Shown here: in pieces, positions 1 through 64,000 of the stretch | Layout of the letters: each line of letters begins with the position of its first letter | How positions within the stretch are numbered: position 1 is the stretch's first letter | NCBI GenBank assembly: GCA_032622095.1 | Contig: CP136061.1 | Location: 215,790,373 to 215,854,372 of the forward strand | Direction: 5' to 3' | DNA length: 64,000 bases | Source: Siphonodentalium dalli | Taxonomy: Eukaryota > Mollusca > Scaphopoda > Gadilida > Siphonodentaliidae | The notes under the pieces: generated by a model | What the model was told of the DNA's origin: nothing | Databases searched by the model: none | The model's input: only the letters and a program-made list of their open reading frames with translations | Made by a program: the position numbers and the translations under genes

Positions 1-425
1 ATGCTTTGGGGGCCGATCTCATCGGCCTAATTTACGGTCTGTAAAATCGACCCTAAAAAAATAAAATAATTTTTTTTTTTTTTTTTTAGATTTTTTTTTT
101 TTGGGGTTGAATTTGTTTTGGGTATGCTTAAGCATGCTATAACGAATTAAAAAAAAACTGGATAAAACCTTAGGAGCATGTTATAACTCAAAACTATCAC
201 CAAGTATTCATAGTAATAATTGTGATGCCCATGAAAGATTCCCTGGCACTAAACCTACAAAATAAGTCTGTTAAAGAATATAAGAAAAAATTATTATTAA
301 ATTGTAAAAAATTGTAGAAAACATAATAACAAATGATGAAAAATTGTTAGGCCAATGCATTCTCTTATATATGCGAGGCGACCTATGGTTGACTCGCATA
401 TATAATAGAAGGCTTTGGCACGAAG
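1..425 (-). mobile_element. Truncated TTAA-type MITE, 'GAGTGCCAGG' family
   Basis: The sequence matches the complement-oriented element at 45683-46120 over most of its length: the 'ggccgatctcatcggcc' motif, 'acggtctgtaaaat', 'gtatgcttaagcatgctat', the 'taaagaatataag' core and one copy of the 67-nt hairpin (353-417, decayed at its right arm). The left terminus lies outside the window or is lost. Related to piggyBac-like MITEs by its relatives' TTAA and CCCTTT ends. Confidence 0.6.
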
Positions 426-2697
426 GGGTGGTTATGGAGTGTAGTTTATTTGGTACTTGGAGCTGCATGATTTAAGCTGCCCCACTGTGCATGCACTGAA
501 GTATTCTGACATCCTGATGCAACCTCAAATGACGCATAAAGTTGGCTGGAATCGTGATGTGGGTGCGATTTTTCTCACATCAATGAATCAGGTTTCTTTG
601 TCTGCAGTTAAGGACACTCTCCTTTGATGCAAGTATCTGTCTCCAATCCTACCTTTTCTAATGTCACCATTTTCCTTGAACCCTAGAAAATTCCCCGGAC
701 CACTCTATCCTAGCTTGGAGAGATGCCTAGCTCTTAATTGTAGCTTAATAATTGGACACCTCAGACAGAGGGGAGTGCAGGCTTGTGTGTTATTTGAGGC
801 AGCAGATAGTGAAGTACTTTGATGTAACATTTATGGGTGAGCCCCTTGCTTTGGCAAAAAGTACTTGTTTATCATTAGTGTGTGCCCACATACTCACTTG
901 TCTGATATGGATTTTTCAACTTTTCTTAATCTACATGTACCCATTGCCCTCAATGAACTGGGGATTTCTAGGGTTGCATCAATATAGTTTTCTAGACGGG
1001 CAACAATAGAGTTTTCTTTTCATGTGTAATATTTTTGGTCTTTTCTACATCGACAATGTCAATTTTATCTCTACTTGTCTGTCAAGACAGGCTGTAGCTT
1101 TAGTCAGTTTGTTTCATGCGATACCGGGATATACATTTTTACTATTTTTAGAACATTACGACACTTAAAATTCAACATCTATATTTTAAAACACAGTCAA
1201 GTGATATATGTTAAAACCAGTTATTTTATTATGTTTTTTGAGTAATAATAGTGTCTTCAAAAGAATTTCATATCAATTTTTTAATGTGTACCCATACCAT
1301 GTATGTTCATCTGTCCATCTATCAATCTGTCCATAGACACATGCTATCCGACGCGATAACTTGAATAATTTTTATTGAATCATGTTCATATTTTATGTAC
1401 AGGTTTATGATGACACACCCCTCACCTGTATACTTTTTGGTATTGATTGGTTTGTAGAGCTGGTCCCATTGACGTATATATATAAGACTCCAGCTACCTG
1501 TGGAGTAGACATAATGATAACATATAATACATATATAACATGGTTGATCCATCCATCCCATAGACTTGTGCTAACCGACATGATAACTCAGAACATTTTT
1601 ATTTCTATATTGTTGAAAATTTCAATACATGGATCCAAATGACACACACTTCACCTGTATAGTTTTTTGTATCTTTCCAATGATTGGCTTAGAAAAAAAA
1701 TTAACCCTTCCATCTTTACATTTAATACATTACCCTTTAACTATAATTATTATGATTATAAAGCATGATCATGGAAATCGAATCCATTTAAACAATTAAG
1801 CAGAATACTCTTAACAGTAATTAAGTTGGCTTAATGGGATAACACTTTAGCATATTGCCATGTTAATAACTTATTTGAGCTTCAACCTTTGTGACTTCTA
1901 TCTGATAACATATTGTCTGTTTCACTCTAATAAATTAATAGAGAGAAGTGAATTCTCTTAATTTTATATTTCTGGGCTGCCAGGGGCACATGCCTGGGTC
2001 AAACAGTGTTCTGGTGGGGAATGTTTGTGGTTGTATGTCACAAAAGATAACTGGCTTTCATCTCATATATGGAGGCATTGTTAGTCTCTTTAGTCGCTAT
2101 GATGCTCTCTTGATTTTGTCGGAAAATTTAGCATAGAGGAGACCGAGTGCGAGGAATGATTCCTTGATTCATTATTACTTAGATGAGCTACTATTGTCAT
2201 ATAGCAATAATGCCCCATCCCCCAATACAGTGGTATTCTAATTGGATGCTGGCATCATATGGCCTGCGCATACTCCATACTTTTGATGGCTAAACGAATC
2301 AGCTGCAATTACTCTCATCATCTGCAAAGAGAAAATGATAGTGAATAGGCCATCAGTGATCGAGACTAATAAGGATGGAGTCCATAGCTCGAGGTGTTCA
2401 ACCTCTCAGTCTTAGTAATTGATTTCCGTTGCATTAATGGGTGTGTTCATTTCGGTCCTGTAGGCAGCTTACTGGTGCAAATTAGCATCATAGCCGTGTC
2501 GGGGACAGCCTTTGTTGGATCAGACAGTGCTTGGTGAGATATATTGCCATAAATCGATGTGTATGATTTTGATATCTCGAAGCGACGGTGTGTGCATGAA
2601 CTTCCGAAATTTGAAAATGTAGTGCATGCACAGTAAAATTGTGCACCTGATATTTTTATCAGGAGTAATATTTTGTCTTTGCTCCGTTTACAGGAAA
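426..2697. other. Intron sequence with no recognisable feature
   Basis: AT-rich single-copy-looking DNA. The short ORFs on both strands lack recognisable domains or splice context. No repeat shared with the rest of the window was noticed here. Confidence 0.5.
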
Positions 2698-2849
2698 CAA
2701 GCCTGAGTTTAGTTTGCTTGTCATTTGCAGAATGAGGTCCCAGAGGGTGAATTTAGTGATGCTAGCCCACTATGCGGGATAGCGTCACTAAATTCACCCT
2801 CTGGCCTCATCCTTCAAATGACAGGCAGCTTATTCTCAGGCCTGACAGG
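2698..2849. mobile_element. Short hAT-like MITE with 8-bp target duplication
   Basis: Ends read CAAGCCTGAG and TCTCAGGCCTG and are flanked on both sides by the same 8 bases, acaggaaa. Between them is a palindrome with arms 'gaatgaggtcccagagggtg' and 'caccctctggcctcat' around 'atgctagcccactatgcgg'. This is the compact form of the family also seen at 5030, 7500, 49357 and 53552. An 8-bp duplication is typical of hAT-superfamily insertion; no transposase is present. Confidence 0.65.
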
Positions 2850-3174
2850 AAATAACCCCATATACAAGTATTTAATTTCGAAAAATAAACATTAAGTTGA
2901 CTTCTTAATTAGAACATAAAACACAATATTGCTCAATATAATTACTATATCTATTTACCAGTAGCCCCATCACCCAGTCTAAATTTTCTGCTCCCAAAAA
3001 AAAAATGGGGAAGTATTTACACTGTATGTTGAAATTGTCCTTTTTTTCATGAAGTAATTTTATACGTTGAACAACATTATGGTGAGAGCGATAAGAGATT
3101 TTGACATTTTCTGCTGACAATTCTTATGAATAAATTGGAATGAATGACCGTGCAGGACTGTCCGCAGAACATAT

Positions 3175-3275
3175 GTGGATTGACAGTAATATGGTGTGAC
3201 ATTGATGGCTTGAAGCCTATGTTCAACCTCGCCGCTTCACATCAATGTCACACCATGTTACCGTCAATCCGCCAC
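3175..3275. repeat. Imperfect inverted repeat (hairpin)
   Basis: Arms of about 35 nt (gtggattgacagtaatatgg... and its complement ...catgttaccgtcaatccgcca) enclose about 30 nt. Probably a small foldback element; no other copy was recognised in the window. Confidence 0.5.
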
Positions 3276-3377
3276 AATAACATATTATTGCTTTGAGCTC
3301 CTTGATTGATGGATGATAAACATAGTAATATGAAATAAATAGAATTGTTAATGCTGTGAATTCTCAGTGGACTGCCA

Positions 3378-3778
3378 TTAACCCTTTACCCAACAAACCG
3401 GGCCAAAACCGGACAAATAAAGCTTCAACAGCCTAAAATATCCTGGGTCTGTCTCAATAAAACCATACAAATATGGATATCATTGGAACCGGCTCCTTGA
3501 CCACATTGTGATAGTTACAGTTAGCCCTGTGCCAATGCATTCTCTTATATATGCGAGTCGACCATAGGTCGCCTCGCATATATAAGAGAATGCATTGGCC
3601 TAAAAAAAATCTTTTTTTAACACTTTTTACCATTTTTTCTTACATTCTTTAACAATTTTATCATTTTTAATGTGTTAAGCCCAATGCATTCTCTTATATA
3701 TGCGAGGCGACCTATGGTCGAATCGCATATATAAGAGAATGCATTGGCACAGGGCCGTTCTGTTGGGTAAAGGGTTAA
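3378..3778 (+). mobile_element. piggyBac-like MITE, 'TTTACCCAACA' family, copy 1
   Basis: A 401-bp element flanked by TTAA on both sides, with termini CCCTTTACCCAACA and TGTTGGGTAAAGGG. From the left it has a unique arm (paired 'ggccaaaacc', 'aaataaagcttcaacagcc', 'ggatatcattggaaccgg'), a 67-nt hairpin, an AT-rich core with 'ttcttacattctttaac', a second 67-nt hairpin, and the right terminus. TTAA targets and CCC/GGG ends are hallmarks of the piggyBac superfamily. Other copies are at 31163, 38722 (truncated), 41795, 44426 and 57117. Confidence 0.8.
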
Positions 3779-3936
3779 CCCTTTATATACTAAATAGATT
3801 CTCTCACTCAGTAATAACAAATTACATTGAAATGTCTATTATTCATCTGGACGGGTTTGAAGGAAAAATAGGCAGATGACAGATATTATACAAGTACAGA
3901 ATTTAAGGAGTTCTATTTATTGGAGGGAAATGCTCA

Positions 3937-4018
3937 GTTATCCCTTTCATGATGGGGGCTTCCTGAATTTTTGCGAATACCCTGTTCCAATGCATTCTCT
4001 TATATATGCGAGTCGACT
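3937..4018 (+). mobile_element. Fragment of TTAA-type MITE, 'CATGACNGGAGCT' family
   Basis: Left end 'atccctttcatgatgggggcttcctg' followed by one arm of the 67-nt hairpin up to 'gcgagtcgact'. The rest is missing. The same left end occurs intact at 32058 and 49965. Confidence 0.6.
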
Positions 4019-4844
4019 CAGTGACAGTTAAGGAGTCATTTATTTAGGGGCATTACTGTAGCTCTGTCATGACTGCTTTCTTGTATGGTTCTTAAGAACA
4101 TTTTTAGTCAAACCCAGGTCATTGAACTACATGTAGCTACGTGTCCAATAGTCTGAAACATTTCAAAACTCTTTCTATCACCCCACCACATATATCTTTT
4201 TCCTGCTATCTCCGCAGTATGACATCACCATGTACATTTCGCATTAAAAATAGGTTTACGATTTATAGATATCTCCTTCACTTTCCGTTTTTTGCAAATC
4301 ACAAAATTTGATGCTATTTGTTGAAATTCTTTGAAAACTTGATTATTTTCTCCTTGTTAGGTAATATTATAAAATTCAAGAATTCTTTATAGACACTTTT
4401 TAGAGTTAATTAGTTATCATATCTCTAAATTTGTAAACACAATGTGAATTTAGCCATGTAACATATAGAGTTGTAATGGTGTCGATTTTAACTGCTATGG
4501 CAATTAGCACATCCGGTATCTACATGATTACTTATGTACTACTTACAAATACACCTGATCACATCAGCATAACTTCCACAACAATAAAATGCCTTGGCAA
4601 AAGCTAGGTGATAACCACAGCAATTACCATGGCAGTGCTGATTGCCATGGTTAATTGTTAGGCTGATTATTCTATACTATTAGTATATTCGTGAGGGACT
4701 AATTCTAATTAGCTATATGTCAAGTGATTGCATATTAAAAGCGACACCGAAACTGAGGTTTTTCTCCCCAAACAAACCGTAACCGAAATGTAAACTCCAC
4801 AACCTCCCCAACTCTAGGAACATACAAATTAATGTGCTATGCGG

Positions 4845-4845
<1 letters not shown>

Positions 4846-4892
<47 letters not shown>
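4846..4892 (+). repeat. 47-base uninterrupted G run
   Basis: A pure guanine tract inside copy 1 of the tandem duplication. Copy 2 has instead a short ordinary sequence (tcttagctatgtggcag) before the same 'ggtttactgg'. It could be a true homopolymer able to form G-quadruplexes or a sequencing or gap-filling artefact. Confidence 0.95.
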
Positions 4893-4894
<2 letters not shown>

Positions 4895-5029
4895 TACTGG
4901 AAACAGTTCCTGAAGGAAATTCGACAATCTTCTGATTGGCTTCATCTTTTTACCGTGGAATGTTGTGATTGGCTAATACCAAAGTGCCATGCTTCTTGGA
5001 AGTAATGGGGATTCTCTGATATTTGATTC

Positions 5030-5475
5030 AAGTCTGCAAATAGCGTGTCTGTCATTTTCAGAATGAGGTCCCCAGAGGGTGGATTTAGTGATGCTATCCC
5101 GCATAGCGGGCTAGCATCACCAAATTCACCCTCTGGAGACCTCATTCTGCTCAGGCCTCATCTTCTGGGAAGTATCTATAGTATCAAATTAACATTGTTT
5201 TTTAGTTACATTTCCCTTCTAGGAAGTTTCTATATCCCCTAATTTGCAGAAGATAAAATTCATAATTGAGGTGCCCAATGGGTGAACATCACCAACTTCA
5301 ACTGGGGAACTTCAATCTGATCCTAGGTCTGCCATAACAGTTGAGGCCCTTAGCAGAATTAAGGTCCCCCAGAGGGTGAATTTAGTGATGCTAGCCTGCT
5401 ATGCGGGATAGCGTCACTAAATTCACCCTCTGGGGACCTCATTCTGCAAATGACAGACATTCTATTTGCAGACTT
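5030..5475. mobile_element. hAT-like MITE, long form (in duplication copy 1)
   Basis: Termini CAAGTCTGCAAATAG and CTATTTGCAGACTTG are flanked by the 8-bp duplication atttgatt. Each end carries a palindrome built on 'cagaatgaggtccccagagggtg' around a 'cccgcatagcgggctagc' loop. The centre holds 'gaagataaaattcataattgaggtg' and a weaker inner palindrome. No coding capacity: the ORFs starting MRSPEG are translations of the palindrome. Confidence 0.75.
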
Positions 5476-6554
5476 GATTTGATTTAGACTTTCGATTGTG
5501 TAAAGCTGGTATAATCTGTATATTACTCAGGCTGCTTTAAGAGAGGCATATGCTCATAATTCAATGACAGACAGAGACCCAGGCCAGCTTAGCTTAGACA
5601 TATTGTAATGGTGATGTATGGGCAGTATAGCATCACACACTATATACAAACTTCATGGGCTGTGAATTTATACCTCCCTACAGGCCCATAGATTGACTCC
5701 AGCCTCCAGTCCATAAAACAACCAGTAATCCTTCCTTACTAGAAGCAATGTACTGAGTTATAGCTATATCATTTAATGGCCTTACCTCTGTCTGTGTTCC
5801 TGGGAGTAAAGTGATGTTGGGACATTAGCTTGTTTCTGATGAGAAGACCAAAGGCGCTGGTATTTACCTGTTGGGGACTGGGCCATTATATTGCAAAGTG
5901 GTGCATTACCATTACCTGTCATTGTGCATTTACCATTATCAGTTCCATTACTTTAAAAATTAGAACTCAAATATTACCATTACCATATATTCAGGGGTGG
6001 CGCTAGGATTTCACTGAACCAGTGGCTACAATCCCCCCCCCCCCATGTAACAAACCCCATGGAAGTCACTTGTCTACATTATTTAATAAATATTTTACAC
6101 ACTCGGACCCAGGTTTACTGTTCAGCTATATAATTGTTGTAGTCTAATTGTAGTTTTCTGTTCAACTTTTCACCCGACAATAGATCAAACACCTACATGA
6201 CTAGTTATCTTCCCAAAGGATCCAGAAAATACATAAATAACAAGGATTGAATGCGATAATTTATTGTATCGAAACTTCGGCCAATGAGCTCGATTATCTG
6301 ATAGAGAAACAGAAACTGAATGTAGGACATTCCTGGAATTCTGTCGTAGAAAAAATATCCGAATCAGCGGACCGATTCGGTGTCGATCTCGAATCGGGTG
6401 ACCGATATTGACATCGAATCTCAAATATTTGTAGGTTCCTAGTAATTCTTATAAAATTTTGAATCTATGTTCTCCTGTGTTCATAAATGATAAAACATTC
6501 TATTTTCACATAGCAATAAAATTGGAATGTCTGTGCTCCTAAATTATGTAAATA

Positions 6555-7219
6555 CTAGCAGATTAGCCCGCCACTGGCGGCATTGGTCCCATGGCTTTGG
6601 TCGATCCATTAATTTTTGTTTTCAGGGTAACCCCGTACAGGCATATCATATAACCCGACAAAAATATTCCCCGCCCCGAGTTGACCATACATAAGAAATT
6701 TCACGTCGATGTCACTGCTGACGACCGAGATATCGCCCAAGGTCATTTGTGGGTACCCGTTTCAAGGTCAAGGTCACCTCAGGCGGACAAACTGACCCCA
6801 CGAAAATCTCCCCCGTCCCTTGGAAGCCCTAAGTACGAAATTAGATATCCCCAGTTTCCAAAAGCAAAAGATATCAGGTAGAATTTGTCAAATATGGACC
6901 CTGGTGCAAACACTCGCAGGGCCCTAAAATTTATTAACATAGGATTTCCCATTCAAATCGATTTATGTCGATAAAACTCTTATTTTTTTAAATTTTAAGC
7001 TGAGACTTCGTGTGTCTTCGTGTAATACTTATATATTCTTAAAATGCGTAATTATGTTTTTAGATGGAAGAAATTAAATTTTTTTCGATGCTAAATTTTA
7101 ACATAGGATTTCCCATTCAAATCGATTTATGTCGATAAAAGTCTTATTTTTCAAAATTTTAAGCTGAGGACTTGGTGTGTCTGCGTGTAATACTTATATA
7201 TTCTTAAAATGACAGAGTC
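6555..7219 (+). repeat. Interspersed repeat with CTAGCAGATTAGCCC head
   Basis: Starts ctagcagattagcccgccac, a head shared at 9039 and, diverged, at 11784. It includes 'cgtcgatgtcactgctgacg', a tcaaggtcaaggtca motif, and two direct repeats of about 120 nt beginning 'acataggatttcccattc' (6939 and 7101). The class was not identified; the layout resembles 3' parts of non-LTR-derived repeats of invertebrates. Confidence 0.5.
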
Positions 7220-9779
7220 TATATGTCAAGTGATTGCATACTAAAACGACACCGAAACCGAGGTTTTTCTCCCCAAACAAACCGTAACCGAAATGTAAAC
7301 TCCACAACCTCCCAACTCTAGGAACATACAAATTAATGTGCTATTCTTAGCTATGTGGCAGGGTTTACTGGAATCAGTCCCTGAATGAAATTCGACAATC
7401 TTCTGATTGGCTTCATCTTTTTACCGTGGAATGTTGTGATAGGCTAATACCAAAGTGCCATGCTTCTTGGAAGTAATGGGATTCTCTGATATTTGATTCA
7501 AGCCTGCAAATAGCGTGTCTGTCATTTTCAGAATGAGGTCCCCAGAGGGTGAATTTAGTGAAGCTATCCCGCATAGCGGGCTAGCATCACCAAATTCACC
7601 CTCTGGAGACCTCATTCTGCTTAGGCCTCATCTTCTGGGAAGTATCTATAGTATCAAATTAACATTGTTTTTAGTTACATTTCCCTTCTAGGAAGTTTCT
7701 ATATCCCCTAATTTGCAGAAGATAAAATTCATAATTGAGGTGCCCAATGGGTGAACATCACCAACTTCAACTGGGGAACTTCAATCTGATCCTAGGTCTG
7801 CCATAACAGTTGAGGGCCTTAGCAGAATGAGGTCCACAGAGGGTGAATTTAGTGATGCTAGCCTGCTATGCGGGATAGCGTCACTAAATTCACCCTCTGG
7901 GGACCTCATTCTGCAAATGACAGACATTCTATTTGCAGGCTTGATTTGATTTAGACTTTCGATTGTGTAAAGCTGGTATAATCTGTATATTACTCAGGCT
8001 GCTTTAAGAGAGGCATATGCTCATAATTCAATGACAGACAGAGATCAAGGCCAGCTTAGCTTAGACATATTGTAATGGTGATGTATGGGCAGTATAGTAT
8101 CACACACTATATACAAACTTCATGGGCTGTGAATTTATACCTCCCTACAGGCCCATAGATTGACTCCAGCCTCCAGTCCATAAAACAACCAGTAATCCTT
8201 CCTTACTAGAAGCAATGTACTGAGTTATAGCTATATCATTTAATGGCCTTACCTCTGTCTGTGTTCCTGGGAGTAAAGTGATGTTGGGACATTAGCTTGT
8301 TTCTGATGAGAAGACCAAAGGCGCTGGTATTTACCTGTTGGGACTGGGCCATTATATTGCAAAGTGGTGCATTACCATTACCTGTCATTTGTGCATTTAC
8401 CATTATCAGTTCCATTACTTTAAAAATTAGAACTCAAATATTACCATTACCATATATTCAGGGGTGGCGCTAGGATTTCACTGAACCAGTGGCTACAATC
8501 GCACCCACCCCCCCCCCCCCCCCCCATGTAACAAACCCCATGGAAGTCACTTGTCTACATTATTTAATAAATATTTTACACACTCGGACCCAGGTTTACT
8601 GTTCAGCTATATAATTGTTGTAGTCTAATTGTAGTTTTCTGTTCAACTTTTCACCCGACAATAGATCAAACACCTACATGACAGTAGTTATCTTCCCAAA
8701 GGATCCAGAAAATACATAAATAACAAGGATTGAATGCGATAATTTATTGTATCGAAACTTCGGCCAATGAGCTCGATTATCTGATAGAGAAACAGAAACT
8801 GAATGTAGGACATTTCCTGGAATTCTGTCGTAGAAAAAATATCCGAATCAGCGGACCGATATGGTGTCGATCTCGAATCGGGTGACCGATATTGACATCG
8901 AATCTCAAATATTCGCAGGTTCCTAGTAATTCTTATAAAATTTTGAATCTATGTTCTCCTGTGTTCATAAATGATAAAACATTCTATTTTCACATAGCAA
9001 TAAAATTGGACTGTCTGTGCTCCTAAATTATGTAAATACTAGCAGATTAGCCCGCCACTCGCGGCATTGGTCCCATGGCTTTGGTCGATCCATTAATTTT
9101 TGTTTTTCAGCGTAACCCCGTACAGGCATATCATATAACCCGACAAAAATATTCCCCGCCCCGAGTTGACCATACATAAGAAATTTCACGTCGATGTCAC
9201 TGCTGACGACCGAGATATCTCCCAAGGTCATTTGTGGGTACCCGTTTCAAGGTCAAGAGAAATTTCACGTCGATGTCACTGCTGACGACCGAGATATCGC
9301 CCAAGGTCATTTGTGGGTACCCGTTTCAAGGTCAAGGTCACCTCAGGCGGACAAACTGACCCCACGAAAATCTCCCCCGTCCCTTGGAAGCCCTAAGTAC
9401 GAAATTAGATATCCCCAGTTTCCAAAAGCAAAAGATATCAGGTAGAATTTGTCAAATATGGACCCTGGTGCAAACACTCGCAGGGCCCTAAAATTTATTA
9501 ACATAGGATTTCCCATTCAAATCGATTTATGTCGATAAAACTCTTATTTTTTTTAATTTTAAGCTGAGACTTCGTGTGTCTTCGTGTTATACTTATATAT
9601 TCTTAAAATGCGTAATTATGTTTTAGATGGAAGAAATTAAATTTTTTCATGCTAAATTTCAACATAGGATTTCCCATTCAAATCGATTTATGTCGATAAA
9701 AGTTTTATTTTTCAAAATTTTAAGCTGAGACTTGGTGTGTCTGCGTGTAATACTTATATATTCTTAAAATGACAGAGTC
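7220..9779. repeat. 2.5-kb tandem duplication, copy 2
   Basis: Second copy of 4714-7219, 2,560 bp. It lacks the 47-G run, has a longer C tract (about 8506-8525) and contains an extra 79-bp direct duplication at 9180-9336 around 'gaaatttcacgtcgatgtc'. Right of its end the flanking repeat continues (ccaacacataattatg), showing that copy 2 keeps the original right junction and copy 1 the original left junction. Confidence 0.85.
7500..7942. mobile_element. hAT-like MITE, long form (in duplication copy 2)
   Basis: Counterpart of 5030-5475. Termini CAAGCCTGCAAATAG and CTATTTGCAGGCTTG are flanked by atttgatt on each side. Both terminal palindromes are well preserved. The presence of the same insertion with the same target duplication in both copies shows that it predates the 2.5-kb duplication. 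Confidence 0.78.
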
Positions 9780-10100
9780 CAACACATAATTATGTTTTAG
9801 ATAGAAGAAATTATATTTTTTCGATGCTATATTTCGAGCGATAACGTTGCATTGAATTTGTAAACAAATGCCCTTTAATAGCGACGTGTCATATACAAAC
9901 GCTCATTAATTATCACGTGATTAACCCATCAATCCCCATTGCGGTGGCAGTTGAAGGGTGAATGAGTGGTCGCAAGGGCTCGCGAATGGTCCGATGACCA
10001 TTCCCGTGGTTTTTTACCCTTAGATAGGATTTGTTTGGGCCCAATCAGTGGAGCCGTTTTCGAGTCTATAAAGGACACATATATATATATCTATTATATA
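9039..10100 (+). repeat. Interspersed repeat with CTAGCAGATTAG head, longer copy
   Basis: Same head as 6555, continuing past the duplication to 'cgattcccgtggttttttac'-type sequence, 'gagccgttttcgagtctata' and a (TA)n stretch at 10079-10100. A matching end occurs at about 14080-14165. Head and (TA)n tail suggest a whole, noncoding retroposed unit. Confidence 0.45.
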
Positions 10101-11768
10101 TTTTGGAAGATCTGTGTGTTTGTGTGTGTGTGTGTGTGTGTGTTCGCGATGGACTCGGAACACGGCTGGACCGATTTTGACCAAACTTGGTACGGACACT
10201 TAATTCGACCCGGGAACGAACATGGGCCCGTCCATTTGTCCGTGCGGCGTCACCTTGACCTTCAAAACTCATATCTCAGGATACGCAGTGCTAACACGCC
10301 GGAATTTAGCACTGCGATGCAGGGAGGATAACTCTATATTCATACGTTGACGAACGTAAGCAATTTGCAGGCAATTACGCAATGTGTATTTTCCCCAAAA
10401 TTATAACATTTACAATATAAATTGTCAATTTGCAGGCTATTAAGAATCGTGTATCTATCCCAAAATAAATCATTTACAATTTCTGATATATAAATTTTGT
10501 TACAGCTGATATTCTTAGGTCTATTGTCGATAGATTTATTTTTTGTATATTTACACCACGCATAGGCTCAAGTTGTTTACATTTACCCTGCGGGTCTGGA
10601 ATCTCATCCAAGAATCCATTTAGCTGAAATGCTATTTCGCTGTTGGAATTTACCGGTGGCCCCAAACCGTCAATGCCAACAACATCGACATTGTTCAACT
10701 TTGACGGCGTGAAAATAATTAGTTAAAATTTACTACACAATGCTAATTTATCTTTACGTTGAAGCTTGATAATTAACGAGCGTGCGTATATGAGGCGCGT
10801 TTATATACTTTAGTGGAAATCAAATCGGGTAAAACTGGCGGATTTTTACGGACGAAATTTGATACATAGGGTATCTCGGTATCCGCTGGGCCGATTTCCC
10901 GGTATCCGCTGGGCCAATTTCCACCATTTTTGGGGTGTTGGTGTTGGTAAACTGCCAGACGGATTTTGATGAAATTTGATACTTAGCGGTAATTGTTTCC
11001 AGGGAGTGTTTTGGACGGGTCAAACCGTGACCCCACCTGACCTTGACCTTCAAAATGGTCAATTCAATGTCAAAGCCCGGACGAAGTCGGGTCACCTTCT
11101 AGTCTATTATATATTTTGGAAGATCTGTGTATGTGTGTGTCTGTAATCGATGGACTCGAAAACGGCCAAGCCGATTTCGATGAAACTTGGTATGTGGGGG
11201 TATTTTCGGCTGGGGAGTGACATAGGCCTATTAATTTGCCCGTGCGACGTGACCTTGATCTTGAAATTGGGTAATTTCAAGGTCAAACGCCCGAATATCA
11301 CGGGATTTCGATGATACTTGGTATGTGGGGATACCTTCGGCCGGGGAGTGGCATAAACCTATTAATTTGCCCGTGCGATGTGACCTTGAAATCGGGTCAT
11401 TTCACGGTCAAACGCCCGAATATCACGGGATTTCGATGAAACTTGGTATGTGGGGGTACTTTCGTATGGGGAATCTCATAAGCATATTCATTTGCATAGG
11501 GTTACTTTTGTCCACTGAGTGTTTTGGACGGTTCAAATCGTCACCCCGACCTGACCTTGACCTTCAAAATGATCAATTCAAGGTCAAATCGGGTAAAACC
11601 GGTTGGATTTCGACGGGCACGTTTGTCGTGTACTTTTGTCCGGGCAGTGTTTTGGACTGGTCAAATCGTGACCCCACTTGACCTTGACCTTCAAAATGGA
11701 CAATTCAAGGTCAAAGCCCGGACGAAGTCGGGTCACCTTCTAGTATATATATATATACGGAGTTCTCA
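10101..11768 (+). repeat. Tandemly arranged repeat block rich in tgaccttgacctt
   Basis: Starts with a 'ttttggaagatctgtgtgt' and (TG)n tract (10107-10142), repeated at 11110. It contains several units with 'ccgatttcgatgaaacttgg', 'gaccttgaccttcaaaatgg' and 'cccgtgcgacgtgacc'. Between 11165 and 11480 about three units of roughly 125 nt follow each other. The block ends in (TA)n with 'cggagttctcaaaatatata' at 11742-11780. ORFs here are repeat translations. Confidence 0.6.
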
Positions 11769-14165
11769 AAATATATAGTAGACTAGCAGGTTAGCCCGCC
11801 ACTGGCGTGGTTGGTCAGAAACATGACATTTTAAAAATTATTTTGATTCAATGATTTAATTCTGCCTTTTTAATTTTTTGTTTTTCAATAAGTTAATTCT
11901 GCCTTTTTAATCAAGAGAAATGATGGTACCCGTCCCTAAAAGAGGTATGATTTACGGTACATTGGGCGGAAAAACTGACCTGATGAAAACGACAGACATA
12001 AGAATCACACAACACGCATTTTTAGCTCAACTTACTTTGTAAGTTTGAGCTATTGCCATGGTTTGGCGTCCGTCGTCCGTGTGTGTGTGTGTGTCCGTGT
12101 CCGTCAACAATTTCCTTTGGCGCGGGCTACAGGTCGTACCTTTCTTCTGATCTTTATGAAATTTGTCATCAATGTTAACATTGACATGGAGATGGGAATG
12201 AGTCATTTTAGTGTCATTCGGCCAAAAAACATGGCCGCTGGCAGCCATCTTGGATTTCAAAATCCAATCCATTGGCGCGGGCTACAGGTCGTACTGTTCG
12301 TCTGATAATCATGAAATTTGTCATGGATGTTAATATTGACATGTAGATGGGAACGAGTGATTTTGGGGTCGTTCAGCGAAAAAACATGGCCGCCAGCAGC
12401 CATCTTGGATTTTACTCTTTGCATGACTAAATCCTTTGGCGCTGGCTACAGGTTGTAGCTTTGGTCAGAAATTCATGAAATTTTTCATGGATGTTAACAA
12501 TGACATGTAGATGGGAACGAGTCATTTTGGTGTCGTTCGGCGAAAAACATGGCCGTCAGCAGCCATCTTGGATTTTACTCTTTACATGACTAAATCCTTT
12601 GGTGCGGGCTACAGGTCATACCTTTTGTCTGATGTTTATGAAATTTGTCATGAACGTTGCCATTGGCATGTAGATGGGATCGAGTCATTTTGGGGTCATT
12701 CGGCAAAAAAACATGGCTGCTGGCAGCCATCTTGGATTTCAAAATTCAATCCATTGGCGCGGGCTACAGGTCGTACTATTCGTCTGATCATCATGAAATT
12801 TATCATGGATGTTAATATTGACATGTAGATGGGAACGAGTCATTTTGGGGTCGTTCGGCCAAAAAAATGGCCGCCAGCAGCCATCTTGGTTTTTACTCTT
12901 TGCATGACTAAATCCTTTGGCGCGGGCTACAGGTTGTAGCTTTGGTCGGAACTTTATGAAATTTGTCAGGGATGTTAACAATGACATGTAGATGGGAACG
13001 AGTCATTTTGGTGTCGTTCGGCCGAAAAACATGGCCGTCAGCAGCCATCTTGGATTTTACTCTTTACATGACTAAATCCTTTGGCGCGGGCTACAGGTCG
13101 TACCTTTTGTCTGATGTTTATGAAATTTGTCAAGAACGTTGCCATTGACATGTAGATGGGAACGAGTCATTTTGGGGTCATTCGGCAACAAAAACATGGC
13201 TGCTGGCAGACATCTTGGATTTCAAAATTCAATCCATTGGCGCTGCATGGCTACAGGTCGTACTATTCGTCTGATCATCATGAAATTTGTCATGGATGTT
13301 AATATTGACATGTAGATGGGAACTAGTGATTTTGGGGACGTTCGGCCAAAAAAACATGGCCGCCAGCAGCCTTCTTGGATTTTACTCTTTGCATGACTAA
13401 ATCCTTTGGCGCGGGCTACAGGTCATAGCTTTGGTCGGAACTTCATGAAATTTGTCATGGATGTTAACAATGACATGTAGATGGGAACGAGTCCTTTGGG
13501 GTCAATTGGCCAAAAAACATGGCCGCCAGCAGCCATCTTGGATTTTACTCTTTGCATGACTAACTCCTTTGGCACAGGTCAGACATTGCAATTAGCACCT
13601 TTCCTTTCCTATATACTGTCAACCATTAAATTATTCCCCTACCTAAGTTGAGCTACAGTGTCATTGACACTTTGATTTGTTTTTCAATGAATTAATTCTG
13701 TCTTTTTAATCAAGAGAAATTATGGTACCCGTCCCTAAAAGACGTATGATTCGTTGAAAATCTCCCCTGTTCCTAGGAACGACAGACATAAGAATCACAC
13801 GACACGCATTTGTTGTTTTCCAATGAGTTAATTCTGCCTTTTTAATCAAGATAAATGCATTCCGCCGTTCCGGTGCATTTTGCATCCGTAGTTTCGTACG
13901 CATAGGTGACCGTTTAGCAACGCCGATGGCAATAAAGAGTGTTACTCGGTTAACAACGCCAAATTTGGTCAATATAAAGAGCGTGACTGCCTTAACCCCG
14001 CAGTGCCGAGGACGGTGATTTTGATGATTGGGAGTGGAGAATGAGTGCTCAGAGCTTCTCCAAAACGCCGCGACGACGATTCCCGTGGGTTTTTACCTTT
14101 AGATGGGAAGTTTGAGCTCAATCGAGCCAGCCATTTTTATTCGAGTCTATAGAGGACACATATGG
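11769..14165 (+). repeat. CTAGCAGGTTAGCCC repeat interrupted by a foldback element
   Basis: The head 'actagcaggttagcccgcca' lies at about 11783. Units with 'ttctgcctttttaatcaaga', 'atggtacccgtccctaaaag' and 'gacagacataagaatcacac' occur on both sides (11880-12020 and 13690-13860) of the insertion at 12023-13655. The right part ends with 'tcgagtctatagaggacaca' near 14160. Class uncertain. Confidence 0.5.
12023..13655. mobile_element. 1.6-kb foldback element with 160-nt tandem core
   Basis: Ends are tagctcaacttac... and ...taagttgagcta, an inverted pair. A (GT)n/(CCGT) stretch follows the left end. The core has about nine to ten units of 155-165 nt, each with 'ggcgcgggctacaggtcgta', 'catgaaatttgtcatggatg', 'acatgtagatgggaacgagt' and 'gccagcagccatcttggatt'. 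Units alternate among three subtypes, so 12597-13077 and 13078-13560 resemble each other as three-unit blocks. Noncoding; the short ORFs are repeat translations. Confidence 0.75.
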
Positions 14166-14253
14166 TACCCGTCCCTAAATTACTCCATTTATTTATTTAC
14201 ATTGCCTTTACTGCGGTTGATAATTAGGTTAAGTTTGCGTATTTTCTAGTTAG

Positions 14254-14432
14254 GTTCTTAGTATATAGAGGATCTCCAACGAGTTATGTTGAGATATAAC
14301 ATATTATGAAACAAGTTTGATAAATTTGATTCACAACGAGTCGTAGACGAGTTGTGAATCAAATTTATGAAACGAGTTTCATAAAATCTTATATCCCAAC
14401 ATAATGAGTTGAAGATCTTGTATATCACAGGA
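14254..14432. repeat. Inverted repeat around 'cacaacgagtcgtagacg'
   Basis: Arms 'gaggatctccaacgagttat' ... 'ataatgagttgaagatcttg' and inner arms 'tttgattcacaac' / 'gttgtgaatcaaa' form a long imperfect hairpin. The outer start 'tatagaggatctc' also opens the hairpin at 39724. Confidence 0.6.
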
Positions 14433-14943
14433 AAAAAAAACTAAAGCTTTATGCCTTTTTAACAACATCAGCTCTGTAGAGAACACGCAAACTGTATACA
14501 AGTCTTGTGTTGGCTCAGACGGTTCATCACTATACGTCAGTACTACGCTACACGCGCAACGAAATATAGTCCCTTTTAGTTTCGTCTTTATTTGACGTCT
14601 ATTGGGTTATTTATTGGTAACAATTGTCAATAATATAATTTTAATCAAAACAAATAATCAGTTTTCAATAGTAATTCACAGTTTCCCGTTATAATGTCAC
14701 GCGCGCAGGTATACAATGAAAGTGATTACCGCTTGGACTATTAGCTATTAGCCACTAGTGACAGATAAGAACATATGTAATGGATTTTTCAATGATATAG
14801 GGGTTTCATGTGATATATAATTTTATCCAATCGCTATTTACTATTATTTTAGGATGTGTGCCATGTTTGTATTGTAAGCGCATTGAAATTAATTTATTGT
14901 ATAATGCACTCTAAATGTATCTATAATAATCTATAATAATAAT
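14433..14943. other. Intron sequence, nothing recognised
   Basis: AT-rich DNA with no repeat or coding signal that I could support. Confidence 0.4.
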
Positions 14944-15360
14944 AATATATTTATATATATATATACGGAGTTCTCAAAATATATAGTAGACTAGCCGATG
15001 AGCCCGACGTTGTCCGGGCTATTCAAAAACCAAATTTCAAGTCGATAGCTCCACCCGTTTCCGAGATCTGGTCTGCGCATGCGCGAAACTGGCGTTGCAC
15101 GGGCTCGGCGACCCGATAAAATTCGTATCCGGGGCAAGATACATTCACATAGCAAATTTCAAGTCGATAGCTCCACCCGTTTCCGAGATCTTGTCTGCGC
15201 ATGCGCTGCACGGGCGTCGCACGGGCTCGCCAATACGACAACGACGACCGCCTGGTCAAACTACACACACGTACCAAGTTTCGTCCCGATCGGTCGAGAA
15301 TCGTAGATTTGTATAAATGACAGACATACAGACAGACAGACAGACAAACAGAGGTCTTCA
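14944..15360 (+). repeat. Interspersed repeat ending in a (CAGA)n tract
   Basis: (TA)n and 'cggagttctcaaaatatata' open it, as at 11742. Then 'gactagccgatgagcccgac' and two direct repeats of about 100 nt with 'caaatttcaagtcgatagct' and 'gtctgcgcatgcgc'. It ends 'aagtttcgtcccgatcggtc' and a run of gacagacagaca. The closing layout resembles the 3' end of a non-LTR retrotransposon or a SINE derived from one. Confidence 0.5.
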
Positions 15361-15513
15361 AATAACCGAAGATACCAATAATAACTATGGCTTCACATTT
15401 TGTTTGGTTAATTTTTGCGAAAACCTCAATGAATAAATAATTAATAGTTGGATTTGAAAGCTGCTACTCTAATTTACTGAATTTATTCTAAATAACCTGT
15501 TTTCTCTTTTCAG

Positions 15514-15595
15514 GATTAACAACGCTTTATCAAACTTCAGTACTACCATAGGATGGATCATAGATGGCGCCACAAACATGAACCACATTCAGAAG
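15514..15595 (+). CDS. CACNA2D-like: Exon A of a calcium channel alpha2/delta subunit gene
   Basis: An 82-nt internal exon. It follows a strong pyrimidine tract and AG (tttctcttttcag) and ends in cagaag before a gtatgt donor. Its first base completes a codon from an upstream exon outside the window; the other 27 codons are open and read INNALSNFSTTIGW... to ...NHIQK, finishing in phase 0. Alpha2/delta proteins are extracellular, membrane-anchored subunits that raise surface expression of Cav1/Cav2 channels. This stretch matches the mature N-terminal helix upstream of the VWA_N and VWA domains. An N-F-S glycosylation sequon fits an extracellular position. Seen: splice sites, frame and its continuation into exons B and C. 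Recalled: resemblance of pattern and exon size to vertebrate alpha2/delta genes. The paralogue (alpha2/delta-1/2 versus -3/4) cannot be decided. Confidence 0.8.
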
Positions 15596-15816
15596 GTATG
15601 TTCAACAACAATGAGCTATATGTAATGCTAAAAAGGTTTTGTCAAATATTTCAAGGTATAATTTGACGCACATATTTGTTGTAAATTTTGGACCACAAGA
15701 TACTGGGTGGAAAGAGTCTATTGTTTGTTTGTTTTTTTTAATTTCACGTTGAGAAATATCTTCTCTTTTTTCCCAGAGAGCAATGATTGCCAGTATAATG
15801 ACATTCTGGAGATATA

Positions 15817-16034
15817 CAGTAATGCCCTAAATAATCGACCCCTTAACCACAGCAGAATTATGGGTAACTTTTCAGGATTTAGTCGGAAATGTGGCTTGTT
15901 GCCATTCATAGGAAAGCTCTCCCCAAGAGCTTTCCGATGAATGGCAATTTTAACAAGCCATATTTCCGACTAAATCCTGAAAGTTACCCATAATTCTGCT
16001 GTGGTTAAGGGGTCGATTAGTTAGGGCATTACTG
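15817..16034. mobile_element. Mariner-like snapback MITE, copy 1
   Basis: A 218-bp near-perfect palindrome starting CAGTAATGCCCTAAATAATC and ending with its complement, ...GGCATTACTG, flanked by TA on each side. The whole element can fold on itself through 'ggatttagtcggaaat' and 'ttgccattcataggaaagct' arms. TA flanks and CAGT ends are those of Tc1/mariner-type elements. Noncoding. Confidence 0.75.
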
Positions 16035-16438
16035 TAGCAACGCCCTTTTTGTCATGACAGACTGGATTAACATCAAATAGCTGATCTAATGATCCCACAA
16101 TCATGCTGATTTATTTATGAAGCAATGACCTATTTGTCATTGTTCATGATTGTCGCTATAAATTAATGAGCGAATCTTTTGACTCAATTGTTTTATGTAC
16201 ATTATCTTTTACCACAATGTATGCCTCATCAGATTTGCAATCTTTTACTAAGTATGAGAAAAACCTGTTTGTTAATTTAGCTTGCTCTCATACTCGGTCA
16301 AATGCTTGTTTTCTTTGAATATTCTGAAATCAATTTTATGCTACACTGGCAGAGATACACAACATTGTGTGAGCTAAAAAAGTTAATGTATAGTTTACAA
16401 CTGGTTATTACAATGGCAAATAAGAAATGGTTAAATAG

Positions 16439-16600
16439 TCCGTGGTGGCTCAATTAGTAAGGCGCATGGTGCATCTATAGGACAACATAAGCCATCAGCA
16501 ATGGCGAAACTTGTTCGAATTGCGACCAGCATGGATTTGTGATCCGCGAAAAGAGAAGATGACCTGACTCAATGTATTTGGGCAACAAGACTGACTTTAG
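16439..16600 (+). mobile_element. Possible tRNA-derived SINE
   Basis: 'tggctcaattagtaagg' (about 16445) resembles the tRNA A box and 'gttcgaattgc' (about 16512) the B box. Their spacing of about 66 nt is longer than in a standard tRNA, so this is not a functional tRNA gene. No second copy is present in the window to define the ends. Confidence 0.4.
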
Positions 16601-17009
16601 TGCCTGTCATTTGTAGAATGTGGTTCCCAGAGGGAGCAATTAGTGACGCATAGCGGGATAGCATCACCAAATTCATCCTCTGGGGACCTCATTCTGCATG
16701 GCCTCATCTGTTATGGGAGACATAGACTCATAGTGAAGTTCCCAAATGGTGAATATTGTGATGTACACCCATTGGGAACCTCGATTATGCAATGTGTCAT
16801 CTGCCAATTTGGGGATATAGAGAAACTAAACTAAAAAAGAAATAGAATCTATGTGAAGAAGTTTCTATATAAATTTGATAATAAAGAAACTTTCCAGAGA
16901 AGATGAGGCCTAAGCAGAATGAGGTCCCCAGAGGTTGAATTTAGTGATGCTAAATTCACCCTCTGGGGACTTCATTCTGCAAATAACAGGCACACTAAAC
17001 TCAGACTTG
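16588..17009. mobile_element. hAT-like MITE, long form
   Basis: Ends 'aagactgactttagtgcctg' and 'caggcacactaaactcagac' form the terminal inverted pair. Each end has a decayed 'gaatgtggttcccagaggg'/'gaggtccccagaggttg' palindrome. The middle has 'gtgaagttcccaaatggtga' and 'gaaactttccagagaagatg', also found at 47871-48250, 55583-55770 and 60850-61020. Target duplication is no longer clear. Confidence 0.6.
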
Positions 17010-17721
17010 GCAAGTTTGTCTGTTGCTATCCAGAGGTCAGTGGTTTCTACATGTAATGTAGAAATTTCCAGGTGAAATGAACCCTATGTGTGGTCTTTCA
17101 TCCAACCATAAAGCTGATAGTGTTGTGTTATGGCCTAGAAACCAAAATTGTGATAAACCCCAATAAAGCAAATCACTGATTGATGGCCATCATACAAAAT
17201 ACTGACATGGCAAGATACTGACAAGATACTGACAAGATACTGACATGGCTTGTGTATCATACTCAGGCATGTATCCATGGCATATTACTCAAGCAATAAA
17301 CATGCACATTATTGCTTGTGCATGTATCCACCGCTGGCCATACTGTCTGCTGTGGCATGATTGTTGATAGGGTAACCATCTTCTAATGTTGGAAGTTAGA
17401 TTGACATTAGATTAACATCGTGGTAGTTGTTGGGTCACTTTTCATGATGGTTGGTCAGTGGCGAAAATAGATGCTCATTTCTTACCTCTTACCCAACCTA
17501 AGCTGAACACGCACTCTGCCTAATGTTTTTTGCTTTTGAAATTTTGATTTCTGGTATATTAAATAGATACAGAGACCATACAGTCAATGATTTCTTTTGT
17601 TACGCCCCTGCATTTTAAATCACACGGTCACGACTTACAGGCCTATAATATGAAGATTGTGTTACTAACTGATACGGACCGACCAATACATATCTCTTTG
17701 TAACGTGTGAAGATTAACTAC
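17010..17721. other. Intron sequence with a short tandem patch
   Basis: Mostly featureless. 'gacaagatact' repeats three to four times at about 17212-17245, and 'gcatgtatcca' twice near 17270-17330. Confidence 0.4.
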
Positions 17722-17827
17722 TGAGAGCTTTCCGATGAATTGCAACAAGCCATATTTCCAACTAAATCCTGAAAAATTACCCATAATTCTGCTGTGGTTA
17801 AGAGGTTGATTATTTAGGGCATTACTG
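17722..17827. mobile_element. Mariner-like snapback MITE, right half
   Basis: Starts at 'tgagagctttccgatgaatt' in the hairpin loop and ends ...GGGCATTACTG followed by TA. The left half is missing. Confidence 0.65.
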
Positions 17828-18712
17828 TATCATGTATACATATATTGACATAGATCATTAAGTAGATAACTATAGGGAAGAAAATTATTAGCTTATCATC
17901 ATCGTCTGGTGTACTAATTGTAACTCCAGAACAATTGAAAGGCACAGGAGGAAAGTTGGGATCACATGTTATAATGGAGAGGTGTCAATTTATATACAAG
18001 GGAATAGCCATCATAATCCATGCTTACAATGTGCACACAAAAAATAAAAAAATACAAATATCCCTCCCTCCCTCATTGATTCAGAAAAAAAAAATTGTCT
18101 GATACTCAACTAATATTTGTTTTTGGCCTAGTGACACTTGTTTCCATTAGTATGAAGACGTATATCCATTTGTCGGAGATTTAGTTTCTGAAAATTTTGT
18201 ATTAAGTAAGCCCCTTCTTCGCCGCCTTAAAGATAACAAATTCTGGACCACTCTCTCGCTTCTTTATCAAATTATGTTACTTTAAAATAGAATAATGGAA
18301 AAGTCTTCCTTATTCTTCAGAAGAGCAAATTAAATTTCTTGAGTATTCACAAGAAATGTCTTTCCCCTTCAACGAATTTATGTCTGTAATCACATTTGAG
18401 TCATATTGTGACATCTCCGCCCTAATTCTCATGCTGAGAGTATAGTGGAGACAGTTGCTATTCTAATGATTCTGACGTGATCGGGTCCTGTCTATAGAAC
18501 CGTATCCTTCTGTCGTTATTTCTAACTGTCAATGGGAATCACTAAGGCGGAATTGTGTTATTAGATCGTGTAGCATCGTAGTCCATTAACATACTCTCAG
18601 ATTTTCTTGGAGAAAGGCTTTTAATATGAGATCGTGTGAACAGAACCAACACAAAATTGCAATATATTGCATATTTGAATCACTGTGTATTAAAGTTGGT
18701 GTAATTGTTTAT
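17828..18712. other. Intron sequence, nothing recognised
   Basis: AT-rich DNA; no ORF with domain features and no shared repeat seen. Confidence 0.4.
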
Positions 18713-18930
18713 AACCCTTCTATAACTGGCGCTTTCTGAAATGTTGCGAAAACCCTGTGCCAATGCATTCTCTTATATAAATGCGAATCGCCATAGGGAG
18801 CCTCGCATATATAAGAGAATATATTGGCCTAACAATATTTACTTGACCTTGTAAGCCAGGCATTCTCTTATATATGCAAGGCTCCCTATGGGAGACTCGC
18901 ATATATAATAGCGCAGCACCCTCATGAAAT
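18713..18930. mobile_element. TTAA-type MITE, 'CATGACNGGAGCT' family (degraded)
   Basis: Left end 'aacccttctataactggcgc', then 'gttgcgaaaaccctgtgcca' and the hairpin cassette in its 'gccatagggagcc' variant, a short core 'caatatttacttgaccttgt', and a second cassette. The right end 'caccctcatgaaatgg' is worn. Confidence 0.6.
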
Positions 18931-20699
18931 GGTTATTTTTTTTTTTTAAACGTAATAGATTTCTGCATGAGTTCCTTATATTGCTGGTGTTATGTATATG
19001 AATTATTCTGCTCTTGTATTATTTGTTTTTCTGTATGTAGTCTGCTTTTATTACCTGAACACCCCTCCAAGGTATAATTGGCCACTCAAATGAATAATTT
19101 TATAATTGAATAGGAGAATCCATTTAGTATAGAAAGGGGTAAAGCACAAAAATACCATACACCATTCAAAGGAGTATGTGGGTTAAATTTTCGCATTATG
19201 AGATTTTCTGTTGTGATTTTATTCACTCCTAAATCTTTGAAGTTATCTCATTTTTCTAAAGATTGTGGGCTGGTGATACATTAGATAATCCCTGCCCCAT
19301 CCAACAAACAAGTTCCTACTCCATCAAAGTAATTCGCATGCGACAAACTCATTAACTTCTGACACTTCACACCTCTTTAATCAAAATGATGGGTTTCATA
19401 TTTCATGTTTGCAGATATTTGGCCAAACTTAGGGGATCTCATGCATCATGGCTTGATTGAACAAGATAGTCAGTAGTCCTTGGAATTCAACAATGAATTT
19501 TTGCTGTCTGCAGGCTTCCACAGTGAGACACCAATGCATTCTGATAAATATCCAGACTCCCTCTCATCACTTTCATCTAGTCTGAGGACACTGGGATTCT
19601 ATCTGATATCATAGATGAAGGGGGGAATTCCCTTTTTTTGTGAAATTAATATTCATAAGGCAGTGTTTATCATTGTGATACACACACAGATCTACACGTG
19701 TGCGCCTGAGGTCATGTAAACATTTAAGAGTAGTCACTCTTCCTCTAACCAATTTCCGTTTTTATAAAATGCTCTCAAGGTTAATTGCTTCACTATATAT
19801 GCAGAATACAAGTTTCGCCATTCAAATGCTATATTATAAAGAATAATGTAATGAAAACATAGCGATAAGCTTGCTACGATAAATCTGATTGAGCTGTACC
19901 GTGGTCATGTTGCGTCATCTCCTTATTTAGAATACGTGCTTGGAATTTACTACGAAGTTGTTATGATCCCTATTTGGCACGTGACATAATATCCATAGGT
20001 TAGGAGAAAATACTAGTTTTTTTGAATATCTTTCCAATACAATTCTATTATGTATACTTGTTCTGTCTGATCATTCCCCAATTATGAATTAGCGTACATA
20101 AGTTTTGATTTTGAACATACGACGTTTGGTCAGTTAAGCTAACATGTAGTTTATACGATAACTTCATGAGATTGCAGTCAAATGCCGTACATGGATGTGG
20201 CTTGTATGAATAAGTGAATATTAATTGAAATTGCAGGAAGCTATTCTTTGGTCAAGCAAGGCATCGCTTGCTGCGTATTGGCTAGATTTCTCTCGTTTGG
20301 AATAATTTTAACCATGAGAGTCCTTAGACCGTAAGTTGATTGAAATGAAACACAGTCTAATTTTATTAGACCGACACCAATGCAATGTCTGCAGCAAAGT
20401 TTTGGCAAAACATTGGCAGGTTCTGAAATTTATTTAGTCGATAGCCAATGTTTGCTTAAAGGGGTGCTGTATGCAAATCCGACCATTAATTAGATGCCTT
20501 CCACTTCATTCAATGGAAAATATGCCACAAATGAATTAATTTGAATCAATGATGCATGCTGAATACACACGCACATACTCAAAAGAACCACAGGTATCAA
20601 CATGAAAATTATATTGAATAGAGCCATAAACTCAATTAAGATTTCAGGTTTTGCTACGTAACCACAATTACGTATCGGACGGTGGATTGGGACAATTAT
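18931..20699. other. Intron sequence, nothing recognised
   Basis: No coding exon, RNA gene or window-shared repeat recognised. 'ggagaatccatttagtatag' at about 19121 resembles a sequence at 55060. Confidence 0.4.
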
Positions 20700-20932
20700 C
20701 AATTAGCACATTTTTTCTTAGATTTTTTAACCATTTTATCTTTTTTTATCATTATTTCTTACATTCTTTAACAATTTATAATTTTTTTCATTTTTTCTTT
20801 CATTTTTTAACAAATATAAAAAAATTATAAAATTTGTTGGGCAAATGCGTTCTCTTATATATGCGACGTGACCTATGGCACATGGTTTTCGCAAAAATTC
20901 ATTAAGCTCAAATCATGAAAGGGCTAATAAAT
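20700..20932 (-). mobile_element. TTAA-type MITE fragment with poly-T-rich core
   Basis: Repeats of 'ttcttacattctttaacaat' form the core, followed by one decayed hairpin arm (gttctcttatatatgcgacg) and the right end 'tcgcaaaaattcattaagctcaaatcatgaaagggctaa' type, as in 40098 and 49965. The left end is lost. Confidence 0.5.
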
Positions 20933-22110
20933 CTAACATTTTAATTGACATATTTGTCTGGAAATAATATGAGAAGAATCAGAAGATCTTTTTGGCGATC
21001 GTATTACGGTTTTTGTTTCATCTATAAATTGGTATCATTGAAGGAATCAAATATCGATTCGTACTCAAATCAAAGTGAACTTGAAAAGTTATCTACAAAC
21101 ACATTTTCTTGAAAGTGATGTCCGTACCATCGACACTCTCACATGGCGTATTGTTGATGTTCTTGTTGTTACTTCAGATTAAACAAATTGCTCAAATACT
21201 GGAAATTTAGGCACGTCCTTTAACAGGAAATTCTCCGGCTTCTTGTAAAAAAATTCAGAATGGCCCTTCAGCCTCATTCAACAATTGTCTTCTGAAATAA
21301 CTCTGAGTTTAATACTGTTCACAATAAAAGATGGTCAATCTAAATACAATAGATCAACCCGGATCATCTATGATTAAACAACATAATAAAATATGATATG
21401 AACGGGCATTTTGTCTGAAAATCACGCTTATATAAAACTTATTTTGGTGGAAAAACCAACTCACTTGGTGGATAGATTTTGGTTATATACCACAGCAAAA
21501 TAGTGTTTCTTGCAATGCATAAATATCCCTTATCACATCTGAAGACAAAGAATATTTACCATGATTATTGGTATACCCACCCACATTTTCATTTCTTATA
21601 TATCGTCAACGATTGCGTTGTTTTATGAGTTTTGTATAATGTACATATATATGAACATTCGAGTTGGTCCTGTGTCATACTGTGTCTTAAATTCAGGGTT
21701 CATTTATCTCCTGCAAAGAAAAGTAGCTCTCAGTGATAATTTATTGCAGTTATGGGACAAATTATCAGGCATGATTATTCACTGTGTTTTCCCCTATATG
21801 GCCACTGAACAGTCAGTAATATGTGTCTGGCATATAAATCATATTTCTGCCAATAAAATGTGCTGGTCAGTCTATTAAGTGCCAATGGCTGTTCACAATA
21901 ACTGTATTTTATAACAAGATACTAGGGACTGTTCTGTCTGAAATTGCCACATGACTCCCATATAGATAATTTGGTTGAGGGTCTGGAGTTTATTTAATGG
22001 TTAATTACACAGCAGTTTATAGTCCAAGTCTCATTGCAGGCTGCTTTTGGAAGGGCCATGTGTTATTTATATAAGTTGTGCCATTTCCCTCATGAATTGA
22101 CTCACAGTTT
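20933..22110. other. Intron sequence, nothing recognised
   Basis: Contains a 105-codon + strand ORF at 21561-21878 without recognisable domain, splice context or compositional signal; treated as chance. Confidence 0.4.
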
Positions 22111-22118
22111 GGTGGTTA

Positions 22119-22244
22119 CTAGAATGAGGTTCCTGTAATGTCAGTGACTTTAATTATGAGAGTAGTGTATACAGGCCTCACTAAATTCACCCTCTGGGGA
22201 CCTCATTCTGCAAATTTTCAGCACCATATTCTCAGGCCTGGGTG
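22119..22244. mobile_element. hAT-like MITE, degraded
   Basis: Right half is clear: 'tcactaaattcaccctctgg', 'ggacctcattctgcaaat' and the terminal 'tattctcaggcctg'. The left half keeps only 'tagaatgaggttcctg'. Confidence 0.5.
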
Positions 22245-22420
22245 TATATGTTACAACATTGAGATCATGATCTTTGGCTAGAAATACCTAAATATAGTGT
22301 CCAACTATTTGCTACCTTACCTTAAACTGACAGTTTCAGATCTTAATCGTTAATGAAGATACGTGTGCATATTGTTTATTAAACACCATCACGGCGGCTT
22401 TACATCGTGTATAATATAAC

Positions 22421-22597
22421 AATAACATGATTTTTGAGGGCGTTATGGTTTATTAACGGCCCGGCTGGAATGATTAACAGCCCAAGGGCCTATTAGCGGC
22501 CCGAGACGAAGTCGAGGGACGCTAATAGGCCCGAGGGCTGTTAATCATTCCAGAGGGCCGTTAATAAACCATAATGCCCGATGAAATCATGTTATTA
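22421..22597. repeat. GC-rich 177-bp palindrome
   Basis: Arms 'aataacatgatttttgaggg' and 'gcccgatgaaatcatgttatt' enclose further paired blocks (ggtttattaacggccc, ggaatgattaacagccc, gcctattagcg) around 'cccgagacgaagtcgaggga'. It stands out from its AT-rich surroundings. A snapback MITE is likely. The sequence right of it to about 23130 has related motifs (ggcccacggcccgc, gaacgccc). Confidence 0.6.
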
Positions 22598-23737
22598 CTA
22601 TTATTACCACAGTTTTGGACATTTGACCCATTTGAGGATTTAGTGGAATAATGAAGTAGATTAAGAGAGAAATATTTTCAAGAACATTTAAGTTTGATAT
22701 CATTTGACTTGTCAGCTGACACGGACTGACGGAGTCTCGAAAATAGGACAGGGGAAAACCCAGCATTGGAGACGAGTAACAACCAATGAGAGGTTGACAG
22801 CTAAAAGTATCAATGCATACTTACGCTTGATACAATAATTCAATCATATAGCGTGAATTCCAATCATAAAACCACTTTTGTGTCGAGGAAATCGGATACA
22901 TCTTCCCATTATTTTCTTGAAATAAACACGCCATAATAATCGGAAGTTGAAGGGACGTAGCTCTCGCGATAATAAACGAGATCTATAGTTTCCGGGCGGC
23001 GGGCCGATATTGAACTAGGCTTCTCATTATCGGCCCACGGCCCGCTGTTTTGGTAACAATACGCTATTTGGAACGCCCCGAAAAACATTATCAATGGCCT
23101 AGAGAACGCCCTATAAAGTGGTAATAATTTAACATAACTGCACCAACAATGCATGTCTTGTGAGGACGGGTGTTTATACGCTCCAAATAATTATTCTGAT
23201 ATTGAAATAGTTATAAACATAATTGAAATGAACTCGAAAGAAGTAAACCACAACCGTGTATAGAAAACTTACATAAGAAAAAAATCAAAACTTGGCTATG
23301 GGTTGTGTTGACATAACTAACTCTGACTGTTCAGTCACGGTGTTGTGTCAGTGTTGTGAATATATAGCATGTGCTTTCGTGCATCTTCAGTCTGCAATAT
23401 GTGTATATCTTACAAGTATTTCAACATCAATGATGTTACCATGATTTGTTGCTATATACTTATGTCATACATATCAGTAATGGTTTTGATGTTGGTTGCC
23501 CGCATGTAAATTATAGTCCTGCAAACCTAACATTCGGTCCAATCTTCCGTAATGTATATATACATGTAAGTAACTCATCAAAATATATAGCATTCTTGTT
23601 TCCCGGTGGTTTGGTATAAACTCAGGAGTCTTATTATTTTTTGCTCAGTTTTAAATTCGCGCACTGACAGGTGTGCGAAAAATAGTAATGCGCGAATTTA
23701 AATACGAGTAAAGGTATTTGAGATGATTGTCCCCCAA

Positions 23738-24330
23738 TTTTTTTTTTTCGGGGGGACTATTAAAATAGCTGGTGTCCGTCCGTCCGTCCCGTCCAGAATT
23801 GGTTTCCGGATGATAACTGTAGTTACGGTTATTAGATCAAAAGCAAATTTCATAGGTCATTTATCAGACCAAAATACAGGTCAAGTTTGAATATGGGTTT
23901 GCTCCGCCCATTTTTGTGAGAGTTGTGGCCCTTTTTCGACTTAGAATCCTGTCAATTTCTGGTTTCCTGGTGATAACTTCATTTTGTGTGATCATATCTG
24001 AACCAAATTTTGTATGTGAGTTTATCAGTCCAAAATACAGGTCAGGTTCGAATATGGGTTTGCTCTGCCCATTTTTGTGACAGTTATGACCCTTTTACGA
24101 CTTAGAATCCTGTCAATTTCTGGTTTCCGGATGATAACTTTAGTTTGTGTGATCATATCTGAATCAAATTTGGTATATGAGTTTATCAGCTCGAAATACA
24201 GATCAAGTTCGAATATGGGTACGATCCAACCATTTTGTTCTGAAATTTCGGATTTCGGATTCTTGTTATTTTTTTCAGAAAAGCTGATGCCCCCAATGAA
24301 GCCACTTTTTCGGGGGGACACTGTGGCCGG
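23738..24330 (+). mobile_element. Foldback-type repeat with cggggggac ends
   Basis: Opens 'ttcggggggactattaaaat' then 'agctggtgtccgtccgtccg', and closes near 'tttttcggggggacactgtg'. Inside are about three 165-nt modules with 'caaaatacaggtcaagttcg', 'gggtttgctccgcccatttt', 'gttatgaccctttt' and 'ctggtttccggatgataact'. A partial inverse copy lies at 27851-28157. ORFs on either strand are translations of the modules. Confidence 0.6.
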
Positions 24331-24783
24331 ACGGCCTTTTATTCTGCAATGTATCATATGAAGTATCGATTGATCAATTTATATAGCGCATTATGCAGTA
24401 TACCTCTTGGCTGCTATATGTCAGTACTGAGCATGGATGTAAAATGTCACGCTGTGTGCTATTGAGTATGGACCTAGTTCAGCACACTAGCAGTCGGCCA
24501 CTATTAATAATAACTGGAACTCAGAATCATACCGGTAATAGCCTTTCAACTGAGTCAGTTTTATTGTTGTTGTGATATTCCCATTATATTATTCTAATGG
24601 AAAATGGCCGTAACATCATCGGCCCAGTACTCAACATCATAACGTCATTAGAAGTGAAGAGGTTAAGTGAGTTTCAATGTACTTTAGATCAATTATTATC
24701 TCGGTCATAGGGCATGACACTGTTGTCACTCCCATCCTCCAACGACAAAGCAACCCTATAGCTGCAACAAATGCACGCACATA

Positions 24784-24967
24784 CAGTAATGCCCTAAATA
24801 ATCGACTCCTTAACCACAGTAGAATATATGGTTTGTTGCCATTCATCGGAAAGCTCTCAGTGAGAGTTTTCCGAGTGAATGGCAACAAGCCATATTTCCG
24901 ACTAAATCCTGAAAAATTACCCATAATTCTGCTGTGGTTAAGGAGTCGATTATTTAGGGCATTACTG
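24784..24967. mobile_element. Mariner-like snapback MITE
   Basis: TA-flanked 184-bp palindrome, CAGTAATGCCCTAAATAATC to ...GGGCATTACTG. The left arm lacks part of the 'cttttcaggatttagtcgga' block that the right arm keeps. Confidence 0.75.
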
Positions 24968-25020
24968 TATCAAGGTTAGCATACTGACAAGATCTATTGA
25001 CACCTGCATCCAGTACTCCT

Positions 25021-25328
25021 TTAACCCTTTGGCGAGTATATGTCGCCGTACTGTTTGCGAGTGGAATGACATATATGTCATTTCAGGAAGTGTCATTTTT
25101 ATGTAGACATAACTTCAATTAATCATCCGAATTATAAATGAATTGTATAGAAGATATTTTGATTAAATGTCCCAATGTGTAAGTGCAATAGATAATAATA
25201 GCACATGTAAACAGAAAATACACATCAATTAAAACAAATTATGGACCATTTTGACCTGAATTTGTTAATAATTATTGAAACACATGACATCATGTATATG
25301 ACGTTATACATACGCTCCAAAGGGTTAA
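25021..25328. mobile_element. TTAA element with CCCTTTGGCGAG ends
   Basis: TTAA then CCCTTTGGCGAGTATATG at the left; CATACGCTCCAAAGGG then TTAA at the right, an imperfect inverted pair. 308 bp, without the 67-nt hairpin. A second 'tgtcgccgta / gagtggaatgacatatatgtc' patch lies near the left end. Its right TTAA is also the left TTAA of the next element. Confidence 0.6.
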
Positions 25329-25770
25329 CCCTTTCAGTGCCAGGGGCGGATCTCATCGGTCCTAATTTACGGTCTGTAAAATTGGCCCTAAAAAAAAACA
25401 AAAAACTTTTTTTTTTTTTTTTTTAGATTTTTTTGGGCTGAATTTTTTTTGGGTATGCTTAAGCATGCTATAGCGAATTTAAAAAACAAACTGGATAAAA
25501 CGTTAGGGGCATGTTATAACTCAAAACTATCACCAAGTATTCATAGTAATAATTTTGATGCCCATGAAAAACGTAAGATTCCCTGGCACTAAACCTACAA
25601 AATAAGTCTTTTAAAGAATATAAGAAAAAATTATTAAAATTGTAAAAAATTGTAAAAAATAATAACAAATGATGAAAAATTGTTAGGTGATCGACTCGCA
25701 TATATAAGAGAATGCATTGGCACAGGGTATATGGGTTGATACAAAAATCAGACCTGGCACTGAAAGGGTT
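25325..25770. mobile_element. TTAA-type MITE, 'GAGTGCCAGG' family, first of a pair
   Basis: TTAACCCTTTCAGTGCCAGG at the left and CCTGGCACTGAAAGGG at the right. It carries the 'gatctcatcgg', 'gtatgcttaagcatgctata' and 'acctacaaaataagtc' blocks and only half of one hairpin cassette (from 'tcgactcgcatatataag'). Its right end abuts the next copy with no TTAA between. Confidence 0.7.
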
Positions 25771-25994
25771 TTTGTATCAACCCATATACCCTGTGCCAAT
25801 GCATTCTCTTATATATGCGAGTCGACCATAGGTCGCCTCGCATATATAAGAGAATGCATTGGCCTATTTTTTTTTGTTTTTTTACAATTTTTTACAATTT
25901 TTTACAATTTTAATATATTTTATTATATTCTTTAACAGACTTATTGTGTAGGTTTAGGGCCGATAATATCGGCCCCTGGCACTCAAAGGGTTAA
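25770..25994. mobile_element. TTAA-type MITE, 'GAGTGCCAGG' family, second of a pair
   Basis: Starts 'tttttgtatcaacccatata' (its own terminus is absent), contains one complete 67-nt hairpin (25796-25862), then 'gacttattgtgtaggtttag', the 'ggccgataatatcggcc' motif and CCTGGCACTCAAAGGG plus TTAA. Nearly identical to 52035-52275. Confidence 0.7.
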
Positions 25995-26089
25995 TGCATG
26001 AGTGGTGTGAAGCAATCACAGTATGAGCAATCTTTCTCAAGGGTCACAACTAGGCATGAGATTTGAACAACAATAACTGTACAGTCACA

Positions 26090-26195
26090 GATGATGAATT
26101 TGGTGATGCTATAGCCTGCTGTGCGGGGATGCATCACTAAATTTACCCTCTGGGAACCTCATTCTGCAAATGTCCAGCACCATATTTTGAAGCAT
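26090..26195. mobile_element. hAT-like MITE, degraded
   Basis: 'gatgaatttggtgatgctat' to 'ctctgggaacctcattctgc' plus 'aaatgtccagcaccatattt' correspond to the palindrome and right end of the family. Confidence 0.45.
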
Positions 26196-26199
26196 GCTA

Positions 26200-26355
26200 C
26201 AGTAATGCCCTAAATAATTGACTCCATAACCACAGCAGAATTATGGGTAATTTTTCAGGATTTAGTCGAAAATATGGCCATATTTCCGACTAAATCCTGA
26301 AAAATTACTCATAATTCTGCTGTGGTTAAGGAGTCGATTATTAAGGGTATTACTG
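26200..26355. mobile_element. Mariner-like snapback MITE, short form
   Basis: TA-flanked, CAGTAATGCCC to ...GGTATTACTG. The loop region with 'ttgccattcatcgg' is missing so that the two 'ggatttagtcg' arms nearly touch. Confidence 0.7.
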
Positions 26356-27107
26356 TACTCATCAGTATATATATTCAGTATGTTTTAGTATTCTTAATAA
26401 ATCAATACGTACTGTATTTCAGGCATCTAGCAATAAGCTTCACCATAAATATATTTTGCTTATGATCTGCCAATCTTGACAGTGTAAGTTTTTGCTGATT
26501 GAAATACTGTCATTTTGATGACAGTTTATTCATCATTTATAGATGAGATTGAGAGCGAATTGTCACTAGTTCCGACACGTCTGATATGTTATATTGCAGG
26601 AGACAGCCTAATTCCAATATATCCGATAGATACAGATATATATATAGTCTGTACATATCATGTTGATCATTATAGAACTGTTATCATTGCAGGGTATCAA
26701 CTACTGATACATAAAAATTGATTTATGTGTAAGAGGAGCGAAAAGAAATGGGGGGGGGGGGGGAGTCTTACAATTTCCTTGAGTCAAGAATTTCATGTGT
26801 TGTAATTATAGTAATAGGGTTTGAAATCGTGAAAGTTTAACAACAATAAAACTGATATGGCTTGTGGCCAGTCCTAATTAAAATTAGTCTCTCCAACAAG
26901 CTACTTAGGTGGTTACAGAAAATAGCTGGCAATTCCATTACCACCGCTATTAACTGGTTCGCTGCTAAATATCCTACATACACGTATTAAAATGCGTATA
27001 TATATTTCAACAAACAGAAAATTATTGAATTTTATGCTCGTAGTTGATAATTTGCACTATATTCTCAAATTTGACCCCCATATATATACATTTGTGATTA
27101 TGTTATG
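26356..27107. other. Intron sequence with a short G run
   Basis: No gene recognised. A run of G lies at about 26750-26763. Confidence 0.4.
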
Positions 27108-27452
27108 AGCCTGGATGTCTCACTAGGCTATGGTTATGAGCTTGGATGTCTCAATAGGTTATGGTTATGAGTCTGGATGTCTCATTAGGCTATGGCTATG
27201 CCTATGGGCCTGGATGTCTCATTAGCCATTAGGCTATGGTTATGAGCCTTGATGTCTCATTAGACTATGGTTATGGGTATCGATGTCTCATTAGGCAATG
27301 ATTATGAGTATGGATGTCTCATTAGACAATGGTTATGGGCCTGGATGTCTCATTAGGCTATGGTCATGAGCCTGGTTGTCTGTTTGTCAAAGTAGGTTAT
27401 CGATATGAGCCTGGATGTCCGATTAGGTTATGGTTATGAGCTTGGTTGTCGG
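27108..27452 (+). repeat. Degenerate minisatellite, about 32-nt unit
   Basis: About ten units of the type 'gagcctggatgtctcattag' + 'gctatggttat', with point differences and small indels between units. Confidence 0.8.
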
Positions 27453-27850
27453 CCGCCCTTAGGGCAAAACATTTGTAATTTTTCTCAAACTTTTCGCGAT
27501 ATAAGTACCTTTTCTGACAATTTTATTGGTCGGCATCCATTCAAACTTCACAATGTCCCAATTTAATTATATATGTAACAATTTTTCTGAAATATTACCT
27601 GACAACGCTATTTAAATTATTAAACTAAACAAGAGTTGACTAAACAAGACAGTGTCATTGCCAAAGCCCATATCTGGGCTTCCAGCACTCTTACATAGGG
27701 TCCAAATATGGGCTTTCAGCACTGAACCAGTTAATAGCTTCTGAATACAATCCTTACTATATGACGTCATGGCGCACAATTAGAATTACGATTGACATAA
27801 TGATCAAACGTTTTCATTTTGGTGAATAACAATATTGGATGTTAACTGTT

Positions 27851-28157
27851 CAGTGTCCCCTTAAATGGTGGATAAACTATCATACTAAATTTGATTCAGA
27901 TATGATCACACAAACTAAAGTTGTCATCCGGAAATCAGAAATTGACAGGATTCCAAGTCGAAAAAGGGCCACAACTCTTTCAAAAAATGGGTGGAGCAAA
28001 CCCCATATTCGAACTTGACCTGTATTTTGGTCTGATAAACTCACCTATGAAATTTGCTTTTGATCTAATAACCGAAACTAAAGTTATCATCCGGAAACCA
28101 TTTCCGGATGCACACATGCATGGACAGACGGACGGACACCAGCTATTTTATTAGTCC
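27851..28157 (-). mobile_element. Partial inverse copy of the cggggggac foldback repeat
   Basis: Reads 'aactaaagttgtcatccgga', 'aaaaagggccacaactcttt', 'cgaacttgacctgtattttg' and ends 'gacggacggacaccagctat', the complement of the opening of 23738. Two modules remain. Confidence 0.6.
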
Positions 28158-28639
28158 AACTTCACGTCTTGGGTTGGAACTTTCAAACTGGTACCCTAAG
28201 TTTGAAAATGTCCTACTTATGTCCACCCCATACCAAATTTGACTGAAATTAGACAAATATGCTACTGTTGGTCTAAAAACAACAAATTACCCACAGTAAT
28301 TACTGGTTGAAAATCAGACAAGGAGAAAAAAAATCAACCCACATGTTGTGTATTATGACCAATGTTTGTCAAACCTTCCTCCTGTCGCCCTGTTCCTGCA
28401 CCCACCTATAATAGGCATTAAACGCAAATCAAAGTTTTAACTCCACACACACACACTAATGTCAAGGTCATTCTATTTGTCTTTTATTATCAGTTAATTA
28501 GTAGTTGGGAACAGGATTTCTTTCCCACCTGATTACACATGTATGCTGAATATACCTGTAATCAAATTAACAACACCATGAATAAATGATGACTTTTTCT
28601 GTTTAACATGCTTGCTTGAAGGCAATTGTGACGTCCTAT

Positions 28640-29180
28640 ATGTGGTTGGCAGATTGAGAATACAGAAACTTGGCCAATTTCAACACATTATAATTCCCAT
28701 GTGGCCTGGGTCATTCCATGCTATGGGGTATAGCCTTATAATGTCATATCATTGGTTAATTGTCAGATTGAGAAACAGAAACCTTTGCTTATGTTGACAC
28801 ATTATAATTCCCATGTGGCCAGCGTCATTCCATGCTATGGGGCATAGCCTTGAAAGGTCATATCCCTGGTTGGCAGATTGAGACAAAAGAAACTTTGCTT
28901 ATGTTGACACATTATAATTCCCATGTGGCCAGCGTCATTCCATGCTATGGGGTATAGCCTTGCCAGGTCATATCCCTGGTTGGCAGCTTGAGACAAAAGA
29001 AACTTTGCTTATGTTGACACATTATAATTCCCATGTGGCCTGGGTCATTCCATGCTATGGGGTTTCACCTTGTCAGGTCATATCCCTGGTTGGCAGATTG
29101 AGACAACAGAAACCTAAGCTTATGTTGACACATTATAATTCCCCAGTAGCCAGCATCATTCCATGCTATTGGGTGATTGA
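28640..29180 (+). repeat. Tandem repeat, about 113-nt unit, five copies
   Basis: Units contain 'ggttggcagattgagac', 'aacttgcttatgttgacacattataattcc'-type blocks in short form, 'catgtggcc' and 'cattccatgctatgggg'. Starts of 'cagattgag' fall near 28650, 28765, 28877, 28987 and 29095. The outermost units are the most diverged. Confidence 0.8.
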
Positions 29181-29185
29181 GACTA

Positions 29186-29386
29186 CAGTAATGCCCTAAA
29201 TAATCAACTCCTTAACCACAGCAGAATTATGGGTAACTTTTCAGGATTTAGTCGGAAATATGGCTTGTTGCCATTCACCAGAAAGCTCTCACTGAGAGCT
29301 TTCCGATGAATGGCAAGAAGCCATATTTTCAAAAAGTTACCCATAATTCTGCTGTGGTTAAGGAGTTGATTATTTAGGGCATTACT
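29186..29386. mobile_element. Mariner-like snapback MITE
   Basis: CAGTAATGCCCTAAATAATC to ...GGGCATTACTC. It inserted at the end of the 113-nt tandem array; 'gtacagaaacctggccaatt' of the array resumes to its right (about 29391). Confidence 0.7.
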
Positions 29387-30430
29387 CATGTACAGAAACC
29401 TGGCCAATTTTGACACATAATAATTCTGCCTTGGAGGATATCGACTGGGTTATCACTCATAAAATTACTATCGGAAGATTGTGCTTCTTTGGTAATCAAC
29501 TAATAAACTTCCTATCTAAATTCCTGCAGCTGCAGCCCAGCCTTGTTTAGTTCATTCCCAGACTGCACTTAATTGAAATTTCAGGAGAAATCAATTTAAA
29601 TTTACCTGGAGCGGTCCCCGACAAAAAGATATCAATTTCAAATATTAATGGTTCATAGGGCCCTCGAGTCCATTCACGTCAGGCACTCCTCTCGCATGAA
29701 AGGTTACATGGTCCCTTGTGTTTGGGGGAGGGATTACTGAGGGCTGAGTGCATGACCCCCAAACTACAAGATGGAGGTCTTCTCCTTAATGTGGTAGTAG
29801 CTGGTAAGATCACTACCATTAGACTAAAGAATAAAATACTCGCGGTTCGGGTTTCCCTACCGACCCTATTTTAATACCCCCAACCCTAAAAAAAATTCAT
29901 ATCTTTCCAGAAAATGTTCTGAAATTTCGAAAAAAAAATTCATAAATATATAACAAATATTTCTTAGTCAAAGCATTGTGTTTAATACAGTTTATACAAA
30001 GGGAATCAAAACTAATCTTAACAAAAATCTTGAACGAGACATGAAAAGCCATAAGAAAATTGCGTAATAAAAGATTTATTTAAAAAATATTGTTTTAAGC
30101 CTACGTTCTACCAACCCAAATTATTTATGGCCTGTATAAACCCAAACCATACATTTAATTTTCTTTGGACTTTTAAGTGTTCCTAATTTTTTTTCCGCGT
30201 TTTTACTTGCTAAATTGGGCACTGGAGCCGAGCGCATTGAGGGGGGCTTTTGCCTCTTGCCATCTGCCAGGTTTCGTCTTCCATTAATTTTTGCAGAGTT
30301 ATGGCCCTCATGAGTGAACATGATTCATGTATCTCTGTTAAAAGCTCACTTTGAATTATCTTTAACATGCTAATAAGACAGCATGGAGTACATATCTACA
30401 CATGCAACATACCCATTCATTTCTTTTTGT
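29387..30430. other. Intron sequence, nothing recognised
   Basis: No exon-like stretch or shared repeat supported. 'ttttgcagagttatggccct' near 30289 is a module fragment of the foldback repeats. Confidence 0.4.
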
Positions 30431-30720
30431 ATTCCCATTTTTAAAAAGAGGTACGTATTATGTTATTTAGATCTGTCTGTCTGTTCGTCTGTCTGTCCGT
30501 CCAGCCACTTTCGGTTTCCAGATGATAACTTTAGATAGTCTCAACCTAATGGAATGAAATTTGATATGTGTGTTTACTAGCACAAAATAAAGGTTAAGTT
30601 CCGCCCGTCAATTTTCACCAGAGTTATGGCCTTTTTTGTTGGAATTACCACAGGCTTTTTTTCCACGCCCTAGTGATGATATAAATGTTAAGTTATGGCC
30701 TTCAGTTAAAAGCCACCTTT
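30431..30720 (+). repeat. Fragment of a (CTGT)n foldback-type repeat
   Basis: 'tattcccatttttaaaaaga', a ctgtctgttcgtctgtctgt tract, then 'ttccagatgataactttaga', 'ggaatgaaatttgatatgtg' and 'accagagttatggccttttt'. Related to 56228-56500. Confidence 0.5.
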
Positions 30721-31162
30721 GCAGGTAATATGTGGTGAAGTGCACTTGCTGCAGTGAGAATAACCCTTTCATGGCAATCAGTCCCTCAGATTGCTCAAAA
30801 CTAAATTGTCACCTTCCATAGCCATACATGTGCCCAAATTTTTTGGGGGGGGGGGGGTTGGGCTGAGACTTTTTGTCCGATAACAGTTTTTGTAGAAATT
30901 ATACCTTGTATATACACACAAATATAAAAAAATAGATTCAAACTAACCTTAAATATGTGTAATTCAGGCAAAATACTATAATTTGCCACAATTTCCCCTG
31001 AAATACGATTCAATTTGACCGAAAATATCTCCAATTTGCTCGAAAATTCTCTGAATTTTGAGCTATCTCCCAGACCCCCCTGGCCCATACAGCTATGGCC
31101 CCCTCTGTAAGGAGATTGACTGTACATTGTCTATACAGGCATCAAAACAGAACGTTATTGGT

Positions 31163-31562
31163 TTATCCCTTTACCCAACAGAAGGGCCCTGTGCCAATGC
31201 ATTCTCTTATATATGCGAGTCGACCATAGGTCGCCTCGCATATATAAGAGAATGCATTGGCTTAACACATTAAAAATTATAAAATTGTTAAAGAATGTAA
31301 GAAAAAATGGTAAAAAGTGTTAAAAAAAGATTTTTTTTAGGCCAATGCATTCTCTTATATATGCGAGGCGACCTATGGTCGACTCGCATATATAAGAGAA
31401 TGCATTGGCACAGGGCATAACTGTAACTATCACAATGTGGTCAAGGAGCCGGTTCCAATGATATCCATATTTGTATGGTTCTATTGAGACAGACCGAAGA
31501 TATTTTAGGCTGTTGAAGCTTTATTTGGCCGGTTGTGGCCGGTTTGTTGGTTAAAGGGTTAA
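31163..31562 (-). mobile_element. piggyBac-like MITE, 'TTTACCCAACA' family, copy 2
   Basis: TTAT (altered TTAA) plus CCCTTTACCCAACA at the left and ...GGTTAAAGGG plus TTAA at the right. Two hairpin cassettes (31194-31260 and 31342-31408) and the unique arm with 'ccggttccaatgatatccat' are present; orientation is opposite to copy 1. Confidence 0.8.
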
Positions 31563-32057
31563 GGATGAAGCTCTCATAGATCTGCAGGGAATATATCTCT
31601 ATCTGACTAGACTATTTGATGATGTGTTTAAGATGAGACTTCCTTTGACGAACTCTTTAGGGACATACCCATTGCTATTTGATGCTATCAGTTATCCCCA
31701 TGACAAATATGTTCTGACAAGAGTTATTAGATGGCTCTGACTGGAAATTCTATCAGTCTTGGGTCCCTTGATACAAGTATAATACCTTAGAAATTAGTTA
31801 TATGAACCTTACAAGTTCTGTTGTCAGTGCCAATTTGTGTTTCCGACTTGAAATTTAGTAAATTATGCCAGGAAATTGAAACCCCATAGACATTTAAGCT
31901 CGTACCGCTACAATGTTATTGATATATTCCATCCACTTATTTTTCACATTTAACATCAGACTATATATCTTTTGACGAGATATTTCAGGTGTCTTATTGA
32001 ATTACTATATTTCTTTATGATATACTTTTAATACTAGTAATATTAATAATATTTTGT

Positions 32058-32313
32058 TTAACCCTTTCATGACGGGAGCTGCACTGGTGCAACATTAAAG
32101 ATCCTGTGCCAGTGCATTCTCTTTATATATATACGAGTCTCCCATAAGGAGAGAATGTACTGGCTTAATTTACAAGGTCAAGATAAATATTGTTAGGCCA
32201 ATGCATTCTCGTATATATGTGAGGCTTCCTATGGGAGACTCGCATATATAAGAGAATTCATTGGCACAGGCTTTTCGCAAAATTTCAGGAAGCTCCAGTC
32301 GTGGAAGGGTTAA
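32058..32313. mobile_element. TTAA-type MITE, 'CATGACNGGAGCT' family, full copy
   Basis: TTAACCCTTTCATGACGGGAGCT to AGCTCCAGTCGTGGAAGGGTTAA in outline, 256 bp. It has a shortened left cassette, the 'aaggtcaagataaatattgt' core, and a complete right cassette in the 'cttcctatgggagac' variant, then 'aggcttttcgcaaaatttca'. Confidence 0.75.
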
Positions 32314-32334
32314 GAAAACTCAAGCATACTGAAT

Positions 32335-32405
32335 CCATACACTAAATTCACTCTCTTGGGACCTTATTCTGCAAATGTCCGCCACCAAATTTTCTGACCT
32401 GATAA
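32335..32405. mobile_element. hAT-like MITE remnant
   Basis: 'cactaaattcactctcttgg', 'gaccttattctgcaaatgtc' and 'ccaccaaattttctgacctg' are the right palindrome arm and end of the family. Confidence 0.45.
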
Positions 32406-32817
32406 TGAATAGTCACCAGTCCAGCTGATGAATGAAACCAGAAAAAAATACAATAAAATCGTAAACAATTCATGACCGAGTTTCTGTACTATACTACTGA
32501 TTACTTGTTTGCTCATTCCGTGTTTTCATGATTCGATTAGAGGCCCCAGCCTTTGGACGTCTTCCTGTTATGTCTATGCATAATTCTGTTACCAGCCTCT
32601 GACTTTGGGCAATAAACTGGCATTATTTTACGACATTCAAAGAATAGATATTGTATTGCATGAGCATGAGGAATAATCAGTGGTATATTAAATCTAGATT
32701 GCTGTTCTATGGCAGCAGAGCCATTGAGGTACAGGGGTCAATGGGCCACATGCCATTAGTTTCAGGTGGTGCTGAGAATATTACAGTACTGGATGTTGGC
32801 CTTGTTAGTAATAATAT

Positions 32818-33094
32818 TTTAACTCTTTCATAATGGCATTGTGGGTAATATCACATGCACCACCCTGCTGCTCCTTTTTAATCCTTCCATGACTGGAGCT
32901 TTCCTAAATCTGGTGAAAACCCTGTGCCAATGCATTCTCTTATATATGCGAGTCTCCCATTGGGAGCCTTGCATATATAAAAGATTATATTGGCTTAACA
33001 ATATTTCCTTTATCTTGTAAGCCAGTGCATTCTCTTATATATGCAAGGCTCCCAATGGGAGTCTTTAATGCTGCACCAATTCATATATGATTAA
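32818..33094. mobile_element. Two abutting TTAA-type MITE pieces
   Basis: TTAACTCTTTCATAATGGCA... (32818-32880) is the left end of the family next to the 36-bp minisatellite. At 32878 TTAATCCTTCCATGACTGGAGCT starts a CATGAC-family copy with two cassettes, ending near a TTAA at 33091. Confidence 0.55.
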
Positions 33095-33545
33095 ATGTTT
33101 GTTTTTTGTTCTATTGTTCTATCCCATTAATTAATGCTTCACTAGTTAATCATATTCCGGCTACTATTCCGTATTTTTCACCGACCTCATTCCGACAGAA
33201 TTTTTGGACGTTAAACTGATCAGCAGAAAGGAGGCCGCCAAGTCAATTATGATGTTTATTTTCCACTCATATATCGCATCCCATGCACCAAAAGTTAATT
33301 TGTCAATGGTATATTCTGGCTCGGACTGTACTCATAGAACTTCAGGAGTAGCATGACTTTGACTGACCTTTCTTCTAAATTGTCAGCGCACACCAGCACT
33401 CTACATAAAATAAATGAACCCCCGTTGTAATGCAACAAAACAATATAATTACGACCCGTAAACCTGGTGCACCCCCGAACTCGCATAAATGCGTATTTGG
33501 CAGCGACTGGGTAACTCGCATTTATGCGAGCTTGGCATCGAAAGA

Positions 33546-33596
33546 GTTAACTCTTTCATAATGACATTGTTGGTTATATCACACCCCTCCACCCTG
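33546..33596. mobile_element. Left end of a TTAACTCTTTCATAATG element
   Basis: Matches 32818-32875 (ttaactctttcataatgaca, ...'caccctgcttctccttt'). The minisatellite starts exactly where this sequence reaches 'cttctccttta', so the array appears to have grown from this element. Confidence 0.5.
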
Positions 33597-34464
33597 CTTC
33601 TCCTTTATAAGTAGCGTTCACCATCCCTATCACTTCTCCTTTATAAGTAGCGTTCACCATCCCTATCACTTCTCCTTTATAAGTAGCGTTCACCATCCCT
33701 ATCACTTCTCCTTTATAAGTAGCGTTCACCATCCCTATCACTTCTCCTTTATAAGTAGCGTTCACCATCCCTATCACTTCTCCTTTATAAGTAGCGTTCA
33801 CCATCCCTATCACTTCTCCTTTATAAGTAGCGTTCACCATCCCTATCACTTCTCCTTTATAAGTAGCGTTCACCATCCCTATCACTTCTCCTTTATAAGT
33901 AGCGTTCACCATCCCTATCACTTCTCCTTTATAAGTAGCGTTCACCATCCCTATCACTTCTCCTTTATAAGTAGCGTTCACCATCCCTATCACTTCTCCT
34001 TTATAAGTAGCGTTCACCATCCCTATCACTTCTCCTTTATAAGTAGCGTTCACCATCCCTATCACTTCTCCTTTATAAGTAGCGTTCACCATCCCTATCA
34101 CTTCTCCTTTATAAGTAGCGTTCACCATCCCTATCACTTCTCCTTTATAAGTAGCGTTCACCATCCCTATCACTTCTCCTTTATAAGTAGCGTTCACCAT
34201 CCCTATCACTTCTCCTTTATAAGTAGCGTTCACCATCCCTATCACTTCTCCTTTATAAGTAGCGTTCACCATCCCTATCACTTCTCCTTTATAAGTAGCG
34301 TTCACCATCCCTATCACTTCTCCTTTATAAGTAGCGTTCACCATCCCTATCACTTCTCCTTTATAAGTAGCGTTCACCATCCCTATCACTTCTCCTTTAT
34401 AAGTAGCGTTCACCATCCCTATCACTTCTCCTTTATAAGTAGCGTTCACCATCCCTATCACTTC
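33597..34464. repeat. Perfect 36-bp minisatellite, 24 units
   Basis: The unit 'cttctcctttataagtagcg' + 'ttcaccatccctatca' repeats 24 times without any difference that I can see (868 bp). Because 36 is divisible by 3, one minus-strand frame stays open and gives a 342-codon ORF with a 12-residue period (KGEVIGMVNATY). This is a by-product of the array and of adjacent MITE sequence. Confidence 0.95.
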
Positions 34465-34488
34465 ATTGCACAGGGTATGAATGTAGCC

Positions 34489-35677
34489 AAGCCTGCAAAT
34501 AGTGTGCCTGTCATTTGCAGACCGGGGTCCCCAGAGGGTGAATTTAGTGACTATCCCACACAGTGGGCTAGCATCACCAAATTCGCCCTCTGGGGACCTC
34601 ATTATGCTTTAATAGGTCTCATCTTCTGGGAAGTATCTATAGTCTCAAATTAACATTGTTTTATTTACTTTTTCCCTTCTCTTCAGTTTCTATATCCCCT
34701 TATTTGCAGATGATAAAATGCATAATTGAGGTGACTTATGGGTGAACTTCATCAATAGGGCCCTGCGAATCGATTCGTCTGATTCGATTCGATTCGAAAT
34801 CCAGGCTACCATAATTCGCATTTCGTCATATGTTTGGTGACATGTTCATACCAGAAAAGAAAATTCAATATAATAACATAGTAACCAACTTAAACGTACA
34901 CATGTACCATTATGTCCGATGGCAGGACATGTAATGTTATCGCCAACTAATCTATAACTAATTGACCCAATCTGTAACAATGACATAAGTTAACAACAAA
35001 ATTGCCATACAAGGCTGTGTGCTTGTGTCATTCCAGGAATGATGGGAATTCCATAACACACATGTATGCCAGATTCTAGATCTTTGTTTGATTTTGTTAA
35101 TGTGAGTGAATCTAAGTCCTGAGTATTTTTGTAAACATATTCCGGTAAGTGTGTCAGTTCAAGTGACAGACAACACAGTCATCGCAAGTGTTGCGAAAAA
35201 ATACTGCGCTATTCAATGAAATGAAACAGGAATCACCGGTATGCTTGTCCATATTGGTTTTCTCATGCATATATGCTCTTATCTGTACTCAACGATTGCT
35301 TAGAGGTGTGTAGGTAAGCACATAATCTGTGCATATTGCACTACATTGATGATAACTAGGATGTTTTCGCCAGGCAATTTTAGGTGTTTCTTCGAAGTTA
35401 TATGTATTTGAACTCGATTGGCTCAGTAACAATGATTTGATTCGAGATTCAATTTGATTTTGAATCGTTTGCTTGATTATATTCAAGATTCAATTCGAAA
35501 TGAAAACACTATTCGCAGGGCCCTAATCACCAACTTCAACTGGGGAACTTCAATCTGATACTAAGGTCTCCCATAGCAGTTAAGGCCTAAGCAGAATGAG
35601 GTCCCCAGAGGGTGAATTAGGTGATGCTAGCCCGCTAAACTCATTCTGCAAATGACAAACACTACTTGCAGGCTTGA
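34489..35677. mobile_element. hAT-like MITE split by a 770-bp insertion
   Basis: CAAGCCTGCAAATAG at the left and CTACTTGCAGGCTTG at the right, flanked by aatgtagc and aatgtagt, an 8-bp duplication with one change. The left palindrome is complete; the right one has lost most of one arm. The 34756-35525 insertion lies in its middle ('ggtgaacttcatcaa' / 'atcaccaacttcaactgggg'). Confidence 0.75.
34756..35525. mobile_element. 770-bp element with tagggccctgcgaat ends
   Basis: Ends TAGGGCCCTGCGAAT and ATTCGCAGGGCCCTA are a perfect inverted pair. Subterminal regions are full of 'gattcgattcgattcg'-like repeats. 'atca' appears on both sides next to the ends and may be the target duplication. A partial relative is at 60103-60590. 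No coding capacity; superfamily not assigned. Confidence 0.65.
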
Positions 35678-36011
35678 ATGTAGTGAGTATTCAGTTATTA
35701 AAAGATTAATTGGACCAATCTACCAAATTACAGGGTTAATAGCCCCATGTTTTATTCCATAGTTTTGGGATATTAAATTTATGGTATTGCATGCATTTTC
35801 CATGAACTTAAGCTTATAGACTATGCTTAATATTCCACGTTTATGAAATGTCAGCATTAAAGTATGTGCAGCTAAAATGTCCCCATCCCAACTCTTTCAG
35901 AAGTGTAGGAATCCTACTGGGGTACTATATATTATATAGCACATTAAGTTGATTAATAGCTAAGATAATGAGGCAATTGTGTTGCATTCCCCTCCCCATC
36001 TGCACCTTTTT

Positions 36012-37707
36012 ATGTTTACCCATACCATATTTTGGTAAACATAATGTCGACGTCCGGATTGACCACTCGTCGTGTGTCCGTCTGTCCGTCCGTCCGTCTG
36101 TCTGTCTGTCTGTCCGTGGACACTTTACGCATGGTGCGATAACTCAAAAATTTTCTATCCAATCGGAACCAAATTTTGTATATGAGTTTCTCAGACCAAA
36201 ATACAGATCGAGTTCAAATATAGGTTTGATCCAAATTTTTTTTTACGGAGTTATGGCCCTTTTTCGACCTCGAATTCACGCATGCTGTCATAACTCAATA
36301 AGTCGAACATATTTCTTCTGATCTGCCTCATATTTCTTACCTAGGTTTTTCTTAGCATGTTCTTCGTCTGTATGGTTTTTGGTATTGTTTAATTAACCCT
36401 TTTCACTCTTATGTTTACTTAGAATTCACCCAAGCTGCTATGACTCAAAACATTTTTCATCTGATCAGCACCAAATTTGGTATATGAATTTATCACCCCT
36501 AAATACAGATCGAGTTCGAATATAGGTTTGATCCGATATATTTTAACAGAGTTATGACCCTTTATAATTCAAGTAATTACTGTTGGGAATTTTAAGAGAA
36601 CATATCTCGCAGACCATGTGTGTAATTGAAATGAGTTAATTATCACTAGGGACATGCTATAAAGCCTGATAGTGGTACTGTTGGCTGGCAGGATTTGTTA
36701 TCATATTAATGTCAAATTGATTGATGGCTATCTGGTGGAGTTCTGTTTTCTGTGCAATATTAAGTTAACCCTTTACTGAAACAGGTTCATTACTAAAGTT
36801 TATGTAAACACTATAGGACACCTATTCTAAAATATTAAATTGGAATAGTCCATTGTTACTTTGTAGGGATGTTTTACAGACATCGTTGTCTACATACACT
36901 GTTGTCTTATCTTAGACAAAAATTAATCCACACATTCCCAGTTCCATGATATGATGTCATTGCAAATGATTAACCCTATCCACACATCATATGGTTTTGA
37001 TGCTTTTCATTTGATCATTCTCCTATATTATGTCCAGGTTGATGGTGATCCACTTTTGATTTGCATGGATTTGGGATTAAAATTAAACCATTCCATAGAC
37101 ACATATTATGCGATAGACAGATATAATATTATCCATTTCACTTTGATCCAGGTTCTGTAACCGTTCAGTAAGGGTTTCAATAAATCACCAATTATATATT
37201 CATCATTAGAGGAAATGTCTTATTTTGAAATTCCCTCAATTGCATTTGGGCTCCAGGGTAATATTAATGGTGCTGGTATTCTTGAGACTGACTTATTGTA
37301 TGGGTTTCTAAATCCAATGACATGCTTTGTATAGACTATTTTGTGTTTAGCAGTTCATTAGTTTGGGTAAGATTAACCCTATTCTATCCGATTTGATAAC
37401 TCAAATATTTCCATTGATTATGTTTATACATGTAGTTCTTGGCATAGTTGACAAGAACACACCCCTAACCTGCTTAGTGAGGGTCATTTGGTTTATTGCT
37501 TAAAAATATTAACATCCTCCGCCAATCCTGTTGACACAATGTGATAACTAAATATTTTTCACATGATCACTATATTAAGTGTGAATTGTTGAAACTTTAG
37601 CACTCATGAAAAGGTTGATGTAAGGATTTATAAAATTTATAAAAATAGCTAATCGCTATCGCCAAGGTATGGGTTAAACATCTGCCGATCGTGATCGGCC
37701 TCTCGTT
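36012..37707 (+). mobile_element. 1.7-kb foldback-type element with atgtttacccataccat ends
   Basis: Left end 'atgtttacccataccatatt' then its inverse 'ggtaaacataatgtcgacgt' and a (CCGT/CTGT)n tract. Modules follow with 'ggaaccaaattttgtatatg', 'acagatcgagttcaaatata' and 'gttatggccctttttcgacc'. The right end is 'cgccaaggtatgggttaaac' followed by the palindrome gccgatcgtgatcggc. 52380-53009 is a shorter relative with the same two ends. Confidence 0.65.
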
Positions 37708-38720
37708 AGTAGTCTTCAGTGCACATGTTTCTTCGTTTATTACTAGACTTAGACTGATCTTACATCCAGCCTTTATTCTGGGATATTATTTGCCTAAAGC
37801 TGGCAAGGGTTCTTTTTGGAGAATTTTCAGATATTCTTCAAAGGAAGAAGACTTTAGAACATTTTATGGTCTCTTTTATTCCATGCAACATATCCTTCAG
37901 GCAGGTCCTTTATACCTATCAAGTGAGATTTAAGCTTTTTGTAATGGGGACAGCTCGCATTTGCTTGGTTTCATTTATAGAAATCACCACAAGCATTTTT
38001 CATTATGTTTATGATCAGATATGGCTTTTAAATTTCCTGGCGCTACAATATTATATAAAAACATGTGACATTGAATAATAGTACACAAAACACAAACGTA
38101 CTTTAAACTTAACTGTATTTGACACAAATGAGATCCACTAATAAATAATACGATACAGTTCAAAACTGCAAAGAAAAAGAAAATTGTCTTAACTACATTC
38201 TAATATTTAATTTTACATACAATTTTATCCGTAAATGGTGACATTATGTATATATGTGTGAACATTTGGTATAAAATGTTGTTAAAATAACTATGGGGTA
38301 ATTACTTTGTACCAGACAACATTTTGGGGGATCCTGTGTATCCTAGGTATTACATAAATTCATGCAAACCTTGAAAAAAATTTAGCCTTAATTTGACAAC
38401 TTTCCCAAATGGATTACGCAGTTGTAAATTGAGATGCCTTCAGCTGAATCAGATAATGTATACGATATACTGAGTGTATGCAATAGTCAAACTGATTTGT
38501 GCCATTGCATTTAAAACACACGTGCTTCTTATCACTTTAAATGTTTTTCCTATATTCTTGTTGTCGCATTGCAACAATTATGTCATCTCGTTGTAAACAG
38601 GGGTTATTACTGGTCGATTCCTCATTAAGAAATTGATTGGATGCAGTTGTTGATGACGCTGCAATTGATAGTGCACTTTATTATTTACACTCTGATTGCT
38701 TTCTTTCTCTGCTTCATCTG
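37708..38720. other. Intron sequence, nothing recognised
   Basis: An 80-codon + strand ORF at 37691-37933 shows no domain I recognise and lacks splice context. Confidence 0.4.
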
Positions 38721-38721
38721 C

Positions 38722-39056
38722 TAGGTCGCCTCGCATATATAAGAGAATGCATTGGCTTAACACATTAAAATTATAAAATTGTTAAAGAATGTAAGAAAAA
38801 ATGTTAAAAAGTGTTAAAAAAAGATTTTTTTTAGGCCAATGCATTCTCTTATATATGCGAGGCGACCTATGGTCGACTCGCATATATAAGAGAATGCATT
38901 GGCACAGGGCATAACTGTAACCATCACAATGTGGTCAATGAGCCGGTTCCAATGATATCCATATGTGTATGGTTTTATTGAGACAGACCGAAGATATTTT
39001 AGGCTGTTGAAGCTTTATTTGGCCGGTTTTGGCCGGTTTGTTGGGTAAAGGGTTAA
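38722..39056 (-). mobile_element. piggyBac-like MITE, 'TTTACCCAACA' family, truncated
   Basis: Begins inside the first hairpin (taggtcgcctcgcatatata) and then matches copies at 31163 and 41795 to the right end TTGGGTAAAGGG and TTAA. The left terminus and half a hairpin are missing. Confidence 0.75.
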
Positions 39057-39723
39057 ATGAAAATTAATCCTTCTGCATTTTTTTTATCTTTTCGTCTGTA
39101 TGTCATCTGCCCAATTTGGTCTGAATACCCCTACAGATGAATAATAAACCAATCCAATGTATACTTATATAACTGGGTGGAAGAACCTATTTTGTGTAGA
39201 CAGGGTTATGCCTCAAACTTCACCTAAGAATGTCTATTTTTGTCACTTTCTGGAGATCAAAACAGGTTTATAAATACCTCAGATTCTTTCTATACATACT
39301 TTTAATTCCAATTCTTGAATAAAAACAATGACATCCAATGTATGGACCAACACCAGAAGGACTTAAAATTGATGGCATTAACTTTAAGCACTGTATCATA
39401 AAGTTCAGTTGTACTGTGTGAAGAGAGATCCACTGAATTGTGTTATCAGCATTTTAATGGTGTTTCAAATTACCCAAGGCTATAGGAATCTCCCAGGAAA
39501 AGAGATTTTGTCGTAATTGCTTCGCATCACTTATGTGTTAAATGAGTACCTGACATGAGTTGATAGACACTGTCAGTGTGATGATCCTGAATTGTGCATG
39601 ATTTGGTTAAAGTGCTGGGTTGATTACGGTTCGAAGATGTCAATTTCAATGATGTCATGCACTTGGGCCCAGGTATTAACAACCAGTGCATTGAAACAAA
39701 TTTACTGTGAAACGCACCATTAC
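39057..39723. other. Intron sequence, nothing recognised
   Basis: No supported feature. Confidence 0.4.
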
Positions 39724-39880
39724 AGATATAGAGGATCTCACATAAGTTTCTATTTTATACGGAATTTATCAACCGAGTTCACTAAATTCGATTTGAGCCG
39801 AGGTTTACCGAGGCTCAAATAGAATTTAGTGGACGAGGTTGATAAATTACGTATAAAATAGGACGAGTGTGAGATACTTT
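39724..39880. repeat. Inverted repeat, probable snapback element
   Basis: Arms 'gatctcacataagtttctat' + 'tttatacg' and 'cgtataaaataggacgagtg' + 'tgagat', with inner arms 'gatttgagccgaggttt' / 'accgaggctcaaatag'. Starts tatagaggatctc like 14254. Confidence 0.6.
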
Positions 39881-40097
39881 TTATCACATGATCAAATAAA
39901 CGCGAAGCAATGCGAAATATCCATCGAAAACAACGATAAAAACCGCAGCGATTGCAAGTCATTTGAAGAACGATGTGACGTCATCGCACGCGCTGATATT
40001 AAACGTGTCTCTTATCGATAATTATGAAACTGCTTTTATGGGCAAATTATGTGATAAAAATGGATATATTTTAGCTTTTTTTATCCTATAAAACATG

Positions 40098-40565
40098 TTA
40101 ACTCTTTCATTACTGGAGCTTCCTGAATTTTTGCTAAAACCCTGTGCCAATGCATTCTCTTATATATGCGAGTCTGCCATAGGTCACCTCACATAAATAA
40201 GAGAATGCATTGGCCCAACAAATTTTAGAAAAAATGAAAAATAAAATTATTAAAAACTATTAAAGAATGTAAGAAATAATGATAAAAAATGATAATAATT
40301 GTTAAAGAATGTAAGAAATAATGATAAATATTATAATAATTGTTAAAGAATGCAAGAATTTTTTTTAAAGAATGTAAGAAAAAATGATAAAAAATGATGA
40401 AATTGTTAAAGAATGTAAGAAAAAAATATAAAAAATTATAATAATTGTTAAAAAAATGTAAGAAAAAATGATAAAAAATGGTAAAAATTGTTAAAGAATG
40501 TAAGAAAAATGATAAAAAAATTGTTAGGTCAATGCATTCTCTTATATATGCGAGGCGACCTATGG
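40098..40565. mobile_element. TTAA-type MITE with an expanded core repeat
   Basis: TTAACTCTTTCATTACTGGAGCT at the left, one full hairpin cassette (40147-40213), then an array at 40250-40520 of about 40-50-nt units based on 'ttgttaaagaatgtaagaaa' + 'aaatgataaaaaatg', and the start of a second cassette that ends abruptly at 'gcgaggcgacctatggt'. The right terminus is absent at the border with the DIRS relic. Confidence 0.65.
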
Positions 40566-40811
40566 TTCCATCCACAAACATCAAAGAGCACTTTCCGGAT
40601 CCGCTCTGACATCTTTCTCAAAGAAAGGTTAAAGGACCTTGATGAGAAATGATGCTACTTAGAAAAGGCCACTACGTAAAAAAGGTAATGCCCAGCCCTT
40701 GAACTCTCATATGATTGCTAACCAAGTGTAGACTTTGTAAATCACTACACCTTTGAAAGTGGTAATGGCATCAAGAAAATACTGTCTTCAACAGTTGTCT
40801 TCATTGTAAGC

Positions 40812-40902
40812 TACCGGTATTTCAAACTAGCCAAGTCTAAAGGTTCAAATGGAGGATTCTTCAACATGTCCAAAACTTTTGGAAGATCCCGAGCAGGTAC
40901 CA
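40812..40902 (-). pseudogene. Tyrosine recombinase N-terminal segment of the DIRS relic
   Basis: Minus-strand translation reads PARDLPKVLDMLKNPPFEP followed by LDLASLKYR and a stop. This matches the 'P.wDl..VL..L...P.EPL...SLK.LT.K' region that precedes the catalytic domain in DIRS recombinases, as I recall it. No catalytic RHRY residues are found downstream. Confidence 0.6.
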
Positions 40903-41091
40903 GCCTTCATTTTGGAGGCCTTGCATTAAACATATTCAACATTCGAATAATGTGTGGGTGTTGTCCCACTGCTACCGGTATTCTCGCAACCGGTGACAGA
41001 ATTGATGAGAGCATGAAACTGTATCCCGCAACCGTACACTATTTGTAAACCCAAAGCAAACATATCTGACAATTTTTTTTTACATATTGTG

Positions 41092-41505
41092 CTAAAGATG
41101 CATCATGAGAAATAAATGTTTTTCTCGGAACACTATACCGGTAACTACTAAATCTTTTGACTGATAGTATTTTCGTGTTCCAAGTCGCCAAGATCCCGCA
41201 ATGAGATTACGCGACCTTGAAAAACGCTCTGCTTGCAAATATCTGTTGACAGAATGATGCCAAGCAGTCAGGTTCATCAGGTTTGGTTCCGGATTAGGTA
41301 CATGTACCCTCCCTTGATATTGTGTTAATATCCGTTCTGCAACTGGTAAAAGGAGTGAATGATTGACTAGAAGATTCAAAATCATTGGAAACCAGACTGT
41401 CTTGGTCAATGCAGATCTATTAAAACCAACTCGCACTGAAAAAGACTTATAAGTTGTAAAGGCTTGGGGAAACCGTGGAATTTGTGGAAATGCATTAACA
41501 TACAT
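41092..41505 (-). pseudogene. DIRS RNase H end and linker to the recombinase
   Basis: A 137-codon open stretch. About residues 40-58 read 'TVWFPMILNLLVNHSLLLP', the conserved 'W(F/Y)p.l..ll....llLP' block of DIRS elements. The 'GRVHVPNPEPNLMNLTAW' segment matches the 'g..hp....l.L.aW' motif, and 'SWRLGTRKYYQSKD' the 'SWr.sT...Y...' start of the recombinase. Confidence 0.65.
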
Positions 41506-41794
41506 GCTCCCTCATGAAACGGAGAGGGCATCTATTACAAATTTGGGGTCTCCTTGTTGTGAAAAATTTGCAAAACCGATCCATGGTTGGTTGAGCCCAA
41601 AGACAAAAATTCTTTTGAACTATTATTAAGTCCAACTCCCATTCTGTCTCCCTCACATAACACCGGTCTGGTTATGGGCCCTGCTACTAGTATGTGAGCT
41701 GATTTTAGAACCAAAGTTCCTGAGCTAACTGACAATGAGATCTGGACCTTGTATTGTCGGTTTGTATAAGCACTTTGGGTGAAGTGTTTTATTG

Positions 41795-42194
41795 TTAACC
41801 CTTTACCCAACAGAAGGGCCCTGTGCCAATGCATTCTCTTATATATGCGAGTCGACCATAGGTCGCCTCGCATATATAAGAGAATGCATTGGCTTAACAC
41901 ATTAAAATTTATAAAATTGTTAAAGAATGTAAGAAAAAATGGTAAAAAGTGTTAAAAAAAGATTTTTTTTAGGCCAATGCATTCTCTTATATATGCGAGG
42001 CGACCTATGGTCGACTCGCATATATAAGAGAATGCATTGGCACAGGGTATAACTATAACTATCACAATGTGGTCAAGGAGCCGGTTCCAATGATATCCAT
42101 ATTTGTATGGTTTTATTGAGACAGACCGAAGATATTTTAGGCTGTTGAAGCTTTATTTGGCCGGTTTTGGCCGGTTTGTTGGGTAAAGGGTTAA
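41795..42194 (-). mobile_element. piggyBac-like MITE, 'TTTACCCAACA' family, inside the DIRS relic
   Basis: 400 bp with TTAA at both ends, CCCTTTACCCAACA and TGTTGGGTAAAGGG. The two hairpins are exactly 67 nt (41826-41892, 41974-42040). This is the best reference copy: all blocks are present and intact. Confidence 0.85.
41826..41892. repeat. 67-nt hairpin cassette, reference copy
   Basis: CCAATGCATTCTCTTATATA + TGCGAG, a 15-nt centre (tcgaccataggtcgc), then the exact inverse arm CTCGCATATATAAGAG + AATGCATTGG. The same cassette, with either this centre or a 'tcccatagggagc' centre, occurs in all three main TTAA families in this window. The arms contain CCAAT and TATATAAG sequences that resemble core promoter motifs. 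Confidence 0.9.
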
Positions 42195-42520
42195 TACATG
42201 TATATAATACTGCTTTCATCTACAGGCTGTTGATACCCTGTACTGTTTTGCCCCAAAATGGGACCCCCGTTCCCGAAGACTGGCATCGGTTGTGATCGAA
42301 AACCGTATTTCCCATCTGAAAAAGGAATCGATCCTGTTGCATGTTTGGTATTTGTTACCACTTCAGATGGGGTACCAGATCTTGTGTACACGGAACCATA
42401 AGCTAGCTTGTATGAATGGCGAACTGGTTGCCATCTTTTCAAGAGATATATCTGAATGAGTCTCCTGTCAAGACAAGCATTCTGAATCAACTCCAGACAT
42501 GATGCTACGATGCCTAACAT
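42191..42520 (-). pseudogene. DIRS RT thumb / RNase H start
   Basis: Starts 'MLGIVASCLELIQNACLDRR' and 'LIQIYLLKRWQPVRHSY', matching the 'llG.laS......p..rl..R.Lq..Ll..W' segment after the RT palm of DIRS elements. It is cut on its downstream side by the MITE at 41795-42194. Confidence 0.6.
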
Positions 42521-42540
42521 ATGCAGATAACTGCGGGCAG

Positions 42541-43330
42541 TGTCCCGTCATCTCAACGGATCCATTACTGCCTGTTGGAGTACTGTTATACGATATACTG
42601 TGAGACAAACTAACCATTTATCCAAATGAAACATGGCTCCCAAATAAGTTAACATTTTGGATGGTTCCAAATGAGATCTTTTGACATTTATCAATAAAAC
42701 CAGACTTAGAATGGTTTCCATGAACATCTCCCTGTCTTGCAATAGGCCTGTTCGGGATGAATTTAGACAAATCCAGTCATCTATCAGGCCTTAAGATTTG
42801 ACAAGAATCACCAATTTTTTTTCGTAACGATTCTCGCGAAACTTTTCAATTTTCAGTGCTTTATGACTAACTTGATTCAGCATTTGATTCTTGCAAAATT
42901 AAATGTATTTTTGAGCCCTGACTAGTAGACCCATTTGGCGTAAGTACGTGGCTACGTTCATGACCACTTTGTGTAAATCAAGGGGCTTTTGTTTCAAACA
43001 TTTTCTCCATTTATACTGAACACCGCCCACGCTGAATCGGAAAAATCTTGTGGTCTTCCCACAATTATACTAGTACACAGTAGTACATGGAAATATGCGT
43101 CCTGTACCAATACATGTATATCTCCGTTGGAGAAAAAAAACCCATCTCCATTTTTTATATAAAAGGACAAGACCTTTTTAGAGAATCCACCTTGAAAAGT
43201 TCTTTCTGAATGTAACGGTTCAGAGTTTTAGATTGGTGATAGGATGAAAACTGCCACCCAACTTCGGTACCAGGGAAAGGTGCACTATAAAAACCTTGAT
43301 TTGATTAATGGTTTTGGTATGAATTAGAAG
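42541..43330 (-). pseudogene. DIRS reverse transcriptase palm
   Basis: Visible motifs, in order on the minus strand: KLGGSFHPITNLKTLN (about 43210-43290), the fingers 'kpGG.fRpi.nLk.LN' motif; DAYFHV (43086-43101) with the first catalytic Asp; RFSVGGVQYKW (about 43010-43045), then FTK-like LHKVVMNVATYLRQ; LIDDW (42771-42791) in place of the usual YxDD box; and LLINVKRSHLEPSKMLTYLG, the 'lgf.iN..KS.L.Ptq.i.fLG' motif. Several frameshifts lie between them. The family (DIRS versus related YR groups) rests on neighbouring regions. Confidence 0.7.
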
Positions 43331-43498
43331 TCATAAAATTTCGTATTTTAGCAAAACTTCATCTCTGTTTTGTTCATATGAGTTTCTTTCACACCGTGGA
43401 AAAAGGTGGAAAGGAAGAAATCGATTTGATAACCATTTCGAATGACACCTAGTGTCCATCTGCCAGCTTTAATAGTTTCCCAAGTGAAAATGTGTGAA

Positions 43499-45405
43499 TC
43501 AAACTCCGACTGTACATTCGGAAATGGATGCTAGATTATTATTTACATTTCTTACCATTAAAGAATCATCTGCGTTGTGATCTTCCTCTGGTAGTACCAA
43601 TGTCGTATCGTTCACCTCGTCTGGATCCGTAAGAGAACCCTCCTTCTCCAGCAGTTTTGGCAGCTGATTTCGATGTGGATGGTTGGTCATGATCATTTCT
43701 AAACAATTTGGCACGTTCCGGCCAGGTTAACAGTTCTTGTAACCTTCCTGGGTGGTCATTGAGAGGATTTGTCTATCAAATTTCTCTTAGAAGTTTTGAT
43801 TGACGACAAAGGTGCATTCACAACTTTTCTGTTATCTTTATTCCCTCTAAGAAAACTTTCAAGCTGATCCCTGAATAACCCGTCTGACATTAACGGTATA
43901 AACGGCTAAGTCCTTGGGATCTGCTGTCTGATACAAATTTGAATCGCTGATTTGCTGTTTTTGTCGACAAATCAAATGATGCATGGCCCCTTCACGGCCT
44001 AATTGATCCAACACTTTAGTCGACATTGAAAAAATGTCCCTAATTTGGTTTTGTTGTTAGTCGATTCAAGTCAACCACCTTAGCTTGAACGACTTCCACG
44101 AGGCATGCAAAGGTTTGTTGTAAAAATACATTCACAGCCATTCCCATCTATGCAGCGACCTGACCTCTAAGCTGTCTTTTTCAATGAATTTGAATGTATT
44201 GGAATCAACATTTTTCCAGATCTGATTTATACAGACTTTCCATGTGTCCTTATCAAACACTATTGTACAAATTCATCCAAAGACGGTACTAGTATTTTCA
44301 AGAGATCATTTGAAGAATCTGCAAAAAGTAACTCCTCAAATAACTGTTCAGGAAGAGCAGTTAAAAACGTTGGCTCTTTACTATGCCAAGAAGCTGCGAG
44401 CACTTATTTTCTTTCTGTGCTTCATTTAACCCTTTACCCAACAAACCGGCCAAAACCGGCCAAATAAAGCTTCCAACAGCCTAAAATATCTTCGGTCTGT
44501 CTCAATAGAACCATACAAATATGGATATCATTGGAACCGGCTCCTTGACCACATTGTGATAGTTACAGTTAGCCCTGTGCCAATGCATTCTCTTATATAT
44601 GCGAGTCGACCATAGGTCGCCTCGCATATATAAGAGAATGCATTGGCCTAAAAAAATATTTTTTTAACATTTTTTACCATTTTTTCTTACATTCTTTAAC
44701 AATTTTATAATTTTTAATGTGTTAAGCCAATGCATTCTCTTATATATGCGAGGCGACCTATGGTCGACTCGCATATATAAGAGAATGCATTGGCACAGGG
44801 CCATTCTGTTGGGTAAAGGGTTAAGGTCAGTCCACTGACAGGCTGTTTAAGTGTTAAAGGTAAGACATCTTTACCAAAAGGTCCACTATAAGCCCTTGGT
44901 TGTGGTATACTGAGTGCATGTTAAACTCTGTCTGGCATAAGAGTAGTGTCATCAAAATTTGTCCATGACCTGACACCGACAACACATCGTTGGCTGAACT
45001 ACTGACACCATTATCACACTGATAATGTGATATACTGTGCGTCTTTTGCACGTTCATATCGGTAGTCTTGTTTTTTGGACAGCCTCTTCGGCTCCTGAGC
45101 ATTAAACTTGTGTTGTCTTATGGGCGATCCTGAAGATCCCCTAGACTTAAGTGTTTATCGGTCGATCTACAAGATCACCTGGTCTGAATACTTTGACCTA
45201 GACCGACAATAATGTCTGACTTTCCGCCGGTCTCCTTGCGAAGTTCCGACATTTCCCGTTCTTGCGAGGCATATCTATTCCTCCAGAAAATCGTAGTGCA
45301 ACCATCGTTTGGTCTTATGCTTACACAGATTATCCACTGGAGATTTACAGTAGACTCTGTCAGAGAAAACAGACGCCTCAGATTCTGACATTGTAAGAGC
45401 AGCAC
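43499..45405 (-). pseudogene. Probable gag-like region of the DIRS relic
   Basis: The minus strand begins MSESEASVFSDRVYCKSP at about 45388 and continues in another frame with 'YASQEREMSELRKETGG'. After the MITE at 44426-44824 come further broken open stretches, including a 71-codon acidic piece at 43499-43714. Position before the RT and acidic/serine-rich start are consistent with gag. No CCHC knuckle seen; function by position only. Confidence 0.4.
44426..44824 (+). mobile_element. piggyBac-like MITE, 'TTTACCCAACA' family, inside the DIRS relic
   Basis: 399 bp, TTAA both ends, same orientation as 3378-3778. Two complete hairpins (44579-44645 and 44727-44793). It separates the two gag-like parts of the DIRS relic. 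Confidence 0.82.
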
Positions 45406-45682
45406 AAATTTTTAACACGTCTGATTGTGAGCACCAAGAAATCAAACTGATTATACAGGTATGCGCAATGCGCATGCTCGGCCCGGTTAGAGTAATTAAC
45501 AAACTTTAACTGGAAGACAGAACGAAACGCAACGCGTTTCCGGGAGTTTTTTGGGCAGTGAGTTGCGGAGGCTAAAAAAATCTAATTCTGTATGAATTAT
45601 GTCAGGTGAGTAGCTAATTTTTGAAATAAAATACGTTGAACAATGTGCTTGGGACCCAAACAGAAAACAGCCATTTGCATGG

Positions 45683-46120
45683 TTAACCCTTTGAGTGCCA
45701 GGTCGAATTTTTGTATCAACCCATATACCCTGTGCCAATGCATTCTCTTATATATGCGAGTCGACCATAGGTGGCCTCGCATATATAAGATAATGCATTG
45801 GCCTAACAATTTTTCATCATTTGTTATTATTTTTTACAATTTTTTACAATTTTAATAATTTTTTCTTATATTCTTTAACAGACTTAATTTGTAGGTAGTT
45901 TTTCATGGGCATTAAAATTATTACTATGAATACTTGGTGATAGTTTTGAGTTATAACATGCCCCTAAGGTTTTATCCAGTTTGTTTTTAAATTCGCTATA
46001 GCATGCTTATTAAAGCATACCCAAAAAAAATTCGACCAAAAGTTTTAATTTTTTTAGGGCTGATTTTACAGACCGTAAATTAGGGCCGATGAGATCGGCC
46101 CCTGGCACTGAAAGGGTTAA
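45683..46120 (+). mobile_element. TTAA-type MITE, 'GAGTGCCAGG' family, full copy
   Basis: TTAACCCTTTGAGTGCCAGG at the left and CCTGGCACTGAAAGGGTTAA at the right, 438 bp. Blocks in order: 'tttttgtatcaacccatata', a full hairpin (45737-45803), the 'ttcttatattctttaacaga' core, 'gttttgagttataacatgcc', 'tagcatgcttattaaagcat', and 'gggccgatgagatcggcccc'. Confidence 0.8.
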
Positions 46121-46669
46121 GGAACAGAAAAGAGCATTCCGTTTTAGTCTATTCCTGATATGGTTGAAATAAAGAGCATGTTTGTTTAACTTAAACAAAA
46201 TTGCGAAAAATTGAAAACAGCTGGAAAATGGCTGTGGCCATGGAACATATTTTTCAGAGCATATGAAACCGGCATATCAATATTTCATGTATTTGTCAAA
46301 CTGTCATATACCTCCTTCCAAATTACGTAGACAACATTTGGAAGCTCATAGGAGCCATGTCCTTTTAAGTCTTCTAGTTGGAGCTATTTTCTAGAAAAAA
46401 TACTGTTTATCGTAGATAGAAGGATTCACTTAAATGCAAATAGGTTTTTAAGAAGGAATTTAATAACACGCATTAAGTATTTTGCAGCGATATCGGAAAT
46501 TGTTTCTACTTTTGAAATAAATCCTGATTATTGGATGGTATCAAGAAGGAATTTGTAGGCAAGCATATGCCAAGTTATAATTGAAATCGATTGATTGATG
46601 ATTATTAGATGCTGGTTGTTGGAGACTGCAATTTGCCACATCAAAGAAATGAATAACATACACTGGCCT

Positions 46670-46800
46670 GAGAATATGGTGCCGAACATTTGCATAAAGA
46701 TCGAGGTACCCAGAGGGTGAATTTAGTGACAATACGCTGCTCAATGGTGAGCATCTCTAAGTTCACCTTCTAAGCACCTCATTCTGCTTTTATGGGCCTC
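46670..46800. mobile_element. hAT-like MITE, degraded
   Basis: 'gaggtacccagagggtgaat' and 'taagttcaccttctaagcac' + 'ctcattctgc' form the worn palindrome, followed by 'gggcctcatcttctctggaa' of the long form. Confidence 0.5.
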
Positions 46801-46861
46801 ATCTTCTCTGGAAAGTATCTCTATTATCAAATAAACAATTTTTTTAGTTTCTTTAGAAATT

Positions 46862-47059
46862 TCTTAAAAATCCTGTGCCACTGCATTCTGTTATATATAC
46901 AAGTCTCCCATAGGGAGCCTCGCATATATAAGAGAATGCACTGGTGTACAAGGTCAAGATAAATATTGTTAGGCCAATGCATTCTCTTATATGTAAGAGA
47001 ATGCATTGGCACAAGGTTTTTCTCAAAATTTCAGGAAGCTCCAGTCATGGAAGGATTAA
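46862..47059. mobile_element. TTAA-type MITE, 'CATGACNGGAGCT' family, partial
   Basis: A hairpin cassette with the 'tcccatagggagc' centre, the 'aaggtcaagataaatattgt' core, a second cassette shortened to its arms, and the right end AGCTCCAGTCATGGAAGG with TTAA (47056-47059). The left terminus is replaced by unrelated sequence. Confidence 0.6.
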
Positions 47060-47608
47060 TAGTCATTATTTAGATGTGATGTGGTTTTATCCGTTGGTGC
47101 ACGTTGTTAATTTTGCATGACTCGCACATTTTATTTATAGATTCTCTGCACATCACCTTCTTGCTTCTCATAAATCTTAGAATACTCCGAAGGACTAAAT
47201 GCTTTCAAATTGTTTTCCCATCAGGCAGCTTGACAGGCAAGGTTTGTTAGGATTTGATATGCCACTATAAGAATCAATGTTGGACTTTGTGTAGCGCACT
47301 TGACCAACAACAGACAGTTTTTTACCTTGGCGAAGTAAATGTGTTCACTCTTATGCCATTAACTTTTCCCCAGGGACAGGGGAATACAGAAACCATGATT
47401 CTATTGTCCTTGTCGGGATAGATGCTAGCATGACAATGCACCAATCAATTTTATGTTTATTGTATGCACTTTGGAATTGAGGTTTCTCTCCATTATCATC
47501 AGGATTGTCATCAGCGGGGGCCAGAAGCTCAGTGTTCATGCTGACGGTGGCCAAATTGTGCCAATTTGTTTTGAAAATGACCAAATAAAATTTCATTTAG
47601 TCTGTATA
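47060..47608. other. Intron sequence, nothing recognised
   Basis: No supported feature. Confidence 0.4.
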
Positions 47609-47610
47609 TA

Positions 47611-47819
47611 CAGTAATGCCCTAAATAATCGACTCCTTAACCACAGCAGAATTATGGGTAACTTTTCAGGATTTAGTTGGAAATATGGCTTGTTGCCATT
47701 TATCGGAAAGCTCTCAGTGAGAGCTTTCCAATGGCAACAAGCCATATTTCCGACTAAATCCTGAAAAGTTACCCATAATTATGCTGTGGTTAAGGAGTCG
47801 ATTATTTAGGGCATTACTG
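47611..47819. mobile_element. Mariner-like snapback MITE
   Basis: TA-flanked, CAGTAATGCCCTAAATAATC to ...GGGCATTACTG, 209 bp, nearly self-complementary around 'gctctcagtgagagctttcc'. Confidence 0.75.
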
Positions 47820-47870
47820 TAGTTGGCAATCACCTTTCATCAGATCTCTGTGAAACCATGCATGCATGCA

Positions 47871-48250
47871 GGCCTGAGAATAAAGTTCCTGTTATTTGCA
47901 GAATGCTGTCCCCAGAGGGTGAATTTAGTGACGCTATTCCACATAGTGGGCTAGCATCTCTAAATTCACCCACTTGGGACCTCATTCTGCTTAGGCCTCA
48001 TCTTCTCTGGAAATTGTTCTTATCAAATTTCTATAGAGACTTCTTCACATAGATTCTGCTTCTTTTTTAGTTTAGTTTCTCTATATCCCCAAATTGGCAG
48101 ACGATACATTGCATAATCGAAGTTTCCAATGGGTGTACAACTGTACATCACAATATTCACCATTTGGGAACTTCAATCTGAGTATATGTCTCCCATAGCA
48201 GATTAGGCCATGCAGAATGAGGTCCCAAGAGTGTGAATTTGGTGATGCTA
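47871..48250. mobile_element. hAT-like MITE, long form, right end lost
   Basis: CAGGCCTGAG at the left, a palindrome on 'gaatgctgtccccagagggt', then 'ttctctatatccccaaattg' and 'cacaatattcaccatttggg', and half of the right palindrome up to 'gatgctagccaactgtctca'. The right end is replaced at 48265 by a mariner-like piece. Confidence 0.6.
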
Positions 48251-48264
48251 GCCAACTGTCTCAA

Positions 48265-48413
48265 AGTCGGAAATATGGCTTGTTGCCATTCATTGGAAAG
48301 CTCTCAATGAGAGCTTTCCGAAGAATGGCAACAAGCCATATTTCTGACTAAATCCTGACAAGTTACCCATATTTCTGCTGTGGTTAAGGAGTCAATTACT
48401 TAAGGCATTACTG
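48265..48413. mobile_element. Mariner-like snapback MITE, left end lost
   Basis: Starts 'gtcggaaatatggcttgttg' and ends ...GGCATTACTG with TA, through the inverted centre 'gctctcaatgagagctttcc'. Confidence 0.65.
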
Positions 48414-48488
48414 TACGTCACTTGATTAAGAAAGGACACCGTTTTAGTTGCTAATCTTCATTGTTTTGATAAGTAAGAATAAAAATTT

Positions 48489-48585
48489 GCCGATGAATGG
48501 CAACAAGCCATATTTCTGACTAAATCCTGAAAAGTTACCCATAATTCTGCTATGGTTAAGGAGTCGATTACTTAGAGTATTACTG
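48489..48585. mobile_element. Mariner-like snapback MITE, right arm only
   Basis: Starts 'ccgatgaatggcaacaagcc' and ends ...GTATTACTG with TA. Confidence 0.6.
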
Positions 48586-49356
48586 TACTTTACTGCTTTG
48601 TAAATTTCTCTATGATCCCATATTATTGGTTTTTCAATTAGGCCAAAGTTTCAAAATGGCAAAAAATCGAACAAAAGAAGCATCTGAGGACAAGGTCAAG
48701 GGTAGCAGCTACCGGGATTTCAGAAAAAGGCACCATTCAGATCCTCAGTGCAATCTTAAATCCTAAAATTTGTAAAAATAGTTAAACTTGGTCTAACTGT
48801 TTTGGTAAAACAGAAATTTTAATACATTTGCAAGGATCAAGTTGATGCTAAATTACCATATTTGATCTATGCCACTTCTACACATTATATCGCCATTCTA
48901 TCGTATTCTTATCGACAATTTGTTTGACTGGTAGGATTTCTGCACATGTGGTATTGGGAGCGCAGTGAATGAAATGGATGTGGAACACTGGTAAATTTCA
49001 ATTTGTCAAACCCCACTTTCTTTATCTGTATGCTAGCACTAGGCGGTATGCCACATGGTGTATGCATCTTGTGACAGCCCAGCCCAGAAACAGAATATCT
49101 CTTCTCTGATTTTCAGACAAATGTGCCATACAAATTACGCACCATGATGCCAATTGAAATATCCTGACAAATAGAATGATACCAAGATCTTATTTTCATA
49201 CCAATATTGGCATAACTTAATTGGCCCTAACGTGGAACCATAAATTACAATGCTAGCCAATCTTTATAATATTGCATGAACAAACTCATTAATGTTGGCA
49301 CTCATCATAATAGTTCATCAGACATGAGATTATAACGCTGAATCTAACCTGGTCAC
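48586..49356. other. Intron sequence, nothing recognised
   Basis: No supported feature. Confidence 0.4.
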
Positions 49357-49609
49357 AAGCCTTGAAATAGGGTGTCTGTCATTTGCAGAATGAGGTCCCC
49401 AGAGGGTGAATTTAGTGATGCTACCCCCGCATAGCGGGCTAGCATCACCAAATTCACCCTCTGGGAACCTCATTCTGCTGAGGTGTAAGCAGAATGAGGT
49501 CGCCAGATGGTGAATTTGGTGATGCTAGCCCGCTATGCGGGGTAGCATCACTAAATTCACCCTCTGGGGACCTCATTTTGCAAATGACAGACACCCTATT
49601 TCAAGGCTT
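49357..49609. mobile_element. hAT-like MITE with both palindromes, compact
   Basis: CAAGCCTTGAAATAGGGTG at the left and CACCCTATTTCAAGGCTTG at the right, perfectly inverted. Two complete palindromes with 'cccgcatagcgggctagc' and 'cccgctatgcggggtagc' centres lie directly side by side. The flanks 'aacctggtca' / 'aacctggaca' suggest the target duplication. Confidence 0.75.
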
Positions 49610-49964
49610 GAACCTGGACATTATACGGAACATTAAGCAGTAAATCATAGCATGGTTCTCTAATAGTTATGCCTTTTATGCTGATGCAGGGATTTTTATC
49701 GATAATTATTTGCATAATTTGCAGTAAAATGTGATTTTATGGCTCCTCCATCCTTAGAGATATGATATTCCAACATGTTTATTACATCATCAATTAACTT
49801 GGATCAAGGTGTACAGCTGTACTGAGGGGCGAGCGAACCCTGGTGGTTGGGTTGATAAGGTGCATGGAGCTCTGGTTCATTGGTTAAATGCATTTGGCTT
49901 AGAATTGTCACGCTGTCAATTAACACATCGATATGAGTATGATAATGGTCTTTTTCTCCTTCCA

Positions 49965-50192
49965 TTAACCCTTTCATGACGGGAGCTGCAGCATTAAAGA
50001 TCATGTGCCAGTGCATTCTCTTATAAATATATAAGAGAATGCACTGGCTTACTAGATCAAGGTAAATATTGTTAGGCCAATGTATTCTCTTATATAGGCG
50101 AGGCTCCCTTTGGGAGACTCGCATATATAAGAGAATGCATTGGCACAGGGTTTTCGCAATAATTCAGGAAGCACCAGTCATGAGAGGGTTAA
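49965..50192. mobile_element. TTAA-type MITE, 'CATGACNGGAGCT' family, full copy
   Basis: 228 bp: TTAACCCTTTCATGACGGGAG to CACCAGTCATGAGAGGGTTAA. The left cassette has lost its centre so its two arms meet (cttataaatatataagag); the right cassette is complete with the 'tccctttgggag' centre. Confidence 0.75.
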
Positions 50193-50703
50193 AGACACTG
50201 ATGGCCTTTGTCAAGTATGTATTTTTGTTAGTAAACAAAAGCCATATTATGTTATAGTACAGTACATAAAGAGTATGAGATAAGTAAAACACTCTACACC
50301 GTGGAGACCCCACCAATGAAATTGTGGTTAAAATTGTCACCAAGTTGTTTACAAGATACTGGCATAGCGTTCGCTATAATCATCGCCACTCAAGATTGCA
50401 GTGTTGAATGGGACACTGTGAATCACTCTCCTAAAAACTTGTCTCGGTGTTTTGCTTATCGCTCACTCTTTATATGCTGTATATAAACTAACGTAAATAC
50501 AAAGTGTGTTTTGTGCAAATATCGCTTTACATACTATCATTATACTATACTTTTACTATATTCTTGAAGAAATTGACATAATTTCAAAACAATACATTTT
50601 CATGACACAGGAAAAGATCATGCTAAGTTTTTGCTTTTGGCTTGTTTTCAAGGAACTCACAATGATGGTCGACACAATGTTTACAATTCTTTGCTCTGTG
50701 CTG
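50193..50703. other. Intron sequence, nothing recognised
   Basis: A 101-codon ORF at 50506-50811 is AT-driven and has no recognisable domain. Confidence 0.4.
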
Positions 50704-50752
50704 CTAACTCTAAAATCAAGTAGTAATAATAACCACTTGATTTTAGAGTTAG
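50704..50752. repeat. Short perfect hairpin
   Basis: ctaactctaaaatcaagt and its inverse around 'agtaataataacc'. 'ctctaaaatcaagtggtaat' recurs at 62879. Confidence 0.7.
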
Positions 50753-50779
50753 CCATCTTTATCTACAAGACCGTCCGTT

Positions 50780-50920
50780 TGACCTCGTTCTTCTGGCCCA
50801 GAAACAATTGAAATAACAAACTTCAAAAATCAATATCTGATCAGTCTGAGCTTTGATGGGTAGGATCCTCGACTCGAATCAAATACTTTTTACCCCGAAG
50901 CCACAGAAACAGTAATTTAG
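50780..50920 (-). repeat. Dispersed repeat shared in inverse with 62695-62850
   Basis: 'ttctggcccagaaacaattg', 'gatcagtctgagctttgatg' and 'tactttttaccccgaagcca' are the complement of blocks at 62695-62850 in reversed order. Origin unknown. Confidence 0.55.
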
Positions 50921-51258
50921 GAGCATCTGATTAGATTGAGTAGCTTTAATGACTAAATAAACGCTGACGAGTAGGTTTCTTGAGGAATGTTCAACAAATA
51001 ATGTGATTAAGGCTGTTGAAGATATTTAACTGAACATACACCCTCCAATATGATTTAATAGGAATCCTATATCTTCGTCATATGTATGATAAAAACACCC
51101 TTCCAAATTTTCTTTTCTGCCACATTCCTGCCTATTTGAAAACTCATGAGTGATCATTTTGAGTGGTGGCTGGCTGCATGCAGCACACATCACTGCTAAT
51201 GGGTGGGTCTACTTGGTATCAACAAACAATATATATATAAAAAATATTTTATTTCCAG

Positions 51259-51366
51259 GAGTACTATCGGTCTGCTGGGCGCAAGGAGCGCAATGGGGAA
51301 AAAATCGTACAGGAAATGGCTGATAAGATTGCGGAAGTTCTAAAATTAAAACGAGAGTCTGTTATG
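51259..51366 (+). CDS. CACNA2D-like: Exon B of the alpha2/delta subunit gene (VWA_N start)
   Basis: A 108-nt exon of exactly 36 codons in phase 0 at both ends, between a ttttatttccag acceptor and a consensus gtgagt donor. It reads EYYRSAGRKERNGEKIV..., then a helix with EMADKIAEVLKLKRESVM. The spacing of a tyrosine-rich start, a 'G..IV..MA..I...L..K...V' helix and a basic end is the signature I recall for the alpha2/delta region leading into the VWA_N domain, where vertebrate exons carry 35-40 codons. It joins exon A after a 35,663-bp intron and exon C after 8,467 bp without breaking frame. Codon use is ordinary and no stop or frameshift is present, so the gene looks functional. This is the clearest of the three exons. 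Confidence 0.85.
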
Positions 51367-52034
51367 GTGAGTAGGTTATGTAAATATGAACATTTGCACG
51401 TATATAGTAAACTTATATTTAAAGGGAGACTGTCGCCAATATCAATAAATTCCCGGAAATAACAACGATCTTATAATCGATATTATATCGCAAAATAAGT
51501 AATTTGAGTCGAAGATGTCTTCTGTAAACGTTCAGGTTAAACAGGTTATCTTATAATCAAACTTAATAATTAGATATAAATTAAATTACGAATTTCAGTG
51601 TACAAAACATAATCAAATTAAATGATGGAAGGTGGTTTGGGCAACACGTGGTACACATGATCGTATAAAAAATTATGTTGATACAGGGTGTGAACTCAAG
51701 CCACTCACTGACTCGTGACTATACAATAACTTAAATCAGTATCTGGGACTAGTGTGAATATATAATATAAATTTATTTGATATATATTTGCATGAAAACT
51801 GTACAAAAATTACTTGACGACGATAGTTCTATTTTCACGTTTCGGCTAATCTGCCATCCATAACATTATTTCATACTCAATTGACTCAATCGAAATCTGG
51901 TTACCTTATTCTACAAAGCAGATACTATAGAAACAAATAACATCATTCGAGTATGTACAGTAACCCTTTATGGAATGTACATGAACCATATTATTTATCA
52001 CCAATATCACACTTAGGTGTTGTGAGTAGTGTGA

Positions 52035-52275
52035 TTAACCCTTTGAGTGCCAGGTCCGATTTTTGTATCAACCCATATACCCTGTGCCAATGCATTCTCT
52101 TATATATGCGAGTCGACCATAGGTCGCCTCGCATATATAAGAGAATGCATTGGCCTAAGAATTTTTTATTTTTTATTTTTTTTTACAATTTTAATATATT
52201 TTATTATATTCTTTAACAGACTTATTGTGTAGGTTTAGGGCCGATAATATCGGCCCCTGGCACTCAAAGGGTTAA
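52035..52275 (+). mobile_element. TTAA-type MITE, 'GAGTGCCAGG' family, short form
   Basis: 241 bp: TTAACCCTTTGAGTGCCAGG to CCTGGCACTCAAAGGGTTAA. A single complete hairpin (52087-52153) and the 'ggccgataatatcggcc' motif; the central 'gcatgctta' part of the long form is absent. Confidence 0.8.
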
Positions 52276-52379
52276 AGTGATTTGAAACACGCTACTGCAG
52301 CTGACAGTGAGTAAACTTGATAAAATCTGGCATTTCAATAAATTGTGTATCAAAATTACCAGCAACCAATGTCATTTTT

Positions 52380-52466
52380 ATGTTTACCCATACCATAGTA
52401 TGGTAAACATAATGTCGACGTCCGGATTGACCACTCGTCGTGCGTCCGTCCGTCCGTCCGTCCGTC

Positions 52467-52497
<31 letters not shown>

Positions 52498-53009
52498 GGA
52501 CACTTTACGCATGGTGCGATAACTCAAATATTTTCTATCCGATCGGAACTAAATTTTGTATATGAGTTTCTCAGACCGTAATACAGATCGAGTTCGAATA
52601 TGGGTTTGATCCGAGTTTTTTTTACGGAGTTATGGCCCTTTTTCAACTTCGAATTCACGCATGCTGTCATAACTCAAACAATTTTTATCTGATCGGAACC
52701 AAATTTGGTATATCCCTTTCACTTGTATGGATTTTTGTGGTTAAAATGAACCCTTAATTCTCAACATTCCTTATACTTAGCAGAAATACCTTTCATCTGA
52801 TATATCTCATTTTATTGAGATGTATGTAAATTTTGTATGTGAATTTCTCAGCCCAAAATACAGATAGATTTCGAATTTGGGTTTGATCCATTTTTTTATA
52901 TTTTAAACAGAGTTATGGCTTATGGATTTTCGTGTCAGAACTGAAAATAGCTGATCACTATCGCCAAGGTATGGGTTAAACATCTGCCGATCGTGATCGG
53001 CCTCTCGTT
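52380..53009 (+). mobile_element. Foldback-type element with atgtttacccataccat ends, short
   Basis: Same left end and (CCGT/CTGT)n tract (52440-52496) as 36012, about two modules with 'ggagttatggccctttttca' and 'cagatcgagttcgaatatgg', and the same right end 'cgccaaggtatgggttaaac' with gccgatcgtgatcggc. Confidence 0.7.
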
Positions 53010-53261
53010 TAATTATAAATTAAATAAATGACTCGTTGGCAAAATCTTTCTCGTTGTTTACTGGCGATTTGTTTGGGATGAATGATGGACTGTTTGTTTA
53101 CATCTTCGCGCAGTTCAGATGTCGTGTTTTACAATAGGGCGCACAGCCGATGTTGAATATTTTGGTTAGTATATTTTAATGACGCTTTTAATGACGCTTT
53201 CTCCAAGTGAGTGTACAAGTATTGGCTGAGTCTTAAAATATCAGTTTAAAGTAGTGACATA

Positions 53262-53487
53262 CAGTAATTCTTTAAGTAATCGACTTCTTAACCACAGCAG
53301 AATTATGTGTAACTTTTCAGGATTTAGTCGGAAATATGGCTTGTTGCCATTCATCGGAAAGCTCTCAGGGAGAGCTTTCCGGGAGAGCTTTCCGATGAAT
53401 GGCAACAAGCCATATTTCCGACTAAATCCTGAAAAGTTACCCATAATTCTGCTGTGGTTAAGAAGTTGATTACTTAGAGCATTACTG
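53262..53487. mobile_element. Mariner-like snapback MITE, longest copy
   Basis: 226 bp, TA-flanked, CAGTAATTCTTTAAGTAATC to ...GAGCATTACTG. The centre has an extra 'gagagctttccg' repeat. Confidence 0.75.
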
Positions 53488-53550
53488 TAAGCAAATAATA
53501 TGCCCTATGCCCTTAACCTATGAAAAAATATGACTATTGAGTATTGCAAG

Positions 53551-53671
53551 CAAGCCTTGAAATAGGGTGTCTGTCATTTGCAGAATGAGGTCCCCAGAGG
53601 GTGAATTTAGTGATGCTACCCCGCATAGGGGACCTCATTCTGCAAATGACAGACACACTATTTCAAGGCTT
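53551..53671. mobile_element. hAT-like MITE with 8-bp duplication, minimal form
   Basis: CAAGCCTTGAAATAGGGTG to CACTATTTCAAGGCTTG with attgcaag directly on both sides. A single 'gaatgaggtccccagagggt' arm remains, followed by a deletion to 'ggggacctcattctgc'. Confidence 0.75.
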
Positions 53672-54063
53672 GATTGCAAGTGTCGAAGTTGGGCCCTGTG
53701 ATTATTCAAAACTCCATTCGATTCTTGACTCAGTTACAGTTTAGACTCAATTTTCACTGTTGTGTACTGCATAAAATGACCAAACAAATTAAGTCTATTG
53801 TAGATTAGAATATAATCTATGATATTGCCTAGTCAAATTGAAGGCACCGCCTGTCAGTGCCACAGGATCAAAATAACTGGCGGTCACATATCTTCAAATC
53901 TGCCAGACAGAAGTTAAAAAATTATTGTTATGTTGACACCAGGAGTACATCAGAAGCTAGACCATGAATTATCAAGTGGCTCTGCCTCAGTTGATCAAAA
54001 CTCACTGTCCCCACAGTTGGATGAAGAAAATCATACAACATGAATAAAATAGATTCAAATAAA

Positions 54064-54262
54064 TGTAACAGAACGAGAGAGAGAAGTGCGGGAGTCACAC
54101 CGAAAGTTGGCAGCACCCGGAATCCCAAGCCGGTCACCCATCCAAGCTCAACGTTGCTTAACTTCGGTGATCACACAAAGCGTCTAAGGACCGTGACCAA
54201 GAGATCTAGACCTCTCGATCAGAGATGTCATCGGCCTTCTATATTTACAACGCGACCGCTAC
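54064..54262 (-). pseudogene. 5S rRNA-like unit 1
   Basis: The complement of 54112-54174 reads 'gatcaccgaagttaagcaac' ... 'ggatgggtgaccggcttggg' + 'attccgggtgct', the 3' half of animal 5S rRNA including the box C region. About 13 nt between 'aagcaacg' and 'cttggatggg' (end of box A, intermediate element) are missing relative to unit 2. The 5' part is replaced by diverged sequence ending near 'gtagcggtcgcgttgtaaat'. A 5S pseudogene or a 5S-derived SINE head. Confidence 0.65.
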
Positions 54263-54363
54263 ACTACTCCCCCGTTCTTTTTGAGATTCACCGAATCTCA
54301 CCCGAGTCCTCCCCCAGAGTGGTTGCATCATGACACAGACTCCGAGTAGCAGACACGCCCCCA

Positions 54364-54576
54364 GTGTAACAGAACGAGAGAGAGAAGTGCGGGATTCGCA
54401 CCGAAAGTTGGCAGCACCCGGAATCCCAAGCCGGTCACCCATCCAAGTACTAACCGGGCTCGATATTGCTTAACTTCGGTGATCACACAAAGCGTCTTAA
54501 CGACCGTGACCAAGAGATCTAGACCTCTCAATCCGAGAAGTCATCGGCCTTCTATATTTACAACGTGACCGCTACA
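54364..54576 (-). pseudogene. 5S rRNA-like unit 2
   Basis: Complement of 54413-54485 keeps 'caccgaagttaagcaatatc', 'gagcccggttagtacttgg' and 'atgggtgaccggcttgggat', thus the whole 3' two-thirds of 5S with all three internal promoter blocks close to normal. The 5' region differs from 5S but is shared with unit 1, so the two form a same-strand tandem pair 300 bp apart. Both end in 'gcgaatcccgcacttctctc'-like sequence and 'cgttctgttaca'. Confidence 0.65.
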
Positions 54577-54734
54577 TGAATAATTACCAACTCATATGGT
54601 CCTATATATATGCAAAATAGCTTGTTTGACCTACAATGACTTTGCCTTTCTATACTGAATGAACAGTACACCTTGGAACAAAATCCTATTTGTTTTTGGA
54701 AAATGTGCCATTGATGAGCGAGTCCTATGAGATA

Positions 54735-54804
54735 CAGTAATGCTCTAAGTAATCGACTTCTTAACCACAGAAGAATTATGGATAACTTTTCAGAATTTAG
54801 TCGT
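54735..54804. mobile_element. Mariner-like snapback MITE, left arm only
   Basis: TA then CAGTAATGCTCTAAGTAATC to 'cagaatttagtcgta'. Confidence 0.6.
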
Positions 54805-55205
54805 ACTCATCAATGAGTATTTAGTATAGAAAGGTCAACCCTTTCTTTACTATTAAATTCTCAATGACGATTATTTCCCTTAGCAAATGTTCAAATAAAA
54901 AGTTCAACAAACACTTATTATCTGAACATTTCCCACCTTTGAATAGAATAACCTCTAACACTTGTACTATTTTTTGTCTGCCTGTTGTCTGCTTAGTTTT
55001 CCAAACATCCCTCCTGGTGAATAATAGAACATTCCTATATATACTTTTATACCTTGATGGGAGAATCCATTTAGTAAAGAAGGAGTCATTACTGAATGAT
55101 GAGGTTAGTGTTCGGATTAATCAGTTGAATGTGATCCACTTAGAAATTGGATGTAATCCATGTTACTGAGCAAGCTCATTCAGGGTCACTATCCTGTCGT
55201 GGATT

Positions 55206-55881
55206 CAAGTCTGAGTTTTGCAGAATGATCGAGGTCCCCAGAGGGTGAATTTAGTTACTCTATCCTGGTCCAGTCTACGTGCGACAGGGAAAGAAGATCG
55301 GGTCCTGGAGCTTACCATCTGCCGTTTGTCAGGATAGATTCCTACAAATATTCATTCTTCCCGAGAAACATAAAAGTGTTGAATAAAATACCAAACATGT
55401 ACAGGACCATCGACTTAGAAACATTCAAAGCGATGATCCCTTATTTCACCAAAACAAAGAAATAGAGTTTTTGGATGGATATGTATATAGTTTTAATAAT
55501 TTTATTGTCTTCATGCCGGAGACTTTTGGCTCCCAGCATAAAAAAATTACGGTTGGCACCAAATAAGAAGAAGAAGAAGTTGAAGTTCCCAAATGGTGAA
55601 TATTATGATGTACACCCATTGGGAACCTCGATTAGGCAATGTGCCGTCTGCCAATTTGGGGATATAGAGAAACTAAACTAAAAAAGAAATAGAATCTGTA
55701 TGAAGAAGTTTCTATAGAAATTTGATAATAAAGAAACTTTCCAGAGAAATGAGGCCTAAGCAGAATGAGGTCCCCAGAATGTGAATTTAGTGATGCTATC
55801 CTGCTATGCGGGATAGTGTCACTAAATTCACCCTCTGGGGACCTCATTCTGCAAATGACAGGCATCTTGTTCTCAGGCCTG
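55206..55881. mobile_element. hAT-like MITE long form, split by a LINE fragment
   Basis: Left: CAAGTCTGAG, 'tgcagaatgatcgaggtccc' to 'gtgaatttagttactctatc'. Right: 'gaagttcccaaatggtgaat', 'gaaactttccagagaaatga', a full right palindrome and ...TCTCAGGCCTG. The intervening 55262-55582 is LINE-derived. Confidence 0.65.
55262..55582 (+). pseudogene. 3' end of a non-LTR retrotransposon (LINE) ORF2
   Basis: Frame from 55283 to the TAG at 55463-55465 reads ...GAYHLPFVRIDSYKYSFFPR then NIKVLNKIPN and LETFKAMI. It matches the C-terminal signature '(R)T(D)..K.SFFPrTi..WN.LP....' and 's...FK..l' of LINE ORF2 proteins downstream of the reverse transcriptase. The 3' UTR runs to an aagaagaagaag tail at about 55565-55580, a normal LINE end. 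5'-truncated, as is usual for retrotransposed copies; likely CR1/Jockey-group, clade not resolved. Confidence 0.7.
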
Positions 55882-56227
55882 CATGGACGACGACGCTGTT
55901 AAGGCACCAGGTTTTACAACATTCTTGTAAATTCAGGAAAACGCTTAATTGTGTCATATTATTTTTGACATCTTCAAAATTAATTGATCACAGTAGTAAT
56001 ATAACAGTGTTTATAACAGTTCTTAAGTGATAAGTAATTCCCCAAATAAATGCGGGAACAATTTTCCTATTAATTTGAATTTCATGAATGACTCCACAGA
56101 GAAGACACGCATGCAGCTACAACCGCAATAACTGTTTTCAATTGCTTTAATCTTAGTCGCATGTCACAGGGATTAGTTCAGTGATATTTTAGATTAATTT
56201 AACAGAAAACAGAGACTACTTTTTATA

Positions 56228-56500
56228 CTCCCATTTTGAAAAAACCGACGGACATATTAATGTTATTGGTCCATCCTTCCGGGCATTGCACCATCTGTCT
56301 AAGCGTCCATTCACTTTTTTTCGTTTCTGGATGATAACTTTAGTAAGTCTGAACTGAATTGAATGAAATTTGGTATGTGAGTTTAATAGCCCAAAATACA
56401 AGTCAAGTTCAAATTTGGGTTCCTCGTGCCAATTTTCACCAGGGTTATGGCACTTTTTGTTTGAATTACCACATGCGTATTTGTTCACATTCTAGCGATG
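56228..56500 (+). repeat. Foldback-module fragment
   Basis: 'tactcccattttgaaaaaac', 'ttctggatgataactttagt', 'aatgaaatttggtatgtgag', 'cccaaaatacaagtcaagtt' and 'caccagggttatggcac' are the module words seen at 30431 and 23738. Confidence 0.5.
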
Positions 56501-56587
56501 CTTTTGTTTTTAATCGGTCTTGTAACATAGGTGAAAATCTGAGAGCCGATTGACACCTCTGGAAGAGATTGGCTGCTGAGGTGTTTA

Positions 56588-56800
56588 CAGTAATGCTCTA
56601 AATAATCGACTCCTTAACCACAGAAGAATTATGGGTAACTTTTCAGGATTTAGTCGGAAATATGGCTTGTTGCCATTCATCGGAAAGCTCTCACTGAGAG
56701 CTTTCCGGTGAATGGCAAGAAGCCATATTTCCGACTAAATCCTGAAAAGTTACCCATAATTCTTCTGTGGTTAAGGAGTCGATTATTTAGAGCATTACTG
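56588..56800. mobile_element. Mariner-like snapback MITE
   Basis: 213 bp, TA-flanked, CAGTAATGCTCTAAATAATC to ...GAGCATTACTG; the two halves differ at only a few positions. Both carry the 'gaagaatt'/'aattcttc' variant, a matched change. Confidence 0.75.
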
Positions 56801-57116
56801 TAGATGGATGCTTCGCTTCTTCTGTGTCCCATGTGTTGTCACGCAAATGCACATATTCGATCATTGTCCTATATCCAACATATCTTGGCCTGCATCCCCT
56901 AAATACATTTTTAACAGTATGTCATAAAATGTCAGCCAGCTTATCACTAAGTTATTTAAGCAATAATTCTTGCTTTGATTAAAGATGTTGTATCTCTTTA
57001 GTGCCACAATTACAACAACAACACAATTTTTATAAAACTTGATTTCAAGACTTCAAATACCGTTTTCTATATATAAAACACAGACAAAACTGAAGATTGG
57101 ATGTATTATTTGTATT

Positions 57117-57501
57117 TTAACCCTTTACCCAACAGAAGGGCCCTGTGCCAATGCATTCTCTTATATATGCGAGTCGACCATAGGTCGCCTCGCATATATA
57201 AGAGAATGCATTGGCTTAACACATTAAAAATTATAAAATTGTTAAAGAATGTAAGAAAAAATGGTAAAAAGTGTTTTAGGCCAATGCATTCTCTTATATA
57301 TGCGAGGCGACCTATGGTCGACTCGCATATATAAGAGAATGCATTGGCACAGGGCATAACTGTAACTATCACAATGTGGTCAAGGAGCCGGTTCCAATGA
57401 TATCCATATTTGTATGGTTCTATTGAGACAGACCGAAGATATTTTAGGCTGTTGAAGCTTTATTTGGCTGGTTTTGGCCGGTTTGTTGCGTAAAGGGTTA
57501 A
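57117..57501 (-). mobile_element. piggyBac-like MITE, 'TTTACCCAACA' family
   Basis: TTAA at both ends, CCCTTTACCCAACA and TGTTGCGTAAAGGG, 385 bp, two full hairpins (57148-57214, 57281-57347) and a shortened core. Confidence 0.82.
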
Positions 57502-58646
57502 GGCATAAGAAAGTGGTTTGTTCCTGACATAGCCAAGCAAAATATCTCAATCAAAATGCAATTTTGCCCTGATGGAGTGATATAAAACCTTATGTCTTAA
57601 AAATAAGCACATGTCAATCAGTTGAAGAGTTGAACCAGTTGAATAGAAACTTCACTCTGATCATTTTCATTTGTTGCACAATTGCAATCAACAATCCTGG
57701 CATCGTTCCAAACTCGCATAGAACTGCTGTCCACGTGCACCTGTGCTCTCTGAGAGAGTGACTTTTCACTGATTAAGGTTATCGAGAAATAATCTTAATG
57801 GCTAATTAAGTGACAACCAATTGTTTTACAGTATTTTATGAATTGACAGCTTGTGATTAAATTATAACAGAATAATATCAGTAGAAGAAGTACATTCTCA
57901 ATATGATTGATCTTTTGCTAAATAAATTGACACTTATGAAATAAGATTCGTCAAAAATGCAAATTTACTGGGAGTCTCAATTAAGGGGGATTGTGTTCGG
58001 TTCCGGTAGTGGTATTACTTTTGACAGTGGGCAGTCTACCAATATGATGTGACCACAGGGAGCCCTCCGGTTTGTTTATTAAGTTGGAGACGGGTTCGTC
58101 CATCGACACGCACCATAATCAAATTTGCCCAGTGTGCAATGAGCCCATTTCACGGCTGTCTGGTGTTGCATAGCAAGATTCGTGGGTTCTAATCATGCTG
58201 GGCCGATATCATGGCTGGTCAAGATTTTGTGTTGATTATTTGATTAAGTTAAGTTTTTGCAGCCTTCTGATAAACTGATTACAGTGGGAATTATTATATT
58301 TACATTATTCATAATCTCGTGCTCAGAATTGTCCAATTTGTGAGAGCATGCAAACATAATTTATAAAGTCATAGGGCTTGACTTGATGACCTCATCCTAA
58401 CCCTTTCCCAATAGCACCTTTAGTTACACCACGTCATATAGCCAACGTCGCCGGGTATGAAGGTAATTACATTAGCCAACAGGTATTTGACCTTATGATA
58501 TAATTGTGTGTTTCCCACAGGTATATACCATGTATAGCATCAAATATGCAACAACAACATGCTCTCACTTAAGTGTCATCTATGAATAGTTGTTGGTATA
58601 CAATAATGGAAACATATAACCAGTAGACAAATTAAGTGTGCCCTTT
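57502..58646. other. Intron sequence, nothing firm
   Basis: A weak tRNA B-box-like 'gtgggttctaatcatgc' at about 58189 might be a decayed SINE. No other feature supported. Confidence 0.35.
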
Positions 58647-58898
58647 ATATCCCTTTGAGTGCCAGGGGCCGATCTCATCGGCCCTAAACCTACAAAATAA
58701 GTCTGTTAAAGAATATAAGAATAAATTATTAAAATTGTAAAAAATTGTAAAAAAATAAAATAAAATTGTTAGGCCAATGCATTCTCTTATATATGCGAGG
58801 CGACCTATGGTCGACTCGCATATATAAGAGAATGCATTGGCACAGGGCACAGGGTATATGGGTTGATAACAAAATCGACCTGGCACTCAAAGGGATAA
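58647..58898 (-). mobile_element. TTAA-type MITE, 'GAGTGCCAGG' family, altered flanks
   Basis: CCCTTTGAGTGCCAGGGG to CCTGGCACTCAAAGGG with ATAT and ATAA in place of TTAA. One full hairpin (58773-58839) and a duplicated 'cacagggcacaggg' beside it. Confidence 0.75.
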
Positions 58899-59568
58899 AG
58901 ATCTGTTTATCTTCATTTTATCACACATTCGAGTCGGTTTATGCCAATTTATGGTAGGCCTATCAGCTGGCCTATCCTTTGAGTTTGTTTACCCACGGAT
59001 TCAAACTCAAACTCAAGTGATTTTATTTGATGATAAAAAAATAATTCATGATTTTTAAAACAAAAACCCTACTATAAATACAAATAAGTCTTTATATTTG
59101 ATGTAAATGAATCATATGAACCATGATTTGGCAAAAGTCGTAAAAAGACTTTTTGATAAAAACGCAAATTATTAGCATTACTCACGGTACTTTGTCGATT
59201 TTCATGCAAAAACCACATGTTCAAAGTTCTCTTGATGTTTCTATGAAATCGATGATTAAAACCATTCATTAAGTGTGAACTCAAGTATAGGGGTGGAGTT
59301 TCCCGTTAATTAGGTCCCAGAATATGAGCTGGAATTTTTCAAACTGGCCAGACGTCGTACTGCGAAAGGGTTTCGGATTGGGCTAATTAACTTAGCTGGT
59401 AGATGTCGGTGACATTGCTAGCAGGTGCACAAAAATGTTGCTTTAGATATTCGTTATTTTTGTGATATTGCGTTGATTAAAGTACTCTATTACATGAATA
59501 TACTCATATATTTATACATATATACATGTATGCTAAATCACAGAAATGCCAAAGCCAGAATGGAACTA

Positions 59569-59712
59569 CAGCAATTCCCTAAGTAATCGACTCCATAACC
59601 ACAACAGAATTATGGGTAACTTTTCAGGATTTAGTCGGAAATATGGCTAAATCCTGAAAAGTTACCCATAATTATGCTGTGGTTAAGGAGTCGATTACTT
59701 AGGGCATTGCTC
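59569..59712. mobile_element. Mariner-like snapback MITE, short form
   Basis: CAGCAATTCCCTAAGTAATC to ...GGGCATTGCTC; the arms 'aggatttagtcggaaat' and 'taaatcctgaaaagttac' meet directly. It lies 121 bp before exon C. Confidence 0.7.
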
Positions 59713-59833
59713 TAGTGGTCTATGGAAACAATCAAGAAATAAAGGATGCGTCAGTTGTTCAGCTTGGAAGAGAAATGCATCAATCTTGTGTCCCTCCTGA
59801 CTAAATTTAATTTATTTTTTCACTCTTTTTCAG

Positions 59834-59893
59834 AGAATTTCAAAAGCTTCAGAAATACACAATTCATCACATCAGTATGACGAACACCTAGAG
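59834..59893 (+). CDS. CACNA2D-like: Exon C of the alpha2/delta subunit gene
   Basis: A 60-nt exon of exactly 20 codons, phase 0 at both ends, between a long pyrimidine tract ending tttttcag and a gtgaggt donor. It reads RISKASEIHNSSHQYDEHLE. A 20-codon exon starting with R-(I/L) and running 'A.E......H.' is, from memory, the exon that follows the VWA_N helix in vertebrate CACNA2D genes. N-S-S is a second potential N-glycosylation site. The next exon, which should carry a 'Y.N' motif and the main VWA_N body, was not found in the remaining 4.1 kb and presumably lies beyond 64000. The exon is so short that its identity depends on frame continuity with exon B. Confidence 0.78.
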
Positions 59894-60102
59894 GTGAGGT
59901 TATAATATTTTGAGCTTTAGAAGTCCCAGATCTGCCCACAAAGATAACATTAGAAGGTGTTCAGTGAAGAGCAACAACACCCCAAATTCCTTGGATTCGG
60001 AAATATTCATATTGTGATTGCCTGTTCATTCTGAACTTGGCATCTCTAATATATTCTGTGTCAGTATAATGTGCAGAAATATGATTGAGATATATAAAAT
60101 CT

Positions 60103-60590
60103 AGGGCCCTGTGAATCGATTCGATTCAATGCGATTCAGAATCTTTCACCTGATTTGATTCGATTTGAAATCGACAGTCCTGATTCGAATTGTATTGAAT
60201 CACTGGCACCAGCTGTATTCTCATTATGGCAATGGACAAGATTGCTTTTTCGCGAAGATAGCTTATGATACCAATGAAAGACCACACATTACAAACACTG
60301 TTGTAGACTGAGCTAATCTATATAGACTACCGAAGCATTGCACGAATAATGAAACTGATGTAGCAAAATTTCATATATATATGTCAAACTTCAGCTACGT
60401 GACTGCTTACTGACTTCATTATTGCTTATGATTCCATTTTGATATTATGCACTTAATTGGTTAAATGGGAACAAAGTTAGTAAATTGACACCGGTATGGC
60501 CGCTTAGTCAAGTGATATCTACATCTTCACTATTGATATATGTCTGATGTAATGATTCGATGCGATTCGGAATCATTTGGCTGATGAATA
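60103..60590. mobile_element. Partial element of the tagggccctg family
   Basis: Left end ctagggccctgtgaatcgat with 'gattcgattcaatgcgattc'. Its right subterminal 'gattcgatgcgattcggaat' is present but the terminal inverse is gone. A small related piece may lie at 53694. Confidence 0.5.
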
Positions 60591-60693
60591 TTACAACATA
60601 GATCCAAATTCCCTGTACATTCAATCTACAGAGAACTAAGAATATTCTTCTTCTCTCAAAGAGCTATATAGCGCTGTATAACAGCTTACAGGC

Positions 60694-61080
60694 AAGCCTG
60701 ATTATTGTGTGCCTGTCATTTGCAGAATGAGGTCCCCAGAGGGTGAAATTAGTGACGCTATCCCATATAGTGGGCTAGCTTCACTAAATTCACCTTCTGG
60801 GGACCTCATTCTGCATTGCCTCATCTGCTATGGGAGACAGACTCAGATTGTGAAGTTCCCAAATGGTGAATATTGTGATGTAACACACATTGGGAAACTC
60901 AATTATGCTATGTGTCATCTGCCAATTTGGGGATATAGAGAAACTAAACTAAAAAAGAAATAGAATCTATGTGAAGTAGTTTCTATAGAAATTTGATAAT
61001 AAAGAAACTTTCCAGAGAAGATGAGGCCTAGGCAGAATGAGGACCGCAGGATGAGAATTTAGTGATGCTAGCCTGCATGA
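60694..61080. mobile_element. hAT-like MITE, long form, right end lost
   Basis: CAAGCCTGATTATTG at the left, a complete palindrome, then 'gtgaagttcccaaatggtga', 'ggggatatagagaaactaaa' and 'gaaactttccagagaagatg', and a decayed start of the right palindrome. Confidence 0.65.
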
Positions 61081-61248
61081 TAGACAGATCCTACTTTTAT
61101 ATATATGTTGATCATATTATTATGCTACTTCAATATATCTATATATACATCTATAAAGAGCATAATCTGGTGCTGAAATAGGCTCACAGTGAGCATATTT
61201 TTGTTTTGTTATTTATTTAATTTTTTTTTTTTAAATAACAATTTTGAA

Positions 61249-61375
61249 AAACTAACGCTGTTATAACCTTCGCCAGGGAACCCCGAGTCACCACACCAAA
61301 TTTGGTTGAAATCGGACAAGCAGTCTGGAAGAAAAATCCGGACAGATCCTACTATTTTATATATATAGATTTGGT
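61249..61375. repeat. Short repeat with cagatcctactattttatat end
   Basis: 'ccaaatttggttgaaatcgg' and the (TA)n end are typical of 3' pieces of invertebrate non-LTR-derived repeats; 'acagatcctacttttatata' recurs at about 61082. Confidence 0.4.
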
Positions 61376-61485
61376 GATTAAAGCTTCTATTCTGAGAACT
61401 TCCCACTATTTTTCTAATAATCGTTTTCACAATGCGCACCCAATCATAATTGGATTCCTTTTATGTTAAAGATGCATTATCCGAA

Positions 61486-62688
61486 TTAACCCTTTGAACC
61501 CGAGGGGCCGGAAAACCGGCCGCAGGGTGAACGTCCAAATACCCGAGCGGCCGTATACCGGCCGCTGAACCAGCTAGTACGTTTTCCGACCGCTGCGTGT
61601 TTATTGTTTATAAAATTGTTGCGGTCATCTGCTTCTCCAATAATTATGTTTTTGTGTGTGTCTTGTTGCTATTGCATTTAAGCAAACAACATCATGAGTT
61701 ATGAATCCTAAATCATTTTCTGCCTGTATATAAGGTGGTCCGACAAATTTTTGAATCAGACGCGGAAGATTTAGGCGATGATGACTATACGACAGTTGTG
61801 AGTAAGCATGGGAGAATGAAAGCACAGTGACACTGGGCGAGATCCAGACGTCAGTCGCTCCAGCAGCAGGTGGCGTTGTTTCAAGTACCAATACGACAAG
61901 AGGTCAATGTGTGGGGCAGTTGATGTGTTGTGGAAGTGGGCGGACCTTATGTCGCGGTAGGGGCGTGGCTTCATACCTGCAAGTAGTCACGGTGATCATA
62001 TAATGTCCATACCTGAAAAGGGACACAAATTCGTTTGCTGAATGTACGTTTGCACCAAAACAGAAGCCGGGACCATAGAATGTACCAACTTCAATAAGTG
62101 GGATAATACAGAACAACACCCTTGATTACTTAAATTTATTTTGGTATGATGCACTCTGGCAGTTGATTGTCAATGAGACCAACCGAAACGCTCGTCACGT
62201 GATTTCGCAAAAACCTAAACATGCGCATAGGAAATGTCTAAGATGGGGCATAATACAATTGAATGCTCGGGGCAATGGTGTCATTTGGGGTATTTGCTTA
62301 GCAACCGTTGCTACCTTTAAACAAAAGTTAGGTTCACTCATCTGACCAGATATATATCAAATTTCACAAATGGGCATTGGCTGCATCGAAAACGCCATTT
62401 CCTAGGGCTGAAAATACGTCGATAAAAGCTATAATTGCATTTTGCTTTCAATTTCCAGTAGTTGCATAGCAACTGTTTCCAGGGAGTGATAGTGTGGCAA
62501 TGCATCCCGATCTTGAAATACTCACTGGTCCATGGGGAACATATATGTAAAGTTTCAGACTTGTGACACAACTTAAACATAACCAACACATTGCGCCTAA
62601 ACACAGTCTACCGTAATTCAGAAAATGACACTGGGAGCCCAGGGTCAAGGTGTCGATCGTTGTGGGGAGCCAGGGTTCAAAGGGTTAA
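61486..62688 (+). mobile_element. 1.2-kb TTAA element derived from a piggyBac transposon
   Basis: TTAA + CCCTTTGAACCC at the left, GGGTTCAAAGGG + TTAA at the right, a perfect inverted pair. Subterminal 'ggggccggaaaaccggccgc' and 'cggccgtataccggccgctg' are small GC-rich palindromes. The interior carries remnants of a piggyBac-like transposase N-terminal part, followed by noncoding DNA, so this is an internal-deletion derivative. Its ends share CCCTTT with the MITEs and therefore tie them to piggyBac. Confidence 0.75.
61732..62345 (+). pseudogene. piggyBac-like transposase fragment, broken
   Basis: Two frames. 61732-61830 reads VVRQIFESDAEDLGDDD, an acidic N-terminus like those of piggyBac transposases. 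62031-62345 reads TFAPKQKPGP, a TAG stop, then NNTLDYLNLFWYDALWQLIV, the ETNRNARHVI stretch, and a later W..I/GNGVIWGI. This is the 'PLD(Y/F)F.LFf.delle.IV.eTNryA' start of the DDE_Tnp_1_7 domain as I recall it. The catalytic Asp residues lie beyond the point where similarity stops. Two frames, one stop and truncation make it nonfunctional. Confidence 0.7.
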
Positions 62689-62960
62689 TGCTTATAAATT
62701 ACTATTTCTTTGGCTTCGGGGGTAAAAAGTATTTTATTGGAGTCGAGGAACCCACCCATGAAAGCTCAGAGTGATCAGCTATGGATTTTTGAAATTTGTT
62801 ATTTCTCGAGATGTGCAATTATTTGTGGCCCAGAAAAATGGATGTTTTCGGACAAAATTGCTGGTGAAGATGGATACCTCTAAAATCAAGTGGTAATACA
62901 GCAAAATTTCGTGATACTCAAGTGATAATACGGTAAAATTTCATTGAACAAAATATTGAT
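62689..62960 (+). repeat. Dispersed repeat shared in inverse with 50780-50920
   Basis: 'ttggcttcgggggtaaaaag', 'agctcagagtgatcagctat' and 'tctaaaatcaagtggtaata'. Origin unknown. Confidence 0.5.
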
Positions 62961-64000
62961 AAATAACATGTTTTGGGAAAATTGGATACCACAGTTGACA
63001 GTGGTTAGCATTATTTTGTTGCAATTAATTTATTCTGATAACTAAAGCATATTTTGAAAAAATGTTGTTGTTGTTGTATCTTGATGATATGCGGACTGTC
63101 TGATCAGATTAAGTACCTTTAAATTTTGCCAATGTCCTGGACTCGATCTTTCCTGACCAGGGTGGGCAGGACAATAATACCTGATAGAAGATAAATGTTT
63201 TGGTGCTTGCTCTCTGTCAACATTTATCACGACCGATTTGCCAAGCTGCCAGAAATGGAGGAAGCTAGATGACAGCTTCAGCTTACTGTGCTCACTTCCG
63301 GATTGTTAATGCGGCATTATATTAAATGCGGTGTTGATGCTGAGCGACATTTTAGTCCGCCAGCCAAAAGTTATAAAAGCTACCGGAAATTAACTGCTTT
63401 AGAAGATGATTTATCATTTTCCTTTTGAAGTTCATTTAGTACAAGATAAATTAGTTCTTCCTAACGTATATCATTAATGTACTGTATTCTTTCAATCTTA
63501 ATGTTGTGCTTTTAATATAAACGTCAAATGCTTCCATCATGAAGCCATTCAATCGATATGACGAGTTATTTAGGTATCAGTTGAGATCTGAAGCTGACAT
63601 TGAAATGGAAGGATTAGATTGTCCTTTGTTCACATATGTCATCCCTGATCAATGGCTTCTTGTGAACATTCAAATTTCCTGAGCAGAATGAGCCAATATT
63701 AAACATTGATGCCACGGTGCACAATGATGGTGCCTCATACTACCAGACAGTGATTTAATTTGATACGAGCAACAGTTAGACTGATTCGCTAATCTATTGT
63801 GTACCTTCTCTGGAAGAGAATTTTTAGCAAACTGAATTCTGTGTGTGGCCTAGCTATATCTCAATTTCAGAAATGTCTATTTGATTCATTAAGTATAACT
63901 CTGTTGCAGCATCGGATTTATGGCAGACATCAATTTAAAATAATTTAAACTAATAAACAAGGCACACGAATTGGAGGAACTAATTGAGAATAATTGATGA
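62961..64000. other. Intron sequence, nothing recognised
   Basis: The next alpha2/delta exon was looked for here and not found. Confidence 0.4.

Follow-up and report, generated by a model that had tools for sequence, protein, structure and literature searches.

The origin of new MITE families is unclear, and for the closest described case, the CMITEs of the coral Acropora, the available part of the account leaves the origin of a shared core open (PMC2872659). In those elements the internal region is reported to be more conserved across families than the TIRs, about 1,600 copies are present in A. millepora, and the sections available note one element with a discordant tip and core (PMC2872659). 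Two other systems provide points of reference, again from the accessible portions of the papers: in piggyBac a palindrome at bp 17-33 of one end binds the cysteine-rich domain (PMC7351741), and in Galileo, a P-superfamily element of Drosophila, abortive gap repair, template switching and ectopic exchange have been invoked for the variety of copies (PMC4168063). In the open-access literature, repeat databases being outside the scope, no paper was recognised as describing the hairpin cassette treated here, and Rfam returned no matches at gathering scores in the window, by which we mean the whole 64,000 nt stretch of DNA analysed.

The hairpin cassette and its TTAA carriers

A preliminary description of the window had placed a hairpin at 41826-41892, and both its position and its pairing were borne out: an inverted repeat of 33+33 nt, 3 nt apart and 97% identical, lies exactly there, with a predicted DNA fold of -33.2 kcal/mol (z -14.2) for which none of 200 shuffles was as good. 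The claim of more than 20 copies in the window also held, the arm CCAATGCATTCTC being found 51 times with at most one mismatch (41 exact and 10 with one mismatch, against 0.13 expected by shuffles) and a paired-arm search giving 22 hairpins. The outer flanks of these 22 were assigned to the left (5) and right (6) ends of family A, the left end of family B (4) and the right (4) and left (1) ends of family C, with two left unassigned. Across the genome (2.23 Gb, 9 contigs), exact arms number 345,415 (172,815 + 172,600) versus 7 + 2 for a reversed-pattern control, and TTAACCCTTT, common to A, B and C, stands 10-40 nt before TGCCAATGCATTCTC at 30,411 + 30,225 places (control, 0); such exact search patterns favour young copies. 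The left border of the cassette is sharp, at CCCTGTG, and is shared between families. The hairpin is a real feature and lies inside several kinds of MITE with otherwise unrelated ends. Cassettes at C1:742214-920830 repeat every 14,558 bp and then about every 11,175 bp, forming long tandem arrays of large units that carry MITEs.

Table 1. Positions of hairpin cassettes and carrier elements in the window
Feature	Position	Strand	Remarks
Hairpin cassette 1	41826..41892	+	outer arm left, GAGTC; inner arm GAGGC from other side
Hairpin cassette 2, inverted copy of cassette 1	41974..42040	-	79-nt inverted repeat, 99%
Family A MITE, 400 bp, TTAA at both ends	41795..42194	+	TIR 26 nt, 88%; empty site found
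A left end: TTAA, TIR, CCCTGTG border	41795..41825	+	
AT-rich middle of family A MITE	41893..41973	+	
A right end: CACAGGG, unique part, CCGGCCAAAACCGG at bp 17-30 inside TTAA, TIR	42041..42194	+	
Family A MITE	3378..3778	-	two hairpins, 3532-3598 and 3681-3747
Family A MITE, left TTAA mutated	31163..31562	+	hairpins 31194-31260, 31342-31408
Family A MITE without left end and outer half of hairpin 1	38733..39056	+	hairpin 2 38836-38902; right TTAA ends 39056
Family A MITE	44426..44824	-	hairpins 44580-44646, 44727-44793
Family A MITE	57117..57501	+	hairpins 57148-57214, 57281-57347
Two family B elements fused left-to-left (~25770), right tips outward	25325..25994	.	half-hairpin 25698-25720, whole hairpin 25796-25862
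Family B MITE	45683..46120	+	hairpin 45735-45801
Family B MITE	52035..52275	+	hairpin 52087-52153
Family C MITE	32058..32313	+	hairpins 32109-32163, 32198-32264; centre TCCC type
Family C MITE	49965..50192	+	hairpins 50008-50047 (shortened), 50077-50143

The anatomy of the families was read from 40 loci (17 A, 17 B and 6 C) out of 100 listed places with an end and a hairpin, all near the start of contig 1, as are the other sampled loci except chimeras and mixed centres. Some of them are segmental duplicates (e.g., L032 and L038), which were retained in the anatomy, majority-sequence, permutation and arm-divergence counts. The tips are CCCTTTACCCAACA in A, CCCTTT[G/C]AGTGCCAGG in B and CCCTTTCATGAC in C, and an opposite tip (CC[C/T]T, inverted and adjoining TTAA) was found at a match of at least 11/14 in 15 of 17 A, 14 of 17 B and 3 of 6 C loci. 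Family A elements are about 400 bp long, with two inverted hairpins flanking an AT-rich middle, family B elements are about 240-485 bp with a single hairpin, and most of the C copies seen have two, so the earlier statement that the cassette usually occurs twice per element applies to A and most C copies and not to B. In the window the termini of A, B and C all enclose the hairpin, as had been described for three named termini, of which CATGACGGGAGC proved to be one of two C ends, the other being CATGACTGGAGCTTCC / CATGACTGGAGC.

When the flanks of the A element at 41795-42194 were joined and searched against the genome, 43 rows were obtained, 29 of them covering the full query, with the window locus itself appearing as two pieces. 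Of these 29, three are of the length expected without an insertion (180-185 nt, 90-96% identity) and 26 measure at least 204 nt; two of the three were aligned and carry a single TTAA, at C7:70812946 (96%) and C1:63630734 (94%). Because these empty sites carry a single TTAA, the element inserted as a discrete unit at a TTAA within an older repeat, and the empty-site evidence covers this element alone. Among the matches listed, a local search showed no empty site spanning a junction for family E (see below) or for ten window elements among the loci sampled. In 7 of 13 ends, including ends at two transposase loci, the best palindrome lies near bp 17-32 inside the TTAA, a count made without a shuffled control; it spans 16-34 in B-right (arm 8), 17-32 in C-left (arm 5) and 17-30 in A-right (arm only 4). 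Given the TTAA duplication (the empty site coming from A), the CCCTTT tips and the subterminal palindrome, A, B and C are piggyBac-type MITEs.

A transposase search gave 128 PF13843 matches, with 116 of 649 candidates scored. No autonomous partner carrying the cassette was seen in 8 loci of about 4 kb, nor in 16 transposase loci, several of which were read short of their ends. At these 16, with that same limit of several not read to the ends, the tips differ from those of A, B and C, and two of them share [C/G]AGTGCC with B. Four loci (L002, L004, L005 and L006) are copies of one piggyBac locus, 98-99% identical over about 4.1 kb, with a TIR pair, TTAACTCATTCAGTGCC, 5.18 kb apart around L002; recent activity of this locus is likely. 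Many PF13843 matches with a 562 aa open frame contain one internal TGA.

The subset B2 (L020-L022, L039 and L042) has internal GTGCCAG motifs, possibly relics of a second B tip, and L020 has TTAACTCTTTCAGTGCCAG; B2 may represent a fusion of adjacent elements. In the fused pair of B elements of Table 1, both left TTAA tips are lost and the fusion is close to two hairpins. A 36-bp tandem repeat (SFISSVHHPYHF when translated) occupies 33565-34653 of the window, with both strands open, and H2B genes occur in several clusters on C5, C8 and C9, often spaced about 3.9-4.2 kb. The best H2B matches show 87% identity to Xenopus H2B and have an N-terminus of lophotrochozoan appearance; a frog origin of the DNA, which the piggyBac tips had suggested, was rejected.

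A TA-flanked carrier and the discordance of cassette and ends

Beyond what had been claimed for the window, the cassette occurs genome-wide and in a family without TTAA, here called E. It came from 20 loci drawn from the list of arms and not from that of ends, where 11 of 27 hairpins had a flank that at first matched no known family, part of which belong to E. The E centre marker has 12,545 exact occurrences in the genome (6,369 + 6,176), and 11 of 20 marker loci (10 without the duplicate L126) are full length, with E ends and a cassette on both sides. These ends, TGTGACCCGCC, are unrelated to those of A, B and C, and TGTGACCCGCCATATCAAATCCAGTCG..CGGGATTTTTTTTACCCTGTG precede the same hairpin. 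Among 40 E ends an A precedes at 35, with T at -2 in 31 and A at -3 in 38, and TA is present on both sides in 8 of the 11 independent loci for which both ends were found, a count that drops the duplicates L126 and L153; it is absent in L059, L129 and L150. A TA duplication is therefore likely for E, the alternative being that the TA belongs to the ends. Truncation points of E copies are spread along the element, with 5 of 12 falling in the 20 nt beyond a hairpin, a zone that adjoins a T-run and was chosen post hoc; clustering of break points at hairpins was considered on this count and set aside as weak and post hoc.

Two loci (L160 and L084) have E-type cores without E ends on either side, their flanks becoming other DNA at the T-run/A-run just outside the hairpins, and may represent independent insertion or the loss of both ends. 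At L041 and L163 (C1:5936155 and C1:5949579) a B-left end and hairpin are followed by an E centre, so that a B/E mosaic was seen twice. Cores without known ends, and the sharp common border, are what would be expected if the core (ACCCTGTG-hairpin ... hairpin-CACAGGGT) were itself a transposon inserted into different MITEs. This is improbable, as no target duplication was evident by eye where the core meets its flanks in any of A, B, C and E, core length and middle vary between families, and the outer ends of E form a symmetrical pair, which one insertion does not give.

The preliminary description had suggested that cassettes and termini be compared for discordance, and the comparison was made here by distances on the 151 of 172 hairpins that are exactly 67 nt long and of known orientation, with loci L069-L124, selected on other features or for their transposases, set aside. 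All 67 positions of the majority hairpin agree among A-left (n=32), A-right (27), B-left (25) and E (41), with or without duplicates. Between-family minus within-family hairpin distance is -0.057 nt (P = 0.92; n=125 hairpins of A-left, A-right, B and E; 2,000 label permutations), and without duplicate contexts P = 0.90 (119 hairpins); as many of these loci had been chosen through exact arm or centre matches, hairpin diversity is reduced in all the families. The outer 20-nt flanks of A-left, A-right, B and E differ by 0.57-0.87, about the level of unrelated DNA. When each family was represented by one sequence (B by two), the outer flanks of E aligned to those of no other family (z at most 1.2), and the left ends of A, B and C have little in common beyond the tip (z 2.2-4.6). 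The inner tracts do align, C-left with A-right (z 7.8; the A middle read from the right, representative copy L015), with B (6.1, 7.1) and with E (6.8), and more weakly A-right with B (3.4-4.1) and B with E (1.9-2.6), whereas A-right is not clearly alignable with E (1.9). The A-left inner tract fails to align with B, C or E (z -1.0 to 0.5).

Because the hairpin is identical and without family signal while the outer flanks fail to align, the cassette appears to have crossed between families, and these comparisons support module exchange among A, B and E. Full agreement between cassettes and termini, which the preliminary description took as the sign that no exchange is needed, does not hold for those three. 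The discordance applies to them, as family C mostly retains its own hairpin version, set apart from A/B/E by paired changes at arm position 4 and in the centre, and contains both centre types. Descent of all families from one ancestral MITE, whose core was kept while its ends diverged with different transposases and without any exchange, has to be weighed against this. It would account for the collinearity of cassette, CCCTGTG border and AT-rich inner tract, for TTAACCCTTT being kept in A, B and C, and for the presence of both centre types in C, which of the families here has diverged most. For A, B and E, however, it is contradicted by the same majority hairpin beside ends that do not align, unless there is very strong constraint on all 67 nt; E differs even in its flanking target, and chimeras exist (see below). 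We regard common descent without exchange as quite unlikely.

Centre versions, chimeric elements and a proposed route of exchange

The two centre versions previously noted were confirmed: genome-wide, centre 25-mers of the GA..TC form number 119,223 and of the TC..GA form 3,289 (122,512 matched), as against 51 mixed (35 + 16), and the T.C mismatch marking outer versus inner arm is retained in both. Covariation was assessed on 19 of 42 C-type hairpins plus the A/B/E form, leaving out nine hairpins whose loci have mixed centres and 14 whose loci had been picked by centre (12 picks and 2 partners); one of the hairpins kept, L094, itself fits the centre pattern. The value obtained, 0.124, compares with 0.079 +/- 0.008 in shuffled sets (reached in 0/500) and exceeds all six slid controls, and pairs changed on both sides number six, a figure reached by 56 of 500 shuffles. 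Copies of A, B and E show 81 single-arm changes and 0 compensated ones; the corresponding counts are 38 and 4 in 10 C hairpins and 17 and 6 in 16 unassigned hairpins, version differences contributing to both of the latter. Pairing is kept between source lineages and not visibly in single recent copies, and the paired source-lineage changes are compatible either with selection acting on source copies or with one arm serving as template for the other.

The claim that the arms are conserved more strictly than the rest was not upheld. In 20 A elements (15 fetched and 5 from the window) the arms of the second hairpin diverge at 18/1014 positions and the unique right part at 57/2508 (Fisher P = 0.44), while the lower figure for the arms of the first hairpin, 6/1040, is mostly a product of choosing loci through exact arm matches. 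The same picking bias affects the lower divergence of arms than of centres among 67-nt hairpins, the centre also being CpG-rich. The right part was not used for picking and places A copies about 2% from their majority; the burst of family A is therefore taken to be fairly recent.

Selection for the hairpin itself, which had been offered as an alternative to exchange, would operate if the hairpin aided transposition, by binding a transposase or host factor, or evaded silencing, so that elements acquiring it would win. It fits the paired changes between source lineages and the raised covariation, and carriers are very numerous; the coral authors, in the text available, proposed the same for the CMITE core (PMC2872659). 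Recent copies, though, lack compensated changes, the arms of the second hairpin diverge about as much as the flanks, the distance from hairpin to tip varies from about 31 nt (A) to 53 (E), and one transposase would not serve both TTAA and TA families, which leaves such selection a doubtful account of the cassette. The same paired changes (GA..TC, TC..GA) would also result without selection if one arm templated repair of the other. Quasi-palindrome correction of this kind is known from other organisms. Here it would have to be incomplete, the T.C mismatch having survived in both centre versions, and its absence from recent copies, with no compensated change, also counts against it; we entertain it tentatively.

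Mixed centres led to chimeric elements. Of the 51 places, 20 were fetched (12/35 and 8/16), and among them are elements flanked by A sequence left and right, along with two clear chimeras, one in which B-left and half a hairpin are joined to an inverted A-right end (L072), and one in which a C outer flank is joined to an A middle (L076). With exact anchors, 20 chimeras with a B outer and A inner side and two with a C outer and A inner side were found genome-wide, and none with reversed controls. Five of the 20 B/A loci have the full B-left end, paired with an A-right tip (L170, L181 and L184) or a B-right tip (L175 and L187); in four a B tract is joined to an A-left remnant (L169, L172 and L185, and by eye L173); and in 11 a B tract of 16-41 nt beside the hairpin gives way to DNA like neither end. 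These tract lengths include the shared CCCTGTG and were subject to a search minimum of 15 nt, some being understated through a one-base length variant in B. An A-right tip with at most 3 substitutions is present in 13 of the 20. Partial B tracts that start at the hairpin and run outward, as in 15 of 20 loci, are expected of interrupted copying from a copy of the other family, and suggest that this took place. The chimeric junctions are taken from the assembly as it stands and may include assembly errors. Together with the absence of family signal in the hairpins and the divergence of their flanks, the junctions favour the module exchange among MITE families that had first been proposed from the window.

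The reading that we consider probable is that a recombinogenic hairpin module, comprising CCCTGTG, the 67-nt hairpin and the AT-rich inner tract, is carried by several non-autonomous DNA transposon families and passed between them. Quasi-palindromes are described as breaking in yeast in the part of that study available (PMC3855049), and the hairpin would break or stall replication here, breakage being the inferred step. The broken end would then invade one of about 10^5 near-identical hairpins elsewhere, copying would proceed outward into the end of the invaded copy, and the product would be joined to the remainder on the left. Most products would lose a transposon end and be dead, and a rare one with a full matched end could give rise to a new family. 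By this route A, B and E would have been founded, with exchange shortly before their bursts and transposases mobilising the elements in trans. Chimeras are rare (22 versus tens of thousands of copies), so exchange as it occurs now may be unlike that which founded the families; the conversion of a cassette already in place and founding by end capture are indistinguishable here. A bolder form, in which the fragile hairpin acts as a universal adapter joining the core to tips of the TTAA and TA superfamilies, families arise by end capture, and the core is a selfish entity that changes its carrier, is conceivable and, in our estimate, on the unlikely side.

Comparison with described systems

The copies are numerous enough to catch possible intermediates, namely chimeras and graded copy tracts beside the hairpin, which makes end capture testable. 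For annotation, classifying repeats by core sequence would lump elements that are moved by different enzymes.

Tc1/mariner-type MITEs are flanked by TA and have long inverted ends. Family E resembles them in both respects, and differs in its tip, TGTGACCC, in having no transposase linked to it and in a TA duplication that is supported indirectly. The TTAA families share with piggyBac ends the TTAA target, CCCT tips and a palindrome near bp 17-33 at one end, while the 67-nt hairpin is much longer than that palindrome and lies at a variable distance (PMC7351741, PMC11707139). For Galileo the same kind of exchange has been invoked, and the portion of the account available has no hairpin module across superfamilies (PMC4168063).

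The closest likeness is to the coral CMITEs, which are also piggyBac-type, with TTAA duplications, CCCTTT-like tips and a core more conserved than the tips (PMC2872659). Their core is 75 nt long and is described from TTAA families only, in an available text that uses neither "hairpin" nor "palindrom" (PMC2872659). A shared core with different TTAA tips is thus already known from CMITEs; what differs here is that the core is a hairpin, present once or twice per element and in the order of 10^5 copies, with a TA-flanked carrier and graded chimeras.
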